From the NCBI RefSeq assembly GCF_026341855.1, contig NZ_JAPENW010000001.1, forward strand, positions 620,001 to 684,000: a stretch of 64,000 nt of DNA, given 5' to 3'. Below are positions 1 through 64,000 of the stretch, piece after piece (the first letter of the stretch is position 1; every line of letters starts with the position of its first letter). The position numbers and the translations under genes are program-made. The notes beneath the pieces are model-generated. The model did no database searches. It saw only the letters and a list, made by a program, of their open reading frames with translations, and was not told the DNA's origin. Source of the stretch: Streptomyces sp. NBC_00568 (GTDB taxonomy: Bacteria > Actinomycetota > Actinomycetes > Streptomycetales > Streptomycetaceae).

Positions 1-819
1 GGCGAGCTGGTCGGGGTGGGCGAGCAGGGCGTGGACCGCGTTGCCGATGAGGTTCACGGTCGTCTCGTGGCCCGCGCCGATGACGAGCAGGAGCGTGTCG
101 ATCAACTCCGCCTCGGTGAGCTGGGATCCCTCCTCGTCACGGGCGGCGATGAGCGCCGTCGTCATGTCGTCGCCCGGGCGCTCCCGCTTCGACTCGACGA
201 GCCGGTCCAGCAGTTCGTGGATCTCCCGGTACGTGGCCATGGCCTGCTCGGGGCCGAGGGTGGTGTCCATGTTCGCCTCGATGAGACGCGCGATGTCGGC
301 GCGCCCCTCCTCCGGCAGGCCGAACAATTCGCAGATCACCCGCATCGGGAGCGGGTGCGCGTAGGCGGAACGGAGGTCGGCCCGTTCGCCCGGGGCCTCG
401 GCCATGCGGTCGAGGAGATCGGCGGCGATCTCCTCGATACGGGGCTCCAGCGCGTCGGTGCGCCGCTTCGTGAACGCGGGGGAGACGAGCTTGCGCAGCC
501 TGCGGTGGTTGGCGCCGTACGCGGTGAACATGTTGGTGACGCCGACCCAGAGACTGACCCAGCTCTCGCGGTACGTGCCGTCGATCCACGCGGGCCAGTG
601 CTGGTTGGGGTCCTTGGAGACCCGGTCGTCGGCGAGGAGCTGCTTGAGCGTCTCGTACCGGGTCGGGAACCAGGCCGGTATCCCGCTCGGGAGTTCGACG
701 AGAGCGGCGGCGGGGGCGCCTCCCTGGTCCCGTGGGGTGCGGTGGAGGCCGCGTAACCGCTCGGCCTCCCCGTGAATGTCGGCGCCGGTGGGGTCGATGA
801 CGAAAGGCTGCTCCGGCAC
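1..819 (-). CDS. Cytochrome P450 (C-terminus beyond window)
   Basis: Haem-thiolate monooxygenase, soluble bacterial type. The first 273 residues are in the window; the ExxR and Cys-haem-ligand regions lie beyond position 1. The I-helix oxygen-binding motif GAGHETT is at residues 248-254. An earlier segment, with FTAYGANHRRLRKLVSPAFT near residues 98-117, matches the C-helix His/Arg haem-propionate region of this family. The GTG start at 817-819 is chosen because AGGAG sits 6 bases upstream. It is transcribed away from the SRPBCC gene. No ferredoxin gene is visible beside it, so the redox partner and substrate are unknown. The fold assignment is secure; the subfamily (CYP107-like) is a guess. 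Confidence 0.9.
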   Translation of the reverse strand, partial: MPEQPFVIDPTGADIHGEAERLRGLHRTPRDQGGAPAAALVELPSGIPAWFPTRYETLKQLLADDRVSKDPNQHWPAWIDGTYRESWVSLWVGVTNMFTAYGANHRRLRKLVSPAFTKRRTDALEPRIEEIAADLLDRMAEAPGERADLRSAYAHPLPMRVICELFGLPEEGRADIARLIEANMDTTLGPEQAMATYREIHELLDRLVESKRERPGDDMTTALIAARDEEGSQLTEAELIDTLLLVIGAGHETTVNLIGNAVHALLAHPDQLA

Positions 820-1239
820 GTGGGCTCCTGTCGCGGGTGGGTCACCAGTCGAGGTGCGGCGTCTCGCGCAAACGGTCGATCACGGTCCGCCGCATCGTAA
901 CCCGGCTCCCTCCGAGGTGCGGAACAGGGAGAGGACGCCTCAACACCCGTACAGATATAGAGAGTTGCTGACGACCCGGCAGGCCGGAGCTCGGGTGGGA
1001 AAGCCCGGCCCCGCCGGGCACGAAGACTGCCCGGCCCGGGCGCCAGGACTGCCCGACGGGCCTCGGACAGACGCCGACCGCGTCAGAACACGACCGTCCG
1101 GCCCTCGCGTCGAGCCTGCCGGGCGGTGCGGGAGACGCCGTGCGCCTTCAGGCCGTCGGCGCCCATCAGGGAGATCCGGCCGCCGCTGTCGCCCTGTTCA
1201 CCTTCCGCGCGACGGCCCTCGAGCGCCTACGATCCTGCC
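820..1239. other. 420-bp divergent intergenic region
   Basis: This lies between the divergent P450 and SRPBCC genes. It contains one short AT-richer patch (about 945-965) that could hold the P450 promoter, then GC-rich sequence with small inverted repeats of GCCCGG type. I see no convincing coding sequence or operator. Confidence 0.5.
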
Positions 1240-1698
1240 GTGGTCCTCTTCGTCCTGGAACGCGTGTCCCCGCTCCCCGTCGCCGAGAGCTGGCGGCGCC
1301 TGACCGACTGGCCCCGGCACGCGGACGTCGTCCCGCTGACCCGGGTCACCGTGCGCACGCCTCCGCCGACGCGGGAGGGCACGGTCTTCGTGGCCCGGTC
1401 GGGGCTCGGGGCCCTCGCGTTCGACGACCCGATGGAGGTCGTCTCGTGGCGTCCGCCGGGCGACGGGAGCCCGGGAACGTGCCGGCTGGTCAAGCGCGGC
1501 ACGTTCGTCACGGGCTGGGCCGAGTTCGAGGTGCACCCGGCGGAGGGCGGCGGTTCACGGGCGGTCTGGCGGGAGGACCTGAGCGTGCGCGGGCTGCCCG
1601 GGTTCGCCGACCGGCCGCTGGGGTGGTCGGCCCGGTGGATGTTCGGGCGGGCGATGGACGGGTTGCTCGGGCGGGGTGAGGACACCGGGCGGGGGTGA
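1240..1698 (+). CDS. SRPBCC-family (polyketide cyclase/dehydrase-like) protein
   Basis: A 152-residue protein of the START-like SRPBCC superfamily, which forms a helix-grip fold with a hydrophobic cavity. It opens with the typical beta-strand plus AESWRRLTDWPRHADVVP helix, followed by alternating strands rich in Val/Trp and ending in an amphipathic helix (ARWMFGRAMDGLL). The frame stays open upstream to 1126, but the upstream residues are Arg/Ser/Pro-rich and non-conserved in character. The GTG at 1240 starts exactly at the first strand and gives the normal family length. Such proteins bind or modify lipids and polyketides; no substrate can be inferred here. The GH6 gene is convergent, 40 bp away. 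Confidence 0.75.
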   Translation: MVLFVLERVSPLPVAESWRRLTDWPRHADVVPLTRVTVRTPPPTREGTVFVARSGLGALAFDDPMEVVSWRPPGDGSPGTCRLVKRGTFVTGWAEFEVHPAEGGGSRAVWREDLSVRGLPGFADRPLGWSARWMFGRAMDGLLGRGEDTGRG

Positions 1699-1738
1699 GG
1701 GGGCCGGCAAGCCGGCGCTCACGCCCCACCCGCATCCG

Positions 1739-2914
1739 TCAATCCCCCCGCAGAATCGGCGGATTGGCGAGCCGGACCAGTTCCAGCGCCTGTTCCGGGA
1801 ACCAGTCACCCGCGGCGGGGTCGACCGTGCCGCGCTCCGGGTCCTCGGGGCCCGGCGTTCCGCGCAGGCAGAGCCCGTCCGACTCGCCGGGTGTCTTGAT
1901 CCACAGCCGGGCGTCCTGGAGCGGGTCGCCGGTGCGCAGAGTGGGGCGGGCGCCGAGACCGCGGTTCGGCGGGTTGCACCAGTCCTGCGGGTCGGTGTAC
2001 GTGCCCGCGGGCGGGGTCCAGGGGCCCTGACCGTTGCGGCTGGAGTCGGTGACGAAGTGCTTCATGCGGGACGGCGGAGTGTGCACCCGCGCGTCCAGCC
2101 AGGACTGCGCGTCCGCCCGCGGCCACCATTGGTTCGGGCACTCGGCGACGTCCCCACCGCCGTCGGCGTAGGCCAGGCAGGACGAGATCAGCTTGCCGTA
2201 CCAGGAGTTGGCGTCGTCGGTGTTGTAGTTCGAGGCGTTGGTGTAGAAGCCGGAGGCCCGCGCCACCCCGCCCCTGATCAGGCGCGGCACGATGGAACTG
2301 ACGGTGTGCCAGCCCGGGTGCCCGGTGTCGAGATAGACCCGCGTCCCGGAGAGCGGCTCCAGCTTGTCGACCGCGTAGTTGACCTCGGCGTACCGCGCGG
2401 CGGTCTTCGTGCCCTGCGCATCGTCCTGGCCGCAGTCGGAAGGCAGCAGGGCGAGGGCGTCGGGTTCGAGGGTGACGATCGTGTTGCCGTGCCCGATCCC
2501 CCGCGCCACCGCGTCGATCCACGCCTTGTACTCCGCGGTGTCGGCGGCCCCGCCCGCCGAATAGTTGGAGCAGTCCCGGCCGGGGATGTTGTAGAGCGCC
2601 AGCACGGCGCTCGCGTCGTCGTGGCCGGCGTCGCGCACCACCCCGCGGACCAGCCGCTCCACCTGGGCCGGTGTCTGGTCGCCGAACCACACGGCCTGCG
2701 GGGTGTTCACCATCGTCAGAAGGCCGGCCGCGTCGCGGTACCGGCCGGCCCGGGCAAGGTCGACGGCCTGCCGGTACGCCGCCGGGTTGGGCTCCGGGAC
2801 GTACAGCGACGGTCCCCGGTCCGTGGACTCGGCGGCGTGCGCCGGAGGTGCGGCGAAGAGGGCGGCCAGCCCGACGGACAGAGCGGCCAGCCACGTCGAG
2901 GTACGTCGTCTCAT
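1739..2914 (-). CDS. Secreted glycoside hydrolase family 6 cellulase
   Basis: A 391-residue secreted beta-1,4-glucanase or cellobiohydrolase of GH6 (inverting). Residues 1-28 form a Sec signal peptide (RRR, hydrophobic core, cleavage after AHA). The GH6 signature GRDCSNYSAG is at 112-121 and LEPDAL at 149-154, where Asp152 is the expected catalytic acid. The catalytic domain fills the whole mature chain. There is no CBM or linker, so this is a single-domain enzyme, unlike many Streptomyces GH6 cellulases. A CebR-type operator lies about 40 bp upstream of the start, which predicts induction by cellobiose. Whether it is an endo- or exo-enzyme cannot be decided from sequence alone. Confidence 0.92.
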   Translation of the reverse strand: MRRRTSTWLAALSVGLAALFAAPPAHAAESTDRGPSLYVPEPNPAAYRQAVDLARAGRYRDAAGLLTMVNTPQAVWFGDQTPAQVERLVRGVVRDAGHDDASAVLALYNIPGRDCSNYSAGGAADTAEYKAWIDAVARGIGHGNTIVTLEPDALALLPSDCGQDDAQGTKTAARYAEVNYAVDKLEPLSGTRVYLDTGHPGWHTVSSIVPRLIRGGVARASGFYTNASNYNTDDANSWYGKLISSCLAYADGGGDVAECPNQWWPRADAQSWLDARVHTPPSRMKHFVTDSSRNGQGPWTPPAGTYTDPQDWCNPPNRGLGARPTLRTGDPLQDARLWIKTPGESDGLCLRGTPGPEDPERGTVDPAAGDWFPEQALELVRLANPPILRGD

Positions 2915-2954
2915 ACGGGTTCACTCCTGGTTCGCCACGGTCACGAGGGACTTG

Positions 2955-2968
2955 CGGGAGCGCTCCCA
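2955..2968. promoter_or_regulatory. CebR-type operator upstream of GH6 cellulase
   Basis: The 14-mer CGGGAGCGCTCCCA (minus strand TGGGAGCGCTCCCG) matches 13 of 14 positions of the Streptomyces CebR consensus TGGGAGCGCTCCCA. It sits 41-54 bases upstream of the GH6 start codon. CebR is the LacI-type cellobiose-responsive repressor of cellulase and ceb transporter genes; the cebR gene itself is not in this window. Confidence 0.85.
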
Positions 2969-3114
2969 CAGGAGATTCGTCGAGAGGCATGCCTGCGTCA
3001 ATACAGGGCGCAGAAGAAAGGCCCACCGCGGTCCGCGGCGAGCCTCGGCCTGGCCCTCACACCTTCAAGCCCTCGATCGCCCGAGCTCTCAAGCCGTCAG
3101 CCCTCAAGCCCCCG

Positions 3115-3178
3115 AGCTCTCCAGCTCTCCAGCTCTCCAGCTCTCCAGCTCTCCAGCTCTCCAGCTCTCCAGCTCTCC
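3115..3178. repeat. 8-bp tandem repeat (AGCTCTCC)x8
   Basis: Eight perfect head-to-tail copies of AGCTCTCC lie between the ends of the xdhC-type gene (stop at 3204) and the GH6 promoter. The flank at 3066-3114 contains degenerate relatives (agccctcaagcc, agctctcaagcc). The period is not a multiple of three and the array is outside any gene. Confidence 0.97.
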
Positions 3179-3203
3179 AGCGACCGTCCCGCCGGCGCGG
3201 CTC

Positions 3204-4358
3204 TCACGCCACCGACCCGATCCGTCGCGCCGGAACCGAGGACGCGTCGTGGTGGATCGGCGTGTGGGCTCCCGTGAGGGAAACCCCGCTTCCCCCACGC
3301 CGGTTGGCCACGATCTCCGAGGCGATCGACAGGGCCGTCTCCTCGGGTGTGCGCGCTCCGAGGTCCAGGCCGATCGGGGACCTGAGGCGGGCCAGCTCGA
3401 TCTCGGTCACGCCGACTTCGCGCAGCCGTTCATTGCGGTCCAGGTGGGTACGCCGTGAGCCCATGGCGCCGACGTAGGCCACGGGGAGCCGCAGCGCGAG
3501 CCGGAGGAGCGGCACGTCGAACTTGGCGTCGTGGGTGAGGACGCACAGGACCGTGCGGGAGTCGACCTCCGTGCGCTCCAGGTAGCGGTGGGGCCAGTCC
3601 ACGACGATCTCGTCCGCGTCGGGGAAGCGGGCCGCCGTCGCGAAGACCGGGCGGGCGTCGCACACCGTGACCCGGTAGCCGAGGAACTTGCCCATGCGGA
3701 CCAGGGCCGAGGCGAAGTCGATGGCGCCGAAGACGATCATGCGCGGGGGCGGGACGGACGACTCCACCAGGATCGTGAGCGGCGCTCCGCAACGAGAGCC
3801 CTGCTCTCCGATCTCCAGCGTTCCGGTGCGGCCGGCGTCCAGTTGGGCCGCCGCCTCGCCCATCACCGTACGGTCGAGTTCGGGGTGGGCGCCGAAGCCG
3901 CCCTCGTACGAGCCGTCGCCACGCACGACGAGGGCGCGGCCCATGAGTTCGGCGGGACCGCTCACTACGCGGGCGAGCGCCGCCGCCTCCCCGCCCGCGG
4001 AGGCGGCCAGGGCGGTCGCGAGCACGGTCCGGCGGGCGGTGTCCCGCGCGCGGACCGGAGTGATCAGGATGTCGATGACGCCGCCGCAGGTCAGGCCGAC
4101 CGCGAAGGCGTCGTCGTCGCTGTAGCCGAAGCGTTCGAGGACGGTCTCGCCGTCCTCCAGCGCCTGCACGCACAGTTCGTAGACCGCTCCTTCCACGCAA
4201 CCGCCGGAGACCGAGCCGATCGCCGTGCCGTCGGAGTCGACGGCGAGTGCGGCACCGGGCTGGCGGGGCGCGCTGCCGCCGACCGCCACCACGGTGGCGA
4301 CGGCGAAGTCGCGGCCCTGCCCGACCCACCGGTGGAGCTCTTCGGCGATGTCCAGCAT
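3204..4358 (-). CDS. xdhC: XdhC/CoxI-family molybdoenzyme maturation factor
   Basis: A 384-residue protein with the N-terminal XdhC_CoxI domain, including the GSAPRQPGA and GSVSGGCVEGAV motifs. Its C-terminal Rossmann-like XdhC domain contains VFGAIDFASALVRMGKFLGY and AYVGAMGSRRTH. Family members bind molybdenum cofactor, promote its sulfuration, and load it into xanthine dehydrogenase. It is the last gene of the FAD / 2Fe-2S / Mo-subunit / permease / xdhC row, all on the minus strand, which supports that role. The ATG at 4358 is chosen because AAGGAG lies 8 bases before it. The open frame extends far upstream, but that part is antisense-like and overlaps the permease. The gap to the permease is 44 bp. 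Confidence 0.9.
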   Translation of the reverse strand: MLDIAEELHRWVGQGRDFAVATVVAVGGSAPRQPGAALAVDSDGTAIGSVSGGCVEGAVYELCVQALEDGETVLERFGYSDDDAFAVGLTCGGVIDILITPVRARDTARRTVLATALAASAGGEAAALARVVSGPAELMGRALVVRGDGSYEGGFGAHPELDRTVMGEAAAQLDAGRTGTLEIGEQGSRCGAPLTILVESSVPPPRMIVFGAIDFASALVRMGKFLGYRVTVCDARPVFATAARFPDADEIVVDWPHRYLERTEVDSRTVLCVLTHDAKFDVPLLRLALRLPVAYVGAMGSRRTHLDRNERLREVGVTEIELARLRSPIGLDLGARTPEETALSIASEIVANRRGGSGVSLTGAHTPIHHDASSVPARRIGSVA

Positions 4359-4402
4359 CTCTCGGTCTCCTTGACTGCGGTTGCGTGGAAGGAAGGCGGG
4401 CG

Positions 4403-5860
4403 TCAGTGGACGCCCATCCAGCTCTCGATCGGGTTGAGCGCGAAGTAGACGAAGAAGATCACCGTCAGGCCCCACATGAAGGCCCCGATCTCCCGGGCCT
4501 TGCCCTGGGCGATCCTGATGGCGACATAACTGATCACGCCGGCCGCCACGCCCGCGGTGATCGAGTAGGTGAACGGCATGATCACGACGGTCAGGAAGAC
4601 CGGGATGGCGGTGCCCCGGTCGGCCCAGTCGACGTGGCGGGCGTTCGTCATCATCATGGCGCCGATGACCACCAGCGCCGCCGCCGCGACCTCGCCGGGG
4701 ACGATGGCCGTGAGCGGGGTGAAGAAGAGGCAGGCCGCGAAGAACAGGCCGGTGACGACGGAGGAGAGTCCGGTGCGGGCACCCTCGCCGACGCCGGTCG
4801 CCGACTCGACGAAGACCGTCTGGCCGGAGGCGCCGGCGACACCGCCGACCGCTCCGCCCGCGCCGTCGATGAACAGCGCCTTCGACAGGCCCGGCATCCG
4901 GCCCTGGGCGTCGGCCAGCTCGGCCTCGGTGCCGACGCCGATGATGGTGGCCATCGCGTCGAAGAACCCGGCGAGCACGAGCGTGAAGACGATCATGCCG
5001 ACCGTCATGGCGCCGACCTGGCCCCAGCCGCCGAACTCGACCTCGCCGAAGAGCGAGAAGTCCGGCATCGAGACGGCGCTGCCGTGCAGTTCGGGAGCGC
5101 CGCCGGCCCATTGCTTCGGATCGATGGCCCCGGCGGCGTTGAGGACGACGGAGACGACCGTTCCGGAGACGATGCCGATGAGGATCGCACCGGGGATGCC
5201 GCGCGCTTGGAGCATGAAGATCAGCAGCAGGGTGGCGGCGAAGAGCAGGACCGGCCAGCCGGCGAGTTCACCGGCGGGACCGAGGGTGACCGGGGTCGCC
5301 TGGCCCTGGTGCACGAAACCGGCCTTGACCAGGCCGATCAGCGCGATGAACAGGCCGATGCCCATGGTGATGGCGTGCTTGAGCGCCAGCGGGATCGCGT
5401 TCATGATCATCTCGCGCAGCCCGGTGACGACCAGGAGCATGATGACCGCGCCGTACATCACGCACATGCCCATGGCCTGCGGCCAGGTCATCTGCGGGGC
5501 GACCTGCGAGGAGAGCACACCGGACACGGAGAGTCCGGCGGCGAGGGCGAGCGGCACCTTGCCGACGAAGCCCATGAGAAGCGTGGTGAAGGCCGCCGCG
5601 AACGCGGTCGCGGTGATCAGGGCCTTCTGGCCGAGCATGTCCCCCGCCGCGTCCTTTCCGGACAGGATGAGGGGGTTGAGCAGCAGGATGTACGCCATCG
5701 CCATGAAGGTGGTGACGCCGCCGCGCACCTCACGCGCGATCGAGCTTCCCCGCTGGGATATGTGAAAGTACCGGTCGAGCCAGGACCGTCCGGCCGGAAC
5801 GCGGCTGCCCGCGCCCGCGTCCGTCGCGACGGTCTTCGGCTCCAGTGACTGCTGGGTCAT
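4403..5860 (-). CDS. AzgA-type NCS2 purine permease
   Basis: A 485-residue integral membrane protein of the nucleobase-cation symporter-2 family, AzgA (guanine/hypoxanthine) branch. Twelve or more hydrophobic segments can be followed. The conserved start is DRYFHISQRGSSIAREVRGG leading into GVTTFMAMAYILLLNP, and the family motif ATGVGEGARTGLSS follows in the second half (residues about 354-367). Its place between the xanthine dehydrogenase genes and xdhC indicates that it imports purine bases for oxidation. The ATG at 5858-5860 gives a normal short cytoplasmic N-terminus. The 275 bp upstream (5861-6135) contain no gene and may carry their own promoter. Confidence 0.92.
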   Translation of the reverse strand: MTQQSLEPKTVATDAGAGSRVPAGRSWLDRYFHISQRGSSIAREVRGGVTTFMAMAYILLLNPLILSGKDAAGDMLGQKALITATAFAAAFTTLLMGFVGKVPLALAAGLSVSGVLSSQVAPQMTWPQAMGMCVMYGAVIMLLVVTGLREMIMNAIPLALKHAITMGIGLFIALIGLVKAGFVHQGQATPVTLGPAGELAGWPVLLFAATLLLIFMLQARGIPGAILIGIVSGTVVSVVLNAAGAIDPKQWAGGAPELHGSAVSMPDFSLFGEVEFGGWGQVGAMTVGMIVFTLVLAGFFDAMATIIGVGTEAELADAQGRMPGLSKALFIDGAGGAVGGVAGASGQTVFVESATGVGEGARTGLSSVVTGLFFAACLFFTPLTAIVPGEVAAAALVVIGAMMMTNARHVDWADRGTAIPVFLTVVIMPFTYSITAGVAAGVISYVAIRIAQGKAREIGAFMWGLTVIFFVYFALNPIESWMGVH

Positions 5861-6135
5861 GTGGGCCTGCTCCCAAGGTTCAAAGGGGCACCCGCGACAG
5901 CCGTCCTGACGACTGGTGAACCGCGAACGCGGTTGCGGGATTTGGGAAGGTGCTTCGGCCGCACGACCCGGGGGACGGCCCGAGACGAACGAGAAGAACT
6001 CTGGTGCGGTACGTGCCTGTTGCCTACTGCTCCCTGCTGGGTCCCCGGCATCCGCGAGCGGTGCGGTGGCCGGGTGCTCCGGGCGGCGCGGCGACGTGTG
6101 ACGTTCCCGGCCGCCCGGAGAGATGTGTCCGGTGC

Positions 6136-8523
<2,388 letters not shown>

Positions 8524-8525
8524 GG

Positions 8526-9128
8526 TCAGACCGCCTCAGACTGCCGGGCGGCCGCCAGACGGACCGCGTCCATGATCTTCTCGTAACCGGTGCAGCGGCA
8601 GAGGTTGCCCGAGAGCGCCTCGCGGATGTCCGCGTCGGTCGGGTTCGGGGTGCGCTCCAGCATCTCGTCCGCCGCGACCAGCAGGCCGGGGGTGCAGAAG
8701 CCGCACTGGACGGCGCCGGCGTCGATGAACGCCTGCTGGATCGGGGAGAGTTCGGTTCCCTCGCCGGTCTGCGAGTCGTGGCCCTTGGCCGCCCAGTGCT
8801 TGGCCTCGTCGAGCGAAGTCCCCTGCTTCTCGGGGGTTCCGCAGACGCCGGTGGAGCAACCTCCGTGCTCCGCGCGCTGCTTGGCGAAGTCGGCGAGCCC
8901 CTCGACGGTGACGACCTCGCGGCCCTCGACCTGCCCCGCGGCGACCAGGCACGAACACACGGGCACGCCGTCCAGGCGGACGGTGCAGGAGCCGCACTCG
9001 CCCTGCTCGCAGGCGTTCTTGGAACCGGGCAGGCCGAGACGCTCGCGCAGGACGTACAGGAGACTCTCGCCCTCCCAGACGTCGTCGGCCTCCTGCTCGC
9101 GGCCGTTGACCGTGAAATTGACACGCAT
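8526..9128 (-). CDS. Xanthine dehydrogenase, [2Fe-2S] subunit
   Basis: A 200-residue electron-transfer subunit with two 2Fe-2S clusters. The ferredoxin-like cluster uses C40, C45, C48 and C60. The C-terminal helical cluster uses C142, C145, C177 and C179 (QCGFCTPG and CRCTGY). Oddly, about 40 residues (83-126) separate the two domains where many homologues have a short linker, and this segment carries two extra cysteines (C91, C96). The ATG at 9128 shares its A with the TAA stop of the upstream FAD gene (TAATG). It carries electrons from the Mo centre to the FAD subunit. Confidence 0.93.
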   Translation of the reverse strand: MRVNFTVNGREQEADDVWEGESLLYVLRERLGLPGSKNACEQGECGSCTVRLDGVPVCSCLVAAGQVEGREVVTVEGLADFAKQRAEHGGCSTGVCGTPEKQGTSLDEAKHWAAKGHDSQTGEGTELSPIQQAFIDAGAVQCGFCTPGLLVAADEMLERTPNPTDADIREALSGNLCRCTGYEKIMDAVRLAAARQSEAV

Positions 9129-10018
9129 TACGCGACTCCCTCCGTGCGGGCGGCGGTGCCGCGGTAGGACTCCCAGGTCCAGGTCAGCGTGCGGCGGGCC
9201 ATGATGCCGACCGCGTGGCGGCGGTAGCTCGCCGTGCCCCGGACGTCGTCGATCGGGTTGCAGGCGCCGGAGCACAGGTCCGCGAACTGCTTGGCGACCG
9301 ACGGGGTGATGATCTTCCCGTTGTCCCAGAAGCCGCCCTCGTCGAGCGCCGCGTTCAGGAACTCCTCGGCGGCCTTGGCGCGGACCGGGGTCGGCGCGGC
9401 CGAGCCGATGCCGGTGCGGACCGTACGGGTCTCGGGGTGCAGGGCCAGACCGAAGGCGCACACCGCGATGACCATCGCGTTGCGGGTGCCGACCTTCGAG
9501 TACTGCTGCGGTCCGTCCGCCTTCTTGATGTGGACGGCGCGGATCAGCTCGTCGGGCGCGAGCGCGTTGCGCTTCACGCCGGTGTAGAAGGCGTCGATCG
9601 GGATCAGCCGCGAACCGCGCACCGACTGGGCCTCGACCTCGGCACCCGCCGCGAGGAGGGCGGGGTGCGCGTCGCCGGCCGGGGAGGCGGTGCCGAGGTT
9701 GCCGCCGACGCCGCCGCGGTTGCGGATCTGCGGGGAGGCCACCGTGTGGGAGGCGAGGGCCAGCCCGGGGAGCTCACCGCGCAGGTTCTCCATGATCTGG
9801 GTGTACGGGACGGAGGCGCCCAGACGCACGCTCTCCTCGCCGACCTCCCACTCGCTCAGCTCGCCGATGCGGTTCAGATCGAGAAGGTACTCGGGCCGGC
9901 GGTGGTCGAAGTTGATCTCGACCATCACATCGGTGCCACCCGCAATCGGCACAGCGGTGGGGTGCTCAGCCTTGGCGGCGAGCGCCTCCTCCCAGCTGGC
10001 GGGGCGAAGGAAGTCCAT
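9128..10018 (-). CDS. Xanthine dehydrogenase, FAD-binding subunit
   Basis: A 296-residue protein of the CO-dehydrogenase flavoprotein / FAD_binding_5 type. The FAD pyrophosphate-binding motifs are AGGTDVMVEIN (residues about 26-36) and RGGVGGNLGTASPAGD (about 106-121). It passes electrons to NAD or another acceptor. It is the first gene of the operon, starting at the ATG at 10018, next to the 478-bp divergent promoter region shared with the PucR-type regulator. It ends with a one-base overlap on the 2Fe-2S gene. Operon order is FAD, 2Fe-2S, Mo subunit, permease, maturation factor. Confidence 0.93.
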   Translation of the reverse strand: MDFLRPASWEEALAAKAEHPTAVPIAGGTDVMVEINFDHRRPEYLLDLNRIGELSEWEVGEESVRLGASVPYTQIMENLRGELPGLALASHTVASPQIRNRGGVGGNLGTASPAGDAHPALLAAGAEVEAQSVRGSRLIPIDAFYTGVKRNALAPDELIRAVHIKKADGPQQYSKVGTRNAMVIAVCAFGLALHPETRTVRTGIGSAAPTPVRAKAAEEFLNAALDEGGFWDNGKIITPSVAKQFADLCSGACNPIDDVRGTASYRRHAVGIMARRTLTWTWESYRGTAARTEGVA

Positions 10019-10496
10019 GAGTGGCTCTCTTCATTCGTATCGTGGTTCGTTCTGATCAAGCCAGATCGTGTGCGGGCGGCCCGGCTCGTTCATCAGGTGT
10101 TTACGCGGAGTGGGGTCAGTACACAGCCGTGTCCCGCACCGGGGTCAGTCACCGAAACCATGAAGGAGTTGGCTGGCCAGCGCGCGCATCTTGTAGATTC
10201 GTATGAACCGAGGTCATCAGCAACCTCTTCGTTTTCCTCCGGAAACAGAGAGCAGAGCCCTCCGGAAACAGAGACCAGAGCCCTCTGCAAACAGAGAGCA
10301 CAGCCCCCTGCGAACAGTGAGCACGGCTCGCTGGAACAGTGAGCACAGCTCTCGAATGCCCAGGACACAGACCCGAGGGGCCGGAACCACCGGCTCCTCG
10401 GAACCCACGGACCGGCTCTTCGGAGCCCGGGTACCCGCTCGCGGGCCCACCACAGATCCATCGTAGATTTCGAGACAAAGAACGGCGGCGACGAGA
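10019..10496. promoter_or_regulatory. Divergent promoter region, xanthine dehydrogenase operon / pucR
   Basis: This 478-bp spacer between the divergent operon and its likely activator contains no plausible gene. Minus-strand readings through it are only translations of repeats. It holds a five-copy 23-bp direct repeat (10235-10348). It also holds two similar AT-richer elements, TGTAGATTCG near 10192 and CGTAGATTTCG near 10463, that could be promoter or regulator contacts for the two directions. Confidence 0.6.
10235..10348. repeat. Five 23-bp degenerate direct repeats
   Basis: Copies lie at 10235-10257, 10258-10280, 10281-10303, 10304-10326 and 10327-10348 (the last is 22 bp). The shared core is AAACAGAGAGCA in copies 1-3, drifting to GAACAGTGAGCAC in copies 4-5. 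Adjacent copies are the most alike. The period is close to two helical turns, so all cores face the same side of the DNA. Confidence 0.9.
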
Positions 10497-12170
10497 ATGC
10501 GGCTGCGCGCACTGCTGGACACCGACGCGCTGGGCCTGCGGCTGCTCGGCGGCGAGGACGAGCTCGACCGCACCGTACGCGGTGTGATGACCACCGACCT
10601 CAAGGACCCCAGCCGCTACCTCTCGGGCGGCGAGCTCGTGCTCACCGGCCTCGCCTGGCGGCACGACGCCGACGACTCGGAGCCCTTCGTCCGCATCCTC
10701 GCGGGAACCGGGGTCGCGGCCCTGGCCGCCGGTGAGGCGGAGCTCGGCGACATCCCCGACGACCTGATCCTGGCCTGTGCCCGGCACCGGCTGCCCCTGT
10801 TCGCCGTGAACGAGTCGGTGGCCTTCGCCACGATCACCGAGCATGTCGTACGCCAGGTGTCGGGCGAGCGCGCCGGGGATCTGGCCGCCGTGGTCGACCG
10901 GCACCGGCGGATGATGACCTCGGGCCCGGCGGGCGGCGGCCCCGAGGTGGTCCTCGATCTGCTCGGCACCGACCTCGACCTGCGCGCCTGGGTCCTCTCC
11001 CCCGCCGGACGGCCCATCGCGGGCTCCAAGGTCGCGGGCGCCGCGCTGCCCGCCGACACCTGCGCCAGGCTGGCCGCCGAGCACCTGGCGGCGGTGCGCA
11101 CCGGGCGCCGGGGACCGCACCGGGTGGCGGTGGGCCCGGCGACGTACTCGCTCTTCCCGATCCGCTCGTCGGGGCGCCCGGCGGGCGCCTCCCGGGACGT
11201 GCGCGAGACGGTGCTCTCCGAGTGGCTGCTCGCCGTGGAAGCGGACGCCGGGGACTGGCCCGAGGAACGGCTCGACCTGCTCCAGGGCGTCACCCAGCTG
11301 ATCGCGGTGGAGCGGGACCGGCGGGACGCGGCGCGCACGGTGCGGCGACGGCTCGCGCAGGAGGTGCTGGAGCTGGTCCAGGCGGGCGCGGCGCCCGCCG
11401 AGATAGCCGCCCGGCTGCGGGTCGCGGCGCCGGTGCTGCTGCCCGGCCTGGGCGCGGCACCGCACTGGCAGGTCGTGGTGGCGCGCGTCGAGTGGGACGG
11501 CGGCGAGATCGAGGGCGGTCCGGTCGCCCAGGCGCTGCTCGAGGAGATCCTCGTGGACCCGCAGTCGCCGGGGCCGGAGCACTCCGACCGGATCGCCGTC
11601 GCGCACACGGGTGACGAGGCGGTCGCGCTCGTCCCCCTTCCGGCGGTCCCGGCCGAGGACGGCGCCCCCGAGCCGGGCCTGCTCGCCGACTCGCTCCTGG
11701 CGGCCGTACGGGACCCGCTGTCGGCCGGCCTGAACGACGACGGGCGGCTCACGCTCGGCGTCAGTGCCGCCGTGCACTCGGCCGAGGGGCTGCGCGGCGC
11801 CCTGGAGGAGGCCCGGCACGCCCGCCGGGTCGCCGCGGCGCGCCCCGGGCGGGTCTGCGCGGCCGGACACCAGGAGCTGGCCTCGCACGTCCTGCTGCTG
11901 CCCTTCGTCCCGGACGACGTGCGCCGCGCCTTCACCGCCCGCCTCCTCGACCCGCTGCGCGAGTACGACCGCCGCCATCGCGCGGAGCTGATTCCGACCC
12001 TGGAGGCCTTCCTGGACTGCGACGGCTCCTGGACGCGCTGCGCGGCCCGGCTGCACCTCCATGTCAACACGCTGCGCTACCGCGTCGGCCGCATCGAACA
12101 GTTGACGAGTCGTGATCTTTCGCGCCTGGAGGACAAGTTGGACTTCTTCCTGGCACTGCGGATGAGCTGA
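10497..12170 (+). CDS. PucR-family purine catabolism regulator
   Basis: A 557-residue transcription factor. The N-terminal PucR ligand-sensing domain has the typical VMTTDLKDPSRYLSGGELVL and CARHRLPLFAV segments. A central GGDEF-like/CdaR-type region follows. The C-terminal PucR HTH_30 domain includes LEAFLDCDGSWTRCAARLHL followed by HVNTLRYRVGRIE. PucR proteins activate purine-degradation genes in response to pathway intermediates. Its divergent position against the xanthine dehydrogenase operon makes that its probable target. The start is the ATG at 10497. Which metabolite it senses cannot be read from the sequence. Confidence 0.9.
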   Translation: MRLRALLDTDALGLRLLGGEDELDRTVRGVMTTDLKDPSRYLSGGELVLTGLAWRHDADDSEPFVRILAGTGVAALAAGEAELGDIPDDLILACARHRLPLFAVNESVAFATITEHVVRQVSGERAGDLAAVVDRHRRMMTSGPAGGGPEVVLDLLGTDLDLRAWVLSPAGRPIAGSKVAGAALPADTCARLAAEHLAAVRTGRRGPHRVAVGPATYSLFPIRSSGRPAGASRDVRETVLSEWLLAVEADAGDWPEERLDLLQGVTQLIAVERDRRDAARTVRRRLAQEVLELVQAGAAPAEIAARLRVAAPVLLPGLGAAPHWQVVVARVEWDGGEIEGGPVAQALLEEILVDPQSPGPEHSDRIAVAHTGDEAVALVPLPAVPAEDGAPEPGLLADSLLAAVRDPLSAGLNDDGRLTLGVSAAVHSAEGLRGALEEARHARRVAAARPGRVCAAGHQELASHVLLLPFVPDDVRRAFTARLLDPLREYDRRHRAELIPTLEAFLDCDGSWTRCAARLHLHVNTLRYRVGRIEQLTSRDLSRLEDKLDFFLALRMS

Positions 12171-12305
12171 CCCCAGCGGCCCCACGCGAACCGATCGCAA
12201 CCGATGACTTTGTGAAATCCTTCACCCACCCTCTTGGCCGCGCCCGGTGATCCGTGCTGAGATGCCACCACTCAACAGCTCAATGGTGTGCTCGGGGAGG
12301 GCAAC

Positions 12306-13079
12306 GTGGCGCATACCGCCATGTCTGGTACCGGAACGACTGCAGGGGACGATCCACTCCAGACCGCGGTATGGCGGCTGCGCTCGCGCGCCTGCTGGGT
12401 CGACGCGGCGGCGCTGCTCCAGCCGCGCACGGCGGCACCGGCGCTGCAGAGAGCGTCCCTGCTCGTCGAGCGCTGCCTCTACACCGAGCAGGGCTGGGCC
12501 GAGGCAGAGGACGCGCTGCGCACCGCGGAGGCCCTCGCGCAGAGCGATGACGAACGGGGCGCGGCGGCCTGCGAGCGGGGTCAACTCGCCTATGCCGCCA
12601 CGCTGCTGAACGTGCGCGACCGGGCCGACGAGGCACGGGCGGCGCTGGGCCGGGCCGCGGCGCTGCTCGCGCCGGGCGCGCCCGGGCGGGCCCTGCTGGA
12701 CTTCCGCCGGGGGCTGCTCGCCGAGAATCTCGCCCACTCACCGCAGTCCGCCCGCGCCGCGTACCGGCGGGCGCACGCCGGCGCGACCGCCCAGGACGAT
12801 CCGCTGCTGCTCTCCTGCACCTGGCGGCACCTCGCCGGACTCGCCCTGCGCGAAGGGGAGTTGGCGGAGGCCAGGCACGGATTCGCGGAATCTCTCCGGA
12901 TCCGGGAGGAGCTGGGCTATCTCGTCGGTACGGCACCGGCGTTGGCGTCCCTGGCCGACGCCGAGGCCGAGCCGGAGGCGTCGCGCCTGCGGGCGGAGGC
13001 GGGACGCCTGTTCCGGCTGCTCGGCGGCGTACCCACCTGGCTGGCCGACCAGTTGGCTCCGCCCGCGGCGACGGCCTGA
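12306..13079 (+). CDS. TPR-like helical repeat protein, function unknown
   Basis: A 257-residue Ala/Leu/Arg-rich protein made of helical pairs that look like degenerate tetratricopeptide repeats, for example ASLLVERCLYTEQGWAEAED, AACERGQLAYAATLLNVRD and HLAGLALREGELAEARHGF. No catalytic motif, signal or membrane segment is visible. The GTG at 12306 is preferred over the upstream in-frame GTG at 12288 because GGGGAGGG lies 5 bases before it. It follows the PucR gene by 135 bp on the same strand with no obvious terminator, so co-transcription is possible. Scaffolding or protein-binding is the only role that can be suggested. Confidence 0.7.
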   Translation: MAHTAMSGTGTTAGDDPLQTAVWRLRSRACWVDAAALLQPRTAAPALQRASLLVERCLYTEQGWAEAEDALRTAEALAQSDDERGAAACERGQLAYAATLLNVRDRADEARAALGRAAALLAPGAPGRALLDFRRGLLAENLAHSPQSARAAYRRAHAGATAQDDPLLLSCTWRHLAGLALREGELAEARHGFAESLRIREELGYLVGTAPALASLADAEAEPEASRLRAEAGRLFRLLGGVPTWLADQLAPPAATA

Positions 13080-13115
13080 TCACGTACGGGCGGACGGACA
13101 CTCCGCCCGTACGCG

Positions 13116-13350
13116 CAGGCCCCGGTATCCGCAGTCCCCGGTATCCGCGGGGCCCGGCAAACGCAGGCCCCGGCCGCACGCAGGCCCCGGCCACGTGCGG
13201 GCCCCGGCCATGTGCGGGTGCCGGCCACTTGCGGGTGCCGGGCACTTGCGGGTGCCGGCCACTTGCGGGTGCCGGCCACTTGCGGGTGCCGGCCACTTGC
13301 GGGTGCCGGGCACGCGCGGGCCCCGGTCACGTGCGGGTGCCGGGCCGGCC
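13116..13350. repeat. 16/17-bp minisatellite, about 14 copies
   Basis: The array lies between the convergent ends of the TPR-like gene (stop 13079) and the alpha/beta hydrolase gene (stop 13364). The consensus unit is CGGGTGCCGGCCACTTG (17 bp). The first three copies are 16 bp and contain TATCC/AAACG variants. The central five copies (about 13216-13300) are nearly identical, with single-base variants GGCAC/GCCAC. Divergence increases toward both edges, as expected for an array growing by slippage or unequal exchange in the middle. Confidence 0.95.
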
Positions 13351-13363
13351 GGCCGCGGCGCGC

Positions 13364-14095
13364 TCAGCCGGCGACGGGAAGCCCGCGGGCGAAGCGGCGG
13401 ACGGCGTCGGTGAAGGCGTCCGGGTCGTCGAAGTTCGCCAGGTGCCGTGCCCGCGGGATCAGTTCGACGCGGGCGTGCGGATGCGCGCGGGCGAAGTCCG
13501 CCTCCCCGGCGCGGAAGAACGTGTCCTTCTCGCCGTTCAGGATGAGGACCGGAGCCCGCACATGGCGCATCGCACCCGCGTCGAAGCGTCCGAGCACCTC
13601 GCCCCAGGCCACGGGCAGGGTATGGAAGGCGTAGCCGGAACGGATGGTCGCCTCCACCACTTCCGGCGGGTAGAGCCGCCGCAGCAGCCGGTCGTTCCAC
13701 CGGGTCAGGCGATCCGCCGGAACCCGAGGAACCAGCCCGGCCACCCACCGGTAGGGCGCTGCCCGCAGACCACGGGTGGAGGCGCTCGCTCCCGCGAGGA
13801 CCAACCCGCGCAGTCGTTCCGGACGGTGCCGCGCGAACTCCAGCGAGGCGTATCCGCCGAGCGAGTGGCCGACGACCAGCGCGGGCCCGCGGCCGAGCGA
13901 GTCCACCGCCGAAGCGATGATCTCCGTCGCGGCGCTCAGGCTCCAGGGCTGTGCCGAGCGCTCGCCGTGGCCGGGCAGGTCGACGGCAGCCACCGGGAAC
14001 TCGTCCCGGAGCGCGGCGAGTTGCGTGCTCCACTGCCCGGCGCTGAAGCGCGTTCCGTGAACGAAGACGATGGGCACCGCGTCCGCCGCCGTCAT
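13364..14095 (-). CDS. Alpha/beta-fold hydrolase
   Basis: A 243-residue alpha/beta hydrolase with an oxyanion HGTRFSAGQW turn, DLPGHGERS, and the nucleophile elbow GHSLGGYASLEFA. The late acid and histidine are in LILNGEKDTFFRAGEADFA and PRARHLANFDDPDAF. The ATG at 14095 starts directly before the first strand (VPIVFVHG) and has GGGGG upstream. Earlier in-frame starts up to 14236 would add an Arg/Ser-rich unconserved tail. Substrate unknown; esterase, lactonase or haloperoxidase-like activity are all possible. It is convergent with the TPR-like gene across the minisatellite. Confidence 0.85.
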   Translation of the reverse strand: MTAADAVPIVFVHGTRFSAGQWSTQLAALRDEFPVAAVDLPGHGERSAQPWSLSAATEIIASAVDSLGRGPALVVGHSLGGYASLEFARHRPERLRGLVLAGASASTRGLRAAPYRWVAGLVPRVPADRLTRWNDRLLRRLYPPEVVEATIRSGYAFHTLPVAWGEVLGRFDAGAMRHVRAPVLILNGEKDTFFRAGEADFARAHPHARVELIPRARHLANFDDPDAFTDAVRRFARGLPVAG

Positions 14096-14314
14096 CAGTA
14101 CCCCCGGGTGACACGGTCCTCGAGCCGACTGCATCGGCGGGATCTTCCTCGTGATCAAGGGGAGTCTAGAGCCTCTGGACCGGCGTCGGCAGGTTCCGCG
14201 TGAGCGTCGCGGCATCGCCGCGGAGGGCTGCCGCACCCGGTTCCGGTCGATCCGCCGGGCCCGGTGAGCGGGAGAAGCGGGCGGGCGGCGGGCCGGCGGT
14301 ACGGACCGGCCGTC

Positions 14315-15541
14315 TCAGGAAGCGCCGGCGAAGTGCTCGCGTACCAGGGCCTGGACGACCACCAGGTCCTCGGCGATCAACGCGTCCAGCAGCGCGGTGT
14401 GTTCGGCCGCGTCGGCCACCAGGTCGGCGCGGCCCCGGGAGACGGGGCCGCCGACCAGCGGCCACTGGGCGCGGCGGTGCAGGTCGTCGGCGATGCGCAC
14501 CAGCTGCGCGTTGCCTGCGAGGGCCAGAACGGCACGGTGGAAGGACCGGTCGGACTCCGCGTAGGTCGCGCGGCAGCCCGAGGACGCCGCCCGCACGGTG
14601 GCCTCGGCGAGCGGACGCAGCTCGGCCCAGCGGGCGGCGGGCACGGTACGGGCGAGACGGAGCATCACCGGGACCTCGATCAGGCCCCGGATCTCGGCGA
14701 GTTCGGCCAGCTCCCGGGTGCCGCGCTCGATGACGCGGAAGCCCCGGTTGGGGACGACCTCGACGGCGCCTTCGAGAGCGAGCTGCTGCATGGCCTCCCG
14801 GACGGGCGTCGCGGACACTCCGAAGCGATCGCCGAGCACGGGGGCCGAGTACACCTCGCCGGGCGCGAGTTCACCCGCGACGAGCGCGGTGCGCAGCGCG
14901 TCGAGGATCTGCCCGCGCACGGAGGCACGCTGCACGACGGGCCGGGGCGCCTCGGGACGCACGGCGGGGCGGGCATCCTCGGGACGTACGGGGCGGACAT
15001 TCTCGGCCTGCACGGGATGGGCGTCGTCGCCACGTACCGGGCGGACGCTCTCGCCGTACGCCGGACGGGCGTCGTCGGCGTGTGCCGGGCGGACGTTCTC
15101 GCCGTGCGCTGGGCGGCTATCAACGGTGTGCGCGGGGCGGGCGTTCTCGGCCTGTACGGGATGTGCGTCGTCGGCACGTGCCGGGCGGACGTCGTCGCCG
15201 CGTGCCGGGCGGACGTCGTCGGTGCGGACCGTGGAGCGGGCGTCGTCCGTGTGTACGGCGGCGCGGTCGTCCTCGGTGCGAGGGCGCGGGATCGGCACCT
15301 CGCTGTGCGTGTGCTCACCGCGGGCCGAGGCCATGGCGGGGCCGCCGCCCGGCCCGGCGTCCGGTCCGGCGCCCGCGGGGACGCCCCTCGCCCGGCCCGC
15401 GTCAGCGGCCCCCGGCTGGGGCGGAACCCGATGGGCGCCCGTACGGATCTCCGGGTCCCACACCCCGACGGAGCGGTGCGCACCGCGCGGATCGGCCTGC
15501 TCCACGGGGTCCTCCTCCGGCTCGGTGGTACTTCGGTTCAT
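14315..15541 (-). CDS. GntR/FadR-type regulator with octapeptide-repeat N-terminal tail
   Basis: A 408-residue transcription factor. The GntR winged helix occupies about residues 203-275 (SVRGQILDALRTALVAGELA, then FGVSATPVREAMQQLALEGA). An FCD ligand domain runs to the C-terminus (LRLARTVPAARW, ESDRSFHRAVLALAGN, DLVADAAEHTALLDAL). Unusually, about 200 residues precede the HTH. Residues 99-198 are about 12 degenerate octapeptides of the form [DE][DN][VA][RH]P[AV][RHQ]x, a charged, Pro-rich, presumably disordered tail. The ATG at 15541 is taken as start; an in-frame ATG at 15601 is possible but has no better ribosome site. It is divergent from the ferric reductase gene. Its ligand is unknown. 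Confidence 0.85.
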   Translation of the reverse strand: MNRSTTEPEEDPVEQADPRGAHRSVGVWDPEIRTGAHRVPPQPGAADAGRARGVPAGAGPDAGPGGGPAMASARGEHTHSEVPIPRPRTEDDRAAVHTDDARSTVRTDDVRPARGDDVRPARADDAHPVQAENARPAHTVDSRPAHGENVRPAHADDARPAYGESVRPVRGDDAHPVQAENVRPVRPEDARPAVRPEAPRPVVQRASVRGQILDALRTALVAGELAPGEVYSAPVLGDRFGVSATPVREAMQQLALEGAVEVVPNRGFRVIERGTRELAELAEIRGLIEVPVMLRLARTVPAARWAELRPLAEATVRAASSGCRATYAESDRSFHRAVLALAGNAQLVRIADDLHRRAQWPLVGGPVSRGRADLVADAAEHTALLDALIAEDLVVVQALVREHFAGAS

Positions 15542-15614
15542 GGCGTCGGTTGTTACTCGTCCGTCAAGCACGATAGGCGCACACGGCTCTAGTTCAAACA
15601 CCCGAAACTGAGGG

Positions 15615-15633
15615 TAAGGTAAGGCTTACCTGC
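15615..15633. promoter_or_regulatory. Iron box (DmdR1/IdeR-type) upstream of ferric reductase gene
   Basis: TAAGGTAAGGCTTACCTGC matches 14 of 19 positions of the actinobacterial iron box TTAGGTTAGGCTAACCTAA, including the inner AGG-N-A-GGCT-N-ACCT core. It ends 8 bases before the first possible start of the FhuF-like gene, as expected for a repressor blocking that promoter when iron is plentiful. It may also touch transcription of the divergent GntR gene. Confidence 0.85.
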
Positions 15634-15641
15634 TAACGATC

Positions 15642-16553
15642 GTGAAGCGATGGTTCCGCATGTCCGCTCCCGCCCCGACCGCCGGCACCGCCACGGCCGC
15701 CCCGACCGGCCCCGGCACGCCGCCCGCCGCCGTGTCACCCGTGGCGGAGGCGTACGCGCGGCTGAGTGAGGTCTTCCCGGACCTGAGCGTCAGCGAGCTG
15801 GCGGCCGGAGAAGGGGCTCCACGGGGCGTGGGCTGGGCCGCCGCCGCCGGGCTCGCCGAGGGCGGGCCCGAGCTCGACGCGTTCCTCGCCTGGGACGAGG
15901 CCCAGGTGATCCGGGACTACGGACAGCGGGCTCGGCCCGATGTCGTGGCCGGCTTCGGACTGCACCGGTACGCCTGGCCGGCCTGTCTGCTGATCACCGT
16001 GCCGTGGTTCCTGCTGCGCCGGGTGCCCCGGCTGCCTGTGGAGCACGTCACATATCAGCGCGAGCTCGGCCGGATGGCCGTTCGGGTCACCACGTTCGCC
16101 TGCCTGCCGGACGATCCGGCCGCCGGCCTGCCGGGCGCCAGGGTCGTACCGGACGAGGAGGCCCTGCGGGCGGAGGTGCGGGCCGCGGTGGCCGAGCACC
16201 TGGAGCCGGTCCTCGGCGGATTCGGTCCGCGGATGCGGCGGCGCGGCCGGGCCCTGTGGGGCATGGCGACGGACGAGATAGTCGAGGGCCTCTGGTACGT
16301 CGCCGGTCTGTTCGGCGAGGAGCCGCGCGCGATGCGCGAGCTGGAGACGCTGCTGCCCGGCTCGGCCCGGCCGTACGTCGGCTCGCCGGCCTTCCGCGAG
16401 CTGACCGGTCCGGACGGGGAGCCGCTGCCCACCCGCGACCGGGTGAGCTGCTGTCTCTTCTACACACTGCGCCCCGCCGAGACGTGCGCCACCTGCCCGC
16501 GCACCTGCGACGCGGACCGGATCACCAAGTTGACGGCCGCCGAAGCGAGTTGA
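15642..16553 (+). CDS. FhuF-like [2Fe-2S] ferric-siderophore reductase
   Basis: A 303-residue cytoplasmic protein related to FhuF/ferric iron reductases, which release iron from imported ferric siderophores. The diagnostic C-terminus has CC, then ten residues, then CATC (SCCLFYTLRPAETCATC). This is the unusual C-C-x10-C-x2-C ligand set of the FhuF 2Fe-2S cluster. The iron box immediately upstream supports iron-starvation expression. Two starts are possible: GTG 15642 and ATG 15660. The latter would leave a more usual distance from the operator, but neither has a strong ribosome site. No siderophore transporter is visible beside it. Confidence 0.87.
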   Translation: MKRWFRMSAPAPTAGTATAAPTGPGTPPAAVSPVAEAYARLSEVFPDLSVSELAAGEGAPRGVGWAAAAGLAEGGPELDAFLAWDEAQVIRDYGQRARPDVVAGFGLHRYAWPACLLITVPWFLLRRVPRLPVEHVTYQRELGRMAVRVTTFACLPDDPAAGLPGARVVPDEEALRAEVRAAVAEHLEPVLGGFGPRMRRRGRALWGMATDEIVEGLWYVAGLFGEEPRAMRELETLLPGSARPYVGSPAFRELTGPDGEPLPTRDRVSCCLFYTLRPAETCATCPRTCDADRITKLTAAEAS

Positions 16554-16867
16554 GTCGCCCTGGGCGAGCGCCGGTCCCGGCGCGCCCCGGTATCACACCG
16601 GTCGAGCCCGCCCTCGGAGCGCGCTCCCGGATGACAGGCGATTCACAATTTCCTCACTTGTCGCGGGAACTTTCCGTGGAACCATTCGTATGGGTAGTCT
16701 TATTCGTACTCAACTCCCGTCCCTCGCGCGGCAGTTCGAGCAGAAAGTCGCCCTGCGCATCCCCTGGCACTCCCTTGGCGGCCTCTTGCCCCGAAACCCC
16801 CTGAGGGCCGACGTGATTGGGCCACTATGGCGGGCGTTACGCCCTATCCCAATGCAAGGGACCCCAG
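16554..16867. promoter_or_regulatory. 314-bp upstream region of the DUF2637 gene
   Basis: No convincing gene is present; a short frame from 16690 has no ribosome site and runs out of frame into the next gene. It contains an inverted repeat GGAGC-GC-GCTCC (16616-16627). It also contains GGAAC elements near 16669 and 16679 that could belong to an ECF-type promoter, and the operator-like palindrome GGGCGT-T-ACGCCC at 16832-16844, 23 bases before the start codon. Confidence 0.45.
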
Positions 16868-17908
16868 ATGAGACTTACCGACATATCGCTGAACTGGCTG
16901 CTTCCGGGCGCCGTTCTGCTCCTGGGCCTGCTGGCGGCGGTGGCGGTGCTCGCGCGCGGCAAGCGGTCCGGGGACAGCACGAGCAGCGACGACTCGTGGG
17001 AGCGCACCGAGGAGCGCCGCAGGCGTAAGGAGGCCATCTACGGCACGGCCTCCTATGTGCTGTTGTTCTGCTGTGCCGCGGTCGCGGCGGCACTCTCCTT
17101 CCACGGCCTGGTCGGCTTCGGCGAGGAGAACCTCGGCCTCTCCGGCGGCTGGGAGTACCTCGTCCCGTTCGGCCTGGACGGCGCGGCCATGTTCTGTTCC
17201 GTTCTCGCGGTGCGCGAGGCCAGCCACGGTGACGCGGCACTCGGCTCCCGCATACTCGTGTGGACCTTCGCCGGTGCCGCCGCCTGGTTCAACTGGGTGC
17301 ACGCGCCCCGGGGCATGGCCCACGCCGGCGCGCCGCAGTTCTTCGCGGGCATGTCCCTGTCGGCCGCGGTGCTGTTCGACAGGGCGCTGAAGCAGACCCG
17401 TCGTGCCGCGCTGCGTGAGCAGGGCCTGGTGCCGCGTCCGCTGCCGCAGATCCGTATGGTCCGCTGGCTGCGCGCGCCCCGCGAGACGTACAGCGCGTGG
17501 TCGCTGATGCTCCTGGAGAACGTCCGCTCCCTGGACGAGGCCGTGGACGAGGTGCGCGAGGACCGGCGCCAGAAGGAGCAGACCCGACTGCGCCGCCGGA
17601 ACGAGCAGCGGGTCGAGCGAGCGCACCTCAAGGCGCTCAGCCGTGGTCACCGCGGCTTCGCCGGACGCGGTGGCGCCCGGGAACTGGAGACGGCGACCGT
17701 GGAGCGCGCGCCCTCCCAGGCCTCCGCGGAGCCTGCCATATCCACCGCGGAGCAGCTGCCCGTACTCTCGCGGCCCTCCCTCTCGCCCGTCCGCAAGAGC
17801 ACTGAGCCGATCACCGTCGACCTCACCACGGAGGACGACACGATGGCCCTGCCGCGGCTCGACTCCCTGGAGCGCAAGCTCAAGGACCTCGAGCAGCAGT
17901 TCGGCTAG
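16868..17908 (+). CDS. DUF2637 (SpdB-like) membrane protein
   Basis: A 346-residue protein with an N-terminal transmembrane helix (residues about 7-27) and a charged RRRRK segment. Three or four more hydrophobic helices follow up to about residue 175 (YVLLFCCAAVAAALSFHGL and VPFGLDGAAMFCSVLAV), which is the DUF2637 arrangement. The C-terminal half is soluble and Arg/Glu-rich with predicted helices, ending in a coiled-coil-like SLERKLKDLEQQF. DUF2637 occurs in conjugative-plasmid spread proteins (SpdB) and in many chromosomal Streptomyces genes of unknown role. The ATG at 16868 is chosen for the AAGGGA upstream and because the hydrophobic helix starts shortly after it. A strong hairpin terminates it. 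Confidence 0.82.
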   Translation: MRLTDISLNWLLPGAVLLLGLLAAVAVLARGKRSGDSTSSDDSWERTEERRRRKEAIYGTASYVLLFCCAAVAAALSFHGLVGFGEENLGLSGGWEYLVPFGLDGAAMFCSVLAVREASHGDAALGSRILVWTFAGAAAWFNWVHAPRGMAHAGAPQFFAGMSLSAAVLFDRALKQTRRAALREQGLVPRPLPQIRMVRWLRAPRETYSAWSLMLLENVRSLDEAVDEVREDRRQKEQTRLRRRNEQRVERAHLKALSRGHRGFAGRGGARELETATVERAPSQASAEPAISTAEQLPVLSRPSLSPVRKSTEPITVDLTTEDDTMALPRLDSLERKLKDLEQQFG

Positions 17909-17939
17909 GCGCGGATCCGAGCCGGGCGACAGCCCGGAC

Positions 17940-17966
17940 GGCCCGGCCGGAATCTCCGGCCGGGCC
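17940..17966. terminator. Hairpin terminator after DUF2637 gene
   Basis: A perfect 12-bp stem GGCCCGGCCGGA / TCCGGCCGGGCC with a 3-base loop lies 32 bases after the DUF2637 stop codon. There is no U-tract, as is usual in Streptomyces. Confidence 0.8.
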
Positions 17967-17978
17967 CGGACAGGACGA

Positions 17979-18010
17979 CGGCGGCGCGGTGTCCCTACAC
18001 CGCGCCGCCG
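17979..18010 (-). terminator. Hairpin overlapping the 3' end of the HATPase gene
   Basis: A perfect 14-bp stem CGGCGGCGCGGTGT / ACACCGCGCCGCCG with a 4-base loop includes the TAG stop codon (17995-17997) of the minus-strand HATPase gene. It is one of two adjacent strong hairpins between convergent genes. Confidence 0.8.
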
Positions 18011-18447
18011 TTCAGTTCGAACCACACCGCCTTGCCCACGCCGTGTGCCCGTACGCCCCACGCGTCCGCCAGGGACTGGACGAGGACGAGACCTCTGCCG
18101 TGCGTACCGTCGTCGGCGTTCGGTACGCACAGTCTGGGCCTGCGTGCCACGAAGTCCCGGACCTCCACGCGGAGTCCGCGCGGTCCGACGGTCGCCGTCA
18201 GGACGGCGTCGTCGTCGGTGTGGATCAGGGCGTTGGTGACGAGCTCGCTGGTCAGCAGCTCGGCTATCTCGGACCCTTCCGGCTGCCCCCACTGCCGTAA
18301 GAGCTCCCTCAGCGCCTTGCGCGCCTCGGGCACCGCCCGTAGATCCGCCTTCCCCAGCCGGCGCCGGAGCTGCCCGCCGTCCGGCTGTTCCGTCGCCCCG
18401 TCGGACGCTTCCTCCACTGGATCCGTGGAGAAGGCCCCCCTGGTCAT
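17995..18447 (-). CDS. RsbW-like ATP-binding (HATPase_c) regulatory protein
   Basis: A 150-residue GHKL ATPase of the anti-sigma / serine-kinase type common in Streptomyces. The N-box is ELLTSELVTNALIHT, the G1-like segment is LRVEVRDFV, and G2 is HGRGLVLVQSLADAWG. The ATG at 18447 is chosen because AGGAGG lies 7 bases upstream; an ATG ten codons earlier lacks a site. No partner sigma or anti-anti-sigma gene is adjacent, so the target is unknown. It is divergent from the alpha-mannosidase gene. Confidence 0.88.
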   Translation of the reverse strand: MTRGAFSTDPVEEASDGATEQPDGGQLRRRLGKADLRAVPEARKALRELLRQWGQPEGSEIAELLTSELVTNALIHTDDDAVLTATVGPRGLRVEVRDFVARRPRLCVPNADDGTHGRGLVLVQSLADAWGVRAHGVGKAVWFELNGGAV

Positions 18448-18663
18448 GGGACCACCTCCTGATACCTGCCTCTTCATGACCCCCGCCTGCGTGCCGATGT
18501 CGGGTCCCTTCCTGCTCGAACACGTTCACGGGGATCCATGCCCCATCGGGAACGTGACAGTCATGTCGAATCGTCAACCGCCCCCCGTACGGTCACGGGT
18601 GCGCGACGCCCGCCCGGGGAAGTGAAGGGTGGGACAGAGCCGTCCGAGCACCGAGGAGCCGCC

Positions 18664-21600
18664 GTGCACGACGACCGTTCGCTGGTGGAGGCGCGCCTGG
18701 AGCGCGCGCTGGGGCAGTGCCTGCGCCCGGCGCAGTACGCCGAACGGGTGCCGCTGGCGCTGTCCGTGTGGCATGTGCCCGGCGAGCCGGTGCCCGTCGA
18801 CCAGGCGCTCCAGGCCTCCTACGAGCCGTTCACGGCCGGCACGGTCTGGGGAAAGCCCTGGTCGACGAGTTGGTTCCGCATCGAGGGCCGGGTGCCCGAG
18901 GAGTGGGCGGGCCGCCCGGTCGAGGTGGTGATCGACCCCGGGTTCACGGGGGACGGACCCGGTTTCCAGGCGGAGGGGCTGCTGTACGACGCCGCCGGCA
19001 TCCCCCTCAAGGGCATCCACCCGCGCAACCGCCACCTCACCGTCGGGTCACCGGCGAGGGGAGGCGAGGCGGTGCATCTGCTGCTGGAGGCGGCGGCCAA
19101 CCCCGCCGTCCTGCACGGCTTCGAGCCCACGCGTCTGGGAGACGTACTGACCGCGGGCGATCGGCCGATCTACCGATTCGCGGCTGCCGACCTCGCCGTA
19201 CTCGACGAGGACGTGTGGCATCTGGTCCTCGACGTCGAGGTGCTCTCCGAGCTGATGTACGAGCTGGATCCGCAGCGGCCGCGGCGGCACGAGATCCTGC
19301 GCGCGCTGGAGAACATGCTCGACGCCCTCGATCTGCACGATGTCTCCGGCACGGCGGCGGCGGCACGGGCCGAGCTGGCGGAGGTCCTGTCGCGGCCCGC
19401 GTCGGCGAGCGCGCACCGTGTCTCGGGGACCGGGCACGCGCACATCGACTCGGCGTGGCTGTGGCCGCTGCGCGAGACGGTCCGCAAGGCGTCCCGGACC
19501 TTCGCCAACGTCACGGCGCTGGCCGCCGACTACCCGGAACTGGTCTTCGCCTGCTCGCAGGCCCAGCAGTACGCCTGGGTGGAGGAGCACCAGCCACACA
19601 TCTGGGAGCGCATCAAGAAGGCCGTGGAGGACGGCAATTGGGCGCCCGTGGGTTCGATGTGGGTGGAGTCCGACGCCAACATGCCGGGCGGTGAGGCGCT
19701 GGCCCGGCAGATCGTGCACGGCAAGCGGTTCTTCCGGGAGAAGCTGGGCGTCGAGACCGAGGAGATCTGGCTGCCGGACTCCTTCGGCTACACGGCCGCC
19801 TTCCCCCAACTGGCGAAGCTCGCCGGTGTCCGCTGGTTCCTCACCCAGAAGCTGAGCTGGAACCAGTCCAACAAGATGCCCCACCACACCTTCTGGTGGG
19901 AGGGCATCGACGGCACCCGGGTCTTCACCCACTTCCCGCCCGTCGACACCTACAACTCCCAGTTCCACGGCCGCGAACTCGCCCACGCGGAGCGCAACTT
20001 CGCGGAGAAGGGCCGGGCCACCCGCTCGCTCGTCCCGTTCGGCTGGGGCGACGGCGGGGGCGGCCCGACCCGCGAAATGCTGGAGAGGGCAAAGCGGTTG
20101 CGGTCCCTGGAGGGCTCACCGCGCGTCGAGGTCGAGAAGCCGTCGGCGTTCTTCGCCGCCGCCGAGGAGGAGTACGGGGTCCACGCACCGGTGTGGTCGG
20201 GAGAGCTGTATCTGGAGCTGCACCGGGCCACCTACACCACGCAGGCCAAGACCAAGCAGGGCAACCGGCGCTCGGAACACGCGCTGCGCGAGGCCGAGTT
20301 GTGGTGTGCCACCGCCGCTGTGCGCGATCCGTCGTACACCTACCCCCACGACGCCCTCGACCGGCTCTGGAAGACGGTACTGCTGCACCAGTTCCACGAC
20401 ATCCTGCCCGGCTCGTCGATCGCCTGGGTGCACCGGGAGGCCCGGGAGACGTACGCGCGGGTGCTGACGGAGCTGGAGGAGATCACCGAGGAGGCCGTAA
20501 GGGCTCTCGGGTCCGGCTCACCGGCGGTGCTGAACGCCTCGCCCTACGAGCGGACCGAAGTGGTCGGGGACGGGCTGGTGACGGTCCCGGGGCTGGGCGG
20601 CGCCGCCGTACGGACCGGCGGCGGAGCAGAGGTTCGGGTCGAACAGGCCGACGGCATCATCGTGCTGGAGAACGACCGGCTCCGGGTGCGGATCGACCGC
20701 GACGGGCTGCTCACCTCCGTACGGGATCTCGCGCACGGCCGGGAAGTGCTGTGCGGTCCCGGCAACCTGCTCCAGCTCCACCCCGACCATCCCAACGCCT
20801 GGGACGCCTGGGACATCGACCGGCACTACCGGCGCACCCACACGGATCTGACGGCCGCGGAGTCGGTGGACCTGGTGGAGAGCGGGCCGCTGCGGGCGGC
20901 CGTGCGGGTCACCCGGGCCTTCGGCTCCTCCCGGATCACCCAGGAGATCCGGCTGACGGCCGCGAGCCGGAGGCTGGACATCGTGACCGACGTCGACTGG
21001 CAGGAGTCGGAGAAGGTCCTCAAAGCCGCCTTCCCGCTCGACGTCCAGGCCGAACGGTCCGCCGCCGAGATCCAGTTCGGACACGTGCACCGTCCCACCC
21101 ACGCCAACACCGGCTGGGACGCGGCCCGTTTCGAGATCTGCGCCCACCGCTGGCTGCGGGTCGCGGAGGAGTCGTACGGCGTCGCGGTGCTCAACGACTC
21201 GACGTACGGCCATGACGTGACCCGTAGCCCGCATGCCGACGGCCTCGGCACCACCGTACGGCTGACCCTGCTGCGCGCCCCGCACAGCCCGGACCCGGAG
21301 ACCGATCTCGGCACGCACCGGTTCACGTACGCGCTGCTGCCGGGGGCGGGTGTGGGGGACGCCGTGGCGGAGGGGCTCGCGCTCAATCTGCCGCTGCGGC
21401 AGGCCGCGGTGCCCGCGCTCGAACCACTGGTGAGCGTCGACGACCCGGCCGTCACCGTCGAGTCGGTCAAGCTCGCGGAGGACCGCAGCGGCGATGTGGT
21501 GGTGCGGTTGTACGAGTCCCGGGGCGGACGGGCCCGCGCCCGGGTCACCGCGGGCTTCCCGGTGGCCCGGGCCGAGGTGACCGATCTGCTGGAACGGCCG

Positions 21601-21675
21601 CTGCGCGAAGCTCCTTCGGAGATCGAGCTGCGGCCGTTCCAGATCCTCACCCTGCGGCTGCGGCCGGCCCGCTAG
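18664..21675 (+). CDS. GH38 alpha-mannosidase
   Basis: A 1003-residue family 38 retaining alpha-mannosidase, cytoplasmic (no signal peptide). The catalytic domain shows the zinc-site GHAHIDSAWLWP near residues 257-268 and WLPDSFGYTAAFPQ near 369-382, where Asp372 is the expected nucleophile. Further marks are FHDILPGSSI in the helical middle domain and long beta-rich C-terminal domains. The length matches bacterial GH38 enzymes. The GTG at 18664 is used because GAGGAG lies 6 bases upstream; the longer frame from 18538 has an unconserved polar leader. It probably trims mannose from imported oligosaccharides or glycoprotein-derived glycans. A hairpin follows it. Confidence 0.92.
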   Translation: MHDDRSLVEARLERALGQCLRPAQYAERVPLALSVWHVPGEPVPVDQALQASYEPFTAGTVWGKPWSTSWFRIEGRVPEEWAGRPVEVVIDPGFTGDGPGFQAEGLLYDAAGIPLKGIHPRNRHLTVGSPARGGEAVHLLLEAAANPAVLHGFEPTRLGDVLTAGDRPIYRFAAADLAVLDEDVWHLVLDVEVLSELMYELDPQRPRRHEILRALENMLDALDLHDVSGTAAAARAELAEVLSRPASASAHRVSGTGHAHIDSAWLWPLRETVRKASRTFANVTALAADYPELVFACSQAQQYAWVEEHQPHIWERIKKAVEDGNWAPVGSMWVESDANMPGGEALARQIVHGKRFFREKLGVETEEIWLPDSFGYTAAFPQLAKLAGVRWFLTQKLSWNQSNKMPHHTFWWEGIDGTRVFTHFPPVDTYNSQFHGRELAHAERNFAEKGRATRSLVPFGWGDGGGGPTREMLERAKRLRSLEGSPRVEVEKPSAFFAAAEEEYGVHAPVWSGELYLELHRATYTTQAKTKQGNRRSEHALREAELWCATAAVRDPSYTYPHDALDRLWKTVLLHQFHDILPGSSIAWVHREARETYARVLTELEEITEEAVRALGSGSPAVLNASPYERTEVVGDGLVTVPGLGGAAVRTGGGAEVRVEQADGIIVLENDRLRVRIDRDGLLTSVRDLAHGREVLCGPGNLLQLHPDHPNAWDAWDIDRHYRRTHTDLTAAESVDLVESGPLRAAVRVTRAFGSSRITQEIRLTAASRRLDIVTDVDWQESEKVLKAAFPLDVQAERSAAEIQFGHVHRPTHANTGWDAARFEICAHRWLRVAEESYGVAVLNDSTYGHDVTRSPHADGLGTTVRLTLLRAPHSPDPETDLGTHRFTYALLPGAGVGDAVAEGLALNLPLRQAAVPALEPLVSVDDPAVTVESVKLAEDRSGDVVVRLYESRGGRARARVTAGFPVARAEVTDLLERPLREAPSEIELRPFQILTLRLRPAR

Positions 21676-21691
21676 GACAGGAGAGCGGGAA

Positions 21692-21722
21692 GGGCCGGGC
21701 CCGCGGTGCGCGTGCCCGGCCC
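21692..21722. terminator. Bidirectional hairpin between convergent genes
   Basis: A 9-bp stem GGGCCGGGC / GCCCGGCCC with a 13-base loop lies between the alpha-mannosidase stop (21675) and the stop of the convergent small secreted-protein gene (21739). Confidence 0.7.
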
Positions 21723-21738
21723 CGGAGGACGGACGCGG

Positions 21739-22242
21739 TCACTTGCCGCCGGCGCCCGGGGTGCGGATGTGGGTGATCTTGTGGTTGCGGTCCAGGTCGA
21801 CGACGAGCTTGGTGGGAGCCGACACACCCCAGGTGAGGGTGATGCCGACCCGGCCTGCGGTGCCGTTGCCCTTGACCGTCCACTTCAGCGGGACGTTCTG
21901 GGCGCGCAGGATGCCGTCCGCGTGGTTGCGGTCCTCCCACTTCGCCACCTCACGCAGGCCGTCGGCCCGGAGGTAGAACTTCCGCAGTTCGGTGGCGAGC
22001 CTGCCACCGTTGTCCGGGTCGCTCTTGGCGTCGATGTAGGCGCCGTAGAAGTCGGCGACCCGGGTCACGTCGTCCGACGACTTGCCGTTGACCGTCCGCT
22101 GCGCGACGGCGCCCGCGGCCGTCCCTCCCGTCGTCGCCTGTGCCGACGCGGTGAGCCCGAGCGGCAGCGCCACGGCGGCGACGAGACCGGCGATCAGAGC
22201 GGTGCGACGGACGTGCTTGCGGGCGGTCGTGTTGCTGTTCAT
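21739..22242 (-). CDS. Small secreted protein of unknown function
   Basis: A 167-residue protein with a clear Sec signal peptide (KHVRR, hydrophobic core, ending near ASAQATT at residues 33-39). The mature part of about 130 residues is an alpha/beta domain (DVTRVADFYGAYIDAK, WTVKGNGTAGRVGITLTWG, TKLVVDLDRNHKITHIRTPG). It resembles the one-domain NTF2-like / surface proteins found in Streptomyces, but no family is certain. The ATG at 22242 has GGGGAAG upstream. It contains no cysteine and no cell-wall anchor, so it is presumably released. Confidence 0.7.
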   Translation of the reverse strand: MNSNTTARKHVRRTALIAGLVAAVALPLGLTASAQATTGGTAAGAVAQRTVNGKSSDDVTRVADFYGAYIDAKSDPDNGGRLATELRKFYLRADGLREVAKWEDRNHADGILRAQNVPLKWTVKGNGTAGRVGITLTWGVSAPTKLVVDLDRNHKITHIRTPGAGGK

Positions 22243-22476
22243 CAGTGTGCTTCCCCGATTTCGATGGTTCGGAACTGCGTCGCGGTGTGCGGGCGGCCCC
22301 CTCGACCCCCGTGGCGTGGGGGCCGCTCCGGCGACGCCTTGAGCATCGGCGGCCCCGCGGTGCGGGCACAACGGGCGGCGCCCCATCCGCAACGGTGGAA
22401 CCATCCCAGGCCTTCCGACCTCTCCTTATGGGGAGTGCCTGGGATGCCGTCCTGGGACGCGAGGCAAGGGGAACCG

Positions 22477-23937
22477 GTGTCGTCCCAGGACGAGGTGGAG
22501 GAGTTCGCGGCGCTGCTGCGGCGTCTGAAGGCCCGCACAGACCGCAGTTACGCGTCACTCGCGCGCCGCCTGAACATGAACGCCTCGACGCTGCACCGGT
22601 ACTGCTCGGGGGACGCCGTGCCGCTCGCCTTCGCACCCGTGGAACGGTTCGCCGCGTTGTGCGAGGCCAGCCCGGCCGAACGGACCGAGCTGCACCGGCG
22701 GTGGATCCTGGCAGTGGCGGCACGGCAACGGCCCCGGCCGGCGACCGAGTCCGTACCGGGAGTCACCGAAGCCCGCGCGGCGGGCGGCGAGGACCCCATG
22801 GCCGACGGGGCACCTGAGCTCGTGTCCGCACCGGGTGCCGACTCCGCTTCCACACCGGGTGCCGACGCCGTATCCACGCCGGCCGCCGACACCGTGCCCG
22901 CACCAGCCGACGACTCCGTGCCCGCGGGAGTGCCCGACCCCTCGCCCGGTCCCCCGGAGACCCCCGCGGAAAGCCTCCCCGGCTCGTCGCGGGAGCACGG
23001 CGCGGCGTCGCGCCCCGCCTCGCGAAAGCCCTGGTACAGGCGCCGCGTGACGGTCACCGCGGCTGTCGTGACGGCGCTGATCGCCACCCTGGGCAGCCTG
23101 TCCGCCCTGCCGTCCGGGCGCTCCTCGGCCACCGGCGACGACCAGGCGTCCGGCACGAAGACCGCGAGGACGGCGGGCGCGCGGCCCGGCTCCCCGACAC
23201 CGTCCGCCCACCCCTCCAGCACGCGCGGCCGGCCGTCCGGCACGCCGTCCCCGAAGGCATCCGGCAAACGAGACGCCTCGCCGGGCCCGTCCGCGAGCCC
23301 CTCCCCCCCGGCCGGCTCCGCCGCCGTCCCCCTCACCTGGACCGTGAACTCCCATCGCTGGGCGGTCGGCTGCGCCCACAACTACGTCCTCGACAAGGCG
23401 CCCGAGCAGGTGCCGCCTCCACCGGCCCCGCAGGACGCCTCCCCGTGGGCGCGGACACAGAACGGGGTGCACGGCGGCCAGACGCTCGTGGACATCACCG
23501 TGCAGGGGCAGACGGACGCGGCCGTCGTCCTGGAGTCGCTGCAGGTCCGGGTCGTCGGACGCTCGGCCCCGCTGAAAGGCACCGCCTACTCCACGGGCGG
23601 GGGTTGCGGCGGCAGCATGGGCCCCGGCTCGTTCGCCGTCGATCTGGACATGGACCGGCCCATCGCCCGCCCGGTCCCGAGCGACGACGACGGAACGGGC
23701 TCCCGGACTCTGCGCATGCCTTTCCGGGTGTCTGTGAAGGACCCCCAGGTGCTGATGATCGACGCCCAGACCGAGGCCTGCGACTGCCGCTGGTATCTGG
23801 AGCTCGCCTGGTCCTCACGGGGTCGCACCGGTACGGTCCGGATCGACGACCAAGGTGTCCCGTTCCGCACCAGCGGCATCAAGGGCCTGCCGCACTACTG
23901 GTACAGGGAGAAGGGCTGGACCCTGCTCCCCGACTGA
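22477..23937 (+). CDS. XRE-HTH / transmembrane / extracytoplasmic domain protein
   Basis: A 486-residue protein in four parts. (i) An N-terminal XRE-type HTH (residues about 5-75) has YASLARRLNMNASTLHRYCS and ERFAALCEASPAERTELHRR. (ii) A Pro/Ala-rich linker carries degenerate repeats of the form STPGAD/VPAPAD. (iii) One transmembrane helix (about residues 190-210) follows RRRVTV. (iv) After a second Ser/Pro/Gly-rich stalk comes an extracytoplasmic domain of about 200 residues (WTVNSHRWAVGCAHNYVLD, GGGCGGSMGPGSF, EACDCRWYLELAWSS). The GTG at 22477 is chosen for AAGGGGA upstream. The topology suggests a one-piece membrane sensor-regulator; the ligand is unknown. Confidence 0.78.
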   Translation: MSSQDEVEEFAALLRRLKARTDRSYASLARRLNMNASTLHRYCSGDAVPLAFAPVERFAALCEASPAERTELHRRWILAVAARQRPRPATESVPGVTEARAAGGEDPMADGAPELVSAPGADSASTPGADAVSTPAADTVPAPADDSVPAGVPDPSPGPPETPAESLPGSSREHGAASRPASRKPWYRRRVTVTAAVVTALIATLGSLSALPSGRSSATGDDQASGTKTARTAGARPGSPTPSAHPSSTRGRPSGTPSPKASGKRDASPGPSASPSPPAGSAAVPLTWTVNSHRWAVGCAHNYVLDKAPEQVPPPPAPQDASPWARTQNGVHGGQTLVDITVQGQTDAAVVLESLQVRVVGRSAPLKGTAYSTGGGCGGSMGPGSFAVDLDMDRPIARPVPSDDDGTGSRTLRMPFRVSVKDPQVLMIDAQTEACDCRWYLELAWSSRGRTGTVRIDDQGVPFRTSGIKGLPHYWYREKGWTLLPD

Positions 23938-23964
23938 TCGAGATCCGCGGCACACCCGACCGGT

Positions 23965-24060
23965 ACCAAGGGCTGTCCCGTAATCCTTGCGATGCACCGC
24001 ATCTGACGCCGTGCGCTGATCCACCGGGCATCGTGCGCCGGGGCGGTCCACGCCCCGGCG
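23965..24060 (-). mobile_element. Possible insertion-sequence end remnant
   Basis: Reading the minus strand, this segment ends in GGATTACGGGACAGCCC, which resembles the terminal sequence of IS5/IS4-type elements in Streptomyces. No transposase coding sequence is attached here. A transposase 5' remnant lies 2 kb away (25935-26033, same strand), so these may be two scraps of one element or independent relics. Recognition is from memory only. Confidence 0.35.
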
Positions 24061-24120
24061 CGTGCGGCACCCGGCTGCCGCACGTACAACCATCGGGCCC
24101 CGGGGCGGGTCTGCCCTGTC

Positions 24121-25569
24121 ATGCGAAGACTCATCGTCGCCGGCGCCGCGCTGCCGGCCGCCCTCGCGGCTTCCGTCCTTCTGCCCCCGGCCGCCGCCCA
24201 CGCCCGCACACCGACGCCCGCCGCCGACTTCAACGGCGACGGCTACGGCGATCTCGCCGTCTCCGCGCCCGGCGCGGCGATCGACGGGCACACCCTGGCC
24301 GGGGCGGTCGTCGTCGCCTACGGCTCGTCCGCCGGGATCAAGTCCTCGCGGACGACGATCGTCAGCCAGAACACACCGCGCGTGCCGGGTGTCGCCGAGG
24401 CGTTCGACCGCTTCGGCGCGTCCACCGCGGCCGGGGACTTCAACAAGGACGGATACACCGACCTTGCGGTCGGCGCGCCCGGCGAGGACATCCCGCGCGG
24501 TGACGACTGGGGCTCGGTCACGGTGCTGTGGGGCAGCCCGAAGGGACTCGGCGCGGGCGGGGCGCTGAGCCAGCCGCTGGGCATCGAGCAGACCGGATTC
24601 GGCACCGCGGTCACCGCCGGGGACTTCGACGGGGACGGCCATGCCGACATCGCGGCGAGCACGGGCAGCGGCACCCACCTGTGGCTCTACCTCAACCGGA
24701 GCACCGGCCAGTCCGGCGAAATGGGCTTCGTGCTCACCGACTTCGAGGCGTCGGCGATGCCCGCCACCGGCACCGGCGTCACCGCGCTCGCCGCCGGGGA
24801 CGTCGACGGCGACGGCACCGACGACCTGGCCGCCGTCACCAACCCGCTCAGCGGCTCCGGCGGCGCGCTCTACCTCTCCCCCGGGGTCCCGGCGAACCGC
24901 CGCGCGGCGGGCGACCTGCCCCCGGCACTCTCCCTCGCCATCGGCGACGTGGACGGCGACGGCCACGACGACGTCGTGTCCGGGCAGCCGTACGGGCGCG
25001 AGGAGGTGAACGGCGCCGGGGACGGCGGCAGCGTGACCGTGCTGCGGGGCTCGGCGCAGGGCGTCGACGGCCGACGGGCGGTCGTGATCACGCAGAACAC
25101 TGCCGGGGTGCCCGGGGTCGTCGAGGAGGGCGACCGCTTCGGCTGGTCCGTCGAGCTCGGCGACGTCAACCGGGACGGACGGGCCGACCTGGCCACCGGC
25201 GCCATCGACGAGGGCGTGGGCCTGACGGGCTTCACCGGCTCCGTCACCGTGCTCCCCGGCTCCGCGAAGGGCCTGACCGGCACCGGCTCGTACGCCTTCC
25301 ACCAGGACACCCCGGGCGTGCCCGGCGTCGCGGAGTCCCGCGACTCCTTCGGCGAGGCCCTGGCGCTGGCCGACACCGACCGCGACGGGCGGCTCGACCT
25401 GGCCGTCGGCGCGCCCGGCGAGAACGGCTGGTACGGCGCGCTCACCTCGCTGCGCGGCGACGGAGTGCGGATCACCTTCACCCGCGGGGTCGGCTTCAGT
25501 GCGGAGACCATCGGGCTCGCCACCGGCGAGGACTGGTACCCCGAGTTCGGCGCGCCGATCAGCGGCTGA
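24121..25569 (+). CDS. Secreted FG-GAP (integrin-alpha-like) repeat protein
   Basis: A 482-residue exported beta-propeller protein. A Sec signal peptide (MRRLIVAGAALPAALAASVL, cleavage near AHA, residue 29) is followed by seven FG-GAP blades. Each has an EF-hand-like calcium loop D-x-[DN]-x-DG followed by DLAV/DIAA, for example DFNGDGYGDLAV, DFNKDGYTDLAV, DVDGDGHDDVVS and DTDRDGRLDLAV. Such proteins act as surface ligand-binding or scaffold proteins; no enzymatic motif is visible. A very strong hairpin terminator follows. Neighbouring genes give no functional clue. Confidence 0.9.
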   Translation: MRRLIVAGAALPAALAASVLLPPAAAHARTPTPAADFNGDGYGDLAVSAPGAAIDGHTLAGAVVVAYGSSAGIKSSRTTIVSQNTPRVPGVAEAFDRFGASTAAGDFNKDGYTDLAVGAPGEDIPRGDDWGSVTVLWGSPKGLGAGGALSQPLGIEQTGFGTAVTAGDFDGDGHADIAASTGSGTHLWLYLNRSTGQSGEMGFVLTDFEASAMPATGTGVTALAAGDVDGDGTDDLAAVTNPLSGSGGALYLSPGVPANRRAAGDLPPALSLAIGDVDGDGHDDVVSGQPYGREEVNGAGDGGSVTVLRGSAQGVDGRRAVVITQNTAGVPGVVEEGDRFGWSVELGDVNRDGRADLATGAIDEGVGLTGFTGSVTVLPGSAKGLTGTGSYAFHQDTPGVPGVAESRDSFGEALALADTDRDGRLDLAVGAPGENGWYGALTSLRGDGVRITFTRGVGFSAETIGLATGEDWYPEFGAPISG

Positions 25570-25582
25570 GCCCGGACGCTCG

Positions 25583-25633
25583 GGCAAGGGGGCGCGTTCC
25601 GGTGCGCACACCACCGGGACGCGCCCCCTTGCC
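25583..25633 (+). terminator. Strong hairpin terminator after FG-GAP gene
   Basis: A perfect 15-bp outer stem GGCAAGGGGGCGCGT / ACGCGCCCCCTTGCC encloses a second CCGGTG...CACCGG helix. It begins 14 bases after the stop codon. Confidence 0.9.
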
Positions 25634-25711
25634 GTTCCAACGCGGGCCGACACGCGGCGAGTTGCGAGGTGATCACACCCGCCGCGCGGCCCGACCTGCC
25701 AGGATCGATGG

Positions 25712-25994
25712 GATGTCCTCACCCTTCTCTCCCGGTCCGTGGCCGGTGTCGCTCGGCACTCCGCGGCTGCTCCTGCGTCCCACCGAGCCCGCCGACGTAC
25801 CCGTGCAGTCGCGGCTCTGGACCGACCCCGAGGTGCGGCGTCACCTCGGCGGGCCGGTGCCGGGCGAGGTGCTGCGCGCCCGGGAGCGGGGTGCACACGT
25901 GGGAGACGGCCGCCGAGCTGCTGCCCGACGTCGCCTGCCGGTCCGCCACCCGCGGTCGCCCCGTCGCGGCACGAGGGATGAGCGGAGCGAGTAA
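25712..25994 (+). pseudogene. Truncated GNAT acetyltransferase
   Basis: From the ATG at 25712, about 59 residues follow the start of a RimJ/RimL-type GNAT acetyltransferase: TPRLLLRPTEPADVPVQSRL, then WTDPEVRRHLGGPV. After about 25889 the similarity stops. The frame continues through Arg-rich sequence that is antisense to a transposase remnant and ends at 25994 (94 codons instead of the usual 170-200). The acetyl-CoA-binding region is missing, so the product cannot be active. It was cut by the event that brought in the IS5-type fragment. Confidence 0.8.
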
Positions 25995-26033
25995 CTCCCA
26001 CTCCAGATCGGTGAGTTCATGGCGGCGTGTCAC
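25935..26033 (-). pseudogene. IS5-family transposase N-terminal remnant
   Basis: The minus strand from a GTG at 26033 reads VTRRHELTDLEWELLAPL followed by a GRPR motif. This is the classic start of IS5-type (DUF4096) transposases in Streptomyces. Similarity ends after about 33 residues near 25935, and no catalytic DDE region remains. The 41 bp upstream to 26074 look like the element's left flank and abut the poxB stop codon. It contains a rare TTA leucine codon (25992-25994), which fits foreign origin. Confidence 0.8.
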
Positions 26034-26074
26034 CCCACTCTGATCCACCACCCGATGATCTTTGAAGGCGGACC

Positions 26075-27817
26075 CTAGGGGCGCGGCATGTTGCGCAGGT
26101 TGGAGCGGGCCATCTGCACCATCCGTCCGACGCCGCCGTCCAGCACGATCTTCGAGGCCGAGAGCGCGAAGCCCGTCACCATGTCCGCGCTGATCTTCGG
26201 CGGGATGGAGAGCGCGTTCGGGTCGGTGACGACGTCGACCAGGGCCGGGCCCTTGTGGCGGAAGGCGTCCTTGAGGGCGCCGGCGAGCTGCTTGGGCTTC
26301 TCGACCCGGACGCCGTACGCGCCGCACGCGCGGGCCACCGCCGCGAAATCCGGGTTCTTGTTGGCGGTGCCGTAGGAGGGCAGCCCGGCGACGAGCATCT
26401 CCAGTTCGACCATGCCGAGGGACGAGTTGTTGAAGAGAACGACCTTCACCGGCAGGTCGTACTGCACGAGGGTGAGGAAGTCGCCCATCAGCATGGAGAA
26501 TCCGCCGTCGCCGGACATCGACACGACCTGTCGCTTCCGGTCGGTGAACTGGGCGCCGATCGCCATCGGCAGCGCGTTGGCCATCGATCCGTGCGAGAAC
26601 GAACCGATCACCCGGCGGCTGCCGTTGGGCGAGATGTAGCGCGCCGCCCAGACATTGCACATCCCGGTGTCCACCGTGAACACCGCGTCCTCGTCGGCCA
26701 GTTCGTCCAGCACCGAGGCGACGTACTCGGGATGGATCGGAACGTGCTTCTCGACCTTGCGGGTGTACGCCTTGACGACCCCTTCGAGGGCGTCCGCGTG
26801 CTTCTTCAGCATTTTGTCGAGAAAGCGCCTGTTCCCCTTGGGCCGCACACGCGGGATCAGACAGCGCAGGGTCTCCTTCACATCGCCCCACACCGCCAGG
26901 TCCAGCTTCGACCGGCGCCCCAGGCGCTCGGGCCGCACATCGACCTGGACGATCTTGACGTCGTCCGGGAGGAAGGCGTTGTACGGGAAGTCGGTGCCCA
27001 GCAGGATGAGGAGATCGCACTCATGGGTCGCCTCGTACGCCGCGCCGTACCCGAGGAGCCCGCTCATGCCGACGTCGAACGGGTTGTCGTACTGAATCCA
27101 TTCCTTGCCGCGCAGCGCGTGCCCGACCGGAGACTTGATCTTCTCGGCGAACTGCATGACCTCGGCGTGCGCGCCCGCCGTGCCGCTGCCGCAGAACAGG
27201 GTGACCTTCTCCGCCTCGTCGATCATCGCGACGAGCTTGTCGATCTCGGTGTCGCCGGGCCGGACACTGGGCCGGGAGGTGACGAGGGCGGTCTCGATCG
27301 TCTTGTCCGGGGCGGGCTCGGCGGCGATGTCGCCGGGCAGCGAGACCACGCTGACGCCGGACTGGCCCACCGCGTGCTGGATGGCGGTCTGGAGCAGTCG
27401 CGGCATCTGCTTCGGGCTGGAGATGAGTTCGCTGTAGTGACTGCACTCGCGGAAGAGCTGGTCGGGATGGGTCTCCTGGAAGTAGCCGAGGCCGATCTCG
27501 CTGGAGGGAATCTGCGAGGCGAGGGCCAGCACCGGGGCCATGGAGCGGTGCGCGTCGTACAGGCCGTTGATCAGGTGGAGGTTACCCGGACCGCAGGAGC
27601 CGGCGCAGGCCGCGAGTTTCCCGGTGATCTGGGCCTCGGCGCCCGCGGCGAAGGCGGCGGTCTCCTCGTGGCGGACGTGGATCCAGTCGATGGCAGCGTT
27701 GCGCCGGATCGCGTCCACGACCGGGTTGAGGCTGTCGCCCACGACTCCGTACAGCCGCTTGACACCCGCGCGGACGAGAATGTCGACGAACTGCTCGGCG
27801 ACGTTCTGCTTGGCCAT
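26075..27817 (-). CDS. poxB: Pyruvate dehydrogenase (quinone/acetate-forming), ThDP-dependent
   Basis: A 580-residue thiamine-diphosphate enzyme of the pyruvate oxidase / PoxB type, decarboxylating pyruvate to acetate with FAD and a quinone acceptor. The Pyr domain has YGVVGDSLNPVVDAI and the cofactor-activating Glu in HVRHEETAAFAAGA. The central FAD-binding domain has GTAGAHAEVMQFAEKI and LLILLGTDFPYNAFLPDD. The PP domain has the GDGGFSML...FNNSS thiamine-diphosphate motif, GDG to NN. The ATG at 27817 has AGAGG upstream, and the longer frame upstream is antisense-like. It ends directly at an IS remnant but is itself intact. Confidence 0.9.
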   Translation of the reverse strand: MAKQNVAEQFVDILVRAGVKRLYGVVGDSLNPVVDAIRRNAAIDWIHVRHEETAAFAAGAEAQITGKLAACAGSCGPGNLHLINGLYDAHRSMAPVLALASQIPSSEIGLGYFQETHPDQLFRECSHYSELISSPKQMPRLLQTAIQHAVGQSGVSVVSLPGDIAAEPAPDKTIETALVTSRPSVRPGDTEIDKLVAMIDEAEKVTLFCGSGTAGAHAEVMQFAEKIKSPVGHALRGKEWIQYDNPFDVGMSGLLGYGAAYEATHECDLLILLGTDFPYNAFLPDDVKIVQVDVRPERLGRRSKLDLAVWGDVKETLRCLIPRVRPKGNRRFLDKMLKKHADALEGVVKAYTRKVEKHVPIHPEYVASVLDELADEDAVFTVDTGMCNVWAARYISPNGSRRVIGSFSHGSMANALPMAIGAQFTDRKRQVVSMSGDGGFSMLMGDFLTLVQYDLPVKVVLFNNSSLGMVELEMLVAGLPSYGTANKNPDFAAVARACGAYGVRVEKPKQLAGALKDAFRHKGPALVDVVTDPNALSIPPKISADMVTGFALSASKIVLDGGVGRMVQMARSNLRNMPRP

Positions 27818-27918
27818 GGCGCACGCACCTCTTCGTGATCCTCGAAGCCCTCGGGCGTCTCGGGTCCCCCTGGTTCCCTGGTCCATCCCTGGGTTCCATG
27901 AATTCACACGGTGCGCGG

Positions 27919-29832
27919 TTACGCCTCCCAGACGGCGGCGGCGGTCCGGTCGTCGGCGTATCCCTTGACCCGCACCAGGCTGTCCGCCAGGAAGGCGGCC
28001 AGGCCGGGCGGCTCCGCCGTCGACCACCGTGTCGTCAGGTACTCGGCCAGCTCGGGTTCGCCGCGCAGCGGCTCCGCCAGGCCGTTCGTGCACAGCAGGA
28101 GCGTGTCGCCCGGGCGGGCGACGGAGGCCCGGAACCGGAAGGGGGCGCGGGGCGGCCGGGGGGCGGGTTCGTACGGGCTCGGGGGTGTCGTGATGCCCAG
28201 GTCCATGGTGAGCCGGTCGCCCTCGGGGGTCTCGTGGGGCAGCGACCCGAAGCCGACCACAGCCTCGCCGGTGGTGTCGGCGACCCGCGGTTCGATGTCC
28301 TGCCACTCGCCGTCCCGCAGCCGGAACAGGCCGCCCGGGCCGACGCCGAAGAACACCCGGGTACGGCACTCCGGGTCGGCGGGCAGCAGCAGACAGCGCA
28401 GGCCGGCGGTGTACTCCTCGGGTTCGACGCCCTGCTCCGCCGCGCTGGCCCGCAGTTTTCCGAGGCTGCGGTCGGTGAGCCGGTGCAGGCCCGACTTCAG
28501 GTCACCGCGCCGGGCGGCCCGGATGTCGTCGGACAGCCGCGCGTGGCTGCGCCCGACGGCCCGCGCGATCCACTGACACGCCTCCGCCGCGGCCCGGTGC
28601 GCGCCCGGCGTGGCCCGGGCGCCGGTCGCCATCGCGACCAGGACGAGCGCCTGCTCGCCCGCGCCGAACCGCGCGGTGAGCAGCGAGTCCCGGCGCGGTT
28701 CGCCCCGGTAGCGCGCGGAGTCCCCGCGCACGGACACGGCCCGCAGGGTGCTCGTCCCGTACCGTGCGCCGTCCAGCACGGTGTCGGCGACCAGGTCGTC
28801 GAGTTCGTCCGGGTCGGCGGGCGGGAGCGCGGTCGGTTCGGCGTCGTAGGTGGGCGGGCCGGAGCCGACGTGGCCGACGGAGGACGGCTGCCCGACGACG
28901 GAGAGGGCGGTCTCCCGAGGCTCGCCGGGCGCCCTGTCCTCGGGGTCCGCGTCGGGGGGCGGTGGCCGGAAGCCGCCGGTGGTGCTGGGCAGCGCTGGGG
29001 CGGGGGGCGCGGCCGGGGGGACGGCGGGAGCCGACACGGGTTTCGGCGGTACGTCCGACGGCGCCCTCGACGCGGGCACCTGGGGTGCGGGCGGCTCCGG
29101 TGACGGATCGCTCCGGGTGTCCCGGGACGCGTCCGGGCCGGGCTCCTGGGCGGTGAACCCCGGCGGCTTCGGGCCGGGCGGGAAGGGTGCGGGGGCGATC
29201 GGGTCGGGGGCGCGGTCAGGGGGCGCCGGCTCCCAGGGAGCGGGCTGCGGGGTGGGCCCGCCCCGGCCTGCCTGGCCGATGTCGGAGCCGGGAGGCGGCA
29301 CCGGGCCCCGCTCCCATCGGCCGGGCCGTGACGCCGCCTCGTCGCGCGGGGTCGCGCCGGGCCAGGGCACGGAGGCCGCGGTGCCACCGGGCCGCCCCGG
29401 TACGGCGGGAGGCTGCCTCGGCAGGAACGGCGGCTGCTTCCCCGTCCCGGGGGAGGACGGCTCCGGCGCGGTGGGAGGCCGCTCCGGGTGCGGCGGGCCG
29501 TCGGGGCCCGCCGTGTCGGGCCGCGGGACGGACCCGCGTCCCGGCAAGGGACCCGCACCCGGACTCGGCGCGGACCGCGGATCCGAAGCCGAAGCCGGAC
29601 CCGGCGCGGACCGCGGATCCGAAGTCGGCCTCGGGTCCGGTCCCGATGCCGGACCCGGTCCCGATGCCGGACCCGGCTCGGGCCCGGCGCCCACTGTCCC
29701 CGCCGCCGACGCGAACCGGTCGTCCAGGGAATCGGCCACGGGCGCGGGCCCCGTGTCCTCGGTGGAGTCGTCGTACAACTGGCCCCACCAGTCGTCCTCG
29801 TGACCGGTGGGCTTCTCCCCCTGCTGGCTCAT
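27919..29832 (-). CDS. PP2C-type protein phosphatase with long Pro-rich N-terminus
   Basis: A 637-residue protein. The C-terminal 260 residues are a PP2C-like (PPM) domain: SVRGDSARYRGEPRRDSLLT, then LVLVAMATGARATPGAHRAA, LLLCTNGLAEPL near the end, and GYADDRTAAAVW. These correspond to the conserved metal-site motifs, although the usual DG pair of motif 8 (CSDGL) reads CTNGL, so one metal ligand may be altered. The first 370 residues are Pro/Gly/Ser-rich, low-complexity, with GPASGPGPASGPDP-like repeats. This is probably a cytoplasmic disordered tail like those of PknB-linked phosphatases. No kinase gene is adjacent. Start at ATG 29832. Confidence 0.82.
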   Translation of the reverse strand: MSQQGEKPTGHEDDWWGQLYDDSTEDTGPAPVADSLDDRFASAAGTVGAGPEPGPASGPGPASGPDPRPTSDPRSAPGPASASDPRSAPSPGAGPLPGRGSVPRPDTAGPDGPPHPERPPTAPEPSSPGTGKQPPFLPRQPPAVPGRPGGTAASVPWPGATPRDEAASRPGRWERGPVPPPGSDIGQAGRGGPTPQPAPWEPAPPDRAPDPIAPAPFPPGPKPPGFTAQEPGPDASRDTRSDPSPEPPAPQVPASRAPSDVPPKPVSAPAVPPAAPPAPALPSTTGGFRPPPPDADPEDRAPGEPRETALSVVGQPSSVGHVGSGPPTYDAEPTALPPADPDELDDLVADTVLDGARYGTSTLRAVSVRGDSARYRGEPRRDSLLTARFGAGEQALVLVAMATGARATPGAHRAAAEACQWIARAVGRSHARLSDDIRAARRGDLKSGLHRLTDRSLGKLRASAAEQGVEPEEYTAGLRCLLLPADPECRTRVFFGVGPGGLFRLRDGEWQDIEPRVADTTGEAVVGFGSLPHETPEGDRLTMDLGITTPPSPYEPAPRPPRAPFRFRASVARPGDTLLLCTNGLAEPLRGEPELAEYLTTRWSTAEPPGLAAFLADSLVRVKGYADDRTAAAVWEA

Positions 29833-29966
29833 GCCCGTAATTGTCCACCGCGACCGCCGGTTGAAAACGGTGCATCCGGAAAAACCGGCCAAGGTGCGGG
29901 CCGTCGAACGGCGCGTCGAGTGAATCGCCGAACAGGAATTCGTACAAGAAACGTGTGCACACATGA

Positions 29967-30008
29967 CCGCCGGGCGGTCCCACCCCCCACGGGAGAACCG
30001 CCCGGCGG
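29967..30008 (-). terminator. Hairpin terminator after S8 peptidase gene
   Basis: A perfect 12-bp stem CCGCCGGGCGGT / ACCGCCCGGCGG with an 18-base loop begins 18 bases past the stop of the minus-strand S8 peptidase gene and lies before the PP2C gene. Confidence 0.85.
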
Positions 30009-30026
30009 CGTCCGGGTGACCGGGGC

Positions 30027-33000
30027 CTAGCGCACTTCGTAGGCCCGGGTCACGGTCTGGACGACCGAAATGCCGTTGGCGTCGGTCAGTTCGGCCCTCA
30101 GGGCGACCTGCTCGCCGTCGGCTCCGGCGTGATCGACGGTCGCGGTCCACCGCCCGTCACGCCGGGACATGTCGGCCGGTCTCCAGGTCTGCCCGTCGTC
30201 GTAGGAGTACGACAGCTTCACGGTGGTGAGCGCTCCGGGCCGGTAGCCCGCGTGCCCCGTCGCGGAGAGCGAGATCCGCTGACCGTCCTTCGCCGGCAGG
30301 GTCTTGAGGCCGTCCTCGGGCAGCACATAGCGCGGGAAGAGCAGCGGAATGCCCTGCGAGTAGGCGTCCTCGTCGAGGTGCGAGCGGAAGGACCAGGTGG
30401 TCACGGTCCGCGGGGACCGGTTCCAGACCCGCGAGCCGATCTTCTGTGTGGCGAGGGTGAGACGGTACGAGGAGTCGTCGGCCGGGACCTCGAACACGCC
30501 GTACGGGACGGAACTCTCGCCGATCGTCTCGCCGTCGCGCTTCAGCTCCATGGAGCCGATGTCCCCGAATCCGCCCTGGACGCCCTGGTGTTCGGCGTCG
30601 CCCCAGAAGCCGGGCGCGACCCCGATCAGATTGTCCTGGCGCTCCGCGGCGAGAGCCTGCTCGCCGGAGGCGTCCAGCGGAGCGACCGGCGAGAGGACCC
30701 CTCCGTACCACTCCTCGGTCCGGCGCTCGCCCTTCGTGTAGCTGCGCACCGGGTCGATCATGAACTCGCCCCAGGGGAAGCTGCTGGACACCTGGTGCCC
30801 CCAGCCGGTGGTGCCCGCCGAGGAGTACTCGGTGCGCTCGAAGGGTGTCGGCACGGTCTCCAACTCACCGAAGTAGCCGGTGAGTCCGCTCGGACGGGTG
30901 ACGGAGGGCAGGTCGATGTAGTCGGTGGCGGTGCCCATCGCCCGGTAGGTGGCGCGGGTGGCCGCCAGGTCGCGGTCGTGGACCCGGTAGGTCAGGTCGT
31001 GCTGGATCCGTCCCGTCTCCGGGAAGGCCAGGTTGTAGATGTACGGGCTCTTGGCGGTGGCCTTCCAGCGCAGGGTCACGTCCGGCGCCGCGAGCAGGGC
31101 GCGTGCCTCGTCGGCGGGGACGGCCAGGACCGGAAGGGGGCCGCCGGTGAAGCCGGTGGCCGGGTACCAGCGGCCGGGTGCCTCGCGGTAGGCGAGGACC
31201 GCGACCGCGCCCGCGGCCTTAGCCGCCGACGCGACGGCGGTCGCGCTGCCGCTGTCCGGCAGCTTGACGAGCGCGATCTTCCCCTTGGCGCCCGCCAGTT
31301 CCTCCGCCGTACCGGATCCCGCGTCGACGAGTCCGGCCCGTCCGGTGCCGTCGAGGTTGGCGGAGGACGTGGAGCCGGTCACGGGGTGCAGCGACGGGCC
31401 GCCCACGACGGCGAGTTCGGAGATCTGCGGAGCCGCGGCCCGCCAGAAGCTGTCGAACTCGAAGGTGCCGTCGCTCGCGCGGCCGTCGACCGAGGCGTAG
31501 TAGCCGCGCAGGGAGCGGCCGCCCGCGGCCGTTCCCGCGTGCAGCCAGGTGTCGTCCCAGGAGCGGGCGAACCCGAGGGTGGCTCCGCGGAGTTCGGAGG
31601 GCTTGTCGGTCTTCACGCTCAGCCGGTGGGCGGTGCGGGCGTCGAGCACGACGGTGGTGTCCTTGCGGATCTCCAGCTGCGGACGGGCCAGATATGTCAG
31701 CGAGTCGAGGAGCGTGCCCGCCGTCTCGGGGGTGGCGACGAAGCTGGAGAGGAAGTAGCTGCCGGGGTGTATCTCGTAGGTCTGGTCGGTGGCGCCCTCG
31801 TTGAAGCGCCGCTCACCGCTCGCGTCGTCCGTGCCGATGAGGTCGACGGAGGATGCGGAGCCCGCGGGCCGTCCCAGGCGGTCGATCAGCTTGACGCGGA
31901 GGGTGACCGTCTCCGGCTGGATGTAGAGGGAGAAGGGGGTGGAGACCGCGACACCGTCGGCGGTGGCCAGGACCCGGCCGGTGATGTCGCCGTACTGGGC
32001 GCGGGCCAGGGACGCGTTCGGGTCGAGTTTCAGCGGGACCGTGACGGTGGCGCCCGGCGCGACCGTCACCGAGCGGGCGCCGAGCCGGGCGACCGTCGAG
32101 CGGACGGCGGATCCGTCGTTGCCGGTGACCCCGTCGAGCTCGAGCCTCAACTTCACGGGTTTGTCAGCGGTGTTGGTGTACGGCACGTCGACGGTCGTAC
32201 GGTCGCTGCCGTCCTGCGGCCAGGTGAAGGAGCCGCCCTGCACGGCGGGCGAACCGAGCACCGTCGCGTCGACGGCGGCCTTCACGTCGAGGCGTCCGCC
32301 GCCGGTCTCCCGCACGTCGCCGGGGATGTCGGCGTCCGCGGAGGAGACGAGGGCGGCCTTGATCTGCCGGGCGGTCCAGTCGGGGTGGCGCTGCTTGACG
32401 ATCGCGGCGGCACCCGCGACGTGCGCTCTGGACCGGACCTGGCACACCCGCCGGAACCGCGGTCGACCACCAAGGAGGCGACCAGTGCTGACCACGCGGA
32501 GCTCGCCAAGGAATTTCCGGTGGCCGGCGGCAACATCAAGAACATCGTCCTGAACGCGCGTGCCGTGCACCAGCTGCCTCCTCAGGTTTCCTTGGGTTCG
32601 GCAACCGACGTGTCGCGGATCCAGCCCTCACGTCGTCTCCGCCCGCACCGTGGAGAACCGGTAGCGACATCGCTTCCGACATGGCCTTCGAGGTCGCCAT
32701 CGACGTACCGCTCATGGACCGGTAGGCGTGGACGCCGCGGCCGCCCGCGTCGGCGGCGGAGATCGCCACGCCCGGCGCGGAGATCTCCGGCTTCAGGGTG
32801 TGCGAGCCGTAGGCCGGTCCGCGGCTGGAGAAGGACGCCGTGGAGTCGTCGCGGTCGACGGCGCCGACGGTGAGGACGCCAGGCGCGCAGCCGGGCGAGG
32901 ACACGGAGTTGAGGCCGGGGCTGGTGTTGCCGGCCGCGATGACGAAGAGGGTGTCCGTGTTCGACCTGGCGAGTTCCTCGGTCGCCGTACTCATCGGGTC

Positions 33001-33996
33001 GGTGCAGTCGGTGCGGGCGGGGTTGCCGAGGCTCATCGAGACGACGTCGGCGCCCTGGTCGACCGCCCATTGCATGCCGGCGATGATCCACGATGTCTCG
33101 CCGGAGCCGTAGTCGTCGAGGACCTTGCCGTTCAGCAGGTCGGCCCCGGGGGCGACGCCCTTCTTCGTGCCGCCGCTCGCCGCGCCGGTGCCGCCGACCG
33201 TGGAGGTGGTGTGGGTGCCGTGGCCCTGGTGGTCGCTCGTGTCCTCGGAGTCGGTGAAGTTCTCGGAGGCGGTGACGCGCCCCTTCAGGTCGGGGTGGTC
33301 GGCGTCGACGCCCGTGTCGAGGACGGCGACCTTGGTGCCCTTCCCGTCGTAGCCCGCGGCCCACGCCTCGGGTGCGTGGACCTGCTTCGTGGAGCGGTCG
33401 AGGGTGGCCCGCACCTTCTCGTCGAGCCAGAGCTTCTTCAGCGAACCGGCCGCGCGGGTCCGGGGGTTCGTGATGTCCGCCCAGAACTCGGCGGCCTTCT
33501 TCTTGTCGGCCCTCAGCGCGACGCCGTCGATCGGGTCGAGGACGAGACCGCGTTCGGCGCCGCGCGGGGCGGCCGGGACACTGCGGGCGACCGAGGTGGC
33601 GTACGTGGCGATGAGCGGCAGCGCCGAGGTGTGCGCGTCGTCGTAGCCCTGTCTCACCAGGCCCGTGACGTTGAAGAGTTCCTCGTCGACGCGGCCGGCC
33701 GCGAGGGCGGCGACGGCGCCCTCCGGATAGACGTACAGGTCCTTGCCGGACTGCCGGGTCTGGGTGAAGGGGGTGGTGCCGTCGGCACCGGGCAGGGCGG
33801 TCGCCCCGTCCTTCGTCACCAGGACACGGTCGCCGGTGACGAGCGTGACGACGGCGCCCGAGGCGGGGGTCCCACTGCCGGTCAGCGGTCTCGGCTGCTG
33901 TGCCGCCGCCGTGGGTACGGCTGTCGTGACGGCGAGGACGGCGGCGGTGGCCGCCCCCATGGCCGTACGCGAGATCCCTCTCCCCAAAAGTCCCAC
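30027..33996 (-). pseudogene. Large secreted S8 (subtilisin-like) protease, disrupted
   Basis: The gene starts at GTG 33996 with a signal peptide, then an I9-like prodomain and an S8 catalytic domain with Asp in VAVLDTGVDADHPDL, His in HGTHTTSTVGG and Ser in SMSGTSMAT. Directly after SMAT the frame enters foreign sequence and stops at 32536. The next in-family residues, HVAGAAAIVKQRHPDW, resume at 32423 in a shifted frame. They continue through PA-like and beta-rich C-terminal domains to 30027. Removing the 268-bp insert restores one frame of about 1234 residues, the length of known Streptomyces S8 peptidases. A stable active enzyme is therefore unlikely. Confidence 0.88.
32424..32691. other. 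268-bp chimeric insert inside the S8 protease gene
   Basis: This foreign segment splits GTSMAT from HVAG in the S8 gene, where one Pro codon is normally expected. On the plus strand it includes AELAKEFPVAGGNIKNIVLN (about 32502-32561), which looks like the small C-terminal helical domain of an AAA+ ATPase. The rest matches nothing I recognise. There are no terminal inverted repeats and no obvious target-site duplication, and its length is not a multiple of three. Confidence 0.75.
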
Positions 33997-34253
33997 TCCC
34001 CAAGGTCGGTCCGTCCGTGTCCGCGAGCCGGTGCGGCCGCGAGCCGCGGAAGCCGGTACGGCCCGCGTTCGCGCAGGCCAGGCCAGGCCCAAGCGGGGCA
34101 CTACGGACGGCGGTTGGTGCTGCGGTGGCGTGAGCTTGTCAGAGGGGCGGGGGGTGCGGCGATGATGTGCCGAGGCGGGTTTGCGCCGTGGCCGCTTTCC
34201 GCCACGGCGATGCCGACCGGTCGGAACGCATCCTTGGGAGGGGACATCGCCGC

Positions 34254-35234
34254 ATGCTGGGAGCGATAGGTCTGGACGAGACGCACGAGTCGGCGTACCG
34301 GGCGCTCGTGTCCGTGGGCGCCGCCGACGTGCCCGATCTCGCGCGTCGGCTCGCGCTCGGCGAGTACGACACGGAGCGCGCGCTGCGCCGGCTGGAGCGG
34401 CACGGTCTGGCCGCCCAGTCCTCGGCACGGCCCGGCCGCTGGGTGGCCGCGCCGCCGGGGGTCGCCCTCGGGGCGCTGCTCACCCAGCAGCGGCACGAGC
34501 TGGAGAAGGCGGAGCTGGCGGCCGCGCTGCTGGCCGAGGAGTACCGGGCCTCCGCGGCCGAGCCGGCCGTGCACGACCTGGTCGAGGTGGTGATCGGCGC
34601 GGCGGCGGTCTCCCAGCGCTTCCTCCAGCTCCAGCTGGGCGCGACCGAGGAGGTGTGCGCGCTGGTCACCGGGAACCCGGTGGTGGTCTCCGGCACGGAC
34701 AACGTCGCCGAGGCGCAGGCCGCGGACCGGGGTGTCGCCTACCGCGTGGTCGTCGAGCGGTCCGTACTCGACCTGCCCAGCGGCATCACCGAGCTGTCCG
34801 CCGCGCTCGGCCGCGACGAGCAGGTGCGGGTCGTGGACGAGGTGCCGACCAAGCTGGTGATCGCCGACCGGGCGCTCGCGATGGTGCCGCTCACCTCGCA
34901 CACCGCGGAGCCGGCCGCGCTGGTCGTGCACGCGAGCGGGCTCCTGGAGCTGCTGTCGGGGCTGTTCCAGTCGGTGTGGCGGGACGCCCTGCCGCTGCGG
35001 CTGGGCAGCCGGGGCGTGCTGGAGGAGGAACCGGACGGCCCGGACGCCGCCGACCTGGAGATCCTCTCCCTCCTCCTCGCGGGGCTGACCGACGCGAGCG
35101 TCGCCAAACAGCTCGACCTGGGCCTCAGGACGGTGCAGCGCCGGGTCAAGCGGCTGATGGAGCTGACGGGCGTGACGACCCGGCTGCAGCTGGGCTGGCA
35201 CGCGTACGAGCGGGGCTGGGTGGCGCGGGACTGA
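34254..35234 (+). CDS. TrmB-like / LuxR-type transcriptional regulator
   Basis: A 326-residue regulator. An N-terminal winged helix of TrmB style (ESAYRALVSVGAADVPDLAR, ERALRRLERHGLAAQS) is followed by a phospholipase-D-like middle region. The C-terminal LuxR helix-turn-helix has LLAGLTDASVAKQLDLGLRT leading into VQRRVKRLMELTG. The ATG at 34254 has GGGAGGGG 12 bases upstream. Regulators of this type often lie divergent from large secreted S8 proteases in Streptomyces. Here the protease gene is broken, so this regulator may have lost its local target. Confidence 0.82.
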   Translation: MLGAIGLDETHESAYRALVSVGAADVPDLARRLALGEYDTERALRRLERHGLAAQSSARPGRWVAAPPGVALGALLTQQRHELEKAELAAALLAEEYRASAAEPAVHDLVEVVIGAAAVSQRFLQLQLGATEEVCALVTGNPVVVSGTDNVAEAQAADRGVAYRVVVERSVLDLPSGITELSAALGRDEQVRVVDEVPTKLVIADRALAMVPLTSHTAEPAALVVHASGLLELLSGLFQSVWRDALPLRLGSRGVLEEEPDGPDAADLEILSLLLAGLTDASVAKQLDLGLRTVQRRVKRLMELTGVTTRLQLGWHAYERGWVARD

Positions 35235-35270
35235 CCTGCGGTTTCCCGTCCGCTCCGGCACCCTGGGCAG

Positions 35271-35753
35271 ATGGGAGCGTGGGAACTCCTGCTGGTCGGC
35301 GTGGTGATTCTGCTCGGCCTGGCAGGAGTGCTGGTGCCCGGACTGCCGGGGTCGTGGCTCGTCTGGGCCGCGGTCCTGTGGTGGGCGCTGAGCGACCCGC
35401 AGGCCCTCTCCTGGGGCGTCCTCGTCGGTGCGACCGCGGTCCTGCTGCTCTCCCAGGCCATCCGCTGGATGCTGCCGCCGCGACGGCTGCGCGAGAGCGG
35501 CGCCACCACCCGAATGGCGGCGTACGCCGGTGCCGGGGCGATCCTCGGCTTCTTCCTGGTGCCGGTGGTCGGCGCCGTGCCCGGTTTCATCGGCGGGATC
35601 TACCTCGGCGAGCGGCTGCGCCTCGGCGGGCACGGGGAGGCGAAGGCCTCGGTGCGGACCGCGATGCGCTCGGGCGGCTGGAGCGTGCTGACGGAACTCC
35701 TCGCCTGCCTGATGATCATGGGTGCCTGGCTGGGCGCTGTCATCTGGGGCTGA
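35271..35753 (+). CDS. DUF456 family membrane protein
   Basis: A 160-residue hydrophobic protein with four transmembrane helices: residues about 5-24, 28-62, 82-110 and 140-158. It has the Gly-rich GLPGSWL and VGAVPGFIGGIYLGERLR motifs typical of DUF456. The function of the family is unknown; the Gly-rich helices resemble those of small glycine-zipper membrane proteins. It starts 36 bp after the LuxR-type gene and could be transcribed with it. It is convergent with the GDSL gene, 28 bp away. Confidence 0.88.
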   Translation: MGAWELLLVGVVILLGLAGVLVPGLPGSWLVWAAVLWWALSDPQALSWGVLVGATAVLLLSQAIRWMLPPRRLRESGATTRMAAYAGAGAILGFFLVPVVGAVPGFIGGIYLGERLRLGGHGEAKASVRTAMRSGGWSVLTELLACLMIMGAWLGAVIWG

Positions 35754-35781
35754 GCCGGCACCGGAGGGTGCCAGGCGTCGG

Positions 35782-37038
35782 CTAGCGGGCGGCCCGCGGC
35801 GGGAGGAGGGCGTTCAGTTCGATCGTGTCGCCGAGCGCTCGCATGCCGGAGTCGTTGAAGTGCAGATGGTCACCGGGGTCGTAGGCGGGGAGGATCCGGC
35901 TGGGACGGGCGGGGTCGCGGACGGTGGCGTCGAAGTCCGCGACCCCGTCGAAGATCCGGTGGGTGCGGATGGCGGCGTTGACCGCCTGCCGCACGGCTTC
36001 CCGGGCCGGGGTGTACGCGCCGTGCCCGCCGTACGGGGTGATCGTGGCGCCGATGACCCGGATGCCGCGGGAGTGCGCGCGGCGGACGAGAAGCCGGTAG
36101 GCGTTCTCCAGAGCGCGGGGGTCCGTCTGCGCCGGTGTCCCCTTGATGTCGTTGATGCCCTCCAGCACGATCAGCGCCCGGACGCCCGCGCGGGAGAGGA
36201 CGTCGGCGTCCAGGCGAGCCAGAGCGCTCGGGCCCCGGCCGTCGAGCAGGAGGCGGTTCCCGGCGATCCCCGCGTTCAGGACGCCGGCCCTGCGGTCGGC
36301 GGGAAGGCCGCGCAGCCGGGCGGCGAGCCGGTCGGGCCAGCGGCGGTTGGCGCTGAACGAGGAGCCGGTGCCGTCGGTGATGGAGTCGCCGAGCGTGACC
36401 ACGCTGCCCGCGGCCGGAGGGCCGAGCACGTCGACGCCGGTCACGTAGTACCAGTTGCCGATGGTGGTGGTGTAGGCGGCGCCGCTCTCCTCGGCGGTCC
36501 GGTCGCCCTGCGGAGCGATGAAGTTGGCCTGGAGCGCGGAGCGGTGGTAGGTCGCCGGGCCCGAGTCGGCCGGGGTGTGCAGCGAGACCAGGAGGTTGGC
36601 GTCGGCGGGGACCGACAGGACGACGGGGTCGCTGACCAGGTCCCGGCCGGCGGGGACGGTGACCGACCTGGCGCCGGCGAAGGTGACCGCGCGCACGGAG
36701 CCCGCGACGGCCCGGGGACTCTCCGGCTCGCCCGGCCGCTGCAACGCCAGCGTCACGGAACCGAGTTGGAGCGGTCTCGTGCCGAGCCGGTTGGACAGCC
36801 GGACGCGAGCGGCCCGGCCGCCGACGCTGGTGTGCACGACGTTGCGGATGGAGGCGCCGGGCAACGCGGGCGCGGTGTCGGAGGCGGCGGCCTCCCAGGT
36901 GCCCGTCCAGGTCCGGACCGGTTTCGGAGCGGTCCGGCCGGGCGCGGATCTCGCCTCGGCGATCGTGCTCGGCGAGGCGAGGACCAGGGCGGTCGCCAGG
37001 GTGACGAACAAGCGCCGGAACGTGCTCGGGCGAGTCAT
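35782..37038 (-). CDS. Secreted SGNH/GDSL hydrolase
   Basis: A 418-residue exported esterase/lipase-like protein. The N-terminus has RR, a hydrophobic core and an AEA/RSA cleavage region (residues 1-30). A beta-rich domain of about 150 residues with WTGTWEAAASD and VHTSVGGRAARVRLSN precedes the SGNH catalytic domain. That domain has block I VVTLGDSITDGTG, block II Gly in LNAGIAGNRLL, block III VLEGINDI, and block V DHLHFNDSGMRALG, which carries the catalytic Asp and His. This is the architecture of Streptomyces extracellular GDSL esterases. The ATG at 37038 is chosen over a longer frame because the signal sequence begins there. Confidence 0.9.
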   Translation of the reverse strand: MTRPSTFRRLFVTLATALVLASPSTIAEARSAPGRTAPKPVRTWTGTWEAAASDTAPALPGASIRNVVHTSVGGRAARVRLSNRLGTRPLQLGSVTLALQRPGEPESPRAVAGSVRAVTFAGARSVTVPAGRDLVSDPVVLSVPADANLLVSLHTPADSGPATYHRSALQANFIAPQGDRTAEESGAAYTTTIGNWYYVTGVDVLGPPAAGSVVTLGDSITDGTGSSFSANRRWPDRLAARLRGLPADRRAGVLNAGIAGNRLLLDGRGPSALARLDADVLSRAGVRALIVLEGINDIKGTPAQTDPRALENAYRLLVRRAHSRGIRVIGATITPYGGHGAYTPAREAVRQAVNAAIRTHRIFDGVADFDATVRDPARPSRILPAYDPGDHLHFNDSGMRALGDTIELNALLPPRAAR

Positions 37039-37203
37039 GAGGGCATCGCTTCCCCGGGCATGGGCTCCCGCAACCACCGTCACACCATCGGGCGCGATGC
37101 CCCTCCCGACGCACCGTCACAGGTTCGGGCGCGACGCACTCCTCCCCTGGTCCTAGGTCCGGAACCCGATGCGTCGCGGGCGGGGGCGTGTTTGGGTGCT
37201 GTC

Positions 37204-37572
37204 ATGACCGAATTCAGCGAGGCCGAGCGCGCGTATCTGAGGTCGCAGCGACTGGGGCGGCTGGCCACCGTCGACCCTGTCGGGCAGCCCCAGGCCAACC
37301 CCGTCGGCTTCTTCCCCCAGGAGGACGGAACGATCCTGATCGGCGGCTACGCGATGGGGACCACGAAGAAGTGGCGCAATCTCCGGAAGAACCCGAAGGT
37401 CGCCCTGGTCGTCGACGACATCGTGAGCCTCAAGCCGTGGAAGGTCAGAGGCATCGACATCCGCGGGGAGGCGGAACTGCTCACCGGCGCACACGACTTG
37501 GGACCGCACTTCAGTGAGGAACTGATCCGCATCCACCCGAGGAGAATCCACAGTTGGGGCCTCGACGCCTGA
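37204..37572 (+). CDS. PPOX-class F420-dependent oxidoreductase
   Basis: A 122-residue split-barrel protein of the pyridoxamine-oxidase-like F420 family. The start FSEAERAYLRSQRLGRLATV and the core IGGYAMGTTKKWRNLRKNPK are typical of F420H2-binding actinobacterial members, which reduce small substrates or F420. Its length is normal for the family. The start ATG at 37204 has no clear ribosome site, so a leaderless transcript is possible. A 107-bp gap separates it from the peptidase gene on the same strand. The substrate cannot be predicted. Confidence 0.87.
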   Translation: MTEFSEAERAYLRSQRLGRLATVDPVGQPQANPVGFFPQEDGTILIGGYAMGTTKKWRNLRKNPKVALVVDDIVSLKPWKVRGIDIRGEAELLTGAHDLGPHFSEELIRIHPRRIHSWGLDA

Positions 37573-37679
37573 GCGGCCCCACGGATCGGGCCGGTTGGCG
37601 GGCCGGTCACCCGATGCGAGCCGGGGGCCGGGCCGTTGAAGATCGCGCGGCGGGCCGGTCTTGGGTAGGGTCGCGGCCC

Positions 37680-38420
37680 ATGACCGCCTCGGAACCCACC
37701 ATCCTGGCCACCTCGGGTGGTCACCGCGTCGGAGACCGCACCCGGGTGACCTTCGACGCCCTGGTCCACCACGCCGTGGACCTGGCCGGCGTCCGGGGGC
37801 GGCGGCCCCGCGTCATGTACGTCGGGACGGCGATCGGCGACGCCGAGCACTTCACGACGCGCATGAGCGAGGCGGCCCGGGTGGCGGGATTCGATCTCAC
37901 GCCCCTTCACCTCTTCCCCATGCCGAACCTCGAGGACATCGAGGGAACGGTGCTCGCGCAGGACGTCGTGTGGGTGATGGGCGGCTCGGCGGCCAACCTG
38001 CTCGCCGTGTGGCGGGTCCACGGGCTCGACACGGTCTTCCGCCGGGCGTGGGAGGCCGGGGTCGTGCTGAGCGGGGTGAGCGCCGGGTCGCTCTGCTGGT
38101 TCCGGGGCGGCACGACGGACTCCTTCGGGCCCGAACTGCGGCCGCTCACCGACGGACTCGGCTATCTGCCGTTCGGCAACGGCGTCCACTACGACAGCGA
38201 CCCGGGCCGCCGTCCTCTCGTGCACCGCCTGGTGGCCGACGGCACCCTGCCCGTCACCCACTGCACCGACGACGGCGTGGGCCTGGTCTACCGGGGCACC
38301 GAACTCGTCGAGGCCGTCACGGAGATACCGGGCAAGGGCGCGTACGTCGTCCGGCGCGTGGGGGAATCGGTGGTGGAGGAGCGGATCGAGCCCCGGCTGC
38401 TGCCGTCGCCGCGGGACTGA
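37680..38420 (+). CDS. Peptidase S51 (dipeptidase E-like)
   Basis: A 246-residue cytoplasmic serine peptidase of family S51. The family pattern is visible: ILATSGGH at the start, YVGTAIGDAEHFTTRM, VVWVMGGSAANLLAVWR, and the nucleophile elbow LSGVSAGSLCWF. Peptidase E cleaves Asp-X dipeptides; cyanophycinases are a related branch, but the gene is in the size range of PepE. The ATG at 37680 begins at the first beta strand. It lies between an F420 enzyme and a GNAT gene on the same strand. Confidence 0.88.
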   Translation: MTASEPTILATSGGHRVGDRTRVTFDALVHHAVDLAGVRGRRPRVMYVGTAIGDAEHFTTRMSEAARVAGFDLTPLHLFPMPNLEDIEGTVLAQDVVWVMGGSAANLLAVWRVHGLDTVFRRAWEAGVVLSGVSAGSLCWFRGGTTDSFGPELRPLTDGLGYLPFGNGVHYDSDPGRRPLVHRLVADGTLPVTHCTDDGVGLVYRGTELVEAVTEIPGKGAYVVRRVGESVVEERIEPRLLPSPRD

Positions 38421-38479
38421 CCGAGTCCGGCCGCGAAATCGGTTGTCGCACCGCCGAATGCCCGTGGCACGATGCCGCG

Positions 38480-39082
38480 ATGATCCCCGTCCCTCCCCTG
38501 CCACCCACCGTTCCCGCGGGTCGGACGGCCCGTCATCCGCAGCCCGTGCTGAGCCTCGGGCAGGGCCTGGAACTGCGCCCCTGGCGCCTCGCGGACGCCG
38601 ACGTCCTGGTGACGGCCGCCCAGGACCCGGCCATCCGAAAGTGGAACCTGCTGCGTGTGGAGTCTCCGGACGCCGCGCGCCTCAGGATCGAGCGCATGCA
38701 CGAGCGTTGGCGGGCCGAGACGGGCGCGGTGTGGGCCGTCGCGCGGGCGGCGGACGGGCGGGCCCTCGGCCTCGTGGGGTGGAACGACGTCGACCTCGCG
38801 GACGGCAGCGCGGAGATCGTCTACTGGGTCCTGCCCGGGGCCCGGGGCGGTGGTGTCGTGGCCGAGGCCGTACGGCGCCTGAGCCGTTGGGCGCTGGAGG
38901 ACCTCGGTCTGTACCGGCTGCGGCTGTGCCCCTCGGTGGCGAACCCGGCGTCCTGCCGGGTGGCGGACAGGACCGGGTTCGTCCTGGAGGGCACCATGCG
39001 CGGTGCGCTGCTGCACGAGGACGGCCGGCACGACCAGCACCTGCACGCCCTGGTGCGGGGGAACCTGCCGGGCACCCGGTGA
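38480..39082 (+). CDS. GNAT family N-acetyltransferase (RimJ/RimL type)
   Basis: A 200-residue acetyltransferase using acetyl-CoA. Recognisable parts are LELRPWRLADADVLVTAAQD (N-terminal strand-helix), EIVYWVLPGARGGGVVAEAV (the acetyl-CoA pyrophosphate loop, Q/RxxGxG/A equivalent) and LRLCPSVANPASCRVADRTG near the C-terminus. Unlike the truncated copy at 25712, this gene is full-length. The protein or small-molecule substrate is unknown. It is convergent with the Ada-AlkA gene 27 bp downstream. Confidence 0.88.
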   Translation: MIPVPPLPPTVPAGRTARHPQPVLSLGQGLELRPWRLADADVLVTAAQDPAIRKWNLLRVESPDAARLRIERMHERWRAETGAVWAVARAADGRALGLVGWNDVDLADGSAEIVYWVLPGARGGGVVAEAVRRLSRWALEDLGLYRLRLCPSVANPASCRVADRTGFVLEGTMRGALLHEDGRHDQHLHALVRGNLPGTR

Positions 39083-39109
39083 ACGCGCCGCCCGGCTCGG
39101 GCCGTTCGC

Positions 39110-40576
39110 CTACGGCTCCCCCGCAGCCCGCAGGTGCCGGACGGCGTACGAGCGCCACGGGCGCCAGCCGTCCGGGATGTCCGCTCCGGGCGGTGCCACG
39201 TCCGGGTCGCCGAGGGCGCGGGTGCGGATGACGGCGGCGACGCCCTCGTCCATGCCGGGCAGCGCGAGCAGCGCCTCCTGGGCCTCGTCGCGGTCGGCGC
39301 CCGGGTCGAGACGCAGGGCACCGTCGGCGAGGGCGGCGGTCAGGGCACCGAGGGGGCCGTCCGGCTCCGCCTGGGCGAGCACGGCGGCCTCGGGAAAGAG
39401 ATGCGTGAGCGTGTCGCAGGGGGCGTCCAGCGCCTTGCCGTACCGCTGCACGAGTCGCTCGGCCTCCGCCGCCCCCACCAGCGCGCGCACCGCCAGCTCG
39501 TCAGGATCGGCGGTGCCCGGCGACCTGAGGCCCGGCCGCGCCGCGACCAGGGGACCCAGCCGCGCGTCGGCTCCCAGCCGCTCGTCGACGGCGTACGGAT
39601 CCGCGTCGAGGTCGAACAGCCGCCGCAGCCGCTGTACGGCGGTGGTGAGGTCCCGGAGATCGGTGAGGTGGAGCCGGGCGTCGAGCCAGCCACCGGGGTG
39701 CGCGGCACCGGTCGGGGCCGACACTCCCCCGGCGGGGTCCGGTGCTCCTTCGGCACGGCTGGTCCCGCCGGAACCGGGGCGGCCCGCGCCCGTGCCCGCC
39801 CGTTCGTCGACGGCCACGATCCCCGTGCCGTACGGCAGCCTCAGGGTGCGCCGGTACGTACGGCGGCCACGGCGGCCGCCGACGGCCTCGACCCCCGGGA
39901 CGGCCTCGGCTGCCAGCAGGTCGAAGACGGCGGTGGTCTGGTAGGGCCCCCGGTGGGCGAGCCGGAGCGGGACACCCGCGGCGGGGGTGGCCGCGCGCCG
40001 GGCGGCGGGGCCGGTGCGCGGCGCGGCGGCGCGCACCTCGCTCGGCGTCGACGCGTAGACCGCGCGGATCGTGTCGTTGAACTGGCGCACGCTGGCGAAC
40101 CCCGCCGCGAACGCGATCTGCGTGATGGGGAGTTCGGTGGTCTGGAGCAGTATCCGCGCGGTGTGCGCCCGCTGGGCCCTGGCCAGCGCGACCGGACCCG
40201 CGCCGACCTCCGCCGTGAGCTGCCGCTGGACCTGGCGGGCGCTGTACCCGAGACGCGTGGCGAGCCCTCCGACGCCCTCACGGTCCACGACGCCGTCACC
40301 GATCAGGCGCATGGCCCGGCCGACGACGTCGGCCCGTACGTTCCAGGCGGCGGAGCCCGGCACGGAGTCCGGGCGGCATCTGCGGCAGGCCCGGAAGCCC
40401 GAACCCTGCGCGGCGGCGGCCGTCGCGTAGAACCGCACGTTCTGCCGCTTGGGTGTCACCGCGGGGCAGCTGGGCCTGCAGTAGATCCCCGTCGTCCGCA
40501 CGGCGAAGAAGAACTCCCCGTCGAACCGGGCGTCCCGGCTCCGCACGGCCTCGTACCTGGTGTCCTCGTCGATCAC
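39110..40576 (-). CDS. Ada-type regulator / AlkA DNA glycosylase fusion
   Basis: A 488-residue DNA alkylation repair protein. The N-terminal Ada zinc domain (residues 1-75) has the methyl-accepting Cys in IYCRPSCPA and the partner cysteines in ACRRCRPD. An AraC-type HTH follows (YSARQVQRQLTAEVGAGP, ASVRQFNDTIRAVYASTP), then an AlkA N-terminal domain (LRLAHRGPYQTTAVFDLL). The C-terminal HhH-GPD glycosylase domain has LLALPGMDEGVAAVIRTRAL and GWRPWRSYAVRHL. This is the normal actinobacterial AdaA-AlkA arrangement: sensing methylphosphotriesters and excising methylated bases. The GTG at 40576 starts the Ada domain; a ribosome site (GGAAGG) lies unusually close. Confidence 0.9.
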   Translation of the reverse strand: MIDEDTRYEAVRSRDARFDGEFFFAVRTTGIYCRPSCPAVTPKRQNVRFYATAAAAQGSGFRACRRCRPDSVPGSAAWNVRADVVGRAMRLIGDGVVDREGVGGLATRLGYSARQVQRQLTAEVGAGPVALARAQRAHTARILLQTTELPITQIAFAAGFASVRQFNDTIRAVYASTPSEVRAAAPRTGPAARRAATPAAGVPLRLAHRGPYQTTAVFDLLAAEAVPGVEAVGGRRGRRTYRRTLRLPYGTGIVAVDERAGTGAGRPGSGGTSRAEGAPDPAGGVSAPTGAAHPGGWLDARLHLTDLRDLTTAVQRLRRLFDLDADPYAVDERLGADARLGPLVAARPGLRSPGTADPDELAVRALVGAAEAERLVQRYGKALDAPCDTLTHLFPEAAVLAQAEPDGPLGALTAALADGALRLDPGADRDEAQEALLALPGMDEGVAAVIRTRALGDPDVAPPGADIPDGWRPWRSYAVRHLRAAGEP

Positions 40577-40732
40577 CCTTCCAGTGTGGCCCGCCCCGCA
40601 CCACGCGGCTGGCGGAAATCGGACACGGCACTGCGATCCGGGCAAGGCCTCGCCCACACCCCGCGCCGACCGGCCGACGGGAGGCACGATCCGGCGCGGG
40701 ACCGCACAGGGCAAGGCAACCGGACGAGGACA

Positions 40733-40774
40733 GAGGCGGAGGCGGAGGCAGAGGCAGAGGCGGAGGCGGAGGCG
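40733..40774. repeat. Hexanucleotide tract (GAGGCG/A)x7
   Basis: Seven uninterrupted copies of GAGGCG or GAGGCA lie in the non-coding DNA upstream of the ada-alkA gene, about 60 bp before the 20-bp array. Confidence 0.95.
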
Positions 40775-40841
40775 GACGTCCAGGCGGCGCGGACGAGCGC
40801 AGGGGGCGGATCGGGTCCGGACGGCCGCGAGGGCAGGTCCA

Positions 40842-41017
40842 GCCACGGCTGGGACTGGCCCGGCCACCGCTAGGGCTGGTCCGGCCACGCTGGGACTGGC
40901 CCGGCCACCGCTAGGGCTGGCCCGGCCACGCTGGGACTGGCCCGGCCACCGCTAGGGCTGGTCCAGCCACGCTGGGACCGGTCCAGCCACCGCTGGGACT
41001 GGTCCAGCCACGCTGGG
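40842..41017. repeat. 20/21-bp tandem repeat, about 8.6 copies
   Basis: Copies alternate between a 20-bp form (GCCACGCTGGGACTGGCCCG) and a 21-bp form (GCCACCGCTAGGGCTGG plus 4 bases). This gives a 41-bp higher-order period in the first six copies. Later copies have TCCA for CCCG. The array lies between the 5' end of ada-alkA and the 3' end of rsgA. The whole 532-bp gap (40577-41108) contains no convincing gene. Confidence 0.95.
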
Positions 41018-41108
41018 CGGACTCGGACGGCAGCGGAGCCGGGCGGGAGCGGAGACGGGGGCGAGGGTGGGGAGCGCGGGTGGGCCGCGCTCCTCCGCCC
41101 TCTCTCGG

Positions 41109-42224
41109 CTACCAGCGCCCGCGCTTGGCCTCCATCGCGGCGCGCCCCTCCGCTCCCTTGCGCTTCCAGTCCCGGCGGATCTCGGCGCGCACGCGGGCGT
41201 CCGTCTTGGCGACGATCCGCTGGTTCTCGCGGAGCAGCTTGCGGTAGCTCTCGAGACGCCGCTCCGGCAGATCACCGGAGTCGACGGCCGCCAGAACCGC
41301 GCACCCGGGCTCGGCGACATGGGCGCAGTCCTGGAAGCGGCAGTCGGCGGCGAACTCCTCGATCTCGGAGAACACCTGCCCGACGCCGCTCTCGGCGTCC
41401 CAGAGCCCGACCCCGCGCAGCCCCGGGGTGTCGATGAGGACACCGCCGCCCGGCAGCGCGAGGAGGTTGCGGGTCGTCGTGGTGTGCCGTCCCTTGCCGT
41501 CCATGTCGCGGGTGGCCTGGACGTCCATGACGTCCTCGCCCAGCAGCGCGTTGGCCAGGGTCGACTTGCCCGCTCCGGACTGCCCGAGCAGGACCGCCGT
41601 GCCTCCGGCGAGCACCGCTTCGAGGATGTCCAGCCCCTCCCCGGTCGAGGAGCTGACGGCGAGGACGGGAACCCCCGGGGCGGTGGTCTCCACGTCCTCG
41701 ACGAGGTGCGCGAGGGTCGCCGCCTCCGGCACCAGGTCGGCCTTGGTGAGGACGACCACGGGCTGCGCGCCGGACTCCCAGGCCAGCGCGAGGAAGCGTT
41801 CGACGCGGCCGAGGTCGAGTTCCACGGCGAGCGACACGGCGACGACCGCGTGGTCGACGTTGGCCGCGAGGATCTGCCCCTCGGACCGCTTGGAGGAGGT
41901 GGAACGCACGAAGGCCGTACGTCGTGGCAGGTACGCCCGTACGTAGCGCGGGTTGCCGGACGGTTCGACGGCGACCCAGTCGCCGGTGCACACGACCCGC
42001 ATCGGGTCGTGCGGTGTCACGAAGGCGGTGTCGGCGCGGATGACCCCGTCGGCGGTGACCACGTCGCACTGGCCGCGGTCGACCCGGATCACCCGTCCGG
42101 CGACGAGCCCTTCGGAGTCGTAGGGAGCGAACTCGTCCGCCCAGGCGTCGTCCCAGCCGTAAGGAGCGAGCGGGGAAAGACCCAGGGAAAGGGACGGAGT
42201 CGGGAAGGTGGAGCTGGAAGTCAA
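41109..42224 (-). CDS. rsgA: Ribosome small-subunit GTPase RsgA
   Basis: A 371-residue circularly permuted GTPase that assists 30S subunit maturation. An OB-fold (GRVIRVDRGQCDVVTADG) precedes the GTPase motifs in permuted order: VVLTKADLV (G4), VLAVSSSTGEGL (G5), LLGQSGAGKSTLANAL (G1), DTPGLRGVG (G3). A zinc-binding tail follows with CRFQDCAH and EPGCAV. The start codon is TTG (42222-42224) with AAGGG 6 bases upstream, a weak start. It follows a 23-codon gene on the same strand by 60 bp. Streptomyces usually has RsgA elsewhere near aroA, so this could be a second copy. Confidence 0.92.
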   Translation of the reverse strand: MTSSSTFPTPSLSLGLSPLAPYGWDDAWADEFAPYDSEGLVAGRVIRVDRGQCDVVTADGVIRADTAFVTPHDPMRVVCTGDWVAVEPSGNPRYVRAYLPRRTAFVRSTSSKRSEGQILAANVDHAVVAVSLAVELDLGRVERFLALAWESGAQPVVVLTKADLVPEAATLAHLVEDVETTAPGVPVLAVSSSTGEGLDILEAVLAGGTAVLLGQSGAGKSTLANALLGEDVMDVQATRDMDGKGRHTTTTRNLLALPGGGVLIDTPGLRGVGLWDAESGVGQVFSEIEEFAADCRFQDCAHVAEPGCAVLAAVDSGDLPERRLESYRKLLRENQRIVAKTDARVRAEIRRDWKRKGAEGRAAMEAKRGRW

Positions 42225-42284
42225 GGGAGACCCTTCAAAGGGCGGCCCCGGCGACGCGCACTGCGGCGCGAAGGAAGAGGAAGG

Positions 42285-42356
42285 TCAGCCGGCGGCCACG
42301 GAGGTGGACTTGATGAACTTCTGGATGCGGGCAGCGCCCTTCACAGAGACAGCCAT
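42285..42356 (-). CDS. Unannotated 23-residue basic peptide upstream of rsgA
   Basis: The minus strand reads ATG at 42354-42356, then 22 codons to TGA at 42285-42287. The peptide begins MAVSVKGAARIQKFIKSTS. An excellent Shine-Dalgarno sequence, AGGAGGTG, stands 6 bases before the ATG, one of the best ribosome sites in the window. The peptide is basic (four Lys, one Arg, no acidic residue) and could form an amphipathic helix. The stop is 60 bp before the TTG start of rsgA on the same strand, with a small CCCTT-TGA-AAGGG-like hairpin between. It could be a regulatory leader peptide or a small structural protein; I know no homologue. Confidence 0.65.
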   Translation of the reverse strand: MAVSVKGAARIQKFIKSTSVAAG

Positions 42357-42771
42357 CGGTCACACCTCCTGGAACTCACTCAGCCGGCAGACGGCGACCA
42401 CCGGTCGCCTGGGAACGAGACAACCCTAGCCGCAGGTCTCGGTGGGAGGCCACCTCTTTTTCCCTCGAGGAGCCCCGGAGTGGAGCGGCTGTGCCCGCCA
42501 CCCCCATGAACCGCCGGATGCCGGCCCCTTGGACAGGCGAGCGGGCGAGCGGGCGAGCGGGCAGGCATGCAGGCAGGCAGGCAGGCGGCGAACGCGACGC
42601 GCTCGTGGAGTCGTTCGACGCCGACGGTCGCACGCGCCACGCGGCAGGGCGCCACCGGCTGGACCAGCGAGCACCCGGTGCATCGCCAGGGCCGCTGTTC
42701 GGCTCTCCGCCGGCCGGCCGCGGCGTACCGTCGCCGACCGGCAGAGGCGTCGCCGCCCATGGATCCCCCGG
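42357..42771. other. 415-bp gap with GC-rich simple repeats
   Basis: This lies between the small peptide gene and the end of the helicase gene. It contains (GCGAGCGG)n-like and (CAGG)n tracts at 42537-42589 and nothing that looks like a real gene. The short frames here translate to repetitive Ala/Pro/Arg/Cys sequence. The promoter of the small-gene/rsgA pair should lie near 42365-42450. Confidence 0.55.
42537..42589. repeat. Simple repeats (GCGAGCGG)3 and (GCAG)n
   Basis: Three GCGAGCGG units run into a GCAGGCAT-GCAGGCAGGCAGGCAG tract, downstream of the helicase gene and outside coding sequence. Confidence 0.9.
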
Positions 42772-45700
42772 TCAGTCCTCGATGAACCGAACCGTCACGC
42801 TCCGCCGCCGCCCGGGACCGCTGACGTAGCCGACCACGTCCCCGACTTCCCTCCACATGAGGGCCTCGCCCATCGCGGAGTACGGGCTCAGCCTCTCGCC
42901 CTCCCCGCCCGGCAGCAGGGCCACCTCGTAGACCGTGGTGCCGTCCTCGTCCTCCACCCCCACCAGGCAGCCCGGAGTGATCCGCGCCCCGCCCCTGAAC
43001 GAGGGATCGGGCACCACCTGATCGAGCACGGCCCGGAGGAATTCCTGGCGGTCCCTCAAGGACTCGCGCCGCTTCTCGTGCTCGGCCAGCTGCCCCTTGC
43101 GTGAGGACGAGTCGACGGCGACGATCTCCGGGACGGGCAGGTTCAACGCGTCCTGCACCCGGTCCAGTTCGCGCCTGACCCGCCGGTAGGCGTTCGTCGA
43201 GAGCCTGTCGACCTTGATCCGGAGCGTATCGGGCGCGGCCGGGCGGTAGGGAGCCGCCGCCTGGTCGCGGACCGAGGCCCGCACCTGCTTGCGGGCCCCG
43301 TTCCTCCTCCCGCCGGCCGCCTGGGGCGTCGTCCTGAGGGTCGGCTCGGGACCCGCCTCGGCAGTGACCCGAGGGCTCGCCTTCGGCCTCAGCAGCTCCG
43401 TCGTACAGCCATGCTTCAGCGCCGCGTCGGAGTACGAGGCATGGTGACGTACCAGCGCCCACTGCCGGCCGTCGACCAGGACCGGAACGTCGACCCTGCC
43501 GATCGCCGACCGGATCATGGCATGGACCTCGTCATGGCCGAGCCTGAGCACAGGCTTCCCGTCACGCACGATCTCGACCGCGTCCGCGCCAGGGTGACCG
43601 GGGGCACCCGCCTGCGGAAGAAAACGGGCTGAGCCCGCGGCACGTTCCCCCTGCCGGAAGGGCACGGTGCGGCGCAGGCTGAACGCGTGCTGGGCGGCGT
43701 TCACCTCGTCCCGGTGCAGCCAGGCGGCGGAGACGAAGCGCGAGGGGTCGGCCGTCCAAACCTGCCGGGTGTCGTCCGGGCCCGGGCCGCGGGCCGTGAC
43801 CGCCGGGGCGGTACGGGGTTCGGGGGCGGCGCCAGCGGGCTCGGGATCCTCCGCGTCCACCGGTGCCCCGGAAACCTCCGGCGCTGCCGGGATCTCCTCG
43901 GACGGCGCGGCGGCCCGGGGGGACGGAATCACCCGGGCCACAGGCTGCGGAACCCGCGTCGCCTCCGGCTCCGGAACCGGCCTCGGCCGCCGACTCGTGC
44001 CGGCATCACTAGGTGACGCGCCGACCTCACGAGATGACGTGCCGGCCTCACGGGGCGACGTGACGGCCTCACGGGGCGACGTGCCGGCCTCACGAGGTGA
44101 CGTGCCGCCCGCGCTCCTCGCCGCGGTCTCGATACCGAGCCGTTCCAGCTCGGTCCACAGTGGCTCGAGGGCCTTCTCCGGATCCAGGAAGAACCGGCTT
44201 CCCCGGATGCGGACGAAGGTCCAGCCCACTCGCTCCAGTTCCCGCTGACGCGCCGCGTCGGCGTCCGCGTTCTCCTCCGTGTGGAAGGCGTCGCCGTCGC
44301 ACTCCACCGCGAGCCTCTTCGTGCCGCCCTCGACCACCAGGTCGATGCGGTAGCGGCCTGCGGGGTACTGCGGGCGCACGCGGTAGCCGCGTTCGCGCAA
44401 CGCCAGGTAGACGCGCTGCTCGAAGAGACTGTCGAAGGCGTCATGGGGCTCGTCCGGCCTGACCTCGCCGGCCACGGCCCCGTCCTGCTCCTCCGCGGGC
44501 CTGGAGAACCAGTCGAGGTAGCCACGGCGCAGATCGGTCTCGCCGAGCTCGGTCAGCGTCACGCTGTGGAAGAGCCAGACCTGGTCGCGGGCGCGGGAGG
44601 CGGCGACGTTGATGTGCTGCCGGGCGAGTGTGCTGCTGTAAGGGCCGATGCGCCGCGCGCCGTCGGCACCGGCGAGTGAGGCCACCAGGCTGATGAAGAC
44701 GATGTCGCGCTCGTCGCCCTGGAACTCCTCCGCGTTGCCGACGCGCAGCCGGCGCCGCTGCCGCTCGTCCAGCGGGATCCGGTCGGCGAGCAGATCCTCG
44801 ATGAGGAACTTCTGCCCGGCACCGAGCAGGGTGATCACGCCCATGGTGCGGCCCCGGTAGGCGGGGTCGTCGATGCACCGGGCGATCTCGTCCACGACGC
44901 GCTCCGCCTCGGGCCGGTTGAACTGTTTCTGCCCGGTTCCTTCCACATGGCCGTCCACGATGTGCACGGAACGCAGCGGCCGCAGCCGGCCGGCGCCGTA
45001 CTGACGCAGCGGCTGGAGCCTGCCCCCGTAGCAGAGCGCGTTGGAGAAGCCGATGATCTCCGGCATGCACCGGAAGTGCTCCTGGAGCATCAATCTGCCG
45101 CGCCCGCCGGCGAGGCCGGACGCGATGTCGAAGAGGCTGGCGGTGGGCGTGAACAGATTGCGGCGGGACGCGGGCAGTCCGCCGAGCATGCGCCGCTGCA
45201 GGGAGAAGAGTTCGTCGTGGTCGATGCCCACGTTGGCCGGGCTGACCTGCTGGTCGTCGCCCACCACGATGATCTTCGAACCGAGCCAGGCGAGCAGCAG
45301 CGCTTCGGGACCCGACTGGCTCGCTTCGTCGATGATGACGACGTCGAAGCGGCCCGGCCGGTCCATCGGGACGGTCTCGGTCACCTGGTGGAGCGGCATG
45401 ATCCAGGCGGGCACCGCTTCCTGGCTCTCGTGCAGGCTCTCGCGGGCCTGGCGCCGGTAGACCGGGGCGTACTTGCCGGTGCCCTTGCCGAGCTTCCGCA
45501 CGCTCTGCTGATACGACGTGAGGGCTACGGCCTGGTCGTCGGTCAGTCTGGACAGGCAGCTGTACCAGGCCTTGTCGGCCGCGAGGCGTTCGAGGCTGAT
45601 GCGGATGTCGGCGTCCGCCTCCGCGAGCCGGCGCATCTGGACGGACTCGGCTTCGGGGTCGGTGAGCTCGTGCATCCGCCGGTGCCAGGCCGACCAGGCC

Positions 45701-48612
45701 CATGCCCGTTCGTAGTCGGGCAGCCGGTGGTCCCACACGGGGTCTTCCGCGGTCGACTCCAGTGCGTCCGCGAGGTCGGGCACCTGCGCGGCGACCACCG
45801 TGTACGCCGCGTCGCACTCCCGCTTCAGACGCAGCGCCTCACGCAGGTCGTCCAGTTCTCCGACCGCCGCGGCGTAGGCGGCGGTGTCCTGTGTCTCGGC
45901 GGCGACGCGTGCCCGGTCCACGACCGGTGACGCGCCCCGCCGGTGCGCCGCGGCCCTGAGCGCCTCGAGCGTCGCGGCGATCCGTGCGCGGTGCTCCCCG
46001 GCGGCGCGGCGGGTGGCGCGGGCCCGCAGCAGACGGCGTACGGCCTGCGCGGTGTCGTCCGTGTGCCAGGACCGTCCGGCCAGGCCGGGCGCCGCCGCCG
46101 CGGCTGCCAGGACGTCCGCCCGCCGGTCTGCGAGACGGGCGAGCGCGGTGAGCGTGGCGGCATCCTGGCGGAGCCTCGCGGTACGCCGGGCGGTCGCCGT
46201 CCAGGCGGCGGTGCCGCCGTCGCCCCATTCGCTCTCGATCTCGTGGAGGCGCCTCTCCAGTCGGACGCGGTCCAGGACGACCACGGCGGCGGACTCGGTG
46301 GCGACCGCCTGTCCGTCGACCCGCACGGTCTCCGGGAAGTCCCCGACGGCCTTGCGCAGCTTCGACTTGAGGCCCAGCGGCCCGCGCAGCTTCTCCCCGG
46401 ACGCCAATCCGTCGCGCAACGTTCCGGCGAGGCCGAGCGCCGTGGGGACGTCGTACGCCTCCAGGCCGCTGACGAGCACGCCGCCGAGGGACGCGGCCAG
46501 CGTCTCGGCCGCGTCGACGGCCGCCTCGGTCCGCTCCAGGCGGCTCCGCAGGTCGAAGTCCCGTCCGGCGAGTACTTCCTCGCGCAGGTGCGCGGCCCAG
46601 GGCGCGGCATCGGCCGTCGTGGTGGCGAGGTCCCCCGCGAGGCCGTCGAGGGCGGTGGCGAGTCGGTCCTGAGCGGCGGCGGAGAGTCCGGAGACGGCGT
46701 CGTCGAGCCGGGACACCGTACCGTCCGCGCGCAGCGCCGCCAGGTCCGTGTCGGCGGCCCGGATCGCCGTCACCGCATCGGCGAATCCGTGCGCGGAGAG
46801 CAGCTCCGCCGGGTCGGGCAGGGCGGCACTGGATCCGGCGGCCAGGGCCCGGTCGCGGGTGGTGAAGGCGAGGGAGGCGCGCCGCAGCTCCGCGCATGCC
46901 GCCGCGTCGGCGGTCGGGACGTCGGCCGGTACGGAACCGATCCAGTTCAGCCGGTCGCGTTCCGAATGCAGGCGGGCGGCGATTCCCGCCAGGGTGCCCT
47001 GGTAGTCGCCGATGTCGGCCGGGTGCCGATAGGTCTCCCGTTCGCGCAGCGCACGGAGGGCCTTCAGCGCTCCCGCCTGGGTGGAACGGGCTTTCGCCAG
47101 GCGCTCCTCGTGCTCCTTGATGTGCCGGAGATACGTCCGCGCGGAGAAGTCGCCCTGCCGGTCGAGGATCGCCTTGACCGACTGCTCCAGTTCCTGCTGG
47201 GCGGCGCTGTCGTCGGTGCGGCTGACGCACAGTTCGCGGATGCTCCCGGGCAGTTTGTCCTTGAGGACCTTCAGCGCTCGTGCCGTATGGCTGGTGATCA
47301 GTACGCGCCGCCCGTGGGCCAGCAGATCGGTGACCAGATTGGCGATCGTATGGGTCTTTCCGGTGCCGGGCGGTCCCTGGACGACGACCAGGTCGCGGTC
47401 CGTCAGCCGCTCGGCGATGGTGCGCTGTTCGTCGTTGGACGGCAGCGCGAAATACAGCTCCTGGCGGTGGCCGCGCGTCCCGCCGCTCCCGCGATCGTCC
47501 CCTTCGAGGTCGCCGAGGCGGGTGTCACCGCCCGCGCCCGCGATGGCACGCAGCAGGGCCGTCGGCTCCGCGCCCTGTTCCACGCGTGCCGCGACGCCGC
47601 GCAGGGCGTCGAGCATGCTGCGCTTGGTCCGCTCCCGCAGAATCAGCATGGGGGCGAAGCCGACGACGGGGACCGCGGGATCGCCCGCCGAGCGGGGCCG
47701 TTCGGCACCGCGCTCGTACCGGCCCGCCTCGTGGGCGGCGATCACCCAGGCATTGAGCGCCCGGTGCAGAGGCTCCACCGCGAAGGGGTCGGTCGTGTCT
47801 CCGGCCTCTTCGAGATCCTGCTGGACAAGGGCGCGGGTGTGCGCGCGAGCCTTCTGGTCGGCGTCGAGCATGGACTCCTCGAGCACCGGTGCGCCGCTCT
47901 CGGGGTCCGGTCCGACGGTGATGGCTCCCGTGACCGCGTCGATGGCGATGACAGCCCGGCAGGTGACGAGATGACGACGCACCCGCTCACCCGCGGCGGA
48001 CCAGGCCAGATGACCGAAGCCGACGACGAGTTCGTAGCTCTCGCCGAGGTCGGTGGTGTCCTCATGGATGCGGTAGAGCTGATCGTAGGCGCGCATCACC
48101 GGCTTCACCGTGCGGTCCTGCTCGGCCCAGCGCATCCATGCGGCGGCCCAGGTGCGGTGCTGAGCGAGGACCTCGTCGCGGAGCCGGAAGTCGTCGAGGG
48201 CGACGGTGACGGTGCCGCGCTCGGCGCTGCCGCCCGCCGACACGGTGGACGACGGCAGTTCGGCGACGACCGTGGGCGTGGGTGCGTCCTGCCGTCCGGA
48301 GTCCCGTATCTGCGTGTTGTCCAGCCAGTGTGCGAGGAGGTCCGGCGGGCCGGGCGGATCGTGACGGACCGGGCGGTCGGCCCGGAGCCAGAGCGGGCTC
48401 TCGCCGGGCACGCTGTCCGTCAGAAACGACGCGAAGGTATCGGGCAGTTCCGAGAACCAGATCCGGTGACGCGAGTCGTCATGGTTGCGCACCGGCTTGG
48501 TGCGGCTCTCGCCGACCTCCGCGAGATACCGGAAGATCTGGCGGACGGCATCCTCGGGCGCGGGGGTCCCGGACGGGACGGCGGAGGAGGAGGGAGCGGC
48601 GGGGACGGACAC
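42772..48612 (-). CDS. SF1 helicase / Vsr-like nuclease / GreA-like C-terminus fusion protein
   Basis: A very large protein of 1946 residues. The parts are: an N-terminal 400-residue uncharacterised region; an SF1 (COG1112, UPF1-like) helicase with Walker A GPPGTGKTHTIANLV near residue 410 and Walker B VVIIDEASQSGPEALLLAWL near 1090, followed by VVGDDQQVSP; a long coiled-coil-rich insert (about 460-1000) between them; then QEHFRCMPEIIGFSN and NVAASRARDQVWLF. Next is a PD-(D/E)xK domain near 1405-1490 (YRIDLVVEG, LAVECDGDAFH, VRIRGSRFF). A Pro-rich linker with TSPREAG heptads leads to a C-terminal segment like the GreA/GreB C-domain (LSPYSAMGEALMWREVGDVV). GTG start. A nucleic-acid repair or anti-phage role is plausible but unproven. 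Confidence 0.85.
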   Translation of the reverse strand: MSVPAAPSSSAVPSGTPAPEDAVRQIFRYLAEVGESRTKPVRNHDDSRHRIWFSELPDTFASFLTDSVPGESPLWLRADRPVRHDPPGPPDLLAHWLDNTQIRDSGRQDAPTPTVVAELPSSTVSAGGSAERGTVTVALDDFRLRDEVLAQHRTWAAAWMRWAEQDRTVKPVMRAYDQLYRIHEDTTDLGESYELVVGFGHLAWSAAGERVRRHLVTCRAVIAIDAVTGAITVGPDPESGAPVLEESMLDADQKARAHTRALVQQDLEEAGDTTDPFAVEPLHRALNAWVIAAHEAGRYERGAERPRSAGDPAVPVVGFAPMLILRERTKRSMLDALRGVAARVEQGAEPTALLRAIAGAGGDTRLGDLEGDDRGSGGTRGHRQELYFALPSNDEQRTIAERLTDRDLVVVQGPPGTGKTHTIANLVTDLLAHGRRVLITSHTARALKVLKDKLPGSIRELCVSRTDDSAAQQELEQSVKAILDRQGDFSARTYLRHIKEHEERLAKARSTQAGALKALRALRERETYRHPADIGDYQGTLAGIAARLHSERDRLNWIGSVPADVPTADAAACAELRRASLAFTTRDRALAAGSSAALPDPAELLSAHGFADAVTAIRAADTDLAALRADGTVSRLDDAVSGLSAAAQDRLATALDGLAGDLATTTADAAPWAAHLREEVLAGRDFDLRSRLERTEAAVDAAETLAASLGGVLVSGLEAYDVPTALGLAGTLRDGLASGEKLRGPLGLKSKLRKAVGDFPETVRVDGQAVATESAAVVVLDRVRLERRLHEIESEWGDGGTAAWTATARRTARLRQDAATLTALARLADRRADVLAAAAAAPGLAGRSWHTDDTAQAVRRLLRARATRRAAGEHRARIAATLEALRAAAHRRGASPVVDRARVAAETQDTAAYAAAVGELDDLREALRLKRECDAAYTVVAAQVPDLADALESTAEDPVWDHRLPDYERAWAWSAWHRRMHELTDPEAESVQMRRLAEADADIRISLERLAADKAWYSCLSRLTDDQAVALTSYQQSVRKLGKGTGKYAPVYRRQARESLHESQEAVPAWIMPLHQVTETVPMDRPGRFDVVIIDEASQSGPEALLLAWLGSKIIVVGDDQQVSPANVGIDHDELFSLQRRMLGGLPASRRNLFTPTASLFDIASGLAGGRGRLMLQEHFRCMPEIIGFSNALCYGGRLQPLRQYGAGRLRPLRSVHIVDGHVEGTGQKQFNRPEAERVVDEIARCIDDPAYRGRTMGVITLLGAGQKFLIEDLLADRIPLDERQRRRLRVGNAEEFQGDERDIVFISLVASLAGADGARRIGPYSSTLARQHINVAASRARDQVWLFHSVTLTELGETDLRRGYLDWFSRPAEEQDGAVAGEVRPDEPHDAFDSLFEQRVYLALRERGYRVRPQYPAGRYRIDLVVEGGTKRLAVECDGDAFHTEENADADAARQRELERVGWTFVRIRGSRFFLDPEKALEPLWTELERLGIETAARSAGGTSPREAGTSPREAVTSPREAGTSSREVGASPSDAGTSRRPRPVPEPEATRVPQPVARVIPSPRAAAPSEEIPAAPEVSGAPVDAEDPEPAGAAPEPRTAPAVTARGPGPDDTRQVWTADPSRFVSAAWLHRDEVNAAQHAFSLRRTVPFRQGERAAGSARFLPQAGAPGHPGADAVEIVRDGKPVLRLGHDEVHAMIRSAIGRVDVPVLVDGRQWALVRHHASYSDAALKHGCTTELLRPKASPRVTAEAGPEPTLRTTPQAAGGRRNGARKQVRASVRDQAAAPYRPAAPDTLRIKVDRLSTNAYRRVRRELDRVQDALNLPVPEIVAVDSSSRKGQLAEHEKRRESLRDRQEFLRAVLDQVVPDPSFRGGARITPGCLVGVEDEDGTTVYEVALLPGGEGERLSPYSAMGEALMWREVGDVVGYVSGPGRRRSVTVRFIED

Positions 48613-48651
48613 GATGACCTCGCTGACCTGACGTGACCACTTTGTGAAGAA

Positions 48652-48676
48652 CGCGTGCGCATCCTATGCGCACGCG
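48652..48676. promoter_or_regulatory. Perfect 11-bp inverted repeat upstream of helicase gene
   Basis: CGCGTGCGCAT-CCT-ATGCGCACGCG lies 40 bases before the helicase start codon. It could be a repressor operator or a hairpin in the 5' leader. The opposite neighbour ends at 48875, so the gap (48613-48874) serves only the helicase gene. Confidence 0.75.
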
Positions 48677-48874
48677 CTGACACCGGGGATTGGCAGCCCG
48701 TCCTCCGACAGTTCTCCTCGGCTCCTCGGCGCGAACAGGCCCTTCCCTGTACCTTGCCCTCCGCGACCGGCGCTCCGGCCTCGCCGCGGGCTCCGGGTCG
48801 CGTGCTCGGTGTGACATCGCGTCCGGGGCCCCGTCGGACCCTCGGCCGAATCGGGGGATCGACGGGCCGACGCG

Positions 48875-50380
48875 TCAGTGAGCGGTCGTGCAGCGGTCGC
48901 CGTTGAGGGTGAAGGCGTCGGGGGCCGTGTTCCCGTCCTGCCAGGTGCCGTTGAAACCGACGGCGAAGGAACCGCCCGCGGCGACCGACTTGTTGTAGTC
49001 GGCGGCGGTCACGGTCACCCGGGAGCCGTGCTGGTCGTACGTGCCGTCCCACATCTGCGACACCCGCTGGCCGTCGTCGAAGGTCCAGGCGATCTGCCAG
49101 GAGTCGAGGGCTTCGACGGACGTGACGGTGACGGTGGCCTGGAAGCCGTCCGGCCACTCGCTGACGATGTCGTAGGTCACCTCGCAGGACGCGGCGCTCT
49201 TCGTGGAGTCCGCGGGCTTCGAGGAATCCGGGGTCCTGCCGGCGGCGCGGGCCGAGGACGAGGGCGAGGAGGTGCCCTGGGGCTCGGGATCGGATTTCGA
49301 GCCCGTCCCGGCGCTCGGGGCCCCGGGCTCGGGCGAGACGAGCGAGCCCGCGCCGCGGTTGGTCGCCGACGGGGACACCACACCCGGGTCGGCCACCGGC
49401 TGACGGTCGGCCGAGCCACCGCTCGCGACGGCGCCGCCCTCGTCTCCGGCGCCGAAGGGCATCAGGGAGACGGTGAGCGCGAGGCCGGAGACGATGACGG
49501 CGGCGACCAGCAGCCCGGTGCGGCCGATCCGGGGCGCGTCGGCCTTGGCCTCGGCGATGCCGGTGTCCACGGCCGCGTCCGTGCGCCCGCCGGCCAGCCC
49601 GGCTTCGGCGGCGCGGCGCCTGCGTTCCAGATAGGCGAGGCCGCCCCAGCCGATCACCCCGCCCGCGAGCGCGGCGGGCAGCCCGCCGCCGTGCAGCCGC
49701 AGACAGCCGGCCGCCTCCGCGCACTCCACACAGCGGGCGAGGTGCTGCGAGAGGTCCTCGGGCGTCTCGGCGCCCGGTGACCGGGTGACCGCGTCGAGGA
49801 GCCGGGCGTAGCTGCGGCAGTTGGTGTCCATCGGGGTGTCGAGGTGGTTGCGATGGCACCGGTCCCTGAACAGCGCCCGCACCTGGCCGAGTTCCTCGGC
49901 GGCCGCCACCGGGTCGAGACCCAGCCGCCGGGCCACCGCGGGCAGCGGGAGCGCCTCCACCTCGACCAGCCACAGCAGGGCCGCGTCGGCTTCCTGAAGA
50001 TCCCTCAGGCCGCGCAGCGCGATCGGGCGGTGCAGGGGAGGTCCGGTGTAGCGGGCGGCCTTCTCGGAGTTGAGCCACAGCCTGAGGTCGGGGTCCAGAC
50101 GGTGGCCCTGACCGTGCGCCTCCCAGGCGGCCGCGCTGGTCCGAACCGAGCTCAGCAGCAAGGGGATCCGGGGCAGCCGGGGGGTTCTGCGGCCGGTATT
50201 CTTCGAGCGGACCCCGACCGCGCGCGCCTCATGGATTCCATGGGTGAACGCCTCGGTGGCCAGCTGGGTGGCAGCGGCGGAACCCGATGTGCACAGGTCG
50301 GCGTACGACAGGACCGCGTCCCAGCATTCCGAGAACAGCGCGGCCTCGGCGGCATCCTGGGGGGTCGGCAGGTCTGGCAT
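48875..50380 (-). CDS. Sigma-like / zinc-finger / transmembrane / CBM2 protein
   Basis: A 501-residue protein with four modules. Residues about 15-60 and 115-180 resemble ECF sigma regions 2 and 4 in degenerate form (RDLQEADAALLWLVEVEALP, then LPAVARRLGLDPVAAAEEL). Residues 188-226 carry an anti-sigma zinc-finger pattern (Cys188, His213-x3-Cys217-x2-Cys220). A transmembrane helix spans about 287-308, preceded by RRRR at 253-256. A Ser/Pro/Gly stalk leads to a C-terminal family-2 cellulose-binding module (about 400-498, bounded by two Cys, with WQIAW, MWDGTY and VGFNGTWQDGN). The ATG at 50380 has CAGGAG 6 bases upstream; an ATG five codons earlier is less likely. Confidence 0.82.
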   Translation of the reverse strand: MPDLPTPQDAAEAALFSECWDAVLSYADLCTSGSAAATQLATEAFTHGIHEARAVGVRSKNTGRRTPRLPRIPLLLSSVRTSAAAWEAHGQGHRLDPDLRLWLNSEKAARYTGPPLHRPIALRGLRDLQEADAALLWLVEVEALPLPAVARRLGLDPVAAAEELGQVRALFRDRCHRNHLDTPMDTNCRSYARLLDAVTRSPGAETPEDLSQHLARCVECAEAAGCLRLHGGGLPAALAGGVIGWGGLAYLERRRRAAEAGLAGGRTDAAVDTGIAEAKADAPRIGRTGLLVAAVIVSGLALTVSLMPFGAGDEGGAVASGGSADRQPVADPGVVSPSATNRGAGSLVSPEPGAPSAGTGSKSDPEPQGTSSPSSSARAAGRTPDSSKPADSTKSAASCEVTYDIVSEWPDGFQATVTVTSVEALDSWQIAWTFDDGQRVSQMWDGTYDQHGSRVTVTAADYNKSVAAGGSFAVGFNGTWQDGNTAPDAFTLNGDRCTTAH

Positions 50381-50452
50381 GGGGGGCTCCTGCATCCACT
50401 GCTTCCATGTGCAACGTCACACAACGCCCAACTCGCCTTGTTTCATTGGGGA

Positions 50453-50470
50453 GTTGGAGACCGTCTCAAC
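50453..50470. promoter_or_regulatory. Palindromic candidate operator upstream of sigma/CBM2 gene
   Basis: GTTGGAGACCGTCTCAAC is a near-perfect inverted repeat (one extra base on the left arm), 73-90 bases upstream of the start codon. A further CCAACTC/GAGTTGG pair overlaps it. Confidence 0.5.
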
Positions 50471-50751
50471 AACGGGCCAGAGCCTTTCACGGTTTCGACA
50501 CAACTGACAAGCGGCGTATTCACATCGCGTGGTCGCGCGATCACACGGCGGGCCCGTCCGGCTTCCGGCGCCCCGAGTGTCGTACGGACCGCGGGCCGTG
50601 GGGGATCGATCGCTTCAACTTTCACAAGACCCACCACTCCCCCCGCCGGTGCGGCGCCGACTTGGTACGGAACGGGCACGGTGCGACGCGGCACACGGCA
50701 CTGCGGCGCACGGCCCAGCCGCACATGACTCAGCGGCACATGGCACCACAG

Positions 50752-50790
50752 CGCACGGCCCGGACGTACGGATGACGTCCGGGCCGTGCG
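50752..50790 (-). terminator. Hairpin terminator after radical SAM gene
   Basis: A perfect 16-bp stem CGCACGGCCCGGACGT / ACGTCCGGGCCGTGCG with a 7-base loop begins 20 bases past the stop of the minus-strand radical SAM gene. Confidence 0.9.
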
Positions 50791-50810
50791 GGTGCGCCTC
50801 GGGGCGCGGG

Positions 50811-52133
50811 TCACACCTGGTTGGCCGGCTCCTGCGCGGGAAGGCTGTCCATGAAGGAGCTGACGGAGAAGACCGCGCGGCCCGGACCCGGCTCTCCGTA
50901 TCCGGGCGGCGACTTGAGCCCGAAGTCGTCCATCGTGGCGCGGTAGGCCTCGAGCAGGCGGATGTGGTACTCCAGCGGCGCACCCTGCGGGTTGGCCTTG
51001 CCGAGCGGCGTCGTCGGCTCCGGGCACCAGGTGGTGAAGCGGGGCGTGATGCCGTGCGACATGAAGAAGCGCAGCCCCTCGGTCGTCGACGCGATGGCCT
51101 CGTCGACGGTGGTGAAGCCGAACGGCTCGGCCATCTCCACGCCCGCGACGAAGTTGGGGATCACATTGCGCGCGCCGAAGATCTCGGCGGAGTCGAGGAT
51201 GCGCTTGTGCCACTCGTCCCTGCCGACGTAACGCTCCTTGCCGGGGCAGTACAGCTCGAACAGACGGCGGTCCCACACCTCGTAGTTGGGGTGGTAGATC
51301 TGCACGCCGTAGTCCTTGAACCGCTGCACGTCGTCGCGCGGCAGGGCCTGGGCCACCACCTTGCCGATCCACCGCCCGGGGAACCGCTCCTCGATGGCCT
51401 TGGCGTAGTGCCCGTAGAAGTCGGCCTCGTCGCGCCCGGCGACCGTCTTGGTGATCGCGCCACCGGTGAGGGTGTAGGCCGTCGACGCCTTCGCGGTGTC
51501 GTAGCGGTCGATGATCTCCAGCGCTTCGAGGACCTCCTCGACGTCCTTCACACCGGTGTACGGACGGCCGGCGGCCTTGTGCTGGCGCCAGTTGTGGTTG
51601 ATGTCGCAGTACTGGCACTCCTCCTTGGCGCCGAAGTACTGGCACACGCGGAAGACCGTGAGGTAGATGAGGTACCCCCACTGGATCGTCGGGGCCACCT
51701 CCATCACGGACTTCCCGTTCGAGAGGGTGTGCCGGTAGTACTCCGGCATCGGAGGCACCCCGACGTCGGAGATCCGCTTCCCGTCGAGGTACAGCCCGAG
51801 GACGCCCTCGTCGTCGGCGGCGACACGGTACGGCGAGGCGGGGTTGACGCGCACGGACACGACGGTGCGCCGCAGGTCGTACGGGCCGCCGGTGAGGATG
51901 ATCTCCTCGGGCGGGCGCCGGAGCGCGGCCTCGCCCAGCTCGGGCAGGGTGCCGTGGTCGAAGGAGAAGATGAAGTACGACTTCGGTTTGACCTCACCGC
52001 TCTCGTTGTCGCTGAGGGCGGACGCGTCGAAGGCCATACCCCCGCGGAGCAGGTCCTCCTTGAAGACGGCTTCCCGCGGCACGTGCGGGAACCGCTCCAT
52101 CAGATCCTCGACCAGCGCGGTGCGGCTGCCCAT
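50811..52133 (-). CDS. Radical SAM protein with atypical CX8CX2C cluster motif
   Basis: A 440-residue protein. The likely 4Fe-4S site is C164-x8-C173-x2-C176 (VCQYFGAKEECQYCDINHNW), not the usual CX3CX2C. The context of an aromatic before the last Cys and TIM-barrel-like segments afterwards (TAYTLTGGAITKTVAGRDEA, the GGE-like motif; VIPNFVAGVEMAEPFGFTTV) supports a radical SAM fold. An N-terminal 150-residue domain precedes it. The ATG at 52133 has AGGAG 6 bases upstream. The flavin-binding protein gene starts upstream on the same strand with a 71-bp gap and may be co-transcribed. Substrate unknown. The family appears widely as an uncharacterised radical SAM protein in actinobacteria. Confidence 0.8.
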   Translation of the reverse strand: MGSRTALVEDLMERFPHVPREAVFKEDLLRGGMAFDASALSDNESGEVKPKSYFIFSFDHGTLPELGEAALRRPPEEIILTGGPYDLRRTVVSVRVNPASPYRVAADDEGVLGLYLDGKRISDVGVPPMPEYYRHTLSNGKSVMEVAPTIQWGYLIYLTVFRVCQYFGAKEECQYCDINHNWRQHKAAGRPYTGVKDVEEVLEALEIIDRYDTAKASTAYTLTGGAITKTVAGRDEADFYGHYAKAIEERFPGRWIGKVVAQALPRDDVQRFKDYGVQIYHPNYEVWDRRLFELYCPGKERYVGRDEWHKRILDSAEIFGARNVIPNFVAGVEMAEPFGFTTVDEAIASTTEGLRFFMSHGITPRFTTWCPEPTTPLGKANPQGAPLEYHIRLLEAYRATMDDFGLKSPPGYGEPGPGRAVFSVSSFMDSLPAQEPANQV

Positions 52134-52204
52134 CCCGATCTCCTCGCTCCCGACCTGCTTCGTCTGTCGTGTTCGACTCCTCACGGTATGCCCCCGCCCG
52201 GACA

Positions 52205-52867
52205 TCAGCCGTGCCGGGTCCCCTCGCGCCGCGCGATGTGCGCGGGAGCGGGCCGTCCGGGCGGCAGCAGCGGGTCCGGCTCGGGCGCGCCCCAGACCGA
52301 GGTCAGCGGCAGCGTGCCGGCCCACAGACCGAGTGCGGCGTCGGGCCCGTCCCCGTCGTCCGGGGCGCCGGTGCGGATCTTCACGGAGGCCTCTTCGAGG
52401 GAGAGCGCGAGCAGGGTGGTCGCGGCCAGTTCCTTGCGGCTGGGCCGGCGCGCGTAGTCCCACTGTCCGGGCGTGGCGTGCTCGGTGAGCCGCCGCAGCG
52501 CCTCGGTCTTCTCCTCGGGGTCGGTGACCCTGCGGGGTACCCCGTGGATCATCGCGCTCCGGTAGTTCACCCCGTGCTCGAACACGGACCGTGCCAGGAC
52601 GAGTCCGTCGACGTGCGTCACGGTCACGCACACCGGGGTGTCGCCGGCCAGGCTCCTGCTGGCCACGGACCCGTGGACGTACAGATCGCGCTCGCCCCGG
52701 CCGTACACCGTCGGCACCACCATCGGCCGTCCCTCGACGATCACCCCGAGATGGCAGATGAAGCCCGCGTCCAGGATGGCGTCGAGATCGGCGCGGTCGA
52801 GGCTGCCCTGCTCGCGCAGCCGGCGGTGGCGGGTGAGGTCGGTGTCGGGGAGGGGTCCGTAAGCCAT
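52205..52867 (-). CDS. Pyridoxamine 5'-phosphate oxidase family (FMN-binding) protein
   Basis: A 220-residue split-barrel flavoprotein of the NimA-like/COG3467 type. Typical parts are AILDAGFICHLGVIVEGRPM, VPTVYGRGERDLYVHGSVAS and CVTVTHVDGLVLARSVFEHG, then YRSAMIHGVPRRVTD. Such proteins bind FMN or F420 and reduce small molecules. The ATG at 52867 is used; an ATG 19 codons earlier gives an unconserved extension. It is the first gene of a probable two-gene unit with the radical SAM gene. Confidence 0.87.
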   Translation of the reverse strand: MAYGPLPDTDLTRHRRLREQGSLDRADLDAILDAGFICHLGVIVEGRPMVVPTVYGRGERDLYVHGSVASRSLAGDTPVCVTVTHVDGLVLARSVFEHGVNYRSAMIHGVPRRVTDPEEKTEALRRLTEHATPGQWDYARRPSRKELAATTLLALSLEEASVKIRTGAPDDGDGPDAALGLWAGTLPLTSVWGAPEPDPLLPPGRPAPAHIARREGTRHG

Positions 52868-53216
52868 GGTCGCGAGAATACCGATATCGCAGGGAAGTGG
52901 GTCATGGATTGACTGAATCGACACACCAAAGGTGTTGTAGCAACTAAATCCGCATCACGTGCACCACGCAGGTCGTTCGGAGAACGCCGGGTCGAGCTCC
53001 CCCGGCGACACGGGCGCGACCCTGGTGACACCGAGCACCCCGCCGCCGCCGAGCCGCCGCCCCGCCAGTCCGCGCCCACGGTCCGTGCCTCCCCGCCCTG
53101 CCGGTCGACGTCGCCCCGGGCCGCCGGTCCGCGCCGCCGGTCGGCTCCCCCGGTCCGCACTCGATCCCCGGAGAACTCGTTTGCTCCGTCCGGGCGCCGC
53201 TGCGAGAGTCGTGGCC
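52868..53216. promoter_or_regulatory. 349-bp divergent region with palindrome
   Basis: This lies between the FMN-protein gene and the divergent alpha/beta hydrolase gene. An AT-richer promoter-like stretch (52895-52952) holds the inverted repeat ACACC-AAA-GGTGT at 52923-52935. The remainder (52960-53216) is GC-rich, Pro/Arg-coding in all frames, without a recognisable gene. Confidence 0.5.
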
Positions 53217-54101
53217 ATGTCTGCCTTCACCGCGTACGACGGGACCGAGCTGAGCTTCGAGGCCTATGGCGACGGCTCGCCGGTGGTGTGTCTGCCGGGC
53301 GGACCGATGCAGGACTGCGTGTATCTCGGGAATCTGGGCGGCCTGTCCGAGCACCGGCGGCTGATCATGACGGACCCGCGCGGAACCGGCGGCTCCGCGA
53401 CCCCCGAGGACCCCTCCTCGTACCGCTGCGACCGGCTGGTCGACGACGTGGAGGCCCTGCGCGAGCACCTCGGCCTCGACCGGATGGACCTGCTCGCGCA
53501 CTCCGGCGGGACGAATCTCGCGATCCTCTACGCGCAGCGCCATCCGGACCGCGTGGCGCGGCTCGCGCTGATCACACCGAGCGTCTACGCCGTCGGGATC
53601 GAGATCGCCCCGGAGGTCAGGACGGCGACGGCCCGGCTGCGGCACGACGAGCCGTGGTTCCCGGAGGCGTTCGCGGCGCTGGAGGCGATCGTCGCCGGCA
53701 ACGGGGACGCCGACGCGTTCCGGGCCATCGCCCCTTTCTGGTACGGGCGCTGGGACGAGACCGCGCGGGCGCACCGGGCCGCGGAGGACGCCCACAAGAA
53801 CCACGAGGCCGCGGCCCGTCACCTCGACGGCGCGTTCGCCCCGGACGCCACCCGGGCGGCGCTCGGCCGCCTGGCGTGCTCGGTGCTGGTGCTCGCCGGT
53901 GAGGTCGACCTGAACTCCCCGCCTCCCGCGATGGCCGCCCTCGCCGACCTGTTCCCGCACGCCGAGCTGGTCGTTCAGCCCGGGGCCGGGCACTTCCCGT
54001 GGCTCGACGACGCGGAACGGTTCGTGACGACGACGGCGGCGTTCCTCGCCCGTCCGGCCCTTCAGGAGCCTCTGGCCGGCCGGCTTCGCCCCACCGTGTG
54101 A
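53217..54101 (+). CDS. Alpha/beta hydrolase (proline iminopeptidase-like)
   Basis: A 294-residue alpha/beta hydrolase. It has VVCLPGGPMQDCVYLGNLGG (oxyanion region), TDPRGTGGS, and the nucleophile elbow LLAHSGGTNLAILYAQRHPD. Late Asp/His are in LVLAGEVDLNSPPPAMAAL and VQPGAGHFPWLDD. The GGPG-like and DPRGxG motifs place it near prolyl iminopeptidases and related hydrolases. The ATG at 53217 starts the domain, and no clear ribosome site precedes it. It is convergent with the dehydrogenase gene 21 bp downstream. Confidence 0.88.
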   Translation: MSAFTAYDGTELSFEAYGDGSPVVCLPGGPMQDCVYLGNLGGLSEHRRLIMTDPRGTGGSATPEDPSSYRCDRLVDDVEALREHLGLDRMDLLAHSGGTNLAILYAQRHPDRVARLALITPSVYAVGIEIAPEVRTATARLRHDEPWFPEAFAALEAIVAGNGDADAFRAIAPFWYGRWDETARAHRAAEDAHKNHEAAARHLDGAFAPDATRAALGRLACSVLVLAGEVDLNSPPPAMAALADLFPHAELVVQPGAGHFPWLDDAERFVTTTAAFLARPALQEPLAGRLRPTV

Positions 54102-54122
54102 GGCACGCTCCGAACACCGGGG

Positions 54123-56555
<2,433 letters not shown>

Positions 56556-56557
<2 letters not shown>

Positions 56558-56571
56558 CCCCTTGTCGAAAG
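56556..56571. promoter_or_regulatory. Shared motif upstream of ROK gene
   Basis: AACCCCTTGTCGAAAG overlaps the alditol oxidase stop codon and lies 175 bases before the ROK start. Thirteen of its first 14 bases recur upstream of the ABC transporter operon (58147-58160). It contains CTT-N5-AAG half-sites, suggesting a ROK operator. Confidence 0.6.
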
Positions 56572-56746
56572 TCCCTCCCAGGCCATAGCCTTGCGCCGCG
56601 CCGGGGCCGACGGGCCTCGTCACGGCACGGAGGGACCGAGGGCAGCGATCGGTGCCGTGCCGCCCCGGGGGCGCCCCGGACCCCGGCCGGAAGATCTGGT
56701 CGGCCGACGTGCCCGGTACCCGGTGCGCGGAAGCGAGGGGAGCCCC

Positions 56747-57997
56747 ATGAAGCGCGGCACATCACGCGACATCCGCACCGCGAACCGTTACGAGGTGCTG
56801 CGCCAGATCATCGCGGAATCGCCCACCTCACGGCAGGAGTTGGCGACGGCGACCGGGCTCAGTCTGGCCACGGTCGCCACGCTCGTCGGTGAGCTGCTCG
56901 ATCTGCGGATGCTGACCGAGGTCGGGTTCGAGGACTCCGCGGGCGGCCGCCCGCGGGGGCTGGTGGCGGTCAACGCGACGGGGGGCGCCCTCATCGGCGT
57001 CGACATCGCGGAGACGTACGTCCGCGTCGAGCTGTTCGACCTCGCCCTGAACGTGCTCGCCCGCGCCGACGAGGACATGCGCCCCGGCGAGAGCCGCCCG
57101 GAGCAGGTCGTCGGGCATGTCGCGGCCGCCGTCAGCTCGGTCGTGGCGCAGGCCGGGGTGGAAGGCGCGCGCGTCCTGGGCGTGGGCGTCAGCGTCCCCG
57201 GACAGGTCGACCGCGACAGGGGGGTCGCGGAGTACGCGCCCAACTGGGACTGGCACGACGTGCCGTTGCTCGATCTGCTCGCGGAGCACATCGCCTACCC
57301 CCTGTACCTCGACAACCCGCTGCGCGCCTGCGCCGTCGCCGAGTTGTGGTTCGGCGCGGCCCGCGGCCGCGGCGACGCCGTCGTGGTCAACCTGGGCACC
57401 GGCGTGGGCGCCGGCCTGGCGCTCGGCGGCGGACTGCACCGCGGTGTCAGCAACAGCGCCGGCGAGTGGGGCCACACCACCCTCGTCCTGGACGGGCGGC
57501 TGTGCCATTGCGGCAATCACGGCTGTGTGGAGACCTACGTGGGTGCTCCCGGAATCATGCTGAATCTGCGGGAGTCGAGCCCCGGCAGCACCCTGCTGCA
57601 TCCGGAGGACCAGACGGCCACCATCGACGCCCTCGCGGCAGGCGTCGCCGCGGGGGACCCGGTGGCCCTCAAGGTCGTGCGCGACACGGCCCGTTACCTC
57701 GGCGCCGGGATCTCCGACCTGGTGAACCTGCTCAACCCCGAAGTGGTCGTGCTGAGCAGCTGGGTCGCGGCCACCCTCGGGGAGCCGCTGCTGCGCGAGG
57801 TGCGCGAGGCCGTCGCCCGGCACGCGCTGCGGCGCCCCTACGCGGCCACCGAGATCGTCCTGTCCCCCATTCCGACCGACCCGGTCTGCCTCGGCGCCGC
57901 GACGTTCGCCCTCGAAGGAGCGCTCCAGTCGGTCGGCCAGCGGCCGGCCGCCAAGCGGGCCGCCCCCGCACGGAGCCGTACCGCACCCTCCGCGTGA
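56747..57997 (+). CDS. ROK-family transcriptional repressor
   Basis: A 416-residue sugar-responsive repressor. The N-terminal winged helix (residues about 1-70) has SRQELATATGLSLATVATLV. The ROK sugar-kinase-like domain follows with GVGVSVPGQVDRDRG, LDNPLRACAVAELWFG, VVNLGTGVGAGLALGGGLHR, and the zinc/ROK signature LCHCGNHGCVET (Cys253, Cys255, Cys260). The intact HTH marks it as a regulator, not a kinase. The ATG at 56747 has GAGGGGAG upstream. It precedes the ABC transporter / beta-galactosidase operon on the same strand by 250 bp and probably controls it. Confidence 0.92.
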   Translation: MKRGTSRDIRTANRYEVLRQIIAESPTSRQELATATGLSLATVATLVGELLDLRMLTEVGFEDSAGGRPRGLVAVNATGGALIGVDIAETYVRVELFDLALNVLARADEDMRPGESRPEQVVGHVAAAVSSVVAQAGVEGARVLGVGVSVPGQVDRDRGVAEYAPNWDWHDVPLLDLLAEHIAYPLYLDNPLRACAVAELWFGAARGRGDAVVVNLGTGVGAGLALGGGLHRGVSNSAGEWGHTTLVLDGRLCHCGNHGCVETYVGAPGIMLNLRESSPGSTLLHPEDQTATIDALAAGVAAGDPVALKVVRDTARYLGAGISDLVNLLNPEVVVLSSWVAATLGEPLLREVREAVARHALRRPYAATEIVLSPIPTDPVCLGAATFALEGALQSVGQRPAAKRAAPARSRTAPSA

Positions 57998-58146
57998 CGA
58001 CGCACTCGGCACCGTCGGCGCGGTCTGCTCCAAGGAGCGCCGCTTCGAGGTGAGTTGAGGCACCCCGGTCCGCCCCGGAGGTGGACCGGGACTCCGTCGC
58101 GTCCGGTATCCCGAACCCCCGACAACGCTTCGCACCGACTTCGTCC

Positions 58147-58162
58147 AACCCCTTGCCGAAGC
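58147..58162. promoter_or_regulatory. Shared motif upstream of the sugar ABC operon
   Basis: AACCCCTTGCCGAAGC lies 86-101 bases before the substrate-binding protein start and matches the element upstream of the ROK gene at 13 of 14 positions. A further CTT-N5-AAG element (CTTAGCAGAAG) follows at 58163. Confidence 0.6.
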
Positions 58163-58247
58163 CTTAGCAGAAGGTTAACGTCCCGCACCGCACCGCGAAT
58201 TCGAGCCGCAGCCGCACTCAGACCGCATCCAGGACAAGGACGTCAAC

Positions 58248-59510
58248 ATGTCGGCAATGAGCAGCAACTGGGACCGTCGATCCGTATTGAGGGCCGCCGC
58301 CGGGCTCGCCGCCCTCGGGCCACTGGCCGCGTGCGGCAGCAACAACGGGCGTTCCGGGGGCGGGAGTTCGGGCAAAGAACTGGTCCAGTACTTCCACGCC
58401 TACGGGGAGGCGGGCACCGAGCAGGCCATCAAGAAGTACGCGAAGGCCTACGACAAGGCCCAGGTGACCACGCAGTGGATCACCGGCAGCGACTTCGAGA
58501 GCAAGCTGTTCGCCTCGCTGCTCACCAAGAACGCGCCCGACCTGTTCGAGTTCCACCCGCAGATCCAGCTCGTCAAGAGCGGCCAGGTGGCGGACCTGAG
58601 CGACATCATCGAACCGGTCAAGGACGACTTCAACCCGGCCGACATCGCCTCGCACACGGTCGACGGGAAGACGTACGGCGTCCGGATGATCGACGACCCG
58701 CAGTTCTTCTTCTACCGGCCCTCGCTGCTGGAGAAGGCCGGCGTCAAGGTCCCGACCACCCTCGACGAACTCATCGAGGCCGCCGCGAAGTTGACCACCG
58801 GCAAGGTCAAGGGCCTGTTCATCGGCAACGACCTGCACGCGGTGATCAACCCGATGATCTGGTCGGCGGGCGCCGACACCCTCGACGACAAGAACCAGAT
58901 CGCCTACCACACCGAGGGGGTCAAGGAGGGCCTGAAGAAGATGCGCAAGCTCTTCACCAGCGGCCACCTGCTCCTGGACGCCCCGGCCGACTACTGGGAC
59001 CCGTCGGCGCTCAACCAGGGCCTGTGCGCCATCCAGTTCTGCGGGATGTGGGCGATGCCCCAGATGCAGAAGGCGCTCGGCGACGACATCGGGGTCTTCG
59101 CCTTCCCCAAGGTCACCGACGACGGCAAGCCCTCCGTCTACAACGGCGGCTGGTCGATGTTCGTCAACGCCAAGGGCAAGAACGTCGACCTGGCCAAGGA
59201 GTACGTCAAGTGGCTCTGGATCGAGCAGAAGAAGTACCAGGAGGACTGGTCGCTGTCGTACGGCTTCCACATACCGCCGCGCTCATCGCTCGCCGCGTCC
59301 GCCACCAAGCTCAAGTCGGGCCTGCCCGCCGAGGGCGTCAAGCTCTTCAGCGAGTACGGGCACTTCGACAACATCGGCTGGACCCAGTCCATGATCACCG
59401 CCCTTGAGGACGTCTTCGCCAACTCCGTCCGCAAGGACGGGGACCCGGAGGCCGCGCTCGACAAGGCCGACGTGACCGTCAACCGCGAGCTCAAGAAGCT
59501 CTTCGGATAG
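58248..59510 (+). CDS. Sugar ABC transporter substrate-binding lipoprotein
   Basis: A 420-residue extracellular solute-binding protein of family 1 (sugar type). The N-terminus carries a twin-arginine RRSVLR and a lipobox LAAC with Cys29, so export may be Tat-dependent followed by lipid anchoring. Family features are FEFHPQIQLVKSGQVADLSD, GVRMIDDPQFFFYRPSLLEK and YNGGWSMFVNAKGKNVDLAK. It delivers sugar to the two permeases encoded directly downstream. The ATG at 58248 has AAGGACG upstream. No ATP-binding component is encoded nearby; Streptomyces often shares MsiK for such systems. Confidence 0.92.
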   Translation: MSAMSSNWDRRSVLRAAAGLAALGPLAACGSNNGRSGGGSSGKELVQYFHAYGEAGTEQAIKKYAKAYDKAQVTTQWITGSDFESKLFASLLTKNAPDLFEFHPQIQLVKSGQVADLSDIIEPVKDDFNPADIASHTVDGKTYGVRMIDDPQFFFYRPSLLEKAGVKVPTTLDELIEAAAKLTTGKVKGLFIGNDLHAVINPMIWSAGADTLDDKNQIAYHTEGVKEGLKKMRKLFTSGHLLLDAPADYWDPSALNQGLCAIQFCGMWAMPQMQKALGDDIGVFAFPKVTDDGKPSVYNGGWSMFVNAKGKNVDLAKEYVKWLWIEQKKYQEDWSLSYGFHIPPRSSLAASATKLKSGLPAEGVKLFSEYGHFDNIGWTQSMITALEDVFANSVRKDGDPEAALDKADVTVNRELKKLFG

Positions 59511-59530
59511 ACCGACGGACGGGCTGCGAC

Positions 59531-60496
59531 ATGTCGATCACCACCCCACGCGGAGTCTCGCGCCCCGCCCCGGCCAAGGCCCAGGCGGCCCGGCCGCGGC
59601 GGGGGCTGCGGGGCGGCAGCACCCTCAGCTTCTGGCTCTTCACCGGCCCCTTCCTCCTCGGCCTGCTCGTGTTCGTGTACGTGCCGATCGGCTGGAGCCT
59701 GTGGCTGAGCTTCTTCGAGGCGCGCTTCACGGTCACCCCGGACAAATTCGTCGGCTTCGACAACTACCGGCAGATGCTGGAGAACGGCAACTTCACCGGG
59801 GCACTGGTCACCTTCACCGTCTTCGCCGCGTTCATCGTGCCGCTGACCTGGGCGCTCTCCCTCGGCCTGGCGATGCTGGTGAACCGGCTGCGGTTCATGC
59901 GGGCGTTCTTCCGGTCGGTGTTCTTCCTGCCGACCGCGTGCAGCTATGTCGCCGCCTCGCTGATCTGGAAGATGTCCATCTTCAGCGGGGTCCGCTTCGG
60001 TCTGATGAACACCTTCCTCGGCTGGTTCGGGATCGAGAACATCGCCTGGCTGGCCAACCCCGAGCCGCCCTGGTACTGGCTGGTCATCGTGACCGCCCGG
60101 CTGTGGCTCCAGGCCGGCTTCTACATGATCCTCTTCCTGGCCGCCCTGCAGAACATCCCGCCGGAGCTGTACGAGGCCGCCGCGATCGACGGTGCCAGGC
60201 CCGGCTGGCAGACCTTCCGCCACATCACCCTGCCGCAGCTGCGCGCCACTTCGACGGCCGTGATCCTGCTGCTCCTGGTGGCCGCCTACCAGGCCTTCGA
60301 CGAGTTCTTCAACCTGCTGTCGAAGACCACCTGGGGCCGCCCACCGCTCGTCGAGCTGTACTACACGGCGCTCGGCCAGGCCCAGGACTACGGCGCGGGC
60401 AGCGCGGGCGCGGTCATCCTCACCCTGCTGATCTGCATGGTGACGCTGCTCCAGGGCAAGTTCATGGGATTCGGACGCGGGGAGGAAGCCGAGTGA
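59531..60496 (+). CDS. Sugar ABC transporter permease (MalF type)
   Basis: A 321-residue inner-membrane permease with six transmembrane helices. The first is FWLFTGPFLLGLLVFVYVPI at about residues 35-55, after a basic N-terminus. The EAA loop that contacts the ATPase is visible as YEAAAIDGARPGWQTFRHIT. The gene starts 20 bp after the binding-protein gene. Its last four bases overlap the next gene (GTGA), which shows translational coupling. Confidence 0.92.
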   Translation: MSITTPRGVSRPAPAKAQAARPRRGLRGGSTLSFWLFTGPFLLGLLVFVYVPIGWSLWLSFFEARFTVTPDKFVGFDNYRQMLENGNFTGALVTFTVFAAFIVPLTWALSLGLAMLVNRLRFMRAFFRSVFFLPTACSYVAASLIWKMSIFSGVRFGLMNTFLGWFGIENIAWLANPEPPWYWLVIVTARLWLQAGFYMILFLAALQNIPPELYEAAAIDGARPGWQTFRHITLPQLRATSTAVILLLLVAAYQAFDEFFNLLSKTTWGRPPLVELYYTALGQAQDYGAGSAGAVILTLLICMVTLLQGKFMGFGRGEEAE

Positions 60497-61383
60497 CCGC
60501 CGTCATGGAAGGCCGGAAGGCCCACGCCGCGCCGCCGAGGAAACGCGGAGGGAACCGGCGTGGCGCCCTCGGCAGCACCGGCCTGTACATCGCCACAGGG
60601 ATCGCCGGCCTGCTGTTCCTCGTCCCCTTCTACCTGCTCGTCCGTAACGCGCTGTCGACCGACGCCGAAATCACCGGCGAGAACTGGCAGTTCTTCCCCA
60701 CCGATCTCAAATGGGGCAACATCGGGGAGCTGTTCGACGACCCCACCGTGCCCTTCGCCCGCTCCCTGTGGAACTCCGCCGTCGTCGGTGTGCTGCACAC
60801 CCTCGGCACCCTGCTGGTCTGCTCGCTCGCCGGCTACGGCCTCGCGCGCATCCCGTACAAGCACGCCAACAAGGTCTTCTACGGAGTACTGGTGACCCTG
60901 ATGGTCCCCTCCGCCGTCACCTTCGTCCCGAGCTTCGTGCTGGTCTCGTCACTCGGATGGGTGGACAGTCTTCGCGGTCTCATCATCCCGGGGCTTTTCA
61001 GCGGTTTCACGTGCTTCCTCTTCCGGCAGTACTTCTTGGGGTTCCCGAAGGAGCTGGAGGAGGCGGCGCGCATGGACGGGCTCGGCTACTGGGGCGCGTA
61101 CTGGCGCATCGTCGTGCCCAACTCGCTGAACTTCTTCGCCGCGATCGCGACCATCACCTTCATCAGCGGCTGGAACGCCTTCCTGTGGCCGCTGGTCATC
61201 GGCCAGAACCCCGAGGCGTGGACGGTCCAGGTCGCCCTCTCCTCGTACATGACGAACCAGACCGTCAACTTCCATCTGATCTTCATGGCCACCGCCATTT
61301 CCATCCTGCCCCTGGTGTTCGTGTTCCTCTTCCTCCAGCGCTGGCTGGTGCAGGGCATCGCGCAGACCGGCATCAAGGGCTGA
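60493..61383 (+). CDS. Sugar ABC transporter permease (MalG type)
   Basis: The 296-residue second permease, with six transmembrane helices (first at about residues 30-50: YIATGIAGLLFLVPFYLLV). The EAA loop is EEAARMDGLGYWGAYWRIVV. The GTG at 60493 overlaps the stop of the first permease by four bases. The gene ends 12 bp before the beta-galactosidase ATG. With the upstream gene it forms the heterodimeric channel; the ATPase must be supplied from elsewhere. Confidence 0.92.
   Translation: MTAVMEGRKAHAAPPRKRGGNRRGALGSTGLYIATGIAGLLFLVPFYLLVRNALSTDAEITGENWQFFPTDLKWGNIGELFDDPTVPFARSLWNSAVVGVLHTLGTLLVCSLAGYGLARIPYKHANKVFYGVLVTLMVPSAVTFVPSFVLVSSLGWVDSLRGLIIPGLFSGFTCFLFRQYFLGFPKELEEAARMDGLGYWGAYWRIVVPNSLNFFAAIATITFISGWNAFLWPLVIGQNPEAWTVQVALSSYMTNQTVNFHLIFMATAISILPLVFVFLFLQRWLVQGIAQTGIKG

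Positions 61384-64000
<2,617 letters not shown>

What the first reader, a model, noticed from the sequence alone, without database searches (positions are those of the whole stretch)
42772..48612. 1946-residue SF1 helicase fused to a Vsr-like nuclease and a GreA-like C-domain
Seen: Walker A/B motifs of a UPF1-like helicase, a PD-(D/E)xK segment with IDLVVE and AVECDGD, and a C-terminal segment with LSPYSAMGEAL...VGDVV resembling the RNA-polymerase-binding GreA/GreB domain. Known: COG1112-type helicases with fused nucleases occur in anti-phage systems such as Mokosh. Inference: a single-gene defence or R-loop/transcription-conflict system that couples polymerase contact to nuclease action. I know no described system with this exact order.
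Basis: partly seen in the sequence, partly recalled or inferred. Interest (0 to 1): 0.75.

Follow-up and report, generated by a model that had tools for sequence, protein, structure and literature searches.

The report
Helicase-nuclease with an RNA-polymerase-docking tail
A large Streptomyces enzyme that looks like a single-gene defence against foreign DNA ends in a copy of a protein that normally plugs into RNA polymerase, suggesting that it may find its targets by catching the polymerase while it transcribes invading DNA.

Summary
Confirmed and extended. Window 42772-48612 (minus strand) encodes one 1946-aa protein: family N-terminus, UPF1-like SF1 helicase, Vsr-type nuclease (Pfam REase_MTES_1575, E 2.6e-31), linker, a 120-aa domain without a PDB match, and a C-terminal GreA/Gfh1-like module. 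Profile search and AlphaFold recover both halves of a GreA/GreB/Gfh1 factor (Foldseek E 7.8e-8; profile E 1.9e-6), not just its C-domain. GreB's tip acids are not conserved, so it looks like a docking arm rather than a cleavage factor. Both tail domains evolve under purifying selection, the linkers far less so. The core belongs to a family found on plasmids and viral contigs; some relatives lie near BREX, Wadjet, AbiE or methyltransferase genes. Tails vary, and GreA-type tails occur in three separate places of the family tree, one a clean swap between two syntenic contigs. Best reading: a stand-alone anti-foreign-DNA helicase-nuclease aimed at, or triggered by, RNA polymerase. Defence and polymerase binding are inferred. 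GreA/B-C domains were already predicted in other conflict systems (TPR-PIN), and HelD is an SF1-type ATPase with a Gre-like arm; this combination I did not find described. Prevalence in Streptomyces could not be measured (tool failure).

The parts
42772..48612 (-). whole gene, 1946 aa, GTG start, stop at 42772-42774; 262 nt from the upstream and 547 nt from the downstream predicted gene, so probably its own transcription unit
47443..48546 (-). N-terminal domain shared across the family (residues 23-390)
   Evidence: alignment A4 of 17 members; no PDB sequence match below E 0.16
44563..47442 (-). SF1 UPF1-like helicase core in two halves (391-540 and 1061-1350) around a faster-evolving insert (541-1060)
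   Evidence: Pfam AAA_11/AAA_12; dN/dS
47353..47376 (-). Walker A GPPGTGKT (residues 413-420)
45325..45345 (-). Walker B DVVIIDE (residues 1090-1096)
44146..44424 (-). Vsr-type PD-(D/E)xK nuclease, REase_MTES_1575 (residues 1397-1489)
   Evidence: Pfam 2.6e-31; E1398, D1424, E1437 invariant in 18 of 18 aligned; dN/dS 0.02-0.11
43753..44127 (-). low-complexity linker (residues 1496-1620)
   Evidence: dN/dS 0.50-1.37 in 9 of 10 pairs (one not computed)
43387..43746 (-). middle tail domain, alpha+beta, no recognised fold (residues 1623-1742)
   Evidence: AF2 pLDDT 90.7, pTM 0.85; no convincing PDB match; dN/dS 0.13-0.35
42775..43212 (-). GreA/Gfh1-like module (residues 1801-1946)
43018..43197 (-). 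coiled-coil hairpin of the GreA-like module (1806-1865), Asp 1834 in its turn
   Evidence: AF2 helices; A-V-D invariant 14 of 14
42775..42996 (-). GreA_GreB C-domain, FKBP-like (1873-1946)
   Evidence: Pfam; VIA-align

Best explanation
It is a stand-alone, single-gene anti-foreign-DNA enzyme. The SF1 helicase and the Vsr-type nuclease form the conserved motor and cutter of a widespread defence-associated family; the C-terminal tail is an exchangeable targeting arm. In this Streptomyces lineage the arm is a GreA/Gfh1-like factor that would dock on the rim and in the secondary channel of RNA polymerase, without GreA's transcript-cleaving acids. The enzyme would thus ride on, or be triggered by, polymerase that is transcribing, stalled or hijacked on invading DNA, and then unwind and cut the template or R-loop. 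Shown by computation: domain make-up, both GreA halves, conserved nuclease and ATPase motifs, purifying selection on the tail, tail exchange, defence-gene neighbours of some relatives. Inferred: polymerase binding, foreign-DNA targeting, the order of events.
For: Domains. Full GreA/Gfh1 fold: Foldseek ranks 1-13 are all GreA/GreB/Gfh1-family chains, best E 7.8e-8; VIA-align Z 9.8-11.5 for its top ten rows, all of that family; profile search Gfh1 E 1.9e-6 and GreB E 9.5e-4 across both halves. Purifying selection on the tail domains, much weaker on the linkers. GreA tails in three separate places of the 35-row family tree, three changes forced by well-supported branches, one clade rejected, AU p 8.9e-6. 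Tail swap between L041 (GreA_GreB 44.1 bits, E 2.1e-11) and L042: cores 81% identical, three neighbouring genes 76, 45 and 80% identical, tails unrelated. Relatives near brxL (L035), JetD (L031, 462.8 bits), AbiE and PDC-S14 (L034), a type II methyltransferase (L041). Nearest models are anti-phage: ProA 226, PDC-S37 206.9, Hhe 142.3 bits.
Against: No activity shown. The window gene and the 7 copies beside lepA lie among ordinary genes, and those 7 keep one site, as a stable chromosomal gene would. Four of the eight plasmid relatives whose surroundings I fetched show no defence gene by annotation. The curated cut-offs for ProA and Hhe are not met. One relative, L020, has Ala in place of a catalytic Glu. 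The positions of GreB D121/P123 (recalled as polymerase contacts) are Tyr/Ala in the window copy; Asp stands there in 9 and Pro in 6 of the 13 rows, window included, so docking may be weak here. GreA-type C-domains are FKBP-like and could bind another partner.
Confidence: 0.5

Rival explanations
1. A host genome-maintenance factor: a HelD- or Mfd-like motor that removes stalled or backtracked RNA polymerase and uses its nuclease to clear R-loops at transcription-replication conflicts.
For: HelD is an SF1-type ATPase with a Gre-like arm in the secondary channel (PMC7749165 abstract and section 9; that it is SF1-type is recalled); HelD appears, weakly, in the fold lists (Foldseek E 0.09; Z 6.7 at rmsd 6.3-9.0). 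Seven of 15 copies keep the lepA site. Window neighbours are ordinary genes including an Ada-AlkA repair protein.
Against: Some core relatives without the GreA tail sit near defence genes, and many are on plasmids; four genomic contexts in 15 sequences; a strongly conserved nuclease is hard to square with routine polymerase recycling.
Confidence: 0.22
2. An abortive-shutdown enzyme: once activated, the Gfh1-like arm blocks the cell's own RNA polymerase while the nuclease degrades DNA unselectively.
For: Nearest solved relative is Gfh1, the anti-cleavage factor; GreB's tip acids are absent.
Against: Other family members lack the arm altogether yet keep the nuclease.
Confidence: 0.15
3. The GreA-like module is a generic FKBP-type protein-binding tail with no polymerase contact.
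For: SlyD, trigger factor and FKBP domains follow the GreA family in the fold list at Z of about 6-8 for the C-domain alone; the 115-aa tail of L041 has its GreA C-domain from residue 40, which leaves no room for a full coiled coil.
Against: In Streptomyces the coiled-coil half is kept, matches Gfh1 and GreB in one continuous alignment, and has dN/dS of 0.05-0.43 in 9 of 10 pairs.
Confidence: 0.13

Closest known systems
PDC-S37 (PADLOC candidate) and anti-phage ProA (NCBIfam NF058533)
   Same: Matched stretch spans helicase and nuclease; best matches in their libraries (206.9 and 226 bits)
   Different: Far below ProA's curated cut-off of 1500; PDC-S37's best stretch covers 937-1357 of 1550; the best stretches end at residues 1509 and 1522, before the tail domains
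Hhe (NF042953)
   Same: Best stretch 1068-1499, helicase half and nuclease (142.3 bits)
   Different: Cut-off 2000 not met; Pfam finds no DUF4011 here
Mokosh (MkoA/MkoC)
   Same: UPF1-like helicase (108-128 bits)
   Different: No phospholipase-D domain among matches up to E 1 (that Mokosh type II has one is recalled); Vsr-type nuclease instead
MTES_1575 type proteins (PMC3710099, passages read)
   Same: SF1 helicase plus this same Vsr-type nuclease
   Different: Those carry transglutaminase, HEPN and winged-helix domains; GreA is not mentioned in that paper under the terms searched
TPR-GreA/B-C-PIN conflict systems (PMC8195603, abstract and passages read)
   Same: GreA/B-C domain predicted to aim a nuclease at polymerase hijacked by a virus; mostly stand-alone genes
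   Different: No TPR and no PIN found here; helicase and Vsr-type nuclease; full GreA/Gfh1 module with coiled coil in the Streptomyces clade
HelD (PMC7749165, abstract and section 9 read)
   Same: ATPase with a Gre-like coiled coil for the secondary channel
   Different: The matching part is at HelD's N-terminal end (chain residues 22-171), here the C-terminal end; HelD has no nuclease (recalled) and is a recycling factor

Membership tests
UPF1-like SF1 helicases | AAA_11/AAA_12 halves with Walker A and B | tested here: met
   (60.3 and 55.1 bits, cut-offs 27); motifs
REase_MTES_1575 (Vsr-type) | full-length profile match and conserved catalytic acids | tested here: met
   108 bits against cut-off 38.2, profile 1-96 of 96; E1398, D1424, E1437 in 18 of 18 aligned
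GreA/GreB/Gfh1 factors (as a module) | coiled-coil N-domain plus FKBP-like C-domain | tested here: met
   AF2 mean pLDDT 75.4, pTM 0.43 over residues 1615-1946, linker included
GreA/GreB cleavage factors | acidic pair at the hairpin tip (D41, E44; recalled) | tested here: not met
   these GreB acids align with Arg and Gln of the profile; a single invariant Asp 1834 lies nearby
GreA/GreB/Gfh1 factors | binding to RNA polymerase | not testable with these tools
   needs pull-down or structure
ProA (NF058533) | curated score 1500 | tested here: not met
   226 bits
Hhe (NF042953) | curated score 2000 | tested here: not met
   142.3 bits
PDC-S37 | best PADLOC model, adequate profile coverage | tested here: inconclusive
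   206.9 bits, two stretches, best covers 421 of 1550 positions; PADLOC's own thresholds were not available
Mokosh | MkoA+MkoB, or MkoC with phospholipase-D nuclease (recalled) | tested here: not met
   no such domain at E up to 1; the ten neighbours scanned are unrelated
TPR-GreA/B-C-PIN conflict systems | TPR and PIN domains around GreA/B-C | tested here: not met
   neither at E up to 1

The most novel reading that the evidence does not exclude
A family of transcription-coupled restriction enzymes: a helicase-nuclease that has acquired, most simply three separate times, a GreA-type arm so that it samples DNA through the RNA polymerase that reads it, and cuts templates whose transcription looks foreign (phage-modified, stalled or over-driven polymerase), with other tails (Lsr2-like, winged-helix-like) giving sister enzymes other ways to recognise foreign DNA.
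Probability: 0.3. Interest if true: 0.85.

Novelty: new variant of a known kind. Interest (0 to 1): 0.58.

Why it matters
How single-gene defence helicase-nucleases tell self from foreign DNA is mostly unknown (my general knowledge). A family with one constant core and exchangeable tails, one of them a complete polymerase secondary-channel factor, makes a concrete and testable proposal: recognition through the transcription machinery. The L041/L042 pair offers a natural tail-swap experiment, and the 120-aa middle domain is a confidently predicted small fold with no match found.

Tried and rejected
Chance or frame artefact: rejected; codon pattern, conservation and dN/dS support the minus-strand frame; the 897-aa plus-strand ORF is taken as a high-GC shadow.

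Mokosh label: rejected as nearest relative.

'GreA C-domain only': rejected for Streptomyces; the coiled-coil half is present. Pfam itself names only the C-domain, here and in L041 and L026; L026's tail was tested by Pfam alone.

Known fold for the middle domain: none found (profile against PDB best E 0.14; Foldseek best E 0.63; VIA-align best Z 5.0 over 44 residues). This is not evidence of a new fold.

GreA-like tail elsewhere: no match in plasmids at E up to 1; one weak match in the phage collection, E 0.04, 26.9% identity over 43% of the query (not followed up); 22 pattern matches in viral contigs, none a relative. Flavobacterium protein L026: no pattern match in viral contigs. PHROGs: nothing for the window tail or the L041 tail.

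Papers: PDC-S37 0 papers; ProA+anti-phage+Hhe+helicase 0; Hhe+HEPN+Vsr+helicase+defense 0; GreA+anti-phage+helicase+two more terms 1, a reverse-transcriptase paper seen only in the listing; GreB+D121+P123 0, so those residues stay recalled. PMC12839542, PMC9122126, PMC7159879 and PMC10250203 were searched for chosen terms; the passages shown named no such fusion. Several searches listed only part of their hits (20 of 23, 20 of 116, 10 of 17).

Prevalence and empty sites in Streptomyces, and the window's own genome: not obtained. The genome search gave machine errors and was then out of its cap (107); the fetch from genomes likewise failed (55, 109, 114).

Rows dropped: the tree used 35 rows; L004, L006, L008, L009, L012, L040 were left out as near copies, and L020, L021, L027, L029, L030, L045, L047-L051 because my motif search recovered no core from them. 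L012's tail is not in one frame in the draft record and was left out of all tail alignments; it keeps the GreA label on the strength of tblastn. L004 was left out of the first two tail alignments and is in the third.

Full report
WHAT IS THERE. The finding's ORF is real, complete and on the minus strand: GTG start at 48612, stop at 42772, 1946 residues. From N to C terminus: a family N-domain (23-390), the two halves of a UPF1-like SF1 helicase (391-540 and 1061-1350) around a faster-evolving insert, a Vsr-type nuclease (Pfam REase_MTES_1575, residues 1397-1489, E 2.6e-31), a low-complexity linker, a 120-residue middle domain (1623-1742), a second linker, and a GreA/Gfh1-like module (1801-1946). 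The nuclease acids E1398, D1424 and E1437 are invariant in 18 of the 18 family members that I chose to align, so an active nuclease is expected here; one relative outside that alignment, L020, has Ala in place of E1437. The name 'Vsr' for this nuclease type comes from PMC3710099 (passages read).

THE GREA PART. Pfam sees only the C-domain, and in the window protein only weakly (15.3 bits, below the 26.9 cut-off; 20.7 bits alone). Of three Streptomyces orthologues scanned alone, two pass the cut-off (L007 33.8, L002 28.5) and L010 does not (12.3, with a higher but also sub-threshold acetyltransferase match). Two independent methods show that the whole module is GreA-like. A profile of 14 Streptomyces modules finds Thermus Gfh1 (E 1.9e-6) and E. 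coli GreB (E 9.5e-4) in alignments that run through both the coiled coil and the C-domain. AlphaFold2 on residues 1615-1946 (13 sequences; mean pLDDT 75.4, pTM 0.43) gives a model whose Foldseek ranks 1-13 in the PDB are all GreA/GreB/Gfh1-family chains, best E 7.8e-8. VIA-align's top ten rows are of that family at Z 9.8 to 11.5; six align 139-146 residues at rmsd 4.6-5.1, one 116 residues at 6.2, and three only the 71-72 residues of the C-domain, so the relative placing of the two halves is uncertain. In the GreB alignment the two tip acids of the cleavage factor (recalled as D41 and E44) face Arg and Gln; one Asp (1834, in an invariant A-V-D) lies in the turn of the hairpin in 14 of 14 modules. 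I therefore expect docking without cleavage stimulation, as in Gfh1; that is inference.

SELECTION. In ten ortholog pairs (not independent of each other) dN/dS is 0.02-0.11 in the nuclease, 0.04-0.20 in the helicase halves, 0.13-0.35 in the middle domain and 0.09-0.32 in the GreA C-domain; in the coiled coil it is 0.05-0.43 in nine pairs and 1.43 in the tenth, L003/L008, which differ at about 6% of its residues. The two linkers give 0.50-1.37 (nine pairs, one not computed) and 0.30-1.04. The tail domains are functional parts, not debris.

MIDDLE DOMAIN. Predicted alone (residues 1615-1746) it gives a confident model (pLDDT 90.7, pTM 0.85, 12 sequences), with no convincing PDB relative. It is missing from L010, the first branch within the Streptomyces clade, which keeps a GreA-like module: the GreA module seems to be the older addition.

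RELATIVES AND SURROUNDINGS. A genome scan by short peptide patterns gave 30 loci: 14 close Streptomyces orthologues (L001-L014) and 16 more distant ones; this is a lower bound and no measure of prevalence. In 15 sequences including the window there are four contexts: between LepA and a radical-SAM gene (7), a second region, in five of six cases with a VapBC-type toxin-antitoxin pair next to the gene (6), and one each for L010 and the window (RsgA GTPase downstream, cellulose-binding protein upstream). Gene names there rest on Pfam for one member of each cluster. The contexts largely follow the tree, so this is occasional relocation, not rampant mobility. The core matches 39 plasmid records at E up to 1e-40 and nine viral-contig loci over its whole length at 39-50% identity (L039-L047, two of them with identical cores, of 13 returned). 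Of the eight plasmid members whose surroundings I fetched, three lie near clear defence genes: L035 directly behind brxL and ahead of an OLD/AriA-like ATPase, L031 near JetD, L034 next to a PDC-S14 candidate and near AbiE; L036 follows a gene annotated as a restriction endonuclease; the other four (L032, L033, L037, L038) show none by annotation, in tables that are partly incomplete. L041 and L042 have a divergent neighbour that is a methyltransferase by PADLOC in L041 and 76% identical in L042, and a small HTH gene with a 4-nt overlap.

TAIL EXCHANGE. Outside the Streptomyces clade the residues after the nuclease vary: 65 residues or fewer (for example L017, L018, L022, L023, L028, L031-L035, L039), a DUF3320 domain (L036, 38.7 bits; L046, 18.7 bits, below cut-off), an Lsr2 DNA-binding-like end (L019, 21.5 bits, below the 26.9 cut-off), a shared winged-helix-like tail that Pfam does not name (L015, L024, L042; my reading of the sequences), tails that I could not assign (L016, L037, L038, L043, L044), and GreA_GreB C-domains in L041 (44.1 bits) and in Flavobacterium L026 (25.3 bits, just below cut-off). 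On a 35-row core tree the GreA label needs three changes, all forced by well-supported branches, and a single clade is rejected (AU p 8.9e-6). Three gains are the simplest account; transfer of tails between members, or a gain with many losses, is not excluded, and L026 is a long branch whose place is unsure. L041 lies inside a clade whose other members, L042 and L024, have the winged-helix-like tail; L041 and L042 are 81% identical over the first 1480 columns, three neighbouring genes are 76%, 45% and 80% identical, and the tails are unrelated. That is a tail swap in one place.

HOW IT MOST LIKELY WORKS. The constant helicase-nuclease does the work, the tail decides where. A GreA-type arm would bring it to RNA polymerase; foreign DNA being transcribed would be unwound and cut. 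Kaur and colleagues (author recalled; PMC8195603, abstract and passages read) predicted a similar use for GreA/B-C domains in TPR-PIN proteins, namely action on polymerase hijacked to transcribe viral DNA; HelD (PMC7749165, abstract and section 9) shows that an ATPase of this general kind can carry a Gre-like arm into the secondary channel. Neither is the present architecture. None of the papers listed by my ten searches concerns a helicase-Vsr-GreA fusion by title or abstract start; the lists were partly cut, no single search combined Vsr with GreA, and most subscription papers are outside that library.

LIMITS. No activity is shown by anything here. The window copy has Tyr and Ala at the positions of GreB D121 and P123 (contact role recalled), where Asp stands in 9 and Pro in 6 of the 13 rows, which may weaken docking. 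Frequency in Streptomyces, empty sites and paralogues in the same genome could not be examined because the genome tools did not complete.

VERDICT. A real and well-supported architecture, a new variant within a known kind of defence-associated helicase-nuclease, with a testable and unusual targeting proposal.

Noticed in passing
window 43387-43746 (minus): 120-residue middle domain with a confident predicted model (pLDDT 90.7), present in the Streptomyces orthologues aligned except L010; no PDB relative found.
   Followed up: partly
L031 10377-11219 and L032 10530-11345: Streptomyces plasmid relatives carry a second gene directly behind the helicase-nuclease (4-nt overlap in L031, 2-nt gap in L032); the L031 product resembles DUF4145 weakly (19.4 bits, below cut-off), so these may be two-gene systems.
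   Followed up: partly
L035 5626-10356: A family member sits directly behind brxL in a BREX cluster on an Acinetobacter plasmid, followed by an OLD/AriA-like ATPase gene.
   Followed up: no
L041 and L042 4435-4794: A 119-aa gene (mad1-like HTH, 30.6 bits in L041) overlaps the start of the helicase-nuclease by 4 nt, next to a divergent methyltransferase gene: possibly a restriction-modification-like unit.
   Followed up: partly
L019 13270-13710: Herbidospora relative ends in an Lsr2 DNA-binding-like domain (21.5 bits, below cut-off), the fold of a xenogeneic silencer: another possible way to aim at foreign DNA.
   Followed up: no
window 42640-42800 (minus): Strong GC-rich hairpin around and just behind the end of the gene (z -2.9 for the 161-nt stretch), plausible terminator without a U run.
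   Followed up: no
window 39110-40888 (minus): Ada metal-binding, AraC-type HTH and AlkA N-terminal domains in one protein near the finding.
   Followed up: no
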